The position numbers were made by a program, and so were the translations under genes. Positions 1 through 64,000 of a stretch of 64,000 bases of DNA are shown one piece after another. The DNA is taken from positions 567,501-631,500 of the forward strand of contig NW_027248392.1 in NCBI RefSeq assembly GCF_041260155.1, written 5' to 3'. Each line of letters starts with the position of its first letter. Position 1 is the stretch's first letter. The notes below the pieces were generated by a model that saw only the letters and a program-made list of their open reading frames with translations, was not told the origin of the DNA and did not search any database. The stretch is from Ptychodera flava. Taxonomy: Eukaryota > Hemichordata > Enteropneusta > Ptychoderidae.

Positions 1-1142
1 CTTTTGATAATTTTTCAATATTTCTATGCAATGTATCAAACACAGTTTCTTGGTGTCTCTCTAGAGCAGGCTGACAAACACAATATTCAGTTTGTCAGCA
101 AAGCCCGTTTGTCTACATATTGGTGATGTGATAATTGAATGATACAGATGCACGGTACACGTAGGCTGTGTTGGCAAGCTGAATACTTGACAGCTCAACA
201 TGCTGTACGGAGTAGAACAAGAAAGCAACTGTATAAAACTGAACAAAAATATTGTCAAAATAAAAAGTTAATACAACTACGGCCCTGCTACTACATACTG
301 GCAGTGACAGTGATACATGTAGCTCTGACTCTGATGTAGTTTAAGAGGAGTTTCGGTCATAGGACGCTCAATTGACAGTGAAACATACATCTACTTGTAC
401 ACAAGATCCAGCCAGAGAGCAACACATAGAAGGCTAGGGGACTAACAGTTACCATGTTTTTTAGAATTCTGGCATATGAGAACAATCAAATATTAGAGAA
501 AAAAGATTGTGTCACCATACTTTATCTTATACAAATGTACGATGAAAAATCAGTTTTTCTAAAATCAATTAAAATCAATTTATAAACCGTTCATTTCAAG
601 TTCGTGCAGTGAATGAAATTTTCACATCTCATTGTACAATAACACAAAAGTAAAACTTTGAATGGTAAAGACTCTAATTTAAATGGAAAAATGTGTGACT
701 ATATTAAATGAATCAATTTAAGAACTTGTCCTAGGTATATGGCTCTACAATCTGCTGATAAGAGGTAGTGTTGAACATCTGTATGCAGAACGACACATTA
801 CATGTTTATTTTTACTCTGCGTGTATTCCTAATAAATATCCGGTATATGGTAATTGGGGGGACTTGAAATTTTTGAGGTATTGAGGGGGGACTTGAAAAT
901 TTTTGAGGGTATGAAGGTTGATCTGAAAAAAAAAATCAATCGCGATTTCTCCAGCCCCTCACCATTTGTTTTTGAACGCGGCCTTAAATAACCTCTAAAT
1001 ATGATATGATATGAATTATACGGCTAGTTTTCAACCGGGTTCGAACCCACAACATACGGCAGGATAGAAAATACGGCTAGTTTTCAACCGGGTTCGAACC
1101 CACAACATACGTTGTGACGTTGTGAAATGACGTTATATTGAG
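1..1142. other. intergenic sequence, no gene seen
   Basis: I see no reading frame with coding character and no splice-site pattern here. Around 855-920 a ~30-bp G-run motif (GGGGGGACTTGAAA followed by TTTTTGAGG) occurs twice in tandem with small differences. It looks like repeat debris. Confidence 0.5.
1019..1111. repeat. 40-bp direct repeat containing a B-box-like palindrome
   Basis: The stretch 1019-1058 is repeated at 1072-1111, start to start 53 bp. Each copy contains the palindrome GGGTTCGAACCC, which matches the internal B-box of RNA polymerase III genes (GGTTCGANNCC). No A-box or tRNA fold is evident, so a fragment of a tRNA-derived SINE is only one possibility. Confidence 0.6.
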
Positions 1143-1296
1143 GTTATCACCAAATATCGTCTATTCCTATGTCGTATAAGCATGAGTGTCATTTGTGCTG
1201 TGTCAGAAACCAGACGAAGTCTACTGTCTGAGGCAGCACAAATGACACTCATTATTGCAGATACGACGCGAGGAACAGTCGACATTTGGTAATAAC
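1143..1296. mobile_element. hairpin MITE with ~60-bp inverted arms
   Basis: The left arm starts GTTATCACCAAAT and runs to GTGTCATTTGTGCTG. The right arm is its imperfect reverse complement, from CAGCACAAATGACAC to ATTTGGTAATAAC. The whole 154-bp unit can fold into one hairpin with a short loop. There is no coding capacity and no clear target duplication, so the superfamily is undetermined. Confidence 0.7.
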
Positions 1297-2039
1297 AGAT
1301 TTATCATCCCCAGAATTTTACTTATGATTAAAAAAATATAAATTTTGAGGATATACTTTTATTACGCCATCCGCATAAATATTGAATTTATTGTGCGAAC
1401 GATACGAAGAAGTCAACATCACGATCAACATTGCGATGAATCGTCCAAAATTCACTGAAATCTAAGAGAAATAACACTGCGATTAAAAATATGGCTGGAT
1501 GTTCTGTAATGTGATATCAAAAGATACACTGTAAGGAATTTTATCTATGCAAACGTCACCCTACAGCGCCATCTGTGGCATTGGTCACAGTTGTCCCAGT
1601 TCTGTCCTCTTTTTCACGAGCACGTCCGCCAGACAACATGGCCTTTAACCGGCTCTACCCTTGGTCAGTTTTAACATCACCCGCCTCCTCCCCACACCAC
1701 CTCAGACGGCCTGTAGCCAAATTCCATACTTTGTATGAAATTATATGATATAATGTGGTTATGTGATACGTGGTTTTTACAGAGTGTCTTCGAAAATTAA
1801 CACCTAGCGACAATCTTGTGATAAACAAGGCATTTATAGAGTGAACGACTTTTCCGTAATTTCTTTTTAGGATTTTATTTTTTGCATGATTTTGTAAAAA
1901 AAAAAGAATTTTCTTGTGACCGTTTTTAAATCCCGGAATCATCAATTTGAGAACAGTTCCGGTTCATCCTCAATCAAGTGATAACTATGCGGCCCACAAC
2001 GTCATCAACAAGTTACCATTCGATCATTGAAGCCAACGA
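1297..2039. other. intergenic sequence, no supported gene
   Basis: The stretch holds an isolated ATG at 1638 followed by a short GC-richer frame that runs into a possible donor near 1715. No partner exon was found, so nothing is called. Confidence 0.4.
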
Positions 2040-2969
2040 TCTTTGATATACGAGGCAGTAAGCAAAATAATATGTATTTGTCATGTTGTTATTTCCGTTG
2101 GAAATAAACTCCTAAAAAGTCACCCTTCGAGAACAATGCGCTTTGCTGTCGTTGATAATTCTTTTTTTTTTGCTTTCGTCGAAGTAATAAGGTCGACAGC
2201 GATAATCGCGTACCGTAAACTACCCGGGGGCCTGACTTTCGATAAATCAAATTTGCATTCCATTGTACTGAGCTAAAAATATCACATTGCCTTCGTGAAA
2301 CATTACGGCCACGGTTGCATGTTATAGAGAAAGAATCCGGTATAGCTGACAGGTATGTCTGCAAATTTATTCATTTCTTAGTCTTTTATCAACACGTGAG
2401 TTCAACACGTTTGAATGAATCAAACCGATTGGTAACTCTTGTACTTGAAATTGTAAAGACGTCCAGGAAAAATCAAAGCCAAAAGTTAAATAGTGTCCCT
2501 GGTAACAAATGAACCATAATTATGCGATTTTCAAAATTGTAAATTGTCACATGGTACGACTACTAGCAACAGTTCTCACTTCGAGTATAGTAAAGTATCT
2601 CCTTTTTGATAATCGTTCGCAAAAGCAACAGATATGTAAAAGTGCTCGTAAGAGAGTTTGATCACGTACAAGATTTATACAATGCAAGATGCGAGGTACA
2701 TAACTATGCCAAACTGATAAAGAATCATTCCTATAAAATCTTTAATATCGAGACAATGCTCATTGATATAATTTGCATAAATTAAAACTAATATATCTAA
2801 GATCATTTTAGTGTTAAAACGATTATGGAGACTACATTTAAGACGATTACAAGATAGCATGAATGGTAAGCTATGCTTACATGCCGGTTTAATGGCTATT
2901 TCTGTTACAGGTTCTACAGTTGCGAATTATAACAATAATTGGACCAATGCACCATTCCCTAGGGAATCT
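2040..2969. repeat. dispersed repeat, left part (split by foldback element)
   Basis: Scattered blocks here resemble 59.05-59.96 kb in the same order. Examples are the ACTGACAGGTACGTCT-like block near 2345 and the TTACATGCC...GTTTAA...AGTTGC block at 2878-2930, compared with 59890-59935. The paralogy resumes after the foldback element at 6290. It looks like an old, diverged dispersed repeat. No product is recognisable. Confidence 0.5.
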
Positions 2970-2998
2970 GTTAAGGTACGGTGGCCCAAAACTACCTG

Positions 2999-3830
2999 TT
3001 CTCCGCATTCAAAGTCTGCGTCGCAATCAAATGTTTTTCTCTCACATATGTCTCTGCATTCAAAGTCTGCGTCGCAATCAAATGTTTTTCTCTCACATAT
3101 GTCTCTGCATTCAAAGTCTGCGTCGCAATCAATTGTTTTTCTCTCACATATGTCTCCGCATTCAAAGTCTGCGTCGCAATCAAATGTTTTTCTCTCACAT
3201 AAGCTTATGTCTCCGCATTCAAAGTCTGCGTCGCAATCAATTGTTTTTCTCTCACATATGTCTCCGCATTCAAAGTCTGCGTCGCAATCAAATGTTTTTC
3301 TCTCACATATGTCTCCGCATTCAAAGTCTGCGTCGCAATCAAATGTTTTTCTCTCACATATGTCTCCGCATTCAAAGTCTGCGTCGCAATCAAATATTTT
3401 TCTCTCACATATGTCTCCGCATTCAAAGTCTGCCTCGCAATCAAATGTTTTTCTCTCACATATGTCTCCGCATTCAAAGTCTGCGTCGCAATCAAATGTT
3501 TTTCTCTCACACGTCTCCGCATTCAAAGTCTGCGTCGCAATCAAATGTTTTTCTCTCACATATATATCTCCGCATTCAAAGTCTGCGTCGCAATCAAATG
3601 TTTTTCTCTCACATATATCTCCGCATTCAAAGTCTGCGTCGCAATCAAATGTTTTTCTCTCACATATGTCTCCGCATTCAAAGTCTGCGTCGCATTCAAT
3701 TGTTTTTCTCTCACATATGTCTCCGCATTCAAAGTCTGCGTCGCAATCAAATGTTTTTCTCTCACATATGTCTCCGCATTCCAAGTCTGCGTCGCATTCA
3801 ATTGTTTTTCTCTCACATATGTCTCCGAGG
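2999..3830. repeat. 51-bp tandem array, left foldback arm
   Basis: About 16 head-to-tail copies of a 51-bp unit (core TCAAAGTCTGCGTCGCAATC, then TTTTTCTCTCACATATG). Single-base variants such as AATGTTT/AATTGTT alternate among units, and a few units carry a HindIII-like AAGCTTATG or a shortened spacer. Because 51 is divisible by 3, several frames on both strands stay open through the array. The long predicted proteins here are artefacts. Confidence 0.95.
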
Positions 3831-5754
3831 TATGCCTCAGTGTACGTTATTCCGCGAAGCATAATTTCTATCGAACAGCGCTCTCAGACGGTCGCTATTG
3901 ACAACGACGAACATTGTATCAAGTTATTTTCAATAGATTATCGATCGAAAATTTGTTTGGACGGGCCGGGCGCTCGTGTGTTGAGGTCACGTCATAAACA
4001 TTTCCACAATAACCCATATATTGACTTATACACTTAAATATCAACATTGAAGGTATCCGTTGGTTTCCTGTACTGAAATTAAATCGACGACAATTTTTTT
4101 AGTTTTGGTGATACTTTTACGTACGTTTCGGCACATTTTGGCGCACCTCGGCGTAGTTTGGCGCCATTGTGAACGGGGGGGGGGACTACACGCGAGTGAG
4201 CGAGACAACAATGTATCAATTTCGGACAAAAGGATATCGATCGATAACGTTCACTGCACGATTACAGTGGAGACTCTACGCCCGTTCGCCTCTGTTCTGT
4301 GTTATTCTTGCAGTTTACTGGGATTTTCATAGTTAATATTCGCCAAATTTGGTATAAATTACAACAACCTGACTGGTATTTGGTCTGTATAATTTAAGAG
4401 ACGCTAACCGATTAAAATGGGTCAATATTAGACCCTGATTCTGCATATGCAAACGCTGTAAGATCGCCATTTTATTGAGGGCAGGAGCAAAAATTCAGCG
4501 ATCGGAAAAAATAAAATGCAACTAAAACAAGTTTCGTCGAGAAATTCAAAAAACTAAAACGACAGCAATTTTGTATATATATCAAGGAAACACCGTGCCA
4601 CTTTTCACTATAATTGGTTCAGAATTGAGAAATTTGAACGAGCGATAGTTGTACGGTCTGTTCAGTACATTAAACGCAATTGTTTTCCATGGGAAATCGA
4701 GCAGAGTAGACACATCGTAAAATGAAAAATACATCTGAAAAAAACCGTTGGTTTAACTTATTCATTTCGCTGTTATTTTTTATAATATTTGGTATGACAC
4801 ATATCATGAAGGGTAACTAAAACTATGGTTTTATTTTTTTTAGTTTCCCTCTTTTTTATGAAATGACGAGTTGAAGATCGTTTTGCTGTTGACTGTGTTT
4901 TTACTTGATTTTGCATATGTCTCTTATCGCTTACGTATTTTTGGAATTCCTTGTGAAATTCTTCCCAAAATATTATAATTGTAAGGGCAGCATATACGGG
5001 AAATAGGACCTGTTGCTCTTTCATTAATATTTAGATGTGCAGCAAGGAAATACGGCGAAATTTTCAACATGACGCGGGAGGTGAAATTGACTCTCCGAAC
5101 GCGCACTCCACGTATGTGTGGCAAAAATTCGGGACGCTATATACCGTACAAAATGGGGCGCCTTTGGGCCGTAGTGCACTAGCGTCTCTTAAATTATACA
5201 GACCAAATACCAGTCAGGTTGTTGTAATTTATACCAAATTTTGGCGAATATTAACTATGAAAATCCCTGTAAACTGCAAGAATAACACAGAACAGAGGCG
5301 AACGGGCGTAGAGTCTCCACTGTAATCGTGCAGTGAACGTTATCGATCGATATCCTTTTGTCCGAAATTGATACATTGTTGTCTCGCTCACTCGCGTGTT
5401 GTCCCCCCCCCCCATTCACAATGGCGCCAAACTACGCCGAGGTGCGCCAAAATGTGCCGAAACGTACGTAAAAGTATCACCAAAACTAAAAAAATTGTCG
5501 TCGATTTAATTTCAGTACAGGAAACCAACGGATACCTTCAATGTTGATATTTAAGTGTATAAGTCAATATATGGGTTATTGTGGAAATGTTTATGACGTG
5601 ACCTCAACACACGGGCGCCGGCACAAGGCGTCCAAACAAATTTTCGATCGATAATCTATTGAAAATAACTTGATACAATGTTCGTCGTTGTCAATAGCGA
5701 CCGTCTGAGAGCGCTGTTCGATAGAAATTATGCTTCGCCACTGAGGCATACCTC

Positions 5755-6262
5755 GGAGACATATGTGAGAGAAAAACAATTGAATGCGACGCAGACTTGG
5801 AATGCGGAGACATATGTGAGAGAAAAACATTTGATTGCGACGCAGACTTTGAATGCGGAGACATATGTGAGAGAAAAACATTTGATTGCGACGCAGACTT
5901 TGAATGCGGAGACATAAGCTTATGTGAGAGAAAAACATTGATTGCGACGCAGACTTTGAATGCGGAGACATGTGTGAGAGAAAAACAATTGATTGCGACG
6001 CAGACTTTGAATGCAGAGACATATGTGAGAGAAAAACATTTGATTGCGACGCAGACTTTGAATGCAGAGACATATGTGAGAGAAAAACATTTGATTGCGA
6101 CGCAGACTTTGAATGCGGAGAACATTTGATTGCGACGCAGACTTTGAATGCGGAGACATATGTGAGAGAAAAACAATTGATTGCGACGCAGACTTTGAAT
6201 GCAGAGACATATGTGAGAGAAAAACATTTGATTGCGACGCAGACTTTGAATGCGGAGAACAG
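5755..6262. repeat. 51-bp tandem array, right foldback arm (inverted)
   Basis: About 10 copies of the same 51-bp unit in reverse orientation, mirroring 2999-3830. One unit boundary is collapsed near 6118, where GGAGAACATTTG skips part of a unit. The AAGCTTATG-bearing variant unit is present in both arms, so the arms share a common array and then lost or gained units. Confidence 0.92.
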
Positions 6263-6281
6263 GTAGTTTTGGGCCACCGTA

Positions 6282-6640
6282 GTTAAGGTTATCTTTATAA
6301 CTTTGACTTGTTTTTATCCCGTTTACAAAAGCTGTTTCATAATTGTGGCAAGTTTTTCCAACAAATATTCTCGTCATTATTCATCATTCATGAAGCTGTC
6401 AAAATAACATATGGAACAATGTTTGAGGTTTCGACACTTAAATCTAGTCTTGCTGTTTATAATTGTAATTTGTTCAGTGTTTAATATTGACATACAAAGC
6501 CAACAGTGCTGTCTAAATGTTTGGTCATCAAGAATTGGCAATTTAAAAATGCTTTGCCTTGAATTTCAGATTCATGAAGTGACGCTGGTCGCCGCCAATG
6601 TGAAACTTAGAACAGGAAGTGTATAAATCCGTATTAACCG
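6282..6640. repeat. dispersed repeat, right part after foldback insertion
   Basis: From about 6390 (AAGCTGTCAAAATAACATAT) to 6500 (TGTTTAATATTGACATAC) the sequence closely parallels 60090-60195, continuing the paralogy that was interrupted at 2969. This places the foldback element inside a pre-existing repeat. Confidence 0.6.
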
Positions 6641-8375
6641 TGTTTACGTTATTAATGAAAACAATGCTATTTTGATACGAATACATTAATTCTGTTCCGA
6701 TCGAAATTATTATACTGGTCGCATAGTACTGTACTACATAAAATTACGACAACAATGACATGGTACTGCAGTAAAATCAAATAATGCAAGGAATATCCAA
6801 TGAAATTTGACGAACGCTTTATCTTAAAGTTTCCCTATTAATTTTCTTTATGTGCCTTAACCCGGCGTCCGACTCTATTAAACTTGATTGCTGAGACCAT
6901 GGTCATGGTCAGCAGAATGCTTCACTTCATGTGCTATCGAACTAGCTCTACGTATAGCAGGGCTGTGTGTTGTTAACGCTCGAATCCGCATCAGTTTAGT
7001 GGAGGAAGGTTTTCATGCAGTAAACGGAAGTGTATCCAAAACCCGCGTCGACCTTCGTTTTCGAGCACAGTTACCTCGTCTAGGTACACTACGTGCTGTT
7101 AAAATGTCTTGTTAACTTATGTGTCGATGCACGGAAACCATCCGTATCCAATGCCGGTTATAAATTCAGTAAATTTACGATGGAACTCTAACTCTCTAGC
7201 GAACACAACACAGTCAAAACCATTCGGTTAATCCCCCCCTCTAAAGTTGTTCACTAACTGTCAGCCCAGCTACGCTGAGCTACTGTTGAATGGTTCTTTT
7301 TGGCTCATCATGGATGAAAACTTGATATATTTTACAAAAGGCACGACGACCTCTTAAATGAGTAAACAAACTATTCAGTGAAGTGAAGTGAAGAGAAGTC
7401 CAAAAGAGGATTGATTAAAATGACAGTACGCTTCGTAGAAAAGGATTGGACAGAAAATACTGGGAGTGTTTGGGTTTATTATTTGATTGGTGGCCATTTT
7501 TCGCGCAAGCAAGTTAAATACAAATTTACGTGCATATGTTCTGCTAGCGGCCGTTCCACTCATTAAAAAGAAGTTAATCCCGATAAATAATAACGTTGTT
7601 TTTCATTTAGATTCTAAGGAAATATTTTGTTATTCTTTGTTGTCAGACAAAAAATCAACTGTATGTTGTTCTACTTTGCCAAATAAAAAAATCCCACAAC
7701 GTCAAACTCAGAAAACATTCATAAAATCGATATTTATGTTGAATTTGCATAACAGACTTTCGGAATACACGTACACTTTGCCGCTTTTTATGATAACACA
7801 TAGCAAAACCCTTATTGTGAAGTTTGACTGCTGCAATAATTAAGATATTAATAAAAAATACAAACAAAAATAAAATGCAGTAAAAAACCTCAAAAATCAA
7901 AAAGAAACAAAGTGCTGTGTATCGTTGTCTGTAAAGAAATTAGCAGGCCTCGCCGAGCTTCAGTCTGTAGCGTTAAGGATTGTAATGGATTAAACAATAA
8001 CTCGATAAACAATCTCTGAACTACGTTGCACCATCATAAAGATCGAAAACATTGATAACATTTTTAATGAGAAAATAAGCCTTATCTTAAGTTACAGGCA
8101 TATGCTCAGTACAAGCCGGCCATTGCCATTGAAATTAATTACCAAGGTTTCTCTCAGGAATGAAACAAGCATTTACGTTGAAAAATGTTTCAGGCACTGC
8201 AGGTCGATGGTACCGTTTTCTATGTACAATTATCTGACAATTATCACTCATATGTGGCATTTCGGAAGAATACAAGCATATCCCTTTATCAAATAAAATG
8301 TGCAAAGGCATTCACTGGAAGTGGATGATGTAAGAAAATTCCATCCTTTGCTTAATTTCAACAGATTGTTTCCCA
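6641..8375. other. upstream region of the receptor gene, no gene seen
   Basis: AT-rich with no supported exon. Around 7210-7235 it contains AGTCAAAACCATTCGG, a second fragment of the SINE-like sequence at 8758-8832. The 5' UTR and promoter of the receptor gene should lie in the last part, but I see no diagnostic core-promoter motif. Confidence 0.4.
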
Positions 8376-30836
<22,461 letters not shown>

Positions 30837-31029
30837 GGATGCTTAGGGGAAAAGATCAGCAAGTAGATAACAACGAACGTTTCTTAATACTTACTGCAGC
30901 TCAATTTTCAAACATCATATGTTTGAAAGGTTATGCGTGTATTTGTATCATCTTGAGTTTCCAACCAGTTCAGGAACAGAGTCAATATAGTTTATCTCCC
31001 AACGTGACGAATATGTACCAGATATAGCT

Positions 31030-31720
31030 TTCTAATTACAAAGCTAAGTAGACGTTCATCATTGTAATGATAAGGGCACATTAACCCGAACGGCAGCTGC
31101 AAGGAAAAAAAATTATATTCATGTTGTTATAGAAATTAAAAGGAAAAAAATCGCTATTTTTATGCTAGTAAGCAAAGTACGAAACCCCGGTCGAAATTTG
31201 CGACGGGCTTACTTCGAACTTACGACTCTAATATATATGACGCAAAGGCTCTACTTGTCAATACACTATTTCCAAAGTCGGCCATCTTCCTTTTGTAGAG
31301 GTTAGATAATCTTGAAAGTAAAACGATACAAACACATTTTAAATATTGGGCATAGATTCTATGATATCGTTACTTTTTTTTGCGATCACAGCACTATATG
31401 AAGACATACGATAGAATTAAATTAGACAAACGGTGATTTTCATACTTGTTGCACTTCTAGAGATAAATTAAGGTGGAGATGTATGATGCCAAAACAGTTT
31501 TTTCAAAGAAATATTTCTGATCAAAGATGACAAGGAAACCCCCTCATACTCTATATTTTCAAAAAGCAGAGACTCTAAAGTTTAGTATGATAGCAGTAGT
31601 TAACTCGAAAAATAAAGTGGGTGTAAACTTGTGGTAAAAAAAACAAACAATTGTTTTATTATTGATAAAAATTACTTAAGTCAAAAACTTGACACTATTT
31701 TCTGAAATGTAATATTTAAC
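31030..31720. other. interval between receptor gene and large transposon
   Basis: AT-rich, no exon or repeat recognised. It would contain the receptor 3' UTR, with an AATAAA at about 31609. Confidence 0.4.
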
Positions 31721-31937
31721 TTAAAGGGACATTAGCTGCATATTTTGACCTTATATTGTTGCAAACGAGTGGTTCATGATGTTGTTCTACTCATCGACTG
31801 ATGTCTGTAAACGGTCGCCCATTGACAACTTCCATACCGTTTGCGTATACTGTATAGACAAAGCTTGGGTCAGAGGTTAATGGTGGGCTACTTTTAACCT
31901 CAGAGTTAGCAAGGGTTGACCCGCGACCAGGCCATAG

Positions 31938-31989
31938 TGCGCATGCGCCGTGAATGTACAAAAAACTGAGACGTCATCGTCTGACGTCA
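31938..31989 (+). promoter_or_regulatory. NRF1-like and CRE-like sites before the transposase gene
   Basis: TGCGCATGCGCC (31938-31949) matches the NRF1 consensus YGCGCAYGCGCR, and TGACGTCA (31982-31989) is a perfect CRE palindrome. Both lie within 85 bp upstream of the ATG at 32021. Sites of the same two types, in mirrored order, precede the minus-strand gene at the other end of the element. Confidence 0.6.
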
Positions 31990-32020
31990 TGCACACGGAT
32001 AATGCATGTACTGCAATGCA

Positions 32021-32281
32021 ATGGCGACTGCCGAGAGTCCTGCGGATAGCACTCGTCAACGAAAGCGTTCTGGTCGCCCGTTTCTCAGTGATTCGGCTCG
32101 AAAGCGTTCAAAAGCTCAACGTTCTGCAAGTCGGATAAATATCTTTTCAGAATTTCAGCGTTGGAACGAAATTAAACGTTCATTGTCGTTGGAAACGCAC
32201 CGTCAAGTTGCAACATTTCTGATATCAGAACATGTGAACCCTAACAAAAAGGCAGAGGTACTAAGTACTCCACATATTCAG
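32021..32281 (+). CDS. transposase exon 1
   Basis: Eighty-seven codons from ATG 32021 to donor GTAGGT. Arg/Lys/Ser-rich N-terminus, then INIFSEFQRWNEIKRSLSLE and HRQVATFLISEHVNPNKKAE. It may be a DNA-binding or localisation region, but no zinc-finger pattern is visible. Confidence 0.7.
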
Positions 32282-35200
32282 GTAGGTCATCGCAACCCGA
32301 ACAAACATAATGAATATGTGTATTCTACGATGTATATAATATATATATATCTTGTGTACGTATGCCAGCGGACATCCATGGTTAGCTCAGCTGCCCAGTA
32401 GCGCGGTTTGTCGCTCGGTACATTTTGACATGGTAGCGAGACTCCGTGAATTTTGATGATGCTACATAAATACGATGTCTCCGACCCTATGTCGCGGGCA
32501 TCTTCAAAATTTACAGACCATCATGGGCGTTCATTTTCGGCCTCAGATGGTCTCCGCATTAGTGTCTTTACATCACGTACTGCATGGAGCTAGAAACGGA
32601 GTGACGTACTGCATGGAGCTAGAAACGGAGTGACTACATAGATAATGATACGAGCGGAACTTCAGAGGCTATAACTCGACAATGTATTCCATGATTTTCT
32701 GTGCATTTATGTTGTGTGTTTGATTTTACTAGTGGCTAGTTTTTATGTGTGTGAGTGTGTGTGTATTGAATTTGGAATGCTTTTGTCAATCCTCCATTCC
32801 TTATAAAGAAATGCAAATGCATTGATCAAACATTTTCTGTGCAGGTACTATAAACATCCAGATGTTGAAACAGAAAAGTCTAAGACTTTACATGAGAGCC
32901 AAGACAACGAAGGACAAGAAATTGCAGTGTCAAGAGGAAAAGGGTAATTCTTTTTTTTTTATTTTTGAATATTTTTGAAGTATTTGTAGATAATATTCAT
33001 GCAAGTATGCATGGAGCTAGAAACATTCAAAAAGCTGGCATTTTTGATTGTAGATTATGCAGATTACACTATGCATAAATAAACAAATGCGTTGATCACA
33101 AATTTTCAGTGCAGGAACTGCTCTTTTTAGCTCCATGGTACTATTAACATGCAAATTTTGAAACAGTAAAATCTAAGACTGTACATGACAGCCAACACAA
33201 CAGAGGACAAGAAATTGCAGTTTCAAGATAAAAAAGGCATTCTTTTTTCAGTTTAGATATACTTTTGAAGTATTTCTAGATAATGTAAGTGCCTGCATGC
33301 ATAGAACTTGATACCAAAAAGCACATTCAAGCTGACCCTGGTATGTTTGTTTGTATATTGTACAGATTATGCATAAATAAACAAATGCACCACAGATTTT
33401 TCTGTGCACTATAGACACTCAAAGACTACGCTTAGTTTGAACACAGTCCCTCTATCCACGAGGGACTGTGGTTTGAAAATAATTTAAAATCAGATTTGAA
33501 TTTTTTGCTAACACTTATATGTATTTGTTTCATTGCATGTGTTGAAGGTCTGATAAGCCAAGCCCTGCCACTCAAGCTTTTCCTGTCACATCAACCCCAT
33601 GGCAAGGCAGGTCTTCTGATGCACGGAAAACCAAGGAAACTCCATTTGTGTCAGAAATATCTTCAGTTGAGTCAGACAGGTAGATGCACAGGAATTACTA
33701 TGGCATTCATGTACTCGGCTTTGACTGATATGTTTACAAATGTTTGTCGTCTCTTTCTACAGTACTCTCATGCATTGTAGTTTTTCAGTAGTTGATTACA
33801 ATATGTCAATGGCTTTAAATGTTCTATAGCGTTTTCAGAATTATTGTTTTTTTACGCTCATGTTTTCCTTCTTACAGGGGTGCGTCAATATCTGGAATTG
33901 AGGAGCTCAGTGGTCAAGAGAAATCAACTGTGCAAGATCCACCTGTAGAGTCCGTGCAGAACTCACCCAAACCTATTCAAAGTGGAAGGTAAGCCTTTCT
34001 GCAGTCAAAAGCCAGTATTTACAGGTTGAAGAATTTAGTGTATATCATTTAAGATTATAATATGCTGTGCCTGAATCCATAAATATGATTAGCTGAAGAC
34101 TTGGTTCATATTTTCAGTAAGATGACCTGGGCCCTTGATTGTAAACAATCAACAAATTAAGACTGTGATTGGCCTCCGTAATCTCATGCAATGTATGGAA
34201 TTTGAAAAGTTCTTCAGGTCACTATTTTGGCACAATATCTGAATTCTTGCACAAATTACTATTTTGTGACAGTTCTAATTTGCACCATGCAATGGTTCCA
34301 AATGACAAATCATGGTTACATGATAAAAGCCAGGAACTAGCATAATTTACTCTAGGATGTTGAATGGTCGCTGTAGTTTTGTCATTCATAAATAAAAAGC
34401 ACCCTTCGTAAATTGGCTGATCGAACAGATTTGATAGCATTGTAAGAATTTTCTGTTACATTGTATATTACTTGCCTTGCCTAACAACTTGGTTTGTTTT
34501 GATTTCAACAGAACCTTTCTTTCTCTGGAAATGTTCAGTCTAATGTTCAGAGTGGCACATCTCAACATTTGCTGAAACCATGTATGCAATCTAAAGAAGA
34601 CACATCCAAGCTTGTTCAAAGTGAACGGTAATGTGTGCTTTCTCATCATTGTAACAGTAACTGTGACTAATAGAAACAAATTTAATGTTTTCATGTAGCT
34701 GGCTGCAGTATACTCAAGCTTCTTGTATGTACTTTGAAAGCACCCATCTGCCATGTCTCAGTTAATGGGGGATTGTGAATGCTTCATGTGTCTTAAAATA
34801 ATAATACACAGGATTTATGTCTAATTGAAACATGGTTACTACTTGTCAGACCTCATAACAGATCTGGTGACTGAACATGGCATACACCTTAGCCCTTGGA
34901 CTGACATTTTATTCCTATGGTTACAGTGGTGTACCAATTGCAAAACTGTTGGACTGACTCTTTTTAGAACACTCTATGTAAACAGTATTTACAGGCCTGA
35001 TACCTATATCTTAACAAGGCCTTCTGTTCTGATCTTTGTCTGTTAAAGGAATGCCCTGTAATCAGCCTGTAATTTTCTAGTGTGATATTTTGTTTATGCT
35101 ATTTTGTACATTGCGTAACTTACTCCTATACTACCTCAAACATGCATTTTCAAAGATATGGTTCAGTACATGTAACCGGTATGGCAAAGTATAATATGTT

Positions 35201-35480
35201 TTTTTTTTTTTGATTATTTTTATCACAGTCGTGTGAGATGTCCTAGAAGTTTTTCAGAGTCATTCTTGGACCCATTTGAGTAAGATTATTTTTCCAAATT
35301 TTCTCTGTCATCCTAGCCTATTTATCATCTTTGAAATGAATGTGCCTGTTTGTTTTATATTAAATACTTACTATTTTCATGAATAGAAAGGCCTGAGATC
35401 CCTTCTTCATTTTGCACTTTTTCCATTACATATAGATTGAGCATTGACATATCTGAGCCTGAAGTGAATTCAAGTGATAG

Positions 35481-35513
<33 letters not shown>

Positions 35514-38500
35514 GGACTATGAGCCAAGTTTTGATATGTCTATTTTGTAAGTAAATACTTTCATTTATATTGTTAATACTAAAGAACAATACCAGTTCCC
35601 AATTATGAAGTGTGTGCCCCTGACAAATCACTTGTTTGTAGTGCATTTGTAAATTACTAGAAAACACCTTTTTTCCCTGTTAGAGTTTTGTCTTCTATGT
35701 CACCTTCCTGAAAGGATAAATTAGACAACTGTTTGTCCTTTATCCCTATATTATGGGTTATCGTAAACATTTGCTATGACTACTGTCCAAGCTGTCATAA
35801 AGTCACCAGCAGTGTTTCAGTTGTTTTTCTTATACTATTTCTCAGGATTGATGGTGTAGAATTTTTTCCTGCCTTGAGTGATGATGAAGTTGTAGAAGAT
35901 GGTGGTACATACGATGACGATGAAGAAATCGAAGATGACATAGATGATATACAACTGCCAGGTCTACGAAGAGTTCTCACCGAGGAAGATGGAGCACGCC
36001 TTCTTGATGACAGAACATGTCTTGTGTTCCTGGAACAACTCATTATCTTAGGCAAACAAAGTATTCGCCGTATCTGTGCCGTCAAATCGTGTAATGGTGA
36101 GATTTCACCTACTTCATCGTTTGTTGGCTCAGCTTTGTATTTAAAGTGGGTAAGTCTGTACTATCAATGTATGCCTTTTTATACTTGCACATAGAAATAC
36201 TGTTGATGGCTTGTATTGAGTTCCACATATAATTGTCCATATATGTTCACCTTACACTAAGATAACTGTGGGCTTTGATAGACACAACAGCACCAGGTAG
36301 CGTCTTCCTTTCAATGTCTTGGTATGCCATACCGTAATAGGGGTGTTGTTATTTTTGACTAGCCTTAATATGTATTAATAGCATAGAAGGAAATGTGACA
36401 CTTTCAGCTGGTACACTACAGTGATGCATGCAGAAAGTAAATTGGTATTTTTACCGACTTCCTTTACATCAGTACTGATTGTGGATGATATGTGCTGTTA
36501 ATGACATGTCCAGCTGGCCATCTTGAATATGAATGGTGTTCCCAACCAATCCTCAAAAGGAGGCTCCATAGTGGTGATTTGTTGACAGCTGCTGCCATTC
36601 TACTCTCAGGAAATAATTATGGCAAAATTAAGTTTTTAGCTGATATTTTATCATTAAAATTTGTAGTCCGTCAACATATTACAAGATCCAAAGTACATAC
36701 CTTCTGCCTGCTATAGATGAATATTGGAGACAGCATCAACTAGAGGTATTAAACTCATTTGACGGCCAAGAACTTGTGATACTAGGTAACTGTTGTTTAA
36801 TTCAGATCAAGTTTTGTTCCTTTAATTTTGCCATTGTAATTTTTTCCACCATTTTAATAAAGTGCAAGCCCTTGTTCACAGTTGATGAGTAATATATCTT
36901 TAGGAACACAATTTATTCTGGTCAGAAGCAGTGCTTGGGTACACTTTTATATGTTTGACCAATATCTTTTCTGCTCTTTGTCGAAAGGGGATGGACGAAT
37001 GGATTCACCAGGGTTCTGTGCCCAATACTGTTCATACACAATGATGGAAGACACCAGCAAGAAGATCCTGTCTATAATAACAATGGACAAGAGGGCCACA
37101 GACAAGAAATCAACGAATCTAGAAAAGGCATGCTTTCAGTTAAGTCTTGATGCACTACAAGAAAAGGGTCTACAAATAAAAGAAGTGGTCACCGACGCCC
37201 ATATGCAGGTTACATCACTGATGAGTAAGGACACCATTAATGTTTCAGCTTTGACATGTAGACATGTTTTTGTGAAGTAATCATTGTGCAAGTAGTAATT
37301 ACAGCTATGGTCATGGAGATATTGTTTCTGAAAAAATACTGATTACACATGATTTATGTATGAAACTATCATGATATTAGTGAATTTTTATTGTTCAAGT
37401 ATCAGTTTAAATAGAACTTCCTTGCTTGGTATTACAGAAATTTATAAAATCATACATTCCCTATCTTACAGAGAAGTCATATCCTGGCATCAAGCACTCA
37501 CATGATATGTGGCATGCGGCCAAGAATTTATGCAAAAAGATTGTGAAGGTTTGTAAGTTTTTCATATGAAACCAATGCCTTTCCAGTGATGTAGATGTTG
37601 GCAGACAGCAAAAGCAATCAGGTCTGAGCAAAAATGTGCTGGCTGTCAAAAATTTTACAGTGTTCATTAAACATTTGTAACATTTTCTGGCGACAGCAGG
37701 TTTTGACACAACTTGTAACAACCTATGATTTTACATGTGCTGCTTGCAACAAATTTTTCTACGTCCATGCTCTCTGTTTTATTGTTTTAATTTGTAATGT
37801 GTAGATTTGTAATCATCAATCTCTGGGCATTACACTAAGATGATATCACACATGACAATTTTAGTGCACAATCTGTGTAAAAACAAGTCTACTTTTCTTT
37901 CAGCCTGCTGTAAAGACATACAATAACATTGCACATCATTCGGTGTCTTCAACATCCTGAGCCACTCACATTTATTACATCATTAATTTGTCTCACCTAA
38001 ACCATTCGGATATGTACAGCTGACATACATGATAAGCTGCATATAACATGTATGAACAAACATGACAAATCAGTGTTGTTTATTACATTTCTTCATGTTT
38101 TTTAAATCATTAGGCTGGGCAAAATAAAGAATGCAAAGGGCTGCTGAAATGGACTTCACACATTGTAAATCATTTTTGGTATAGCTGCCAAAAAGCATCT
38201 GGCATTGACGAATTTCTGGTAGGTTAAAATGATTATTGATATTGTTTCATTGTTGATGTTTCTTTGCTCCTATTTTGAGTGTATTACACGGCCTGTTTCA
38301 GATATTAGTGTGTGGTTAGACCTGAATAAAGTCTACATATTTCAATTTGTTTTAAAAAGAACAGTAGCTAGCACACAATAATGCAAGCTAATCTATAGCT
38401 TCCAGAGCAATGCCCACTCAATCTGTTCCGTAGTCTGTGTGAACGTCCGTGTCAAGATAACTGGATATATGGCACGCCACACTCGCTTTTGGAGAGTCGT

Positions 38501-40975
38501 ACTCCACTACAAAAATCCCCACCGGTTTAGTGCAAACAGAAATTCTGAGTACAGGTATCAAGTCAAGGGAAGGACCTTTCATATGTCTTTTTGAGGAGTT
38601 ATCTCATTTGAACAAGGATTCAAACCTGCTGAGCTATCATGAGGTACAGCAAGGAAGTTTGCCTAGCAGACCAGTAGCGTACACTAGGCTGTTCGATCAA
38701 TGTTATGACCGCTGTAGGATCAATAATGGTGTCATGTTCGGTCTCTCGACATCTCCCTTTGCTTAGCCATGCGATTTTCCAGTCAAACACTGCGAAACCC
38801 GCTTGTTTTCTCTATTTGACTATTTCTTGCCATGTATTACAAGAAGAAGTTAGCAAGTGGTGGTATCAAGAGTGGGTCGTGGGTCAAGTCTGTCGCTGGG
38901 CTGGTACATTGTTGGACTGGATTTTCTTATATCAGTGTAGGTCAACACGGCGACCATCTTCCCTATGGATACAACAGCATCTCCCATGTCCTGCTCTGGC
39001 TTGCTGATCATGGTCTTGAGTGTAATTTTTGTGGGGCATTGTGCTTGTTGCTGGCCTATTAAAATACATGTATATATACAATGTTGATCATTTAAGTGAT
39101 GTTTTATTGCTGTACTGCACATACCATTGTGTACAACCAATCTGAACATCTGCGATCAAAGCCCATTTTGTTCACCATGACTGCGTGTAGGAGCTCGTAT
39201 CTCAGCATTTGTCAGAGAAATGCTTCTATTTCCTATCCAGTACTCTGATAAGTCTTCTGATGGAGACATTTTTAACATACTACCACTTTGTTGTTGTTTT
39301 ACAGGAGATCTGGTGTGGTGTTATTCACCATACAATAAATGAACACACTTGGGGGTTGTGTATGGTAGAAGTAACAGAATGCAGTGTGACCATGGACCCC
39401 TTGCAGAACTAAGTGATGATAGAGAGTACCTCCAGAAGAACAGCACTGCGCACCTGGCTCTTCGGAATATTGTCTTTGACAAGGCTTTCCTGAAGAAGAT
39501 TCACTACCTCTTAAATTACAGGTAAGCATCATTCAATATCTAGATTGTCCACAGTACTTTGGTAATCTTACCTGTGCTTGTTTTGTTTATTTGTATCTTC
39601 AATAAGTGAATCGATGAACTGCTATGGCGATGTTTTTAAATGTGATAACCCAAAATAGTAAAGACCTTAGGTGATGCAGGTTGGTAAGTATGGTGTGTAG
39701 ACTTTCTGACAAGGTTCTGAACGTTAGGGACACAAATAAGTCAGTCGGAGATGCAGCCTTACATGTATTTTTGCTGGTGTGTGTAGAATGGGAGGATTGA
39801 GGTAATTTGGTATGTAAAGTTAACATTTTACTGTGTTTTTCTTGTGCAGATCAACAGCTGATTTGGAGTCATTCCAGCAGCATATTTTGATGTATGCCTC
39901 TAAAAGGAATGCATATACACCACCAGCATATAGAGCCAGGAACATCTTAGCAGCATTAGACCATAATGCACACCATGACAGGGGAATGAGCCAAAATAAG
40001 GAGGGTCAAGATATGTAAGTCTGAAAAAACTTTATTGTAACATCATCAAACGTAAATGCAGACTAGAACGTATTTATAAATACAGATGTTTTGTGGTGCT
40101 GCTGTGTTCTTCAAATTAAAGGCCCTTTTGGCAATCTCTAGGGTTATGTCTTTCCAATTTTAAATTTGTCTCCCACTGTTCATTACATTATGCAAAAGAC
40201 ATCAAACACAAACCAGATGGATTCATTGGTCATCATTTGGTACTGATAAGCATTTATGCATACACATGTAGTTATCTCAGGTCATTTTATATGGTTGCAA
40301 GGAAAAATGTACAAAGAAATAGCATATTTAAATACAAGGGAGGTATTCCTTACATACTGATGTTATGAAAGTATAATTATTGTGATAGTTGTGCAGTCAA
40401 TAGACCCTCAAGCGTCAGTGTGGTGTAAGTTTGTAAAGTTGGCATTTTGTTGAAATTATGTCAAAGTTGTTTCTACTCTAAAAGCCAACATAATAATGAG
40501 AAACAAGGCAATAAGTAGTCCTTTCATAGCAAGAATAAAAATGGCATTTGGTGCATGAAAAATTTTGAACAGCTTATTATCTAATCTTTGCATTGTTGTA
40601 TATGAACCCTGGTACTGATGGCAAGGGATAGAAAAAAGAAAGAGGAATTCAGTATGATATTGCTAAGCAGTAAGGTTGGTTTTCAGAATAACAGTGGAAT
40701 TAATATCTTCATTTATACGTCACAGATACCACAGGAAATACAACAAAAAGAGCAGCAGATGGTCTGCAGCTCCCGTTAAAGCGCCTAAAACCTACCCATA
40801 CATTGCACCATTGAAGAAACTAATTTTGGACAAGCGAATACAGGATACACACGGAATGCAGAAAAGAAAAGAGCTTGAGGCGGATGACCCAAGAAGAATT
40901 TCACTTCATCTTGCACCAACTGCACCACCATCCACTGCCACTCTAGTTCAAGAGAAAATATCCCGAAGAAATTAA
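32021..40975 (+). CDS. multi-exon DDE transposase-like gene (degraded copy)
   Basis: About 15 exons. Exon 1 (32021-32281) starts MATAESPADSTRQRKRSGRP, basic and Ser-rich. Exons 2-8 (to 36149) are largely acidic and disordered, with an Asp run at 35480-35510, and end in SALYLKW. Exons 9-13 hold the catalytic core: CPAGHLEYEWCSQPILKR, GDGRMDSPGFCAQYC, VVTDAHMQ, HSHDMWHAAKNL, INEHTW. Exons 14-15 encode RSTADLESFQQHILMYASKR and YHRKYNKKSSRWSAAPVK. I recognise this as a family found in many marine animals and fishes. The D (GDG), D (TDAH, a DxxH motif) and E (NEHTW) form a plausible DDE triad. Exon 1/2 and 4/5 phases do not match, exon 9 lacks an AG acceptor and has a 1-bp shift, and exon 13 has a 1-bp shift at a G run. 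It is either decaying or mis-assembled. Confidence 0.8.
32845..32943 (+). CDS. transposase exon 2
   Basis: YYKHPDVETEKSKTLHESQ and onward, donor GGGTAATT in phase 2. A degraded duplicate of the exon and its flanks lies about 290 bp downstream (33112-33230) and contains stops. The phase with exon 1 does not match using visible sites. Confidence 0.5.
33442..33470. mobile_element. 29-bp hairpin with 7-bp flanking direct repeats
   Basis: CACAGTCCCTC, a 7-bp loop, then GAGGGACTGTG, flanked on both sides by GTTTGAA (33435-33441 and 33471-33477). It has the form of a minimal inverted-repeat insertion with a target duplication, in a transposase intron. Confidence 0.6.
33548..33988 (+). CDS. transposase exons 3 and 4 (disordered region)
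   Basis: Exon 3 is 33548-33679 (SDKPSPATQAFPVTSTPW through SSVESDR) and exon 4 is 33878-33988 (RGASISGIEELSGQEKS through SGR). Both junctions are phase 2 with clear GT-AG signals. Ser/Pro/Glu-rich, low complexity, presumably a linker. Confidence 0.65.
34513..35546 (+). CDS. transposase exons 5-7 (acidic linker)
   Basis: Exon 5 (about 34513-34628) repeats a P/S-x-LVQSER theme already seen as PIQSGR at the end of exon 4, but needs a frame change at its acceptor. Exon 6 (35229-35279) reads RVRCPRSFSESFLDPF. Exon 7 (35436-35546) contains ten consecutive Asp codons (GAT)n followed by EDYEPSFDMS. Confidence 0.55.
35846..36149 (+). CDS. transposase exon 8
   Basis: 101 codons, acceptor TCTCAG, donor GTAAGT. 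An acidic start (DDDEEIEDDIDD) leads into RTCLVFLEQLIILGKQSI, CAVKSCNGEI and SALYLKW, the usual entry to the catalytic part of this family. CxVxSCxGxI with the following CPxGH could form a zinc site. Confidence 0.78.
36504..38218 (+). CDS. transposase exons 9-12 (catalytic core, first and second Asp)
   Basis: Exon 9 (~36504-36785) has CPAGHLEYEWCSQPILKR, AAAILLSGNNYGKI and, after a 1-bp shift near 36680, YLLPAIDEYWRQHQLE. Exon 10 (36988-37224) has GDGRMDSPGFCAQYC and VVTDAHMQ. Exon 11 (37472-37548) has KHSHDMWHAAKNLCKKI. Exon 12 (38114-38218) has WTSHIVNHFWYSCQ. Exon 10-12 borders have consensus splice sites and matching phases. The first two catalytic acids are proposed in GDG and TDAH. Confidence 0.8.
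39305..39521 (+). CDS. transposase exon 13 (catalytic Glu), frameshifted at a G run
   Basis: GVIHHTINEHTWG contains the proposed catalytic Glu. The following CDHGPLAELSDDREYLQK is in another frame, reached by one extra base in the GGGGG run at 39351-39355. Both borders have consensus splice sites, and the exon length then fits phase 0 in and phase 2 out. Confidence 0.75.
39850..40975 (+). CDS. transposase exons 14-15 (C-terminus)
   Basis: Exon 14 (39850-40014) reads STADLESFQQHILMYASKR and ARNILAALDHNAHHDRG. Exon 15 (40726-40975) reads YHRKYNKKSSRWSAAPVK and YPYIAPLKKLILDKR, ending at TAA. Both are intact and strongly typical of the family. Confidence 0.85.
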
Positions 40976-41012
40976 ATTCAAAGTTGACTGACACTGAAAA
41001 CCAAAATGAACA

Positions 41013-41276
41013 CTATTCTAGTCTAGACGGAACAAACCCAGTATATCGGCTGTAGGGGTCAGGATATCTGTCCCGAATTGCCCAGACACAACAACTGGGA
41101 ATCACCATACGGTTCCCTGTTCCAAGACGGCCATGTTGCCACATGACATATTGTCTGTAAGCAGCATGTCTGTTGGCATCATTGTTGTCATCACTGTCGT
41201 CTGTGGCAAATATCTCTCTTCTGTATATCCTCATCATGGCTAGTACTGCTTCGTTTAATATCAGCACATCAAATTC
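41013..41276 (-). CDS. ballast gene exon 4: P2X7-like core
   Basis: Acceptor TATTAG, 87 codons and a TAG. HAAYRQYVMWQHGRLGTGN and VIPSCCVWAIRDRYPDPYSR are the most diagnostic P2X7-ballast motifs, and this exon is intact. Its stop is 37 bp from the transposase stop on the other strand, so the two 3' UTRs must overlap. Confidence 0.88.
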   Translation of the reverse strand, partial: EFDVLILNEAVLAMMRIYRREIFATDDSDDNNDANRHAAYRQYVMWQHGRLGTGNRMVIPSCCVWAIRDRYPDPYSRYTGFVPSRLE

Positions 41277-44200
41277 CTAATAAAGAAATGAAAAAATAAC
41301 ATGTCCGTGTCAAGAAAACAAGAACAGACACCATCAGTATATAACAATTGGCAATTTTTTCCCTTCAGCTGGATTACCCACCCACATACATAGTATCAAC
41401 ACACACCCCTCCCTATATTTTGGTGGATAGCACCAGTTCATGTGTTCTTTTGTTCCAGTCAATTCTCCTGTGTGCGACAGTGAGTGATATCTCATGTAGC
41501 TTAGGTCGCCCCTCTGACAATCATATCAGTAGAGCAGAGATTGACCAATTACCCTAACTGAAACATTCAACTAGCAGCATGCTAGGAGCTATGCAGTTAA
41601 GTACAATCATTGTGCGCATAAATTTTGGAATTTTAAAAGATGTTTTTCACCTAGCAGTGTTTTGCTTTGTTTTTTTCTTTCCAATTTTTGACAATGACAA
41701 TCTAAATAAAACAGTTACCTGGAGTTCATTCAGTCCTTTTTATACAGACCCTCAAATCATCAGGTAGTTGCAGTTGTCAGTTTGCCAAATCAACTCAAAA
41801 TAGCAACAATTCAGTGTACAAAGTACACTAGTTTTGATATGAATTATGTTTTTATGGTCAAAAATTGATATCCATACAGTTTCATGTTATGAAGCTGTAA
41901 CTTACATGTCATATATCACAGAAGAGGTGTATCGATTGCTGAGTTGTTTTTATAATTCAGAGTGAACTCTGTAAGGCTGTATCTCTTCAGAAATGTTTAT
42001 GTCAGATTCACTTTCAAATTGTTACAGTTTATCTGAACAGCATATGTGGTAAGATTATGTCTGTATTTCAGTCAAAGGTGTAAGACTAGTACTGTACTGT
42101 TGTCAACATTTACACAGGTTCTCAAGATTACTAAATCTGAAAATATCAATTTATATTAGTCCTTGACAACCAGTTCCCTATTACTTTTTAGTCAACCAGT
42201 CAAATTAGTGAGTTACAACAGAATTTCAGCTGAAGATTTGTTAAATACGTACTGGTGTTCTTGATTTACAGTTTTGTGGATGCATTTCACAACAAACCCG
42301 CTCAACTTCTGTTGGCATCTGCCGACATCTTGTGCATACACACCAGTCAGGAGGTGGGGTCGTTGGGGGGGGGGGGATGGTATCCCTGCTGTTCTGGTAC
42401 AACCGGAAAAACTAGGTCATGCACCAGCCCAGGATCACGATCCACCATCCTTTTCACCAAAGTTCGTAACTCTGGAGCGTCCATGCTTTCAACAGCTGCC
42501 TATACAGAAACAAAATTTTGAGTAGTTTACAATGAGAATGAATGAGCTTTATGTTTATGGATTATTGAATTATATTTTATATCAATATGAAAAATATATA
42601 AACATGTTTATACTTTACCTCTAGTCTTTGGCTTCTTTGATGTAAGCGGGCTACAGCATCACCTATCGAAACTGATAGAGCCCCCCCTACTAGTGCCTCG
42701 CCCACGTCTTCCTCTTGACCTTGTAGCTCCTCTCCCCCTTATGCTAGTGCCCCTGCCTCTTCCTCTACCTCTGCCACGACCCCGACTTCTATGTCCTCGT
42801 TGACCTCTGTCTCTTGAACTTGAACTTGACTCATCAGTTGAACTTGCCTGAAATAATGACATATTAGATTTACCGTCTGCTACTGAATGCTAAAATTTTT
42901 CAAAAAAATCAAAGGAAAACAAAGACTGACAAATTTTCAGTGGCCATGTCATTATAGGGTAAATTGACATTTCAATTGTTTTTGGTTTTTGCTAGAGAAA
43001 TTAGCCTTGCACTATAAATTGAAGTAATTTACCTGATTTAGCCCTTCGCACTGGCAAAAGACTATGAAAACATTCAATTCCAAAAGGAGGATGGGACATT
43101 GACAAGGCTTGTTATAATCAGTGTTCTCCCCAGAGCTATTTATTATAGAGTGGTGGCCGCCACTCTATAATTTTTGGTAAACAATAGGAACTCATTACCA
43201 TAACAATTACATTTATTGTTATGCAAATTAGCCGCTACTCTATCAGAAAATCCTGGGGAGATCACTGTATAATTGATGTAAATAATGCCAATCCTGCCCT
43301 GAACGTGACCTTCAGGTATAGAAATAGCAGATTTTTTGCCAGAGTCTGACAGATTTTTAAACAGGCTCGTCATGCCGTTGAAGGACAGGCTGCAAAACAT
43401 AAACTCTTGTTTTTAACATGTAAGGAATTTTACCATGATGAATCCATAATTCTGTCATTCGGTAGGCTGAATATAAGAATAATTGGGGTCTGATGGCTTT
43501 TTACATCGCTAGTTCAAGAAATTTTGTCAAATCGGTTGATCTAGTTACGACCATGGAGCTAAAATGTACCATGATACAACTTTCGCAAACATTTTCTGAA
43601 ACCACTCAAACCTTTTCTTTGTTCATCATCTTCAAACCATGGACGTACCATGATCAAGCTTAGCTTCAAACAAATGTTGTTTTCACGGTTCGCTCATGAA
43701 CAGTTTATCTACCCTCCATGAGTTTATAGAGCAATAAAATTTATAACAAAGACGTCGATCAAACGTTACATTTTTTCGTACGCTGGATTTTTGGAAATAA
43801 TTCAAGAACAACGCTATCACAGCTAGCTAGCCCTGGGTACGACGCTGTGTGTTCCGCTACAGCTAATCGCCCCGCTCACCACAGCTGTAGCGGAACACAC
43901 AGCATCGTATGCAGGGCTAACAGCTAGTAAACTTGGCCAAATTCAGATTGAGGCCGTCCTCAACACTGTATTATGAACTGTATTGCATGAAAAAGAACGT
44001 TAGCTTTATCGTTGGCGATCGGTTGTAGCGTTGTGATTGCAAGCATGCGGGTATCGCCATTCAATCACATCGACTTCCTGTGTAATAATGTTTACACTTC
44101 TGGCGTTCATTAGCTATTGTTTCGACTTCGCGTGTGTACCGGTAATGATACATTGCGAAAGTGCGTAACTTCTATCGATCAAAATTACGATCATTATGAT

Positions 44201-44524
44201 GCTCGAAAAAAGTTTTGCTGGTAGTTTTTATACTAGCGATTCCACTTTCTGCTGTAATTGTTCAAGAAAAAAATATATGTCAGAAATCACCTCGCTTCTA
44301 CGGTGTTTGGAGAAATACACAAACGAGACATAAGCATAGACTGCCAGTCTGCAGAACGGAAAAGTCATTTTGCCGGTACCGGGATGTCATCGTTGTTGTT
44401 GTTGTCTTACTTTTAGATAAGTTTCTTTATTCTCTGATCGATGCAAGTCAATGCGGTTACGATTTTCATGGACTATTTATTATTGAAAAGAACAACTTGT
44501 ATTTGTACTTACCTCGTAATCCAT
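41013..44524 (-). CDS. RG-rich protein with P2X7-type cytoplasmic ballast domain
   Basis: Four exons on the minus strand: 44513-44524 (MDYE), 42619-42847, 42253-42499 and 41013-41276, about 249 residues. The first part is Ser-rich, then an RG/RGG-type stretch (HRSRGRGRGRGRGRG), usual in RNA- or DNA-binding tails. The rest matches the P2X7 receptor intracellular domain: DWCVCTRCRQMPTEVERVCC, then HAAYRQYVMWQHGRLGTGN and MVIPSCCVWAIRDRYPDP, with its conserved Cys/His zinc ligands. There are no membrane segments and no P2X channel. In P2X7 this domain binds zinc and guanine nucleotide. Here its role is unknown, possibly an accessory factor of the transposon. Exon 2 has 7 G where 6 keep frame, exon 3 has 12 C where 11 keep frame. 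With those single changes all phases are 0. This is either homopolymer miscalling or recent mutation. Confidence 0.82.
42253..42499 (-). CDS. ballast gene exon 3: Cys-rich zinc site
   Basis: Acceptor TGTATAG, donor GTACGT. It reads APELRTLVKRMVDRDPGLVH, a Pro run, then PPDWCVCTRCRQMPTEVER and VCCEMHPQNC. The frame changes across the 12-base C run (42365-42376 on the plus strand, as G). Eleven would restore one frame and the exon phase. Confidence 0.8.
42619..42847 (-). CDS. ballast gene exon 2: Ser-rich and RG-rich region
   Basis: Acceptor TATTTCAG, donor GTAAAG. ASSTDESSSSSRDRGQRG leads into GRGRGRGRGRG and ends IGDAVARLHQRSQRLE. The frame changes across a 7-G run (42681-42687). Six would restore it. 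Confidence 0.75.
43119..43267. mobile_element. hAT-type MITE
   Basis: CAGTGTTCTCCCCAG at the left and CTGGGGAGATCACTG at the right are inverted ends. TATAAT is repeated on both sides (43113-43118, 43268-43273), part of a hAT-like duplication. Inside is a further palindrome around GTGGCCGCCAC. 149 bp, non-coding, in intron 1 of the ballast gene. Confidence 0.75.
43828..43919. mobile_element. GC-rich hairpin (TAGCCCTG...CAGGGCTA)
   Basis: A 92-bp near-perfect hairpin with arms containing GCTGTGTGTTCCGCTACAGC. It shares its CAGGGCT end and CTGTGTGTT core with the hairpins at 48814 and 49147, so it is probably one small MITE family. Confidence 0.65.
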
Positions 44525-44579
44525 TGTGCTTTGTAAATGGCTCGAGGTCAAGGAGATTACGGGCTTGCGAATTCAGGCT

Positions 44580-44610
44580 TACGCATGCGCACTCCTGTCG
44601 ACTGACGTAA
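44580..44610 (-). promoter_or_regulatory. NRF1-like and CRE-like sites before the ballast gene
   Basis: On the minus strand TGCGCATGCGTA (44580-44591) and TTACGTCA (44603-44610) lie 56-86 bp upstream of the ATG at 44524. Arrangement and distance mirror the transposase promoter at the other end. No TATA box. Confidence 0.55.
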
Positions 44611-44838
44611 TTACAGTCTGTGTAGTTCTTAAGCGCGCTGTTCAAACATGGCGACTTGTGCAAATCGCGGCGATGACCGAACGAAGATTAAACGGCGGCG
44701 TATGCCTCATTTGGGTAAATTCAAACACTCTTATAATGATACATTGACTTTATTGAAGTTCCCGGTCACATTCGAGTAAATAGTTTTGGGTTTTTTAAAT
44801 CGAAAAAATGTCAAAAGATACAAATAATGTCCCTTTAA

Positions 44839-47170
<2,332 letters not shown>

Positions 47171-48649
47171 TGCTGAATGTTATTTACGGCGCGCCAAATG
47201 TTACAAAAATATTTATCGATTCAGTGCAAAAATAAACTGTCTTTCTCAATTGAAATAAAATTCGGTCTCATTAGGAAGGAAAAAGTAAGAAAAGTATAAT
47301 TAAAAAACAAAAGACAGAAATGTCATTTAATACTTCATTTTAACTTGAGAAAAAAATCTTTAAGCGTAATTAGGAAATAAACAATTTTCAACGATTTGAA
47401 AAAGTCATACATCCATACTTATCGACATACATACACGTATAATAGTTCGCGAAAAAGGTGCAATGAGTGCTGATTTTACAAAAAGAAAAAAAGAAAAATA
47501 TGTTATACAGTGATACGTCCACAAAATTCACAAGAAAATCACTAAAAATCACTACTACCACTCGGAAAAAATAGTACAAAAAATAAAAACGTGAACCACA
47601 TACAGAAAATAATTGTAAAAGAATCAGACAAAAAAAGCCATGCATACATAAAATTATTTATGTACTTAAGAAAATTAAAAAGCACTACGTCTCATAATAA
47701 ACGTATTATAGATAATCAAAAATATAATATGAATCACCAGCCGCTTTGACAGTAAAGAGAGAAAATCGGTGAAAAAATTCGGCAGTGATGGCTCTAGACA
47801 AAAGTGGATCTCATCTACAAAAAATAAAATTAAATAAAATAAAAACGAAAAAATAAAAAATGCCATGAACAGAGATACAAAAAACGCGTGGGCCTGTGGA
47901 AAGAAAAAATAAATGAGGACTCGCCACAGCAAAAAAAAAAAAAAAAAAAAAGAAAAAAAAGAAAAAAACGAGCACTCGCCACAGAAAAAAAACAACAAGC
48001 CCGAAATTACAATTATTTTATTCAAAAAACTCATGGTTCACGTTCAGTTTCCTTCGATCGATGAATCCCCAACAGCGGGGAATCCGATCACCACATACTC
48101 CAATGTTTGACGAAATATTAATTGAGCATTTCAGTGATAACGTGACATCTTGAAACCTAGCTCTGTTTGGCTGGGCCCTGCTCTACTTGAAACCATACTT
48201 GATGAAATGAAGTGGGCAATATTTTCTAAAGAACGTCCAAGTTAGCAGTGAATAGTTCCAGCGAGTCAAGTTAATTTCAGGCAGTCCACAGGTCAGATCA
48301 CGAGCGAGACGTACAACCCATGACCCTTCATAGCAACACTGCGAACAAATCGATGCCTTAGGCGCGGTATGGCAGGTAGCCCACTGCAGGCCTTCCACCG
48401 AGCCGCACTGTCATCGCCGTTTGGCCTACATGATTTCTACACAGTTTTATACGTATGGTTCGATACATCGGGTTCAAATACCACGATAAAACCACCTCGT
48501 TGTTTGGTAATTCCTCGTCTATCCTCAAAGATCACCCAAATCATGATAAAATGAATAGTTTTGAAGAAATCTGCCGCATGTTGAGAGAACGTCCATCGTT
48601 TTCCGTGTTCGACAAGACGAGCGACGCAACTGTACAAGCCTTACGACTA

Positions 48650-48704
48650 CGAGTATGGCGAGAGTGTCCGGCCTTCGCAACGCCAGACACTCTCACTATA
48701 CTCG
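48650..48704. repeat. short hairpin CGAGTATGGCGAGAGTGTC
   Basis: CGAGTATGGCGAGAGTGTC pairs with GACACTCTCACTATACTCG around GGCCTTCGCAACGCC. It is followed directly by CAGGGCTA, the end motif of the neighbouring hairpins. Confidence 0.6.
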
Positions 48705-48813
48705 CAGGGCTATACACGACATGTCGATCCCCATTGCAGAAATCTTTATATCCACACAGTCCAATATATGGAGCTACGATATTTGTGCAGTAGCCTATAC
48801 ATAGCTCTGGGTG

Positions 48814-48886
48814 GCAGGGCAGGGCTGTGAGTTACCGGCGTTATACGGCCTGGCCGTATCAGGTAACTCACAGCCCGGCCTTGCTG
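48814..48886. repeat. GC-rich hairpin, GGGCTGTGAGTTACC arms
   Basis: GGGCTGTGAGTTACC at 48822 pairs exactly with GGTAACTCACAGCCC at 48862, with an inner TACGGCC/GGCCGTA pair. Same family as 49147-49229. Confidence 0.7.
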
Positions 48887-49146
48887 CGGATCCGTAGCCC
48901 TACCACTCCCTTTGCTGGTTGTGTTGAGCTACAGTGTATAGAGAAATAGCGGCTGCTTGATCAGTGTTTGTCAAGTCGGGCGCGTTCGCGTTCTACAGGT
49001 ACTACTACTACTATATATAGTGAAAACGTTGCCTCGAATTTAGACGGAGTGTTTCAGCCCGATTATTTTTGCCTTTGCCACACTCCGTTTAGAGGCTAAA
49101 CCCACGGGATACGTGTGTGCTCAATACATAGCGGCCGCTGCTAGCT

Positions 49147-49229
49147 TTGCACGGCAGGGCTGTGTACGTGTTACCGGCGTTATACGGGAGGCCGTGTCAC
49201 GCCGGTAACACACAGCACTGCCATGCAGA
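49147..49229. repeat. GC-rich hairpin, GTTACCGGCG arms
   Basis: GGCAGGGCTGTGTACGTGTTACCGGCG-type left arm pairs with CGCCGGTAACACACAGCACTGCC on the right. It shares GTTACCGGCGTTATACGG with the copy at 48831. Confidence 0.7.
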
Positions 49230-49378
49230 ACTGGGCCACAGAGTGCTGCGTAGAATGCAATTTTACTATGCATACCCACACGGCGGCCGCTGTGTATAGA
49301 ACCACACGTAACCGTGGGCTAGCGGCAAGCCATCGTTTTGTTGGGGTTTGGGCACAGACGGTCTATGATTTGGGAGAG

Positions 49379-50909
49379 GCGGTGTTCTGCCATCTATACT
49401 CATTGCCATCTACACTCCATTTGACCTTTGACACATACACTGGCATATCACGCGATTGTTATGCAAATAAAATATCGCATTCAATCTATACTCTGCCCTT
49501 GACATGGCTCAGGGAAATCGGGAGGAAACATCTTTTACAAGTTGAATTTACGATCAACGGGCTGACTTGCCCAAGCAGAACCATGACAACGACTCAACAA
49601 AGCGAGGGCTAGTATAGTCTATGGCCAGAAGAAATGGTTGCAGGGAGTAAAGATGGCAATGGATGGAGTATAGATGGCAGGAGTATAGATGGCAAGTGCA
49701 CTTCCATTGCTGTCAACAAATATACTTAATTGCTATCTATACTCCATTGCTATTTCTATTCATTACTATGACGAAAGAGAGGTTTTTGAAAGGTACACAA
49801 TGGATTCTAAACTTAATTCATTTGATCTAAGGCCAATCCATTTACATCATATACTGTTTTTATTCAGAACAATGAAACTTCAATAAGGGTGTTTTTTTAT
49901 AATAAATACAAAAAACTGAGAAGAGACTTCTTGGGGCCGGTACATTATTTCTTTGTTCATTATATTTCACTAGGATTTAATGAATTTTGGAAATAAGTTT
50001 GACAATAACTCGACAAATCGAGGGCAAGTATAGTGTATGGCCGGTAGAAATGGTTGTACAGAGAATAGATGGCAGGAGTATAGATGGCATGTGTACATGC
50101 CATTTATACTCCACTGCTATCTACACTCTTTTGCTGTCTATACTTTGTTGTCATCTATAATCAATTACTACCTATATATGATAGGTTCTGAACTAAATTT
50201 CTGATACGGAGCTTCATTGTAAAAGCTGCACTGACATATTTTATACACCAGAGGGACAGTGAATAAAGACGATTACTGCTGTTAAAGTTAACGGAATCAT
50301 TGACAAATTCTGCCAGTCAGCGACTATGGTAAATGGATGCTTGGAGTACAGTTGGCAATTGCTTTCAATAATCAAGACTACAAACTACGGGCGTTTTGCA
50401 AGGAAAAAATGTTAGAAATGGATCTGAAATATATTAAAGCATTAGTACATTACGGAGACAAAACAAAAAACAAAAAAAACAATGAAACATGACTGACAAC
50501 ACAAAAAAACTACCAAACTTCAGAATGTGAGTTCACACAAAAATATCACGATTAACCAATCGCCAGTATAGCTACGAGACCCGGGCCACTAGCCATGCAC
50601 TGTACACCCTATGAAGTTCATACAGATCCGATCTGGAAACTTGTGAGCTTAGGTGTGCACAGTGCAGTGGATTCTGCAATGAAATCAAACATTTTATATC
50701 CCTTTGCAATTTCTTTAACATTGGGAAAATGATATTTTTTCTGTTAATAAAGTGGAGTATAGATGGCAAGAGAGCATAGATGGCACCTTACACTGCCATC
50801 AACACTCACACTGGCAGTTATTTGCATAACAATGGAGTGACATGCCAGTGTATGTATCAAAGGTCAAACGGAGTGTAGATGGCAACGAGTATACATGGCA
50901 GAACAGCGG
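49379..50909. mobile_element. 1.5-kb non-autonomous element with ~95-bp terminal inverted repeats
   Basis: The left end (GTTCTGCCATCTATACTC, GCCATCTACACTCC, TTTGACCTTTGA, CATACACTGGCAT, TTATGCAAATAA) reappears complemented at 50818-50909 with few differences. Inside are many shorter GTATAGATGGCA units near 49650-49760 and 50040-50160, again in both orientations. No coding capacity. It lies within the 47171-52070 element. Confidence 0.78.
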
Positions 50910-51341
50910 CCCTACACTTTACAGCGAGGGGATCGCTGGTTGCCGGCGTGTAGGCCTACTGTACTAGCGACGGGACCGCCGGCCGCTGGCTTACCACCTC
51001 GAGTGTACATTGGAGCGAGGGGACCGCTGGCAGCCGACGAACCACCAAGAGTGTTTTGTCCATTTTTAAGCAAAACTGGTAACTGTTTAATATAGAATGG
51101 GACGTGTCGATAGCTTGGACGTCCATGAGATGATATTGAAGACTAGAAGCTGAGAGTTATCGCTGAAATACCCCAAATATCATGTCCAACATCAGAGTGT
51201 GATGATCAAAAACCCTCTGGCATTAAACTGTAACAATCATGACGTTGACAATTATTCATTTTCATGCTGGGCTTTTTCTGCGGGGTGTCCCACTCTGTTT
51301 TCTTTTCTGGAACGGGCCTCTTTTTTTTCTACTGAGGGTTT

Positions 51342-51374
<33 letters not shown>

Positions 51375-52070
51375 GTAACCCTTTTTTTTTGTAACCTCGC
51401 TTTGGTTTTTTTCCCAAGCTGACCTCGTTTTGGTTTCTTTACAGCCTCAACGCCGGCGCGATCTCGGTCGACTTTTCAATTGTGATTCTCTTTCTTTTTT
51501 TAGTCAGACCTGATGGTGGTTCGTTTTGTTTTTGGTAGTAGTGCAAGTACTATTTGTGGTTTTGTTTTTAATCATTTCAATATTGTGTGTGTGTGTGTGT
51601 GCTTGATTTTTTTTCTTTTTTCCCTTATAATCAGCATTCATTGCACCTTTATAAGTATGGGAGTGTGGTATTTCCAAATTTTTGAAAAGTTTATCTTCTC
51701 ATTACGGTTTAAAGAATATTTTACAATTAAGCATCACATAACATTCTGCCTTTTTTTGCAATAATACTTTTCTCGTTTATTTTCTTCCGTAATTCCATCG
51801 AATTTTTATTTCAATCAAGAAGGACGGTTGCATGTAATCTTTATCTGTACAGGCACATTCAAATATTTAATGACACGTATTTTCAAATGAATGCTATTTT
51901 TATGAAAAGGTACATTAATAAAATGCAATGATATGGACGAAAGAACTTTTTTCTTTATTATTCATACACGTTTAAGACTTAAATTTTTAGAAAGAAAATT
52001 TGACAGTTTATTTTTACTCTATGACGATAAATATTTTTGAAACATTTGGCGCGCTGTAGTTATTGCTGAC

Positions 52071-55000
52071 GTATTTATTCTAGTGTGGACTGAAATTCAG
52101 TCTTCAACAAAGCATAAGCCATGACACACAAATAGCCTCGCTGCTGTGTTTTCAATATAAACACAATGCATCTCGACGTAATTTATTTTCTAATAAAATG
52201 AAGCTGTAGTTTACAGTCGTGACAAACTACATTGAATATGTAACCATTTATAGAGCTCAGAATGACTCACGTTTGTAGTTTACAACCAATCAGGTTAGTG
52301 GGTCATTAGTAACAATGATACCCCCAAAGGCGTCACATTTGGTAAAGATTACATCGACTCTTGACCCCAGTACCGGTCACCCTGTTTCTTACCATTCGTT
52401 GCAAAGAAGACACCAAAAACTGCAAGCCGTGTCGTGAGGTTGTTAAATCTTGACCTTGAAGTAGGCGGCTGACTGATTTTGCGATTTCTTAATCTGGACG
52501 ATGAGGGCGCCCAACGTGTAACCGCAAGTATGCAAACCAACTTAATGTAGCGACAGAGCAAAATATACTAGTATCACTATTCACTTGAACAGGTTTATCA
52601 AAATTGCCTGTGGCTTGATCGTTTAATGCAAAAAAAAAACTATTATACTTTCGATATTCTAGACTAAATATCTGAATAATATTTGACGCATTCGTGACCA
52701 ACACACATCTAGATACAGCATTCTTTAGCATCGTAAAATATTTGAGATTTTCAAAAAAAGAACAGAGTGATCTTTGTCTCTGCGATCGTGCGTAAGATTT
52801 TCCGGGCAGTTTCAATCACCTTTCACCGACCTTCGCAATCCCGGGTATTAAGCTTAAATAGAGAAATATTGTAAATAAAATGACATTCAACGTTTGGACA
52901 ACAAATTCCACGTTCCTGATGGGAATACTGACTCCCAATTCATCGATCATTAACAATAAAATCATCAGAGAGGCGCGAGGAAATAACTATGACCCAACAA
53001 GTTACTTTAGGATAAATGGTTTGAATTAAAGATATAAGATAGTAAATGATTTGTTATTAGGATAAGCCCTCGATCGTATTAACAGTAGGGCTGTTGCTGA
53101 ATTTTGTCGTCGTGTTGAGAGGGTTATTGTAAAGAAAATAATAACAAAATATGCATTTTTATCCCTAATAGTTAATGATCGATGGAAAAGGGGTCATTTT
53201 CTGATGACATGAAACATTTTAACCAGACTTTCTCGGCATGAGCTGTCCGTATGAAAAGTATATTGCTACTAATTTGGCAGGAAGACGGCCTTCGCGACGG
53301 TTGCAATTATGAAATCGATATTTCCCATTCGATCATGGGACTATTTTAACTGGGTCTCCTCTTCCACTCCTTTTCCATTAAACAGCTGTCACTTGCACAG
53401 CTTTTATCGAAAATTAACTTGTATCGTCAGAGGGAATATATAAGGATGGAATGCTTACTCAAGATTCCACATAAAACGTAATCTCATTGACAGTTACTTT
53501 ATACACATTGCAAAATCATTCTTATTTCCTTGCTACTAATTGACGCAACGATGCATACAGATAATAGTAATTTGTGCAATTGTTTAACGTTAAAGGTTAG
53601 GTTAGGTTAGGTTAGGTTAGGTTAGGTTTTCAAAGAATTCCAAATTACTTAATCGGTCAGACTGTACTTTATATAAAAATAGGACCCTGTGATTTCCAAA
53701 TGCGCTTGAAGAATGTTCACAGTGAGTAGTGACAGCAAGTGGTGTGAAGTCAATTTATTTTCCAATACTATCGAACAATCTATCTGCCTACTTAATATAT
53801 GTAGCACTATCTGATTAAACACGCTCAATCACAGTGACGCTTTAGCTCTCGAACGAAATGAAAATGTCGTTTGAAGATATCAGCGGTGATGCTTATTTTT
53901 AAAGAACACAGTATGGGACAGGCTTTATCACCTCTAAAAGCATAGTGCAATAAAGTACTGAAGCTATTGAAGAAATAGACCTACGGTCGTGGGAAGCCAG
54001 AGTCATTTGTGGTGTTTGAATCAGGTACACATCAAAATGGAATCTTAATTAATTTGTAAATTGAATTTATAAAACGTTTTCCTCTTTTGGACGATTTAGT
54101 ATACTTTTGTTGAAGCACGAAACATCCTGTAGTTTAGATTAGTTTTGTCTTGTGTTTTCCTTGTTTGATATCACAGTCTTCATGCAGATTTGTAACATTT
54201 GGAAGAATGGTTACTAAACAGTAATATTGAATCACGACCCATCAGATGGTTGGATGGAGCTATCTGACAACTCGCTCGAGCATTGAGAATGGGCTGAGAG
54301 AAAACTCACCCTTTTGGCAGGAGTGTGTTTTACTGTCTGACTGTTTCTTCTTAACCGAGTTTTATACTTTGGTTGCCGCATCCTGAACGAGACTGTGTGT
54401 GAGACACATTGGGAATACCCTCCTACTTGATCCACTAATGTAGCCATGGCAATCAGCCTAAAGTGGACTCTGACCTCAGAGCAACGGTGATTGTGTAACA
54501 ATACGTAGGTTACAGAACTAAAACAGACTCTCGTCATGTACTCTCTTGTAATTGCCGGTTTTGGTTATCGAGATCATTTGACTATTCTTTGTATTATTGA
54601 AGCTGGTCCTGGTAAAGTCTTGATTCTTCTGATAATGGAGAGATAGAATGAAGGAGGGGAGATGGAGATGGAGAAAACAATCAGAAAGGGATAGAAGGGG
54701 AAGGGGAAGGAGATAGGAACAAAAAAATCATGGCACTCAACGTCTTTAAACAATACCTGGTCACCAGTCACATCGGATTCCCCCTTGAACGGTGACAAAG
54801 CGTACTTTCTAAATAACTAGCCTAAAGCCCTGTAAAATGAAACCCTTTCTGCCCAAATTCTCTGCGCCCCTACGAATGAAAAGAGCAGTATATGATCAAT
54901 ATATCAACACATATCAGTAAATTCTGGGCGTGAAAGATTTTATGAGGTCTTTTGTTCGTTTGTTTATTTTTTGCAACAACCTAAAATCAAGGTTCTGTAA

Positions 55001-56375
55001 CACAAAGTGTTAACAATATCCCATAATAACATGCAAGAGACTTCAGGCTTCCTCTGTTCTTGACTTCTGGGGATCTCCAGTAAGCATAATTATTTTTATA
55101 TGTAAAACATAGACTCGCTTATTGAAATCTTTCACGCAACGAGATATTCTGATGGCCAACGTTTGATCGATCTTCCTATTCGAAAGAGTCCTTTTATTTG
55201 ATTTGTTTTTCGGGTGCCGTGCCAATTTTCATTGCGATAACGGCAGTCATGTCGAATCTCTTCAAAGACAGCAATCATCACGTGTCTAGCAACAGATTAC
55301 AATGCTTTAGTTTCGATAAGACCAAAAGGGCAATAGGGCATAGCGAGTAACAATACTACGCTACTAGAACCATCCGCTATGATTTACTATATATGTGATT
55401 GTTGGTAATTCAGTTTCAACGAGGAACATATTTTTCATTCTACTGACCACAAACACTGTCTTATACAAAGTAAGATTCACAGAAATTTCATAAAGAGTGC
55501 TCAAACAGCCATTCATGGCAAATGTCCCTACTTAAGACCGATTAGCCGTGTGTCAAGGCTTAACAAGTCCTGACCTCACATAAAATCACTCAAAGGACTT
55601 CAGTAGGGCATGCTGCAGATGACCTGTGATCATTGAATACACACAAAATGTCCTTATGTGCCGTGTGGGCAGTTTTGTGGTGTATTCTTGGGCTACATAG
55701 TCATTCATATGAATAAACTTCGGAGCTGCAGTTGCGAAGACCATTACTAAGGGCTTCTGCGGAAGGTGTAAAATCTGAAGAAAATATATTCTCAGCTACA
55801 GGAAAATTCGCAATAGTCAACCCCTTTGAAAACACCTCCTGTCTGAAGAGAGTGTCTAGACCAGATTGTACGCCATATTGTACATGTAAAGCTTCCTAAG
55901 GAGGCTCATACGCATGCACATCTTTTATTTGGGCAAAGACGGAGTCTAAGAAAATTGATTTAGTGACCATTCCAGTGCACCTTAAATGGTAGGTGAGGGG
56001 CGCTTTGTTTCGAACGCAACATTATTTTGGTGTACAGCTTTACGTAATATTAATGAAAACGGTTAAACGATGACTTTGTTGCTACCATGCAGCCGTTTAA
56101 AACTGCAGTAAGAGTGAACGGAAGCAAAGAAAGCTTGCGTTCCGCTAAATGATCAAAATCGTTCTTGCGGACCTTTCCATAAACTTTGTTTGGTGTGTTA
56201 AGTAAGCAAAGACCGTCCCTAGAATAACCAGTTTTGCAATACAACAAAAAACAAGCCTGATACCTATCCCTAAATCACCGCCCATTATCCCCGTCATTTT
56301 GACTCAAAAATGTCATGTCCTTACGCTTCAAGATTCTACACAAATCGCAAGCATGTATACAAGCGATACAAATAT
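52071..56375. other. intergenic, no gene seen
   Basis: No exon with splice support and no recognisable protein. It contains a short (GGTTA)n tract at 53596-53626 and a GA-rich stretch near 54650-54710. Confidence 0.5.
53596..53626. repeat. (TTAGG)n pentanucleotide tract
   Basis: Six tandem GGTTA units. TTAGG is the telomere repeat of many arthropods, but six internal units are ordinary for a microsatellite and do not indicate a telomere. Confidence 0.9.
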
Positions 56376-57252
56376 TAGATATTATTCCCTGATATTTTTC
56401 TTCGTTCAGCGAAGGAAAATACGACTGACGTAATGACCGTGTCACCACGAGTCGAAGACGAGTGGTGACACGGTCATTACGTCACGAGTATTTTCCGAGC
56501 TAAACGAAGAAACATATTAGGGAATAATATACTTATCACATGCACAAGCCAAGAATTCGTTATTTTTTGCAAAATAAAATAAGTTTTCCATGACGATTCC
56601 CCCGCGTTTAAACTTTTGAACTACTTTAAGAATAATATCAGTACGCCGTGCACAAGTTGTCAATCATTTCCAGTCGTCCGTCGTGTCCGTTAGCGCTCAC
56701 GTTCGTTCGTGTGTGGAGCAAATGATAGCTCTCGGTCTACACGTAGGTTACCTTCCGCAAAGTTATACTCTATTTCGAAGATAGCATAGTCCTAGAAATT
56801 TATCACAGACGAAGATACGCTATTTTTCAGGAACAAATATCGACTGAATCTCGACGGCGCGAACACTGTAAACGTCGCGCCTGACCCTGTTTGCAATGCG
56901 TACCGAACCCATGGTATACGCGACCAGCTTCGAGTTCGTTGTTTCCGCAAATTATTCATGTAATTCCTTTGGAATATACAGGCGGTACACTCTTGTGTTT
57001 ACATTGTTCGGATTACCAATGTCGTAGTCTGTGAAAATATCGATTTCATTACATGACTTTTGATCGTGGAAGAAACATCGGCCGCCATGCTGTTTGTTTA
57101 CATATTTACGAGCACACCAAAGATCGACAAAAAAGGTCCGAAGCACCAAAATTGATGACATAGACGCGGGTGGTCGTGACGTAGAACGACCAGAGAATAA
57201 ATCCCGTATTTTTTGTTCGGAGACGACAAACTTGGCTTTTGCATGTGATCAA
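56376..57252. mobile_element. composite hairpin-headed element, copy 2
   Basis: Second copy of the 25281-26155 unit in the same orientation: hairpin head to about 56531, then TTATCACATGCACAAGCCAA (56533) through a TTGGCTTTTGCATGTGAT end. Substitutions and small indels are scattered. Flanking sequence is unrelated, supporting transposition rather than segmental duplication. Confidence 0.8.
56952..57161 (-). CDS. 69-codon ORF in element copy 2
   Basis: Counterpart of 25853-26062, starting MSSILVLRTFFVDLWCARKY, open along its full length with five replacements and no indel. Function unknown. No promoter or splice context identified. Confidence 0.3.
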   Translation of the reverse strand: MSSILVLRTFFVDLWCARKYVNKQHGGRCFFHDQKSCNEIDIFTDYDIGNPNNVNTRVYRLYIPKELHE

Positions 57253-58585
57253 TACCTATAATATCATCAGGTATACTCTGCCATCACTACGTCCGACCAG
57301 CCCAAACCTTGTTTCTTTTAATGTGGCTTAAAGAGGACATGCAGTGTGTGTACATTTGCTCAAAACAACATGTCGGGAAGGATAAGACATCCCTTAAACT
57401 ACTTTTCAATAATCATCTTTCAACAACACGTGCACTCCACAAAAAGACACCACTGTAGCCCCTCATTTCAATAATGACCACCACGACATCAGTGATATTA
57501 AAATTTCTGCAATAATACAAATCAATAAATTAGATGATCTCTTCCGGAAACAGATTGAATCTCTGTGAACCCAGAAATTAAATACACTTTCACTCGTTGG
57601 CTTGCACATCCACTTAACATTCAAATAAATTTCGGACAGGATAAACAGCCGCTCAACTGCCTATACGCACGCCAGATTCCAAATGCCCTGTTGCACTGGT
57701 TTTCTTTCTTACTTACATGTGTATTTGAAGCATTTATTATTCAGTGCATTCTCTATATTTTGAATTATTTAGTGCACCTGAAGAAGCTATAGTTTTGGAG
57801 TTGTGTGTTACGTTTTGACCATACAACCCGGTGTGGTGCTTCAACCAAGTTCACTTATCTCATGCCACTCCAATCTTCACTAGGATGTCATTTACTTCGA
57901 ATCTCTTCAGAGTTGCACTTTCACGCAAGTACATCCATTCTGATGATAGACATGGCATTTAGAGTCGTTGACTACTCGGTAAAATTGTTTTACTTATTAT
58001 ATTTTAGCGCCTGGCAAGTCATGACATGGTCCTTAAACTCATATTGTGGTCAATATTTCTTGCATAAGTGTGAAACACAAAATAAATATAAACCATGGCT
58101 TTGATAACTAAATACCTTCCAGCATTAAATCAATGCCTTGTTAGATTTGTGATACTCATACTTATCTATTTTTCATCAACTTTTTCGTCTTTTTGACCAA
58201 TCGATATTTCTTATTATAATAGACACATTTCTTGTCACATTCACTAGGTATCTCTTTCATCAATGTTTTCGTCTAAATGTTTTATATCTCAATGGCTTAC
58301 TATAGAAATATTTCCTGTAACGTTCACTGGTTTCATAATTTTTATGACACATCTATGCGGCCGTTTATAGAATTAACTACCTCTAAAGCAATAAACGTAT
58401 TTCAAAGGACTGCTGTGACCATAGACTGAATATGCAAGCGAAACATTCTCAAGGGTCGATTTCTGTATTTTGTTGAGTACGATTTGCTATAATAATGAGT
58501 TCCATTCGATATAAAGACAAGCACGAAAGAGGTCATAGTTCAAAAGGAACTGCCAACGTCGTAATGATAGTAAAGCTGTGTTTTG
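57253..58585. other. intergenic, no gene seen
   Basis: AT-rich. Several short frames but none with coding character or splice partners. Confidence 0.4.
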
Positions 58586-59037
58586 ACGATTTAGCCAGCG
58601 TATGCCGGCGTATCAAAGTTTCTCTAAAACGCTGTCTTACGTTGAACTATGATGCATTTTGTAAATTAGGGTGTATACATAGCGTATTCATAACATACTC
58701 ATAGGTTTAAAATACGTTTTAGGTGCGCTAGACAATTATGTCGACGCATTTCGACTTTTGAGTTACTTACAAGTAACGTGTCTTAACCTGTGTCAACGTG
58801 CGCATAACCTACCTACAACTTGTGGACTGCGTGTGCGGGACGTATTAGCAATGCATACACTGGCATATGTCGAAAAGTTTTGTGCATGCACAAAGTTTCG
58901 ACGACCTCGACGTACTACAACGTATACCAGCGTGCTTCAGCGTGCTCTTACTTATACAAAACTTACTCATAACGTATTCGACGTACGCAGAGTATTCGCC
59001 AAATTGTTCATACCATGGCATACGGTGGCTAAATCGT
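58586..59037. mobile_element. ~450-bp inverted-repeat element
   Basis: ACGATTTAGCCAGCGTATGCC at the left (58586) and GGCATACGGTGGCTAAATCGT at the right (to 59037) are inverted ends with one mismatch. Near the centre is the palindrome TTTGTGCATGCACAAA. Arms are partly paired further in. No coding content. Confidence 0.55.
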
Positions 59038-59049
59038 GAGGGTGTGACA

Positions 59050-60260
59050 GGGTCATAAGTTATAAACTCCAAACTAATCGTTCTTTTTGGAGAGTGCTAT
59101 TTTATGGTTTTCGATGTTTGCGTGGCAATAACAAGGTTGACGGCAATAAACATCGATGTCAACACGCGTAACGGTTACCGTGGCTCTTACATTTACGCGT
59201 GGGTCGAGTTTGCAATAAATCAACGTTGCTTTCCACTGTAGTAAGCTGAACGTCTAATATTGTTTGAGTGAAGACGTAAAGGACGTGTGTGTCATCTGGA
59301 TAACTGACAGGTACGTCTTATAAGAATCCTAAGTCTTGTATCCAAATAGGAGTGTATCACTTTGAGTCGATACAAACCCCGCCCTTGTAAATGCATAGAC
59401 GTCAAGCCAGGGAACCCGAAAGCGAAGCAAGATAATCGCGAAAGATAACAAAGCAACGCCATGTTGTTTTCAATTTATCAATTATAAATGCAGTATAACT
59501 AATAGCAAAAGTTCTTAGTTCAAATGCTTTAAAGTTCCTACTGCACTAAATACTCTTTTCGATCAGAGTTTTTTTATGTATCATAAAATAATCCTTCGTA
59601 AAATTAATTGATATTAAGTAGCAATGCTTTACAGGGAGTTTGACCCGTCTACTGTTAGCTTGACGCACAATCTAAAAAAAGCCAAATGCTGTCAAAGTTC
59701 TCAACTTTAACGCATTTTGTTATGTGATATACCTAGCTGTATGTAGTTCTTCATCCTTTTTCCCTTTTGTCCGTGTAACTTCTAGAATGTACATCTGACC
59801 TGATGTTATGATAGATAACGAGATTTCATGAAGCCTACTCTTAAGTCTATTGCATTTTAGCAACATGTATAAATGATAATATGTTTACATGCCCGTTTAA
59901 CAGTGATTTCCTTAACAAGTTCAATAGTTGCATAAATTAACTGAACAATTCGGAGAAGACTTATTACTATTTTCTTTCTTACCTAATGGACACTTTATCA
60001 CTTGACATCGGCAATCTCGTTTAAATATAGCGTATCATAATGGTAGCAAGGTTAATGCAGTAATTATTTACACCATTGTCCAATAAAGCTGTCAGAGTAA
60101 CATATAAAACTGACGCTTAGAGGTATCGAAACTTAATGCAAATCTTGCTGTTTCAATAATTTTACTCTGTTCAATGTTTAATATTGACGTACATGTCAAC
60201 AAAACGAGCAATCCAATCTATGTCTAAATGTTTGCGGCCATCAAGAATTTCCCATTTAAA
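59050..60260. repeat. dispersed repeat paralogous to 2.04-2.97 and 6.29-6.64 kb
   Basis: Blocks occur in the same order as at the left end of the window: ACTGACAGGTACGTCT (59305), TTACATGCCCGTTTAA (59885), AAGCTGTCAGAGTAACATAT (60087), TGTTTAATATTGACGTAC (60174). It lacks the foldback element, so it acts as an empty-site comparison. Confidence 0.55.
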
Positions 60261-60399
60261 AATGCATTGCATTGAATTTGAGTCATTATCACATGAACTG
60301 CTGCGAATGGCCACCTGTTTGACATAGACCAGCAAAGATAAGAAATCCACTTTACCCCGTTCGTCGTCACCCGGCATATTGTTCCTGCATGGTGCCGTT

Positions 60400-61130
60400 C
60401 ATACATGCACCTAGATCGCGAAACAAACCGATTTGTCGTGATCGATACCGTGCTCTCATGAATTTTTTACAAAAAGTGACCCGATAAGTTTAGATGTGGA
60501 AACATAAAAGGCATGTCCAACGAAATTTCGAGTCGCTAAAACTATGGTTATTTCCGGGAAAGGAATGGGGATGCCGTCGATCGTTTTATTTTCATAGTTC
60601 AGTAACGTCGCGGCTTCAGTCGAGTCGTAAGGCTCAATGTGGACGTCGTACCTGGCGATCCAGGTTGGTGATAAACCCGAAATCTACACCTCAACGTAAG
60701 TTCAACTGAATAAATGAGTACGGTATAATCCTGGGGAAAGTGACATAGAATTCACAAACATAGAGTCATTCGACGAACAACTAACATTTCCTTCATCACA
60801 AAGAAAGTTTCGTAAATTCTCGCCCGTAATCAAACCTGCAGCCTAAGGCTGTAGCGAAGACAAAAGCTGTCCAGCTGTAGTCTTATGCAGCAAGCAGCGC
60901 TGTTGAATCCGATGTATTTCGAAAGTTGACTCACACAACACTCACAACAGACAGAGTTTCCGTCAAGTAACAAAAGAAGGATGTATTACGGGCAAGTCCG
61001 TAAGACGATGACGACGATTGACGAGTTGACACCGGAGGAGACAGGTGACGGCAGCGTTGTGGCCACGAACATGCAATGACCGTACTACGCGTGTCGTCGA
61101 ACGGAATCTTTCACGCTCGCCAAGGTCGTA
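60400..61130 (+). repeat. dispersed repeat, copy related to 13.8-15.7 kb
   Basis: GATCGATACCGTGCTCTCATGA, CCAACGAAATTTCGAGTCGC and ATTCGACGAACAACTAAC match the minus-strand copy in receptor intron 3. The B-box-like part is mutated here (AATCAAACCTGCAG). No intact reading frame. Confidence 0.6.
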
Positions 61131-62089
61131 AACTTGTTTGATATCTTCTGAATTTTCTTCATAACTTTATTTGTAAATATTCTAAATAGCACTGAATACT
61201 ATATGGCTACCCGTCGCTAGCGCGGTGAAAGCTATGGCATGTCCGCTGATGGTCGACTTGCATTGGTAACGGTACACCGCGAGACAATAATTGACATCTT
61301 CACGTGACCGAATCCGTATGTCTGATTGGTGGAGATACCATTCGATGTATTGTTATGTGAGCAAACACGAACAAAAAGGTGAACTCAGCAATTTCCCTAT
61401 AAAACGAAATTTATAACGACAAATAAAACTAATCACTTTGTAAAGGGATAAAGTGCACACTGTAAAAGTTTACAGGCTACTTATCTCAGCTGGGACGGCA
61501 AAGCTCCAAGTCAGACAATGAGACAGAATAAGCAGTCCTTTGGCTTGCTTGCAGGCTTGGGTTTGCACGAAGTCCACAGAATAAATCCAGCGTTGCTGTG
61601 AAGTTCTTGGAAATCTTGCAATTAATACTGCTGGAGTTTCTAAAATCTTGAAGTAACACGCAGGAGACACGATCCCAAATGTCTGACTACAAGCTGTTCC
61701 CTGTCCCCTATTTATATTCAAACGGTTGTATAAGAGACAGTAAGAACAGTCTAGAAATTCTATTGATATGCTAATCACTGCTCAAAAATTGTCGCCCTTA
61801 CACGACTAATTACATTTCCAGAATATTATAATCATGACTAATTGAATTCAAGGTCGTGAGGTCGTAAAGGACAGTGACCTTGAGAAAGTTCTAGACTAAT
61901 TAAACTCAGGTCATGAGTGGGGGGGGGACGTACATAACAGTATCAAAAATTCAATTTGATTGGATTTATGAATGAAAGCATCTCATGAGTTACGAACCGC
62001 TTTACTTATTAAATGTAAGTAATCCGCGTAAATAAAACACAAATCCCGACGAAATTCATGCAATTTGTTAGAATAATTTTGATCCATTT

Positions 62090-62900
62090 ACGTCAAAAGA
62101 AAAATAAGAAGACTGTTCATGTGATAAATATATAATCCCATGGAATTTTTCTCTGTTTGACGTATAGGAATAACAACATAAACTGCCGCGAATCGATACC
62201 TGTGTGACGTGGAACATGGCTAACCCCAGTTCTAAGTTATCAACTTTTTTCTGCGCAAATACCATTCATACATGTACACCGCGACGCTTTCGTGCACAGA
62301 TCAATATGTCGCGATCGATACCGTGCTGTCGTGACATTTTTACGAAAAGAAGATGCGATAAATTCAGAAATGGAAACATGAAACACATATCAAACGAAAT
62401 TTTGAGTCGCTTAAGCTGTATCTTTACAAAAAAATAGAATGGAGCTGCCGTCGTTCAGTTAATAGCTTAATTAAGTCGTATGGCTCAATGTAGACGTCAT
62501 ACCTGAGTGATAAAACCCGAAATCTACATCTCAAGGCAAGTTTAACTGCATACATAAGTACAGTATGATCTTCGGGAAAGCGACATGGGTAGGTACAAAA
62601 CAAAATATAAATACCGTAAATTCTAAATCGGAATCGAACCTGCAGCGCCTGCATAGGGCTGTGACGTAGCCTGAACTCTGCTTTACTGGAGTGCAGAGCT
62701 TTAGATGTATTACAGAAAGTCGGATCGGACAATAGATAAGAGCTTCAGTCAAGTCACAAAACGTAGAGGTGTTTACTGGCAAGATATGTGTCACTGCTAA
62801 CACTAAAGTCACTGTGTAAGACGTAAACATTGCCGATGGGGATTGGTTGGAATGAAGAGTGACATCGGTGGAGACCAGTGACGCACAGCAAGTGAGGCTA
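62090..62900 (+). repeat. dispersed repeat, third copy
   Basis: It starts with a GACTGTTCATGT...TCCCATGGAATTTTTCTC block shared with 13.79-13.96 kb (reverse) and continues with GCGATCGATACCGTGCT, AAACGAAATTTTGAGTCGC and GGAATCGAACCTGCAG. The last is a perfect pol III B-box on the minus strand (62633-62643). Confidence 0.6.
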
Positions 62901-63254
62901 CCCAAAATTCTCCATGATCTGTAAACACGAAGATCACTCACTGAACTGAAGCAAATTTCTTCTGTACACAGAACAACTCGGTCCATATTTCACAATTCTG
63001 GCAACATAGTTCTGATAATCATAATTTTCTGATTTCTCACTGTGAATAATGAGAAGATCAACCCCTTTTCCGTGGAGGATATAGCAATTTTGTAATTTTG
63101 TCGACAAAGATTTTGACAGCCATATACAATATTTTCAAGGAAACTAAGGGAATAAGTTGCATCTATGTTGGCAAAAGAAAGGGTATTGACTTTTTAACGT
63201 TCGTAACAAAGGAAATTTGCATGTCTGACAGGTGGTATGATGAGACAATCTTTA

Positions 63255-63680
63255 CGGTGGCCCCTACACGCCACGGAACTCTATTACTTTTGAATATAAA
63301 CTCTAATTTTTCTTGACAATATCTTTAATATTTGTAAGAGATTTAATTTCTCCACCGCAAACTCTTAATTTCGTACGTGCAACTTTATCTTCACTTTATC
63401 TTAACTTTAACTTCTCGAAAGTAGTGTTAGTTTTAACAATAAATAAAACTTTAACTTCTCGAAAGTAGTTTTAGTTTCAACAATAAAGAAAATATATTTC
63501 TCATAAGTATTTTTTTTTTTGTAAAACAAAAGTGAAATTTTTTCCAGACAACAGACTCCCCTACACGTCATGGAAATTTATTACTTTTGAACATAAACTC
63601 CTATTTCTTGGCAGTATATTTAATATTTGTAAGAAATTTTATTTCTCAACAGCAAACTTTGATTTCTGAACGGGGAAACT
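63255..63680. repeat. ~298-bp tandem duplication
   Basis: CCCCTACACG(C/T)CA(C/T)GGAA at 63260 recurs at 63558, followed in both by TTATTACTTTTGAA(T/C)ATAAACTC and TTTAATATTTGTAAGA. Within it, AACTTTAACTTCTCGAAAGT is itself repeated (63405, 63450). The T-rich tail to 64000 continues with similar CTTTAACTTTT units. Confidence 0.7.
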
Positions 63681-64000
63681 TTATTTTTTGGGTAAACTAT
63701 TTTAAAAACTTTTAACAAAAACACTTTAACTTTTAAAAAATAACTTTAACTTTGAACAAAATATTTGTTTCTCAAACCGTTTTTTTTTATTTCGAAAAGA
63801 AGTAAAAATTGTTCACAGAAAGAGTTTAAGATTTTTGCTGAGCGCGAACTGTGTTACTTAAATAACACAACCTTATGTTTTTAGAGCAGAAAACTTAAAT
63901 TCTTTAAGACAGGTTTTATTTTTTAAGAGTAAAATTAATTTCTCTATGGAAAAAAGATTTTCTCAGCGCAGCAAATTAAAATGTAGTGAATAAAACTTTT

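Follow-up and report, generated by a model that had tools for sequence, protein, structure and literature searches.

The window analysed here is the whole 64-kb stretch of DNA, and it contains an element of 13,110 bp (31725-44834) that lies between two copies of TTAA, read at the left end (31721..31724) and the right end (44835..44838) and assigned to neither strand. The element holds two convergent genes: a DDE-type transposase gene on the + strand, modelled as 15 exons, and a three-exon gene on the - strand that encodes a P2X7-ballast protein, referred to below as KolX. The stop codons of the two genes are 37 bp apart, with the + strand stop ending at 40975 and the - strand stop at 41013-41015. 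The initial annotation had recognized two convergent multi-exon genes with this spacing inside a TTAA-flanked span of 31721..44838. Genes, spacing and flanks are borne out, with the qualifications that the span takes in both TTAA copies, that neither gene is an uninterrupted frame and that exons 2-7 (E2-E7) of the transposase gene are tentative.

Several other features occur in the window. Upstream of the element (9400-29400, + strand) lie exons that encode several Ig domains as well as a tyrosine-kinase-like domain, along with a weak match to FN3; they perhaps belong to one gene. The kinase-like domain has HRY (HRYLAAKH) where HRD is expected and NFS where DFG is expected, and may thus belong to a pseudokinase receptor. 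Tandem arrays of 51 bp are found in inverted arrangement at 2880-6310, where the inverted arms 3969-4350 and 5237-5619 are 98-99% complementary. A direct repeat (25277-26154 and 56374-57254) is 94.7% identical over 882 aligned positions; one of its ends includes 153 positions in inverted arrangement, and it is perhaps another mobile element. Searches of the window with Rfam (gathering thresholds) and a tRNA scan gave no matches.

Borders and terminal inverted repeats

The left terminal inverted repeat (31725..31756, + strand) begins with AGGGACATTA, and the right terminal inverted repeat (44803..44834, - strand) finishes with TAATGTCCCT, so that the arrangement TTAA/AGGGACATTA at 31721 and TAATGTCCCT/TTAA ending at 44838 reported in the initial annotation is present, with imperfect inverted ends and AG...CT termini. 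When the two ends are anchored on TTAA, 25 of the 32 terminal positions pair. Among the 89,693 TTAA pairs compared in the window, only 2 score higher (32/32), and both fall inside an inverted repeat at 4.0-5.6 kb that is unrelated to the element. When the window was shuffled 40 times, the top-scoring pair of each shuffle reached 19-23. The ungapped inverted arms (31719-31765 and 44794-44840) are 47 nt in length and 77% complementary. An exact match of TTAA plus 10 nucleotides is by itself unexceptional: the window has five pairs of this kind, of which three lie in the 4.0-5.6 kb inverted repeat. Likewise, plain local alignment of the end regions gives an inverted match of 31, which is equalled by the best of 200 shuffled comparisons (median 20, 95th percentile 25; run against the unreversed right end). 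The inverted ends stand out because of their position at TTAA.

Two further observations concern the end regions and the noncoding part of the element. TGCGCA, TGACGT and ATGGCGAC are found in the same + strand order near both ends (31938-32028 and 44586-44655), in an arrangement that we take to resemble a housekeeping promoter block; a promoter block common to both ends was rejected because the direct alignment of the end regions is not above chance. A hairpin with 37-nt arms, 92% complementary, and an 18-nt loop is located at 43828-43919, upstream of the KolX gene, and 14-mers sampled from it have no other occurrence in the window.

The transposase and KolX genes

The first ATG of the transposase gene is 296 bp inside the left end. 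It opens E1 (32021..32281), which supplies 87 codons of a basic N-terminal region with no Pfam match. The tentative exons E2-E4 (32845-32943, 33548-33679 and 33878-33988) and E5-E7 (34512-34627, 35229-35279 and 35436-35546) rest on GT/AG sites and open frames. In the model, the phases do not agree between E1 and E2 or between E4 and E5, and the whole of E1-E7 is tentative. A 112-nt stretch that includes the tentative E2 is duplicated 293 bp downstream with 83% identity (32844-33248). The remaining exons, E8 (35846..36149), E9 (36504..36785), E10 (36988..37224), E11 (37472..37548), E12 (38114..38218), E13 (39305..39521), E14 (39850..40014) and E15 (40726..40975, with the stop codon TAA at its end), agree in phase except at two frame breaks. 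One of these is near 36660 in E9, which also has TG where its AG acceptor is expected, and the other is at a G5 run at 39351 in E13. All transposase exons are on the + strand.

The spliced core contains, in order, GDGRMDSPG and VVTDAH in E10, with the putative first two catalytic Asp residues, DMWH in E11, and INEHTW in E13, with the putative catalytic Glu. This arrangement, by motif order alone, fits the Kolobok transposase signature, a DDE triad with C/DxxH between the second D and the E, as described in the available part of PMC9587614. Another feature of the superfamily is an H2CH zinc finger located between C/DxxH and the final E. Pfam matches to the joined core are all below the cut-off (Mutator, 0.0045; MULE, 0.0051; Transposase_mut, 0.0064; DDE_Tnp_ISL3, 0.029), as is a weak match to IS256 (1.2e-4), a family akin to MuDR. 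The Mutator-type and IS256 matches fall on the E10 stretch. Single transposase exons match no transposase family, and a comparison of the core with solved structures returns no match up to E=1. No THAP domain is detected in the 19 stretches scanned, where the N-terminal exons are tentative, and a THAP signature search within exons, which cannot cross introns, is also negative.

The KolX gene consists of exon 1 (42619..42847), exon 2 (42253..42499) and exon 3 (41013..41276), all on the - strand. Exon 1 is RG-rich, has an in-frame ATG just upstream at 42862 and is interrupted by a frame break at a 7-base G/C run (42681); no upstream coding exon is found using strict GT[AG]AG donors. Exon 2 carries the first six zinc-cluster cysteines and a frame break at a 12-base G/C run (42365), and exon 3 carries the last two cysteines (PSCC) and the stop codon TAG. 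The ballast family PF20478 matches the joined protein at 1.2e-32 over residues 45-163; taken singly, exon 3 gives 7e-21 and a stretch of exon 2 gives 5.2e-5. The joined protein also matches P2X7 structures at 8.6e-19. By sequence, this is a KolX-type ballast protein with conserved cysteines: in the alignment with rat P2X7 (6u9v), every one of the eight cysteines that make up the three clusters has its counterpart, and R546-H547 and R578 of the rat protein are kept. In contrast to P2X7, no channel part is found, and at the GDP-binding site V and D take the place of R574 and K583; the zinc and GDP roles of the ballast residues are described in the available part of PMC7016195. The RG-rich N-terminal part of the protein suggests nucleic-acid binding.

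Pattern searches for relatives of the two genes gave two stretches in viral contigs for the transposase, and 22 stretches in viral contigs and 81 in prokaryote genome contigs for KolX, none of which was confirmed. This is expected for an animal gene.

Probable Kolobok affinity and alternative explanations

We consider the element, with a probability of roughly 0.9, to be a full-length copy of a Kol0-type DNA transposon in the Kolobok superfamily. Its unity is well supported by the ends and by a known gene pair, and the proposal that both genes are carried by one TTAA-duplicating DNA transposon, and that the gene for the ballast protein belongs to the transposon, is upheld. The initial annotation was not aware of a described two-gene element of this kind, but Kol0 Kolobok elements that encode a DDE transposase together with KolX have already been reported (Kojima and Bao, 2022; PMC9587614, available in part). 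According to the same partial text, KolX resembles residues 476-595 of human P2X7 and has the ballast fold, P2X7 originated when a P2X4-like gene fused with KolX, and Nanor is akin to KolX. In searches of open-licence papers, PMC9587614 was the only one found to join KolX, the ballast domain and transposons.

The element resembles Kol0 (Kolobok-1_XT type) in its DDE transposase, its KolX ballast fold, the TTAA target-site copies on both sides and its termini, where the 5'-RR/YY-3' form given for Kolobok ends (PMC9587614, in part) is present as AG...CT. A second group for comparison is provided by the frog XKol elements, for which the accessible portion of PMC6004289 reports 10 full-length copies with AG ends, lengths of 6,763-13,907 bp and flanks of TTAA in 19 of 20 cases and ATAA in one; the frog copies are presumed there to be active. 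The ends and TTAA copies here are alike, and 13.1 kb is an ordinary length among these elements. The frog transposases among those listed are, however, each encoded by one uninterrupted frame of about 2.1-2.6 kb, and most of them have THAP motifs; a THAP domain is usual in Kolobok transposases (same source, in part). The transposase gene here is split by introns, and no THAP domain is detected in the stretches scanned. The initial remark that intron-rich genes are unusual agrees with the frog loci. The only departures found are the intron-rich transposase gene and, tentatively, the failure to detect a THAP domain. The text of PMC9587614, as far as available, yields no statement on the exon structure of Kol0 or on the orientation of KolX, and no report of intron-rich Kol0 elements was found in the open-licence literature, a body that lies apart from Repbase Reports.

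Three other explanations were weighed and rejected on the evidence that follows. The many introns would suit a pair of host genes, or a transposase and KolX that became domesticated, lying by chance between two unrelated Kolobok-type MITE ends; frog Kolobok transposases are often domesticated (PMC6004289, in part), and no second copy of the element exists within the 64-kb window. Against this arrangement, which we regard as very unlikely, matching ends are placed at TTAA, the first ATG is 296 bp inside the left end, the scanned stretches inside the element contain no further family and the two genes are the known Kol0 pair. The frame breaks, if real, would also be unexpected in a host gene under selection.

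TTAA copies would also flank a member of piggyBac, the other TTAA-duplicating superfamily, and a KolX-like protein occurs in a few piggyBac families, although these proteins are without most of the seven cysteines (PMC9587614, in part), which are kept here. Together with ends that begin with AG, the Kolobok form, the DMWH motif in the transposase, and no match to any Pfam piggyBac family (DDE domain) in the joined core or the stretches given, this makes a piggyBac origin highly improbable. The chance that the element is of the KolobokP type is negligible. KolobokP elements are Kolobok transposons that have two genes, with the second on the complementary strand (PMC9587614, in part), and long terminal direct repeats. 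Such repeats (about 450 or 660 bp) are absent here by end comparison: direct alignment of the first 576 bp with the last 534 bp, which spans a 450-bp repeat whole and a 660-bp repeat in part, scores 25, identical to the shuffled 95th percentile, and none of the 20 direct-repeat families listed, out of 59, joins the two ends of the element. Moreover, the second gene encodes the PF20478 ballast protein rather than a His-Me finger nuclease, a family absent from the 19 stretches scanned.

State of the copy and the proposed role of KolX

Across the two genes of this Kol0-type element, the frame is broken at four places, and the splice acceptor of E9 is missing. Three of the four breaks are at G/C runs of 5, 7 and 12, and the fourth is at AAAATTT. 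Four G/C runs of at least 5 occur in the 11 stretches of the element that were compared (2,366 bp), and three of these coincide with breaks; the seven A/T runs in these stretches coincide with none. The comparison set of 11 host stretches (2,797 bp), hand-picked from open frames of the neighbouring Ig/kinase region, has 11 A/T runs but lacks G/C runs of this length, and is thus unfit as a control for errors at G/C runs. Decay and homopolymer errors in the assembly are both possible causes of the breaks. The broken reading frames make it probable that the copy is inactive, unless they are due to errors in the assembly.

In an intact copy, the AG...CT inverted ends would be bound by the DDE transposase, which would excise the element and place it at a TTAA site, with duplication of these four bases. 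The convergent KolX gene would act as an accessory gene for a small zinc-cluster protein of the ballast fold. Given its RG-rich N-terminus, this protein most likely assists transposition and binds either nucleic acid or the transposase. KolX is counted among accessory proteins in PMC9587614. We infer both the mobility of the element and the accessory role of KolX.

The main claim is already published and the added value of this locus is modest. It provides an independently read, complete-ended example of the kind of transposon proposed as the source of the P2X7 receptor tail. Of the ballast features, this transposon copy has the zinc cysteines but not all of the GDP site. A bolder reading, which we hold to be rather doubtful, is that the element represents an intron-rich, THAP-less sublineage of Kol0 in which the transposase has an obligate partner in KolX, an RG-tailed zinc-cluster protein with the structural cysteines but only part of the GDP site, which would bind nucleic acid. 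If this were true, the ancestral role of the ballast domain of P2X7 would be the handling of DNA or RNA, not nucleotide sensing.
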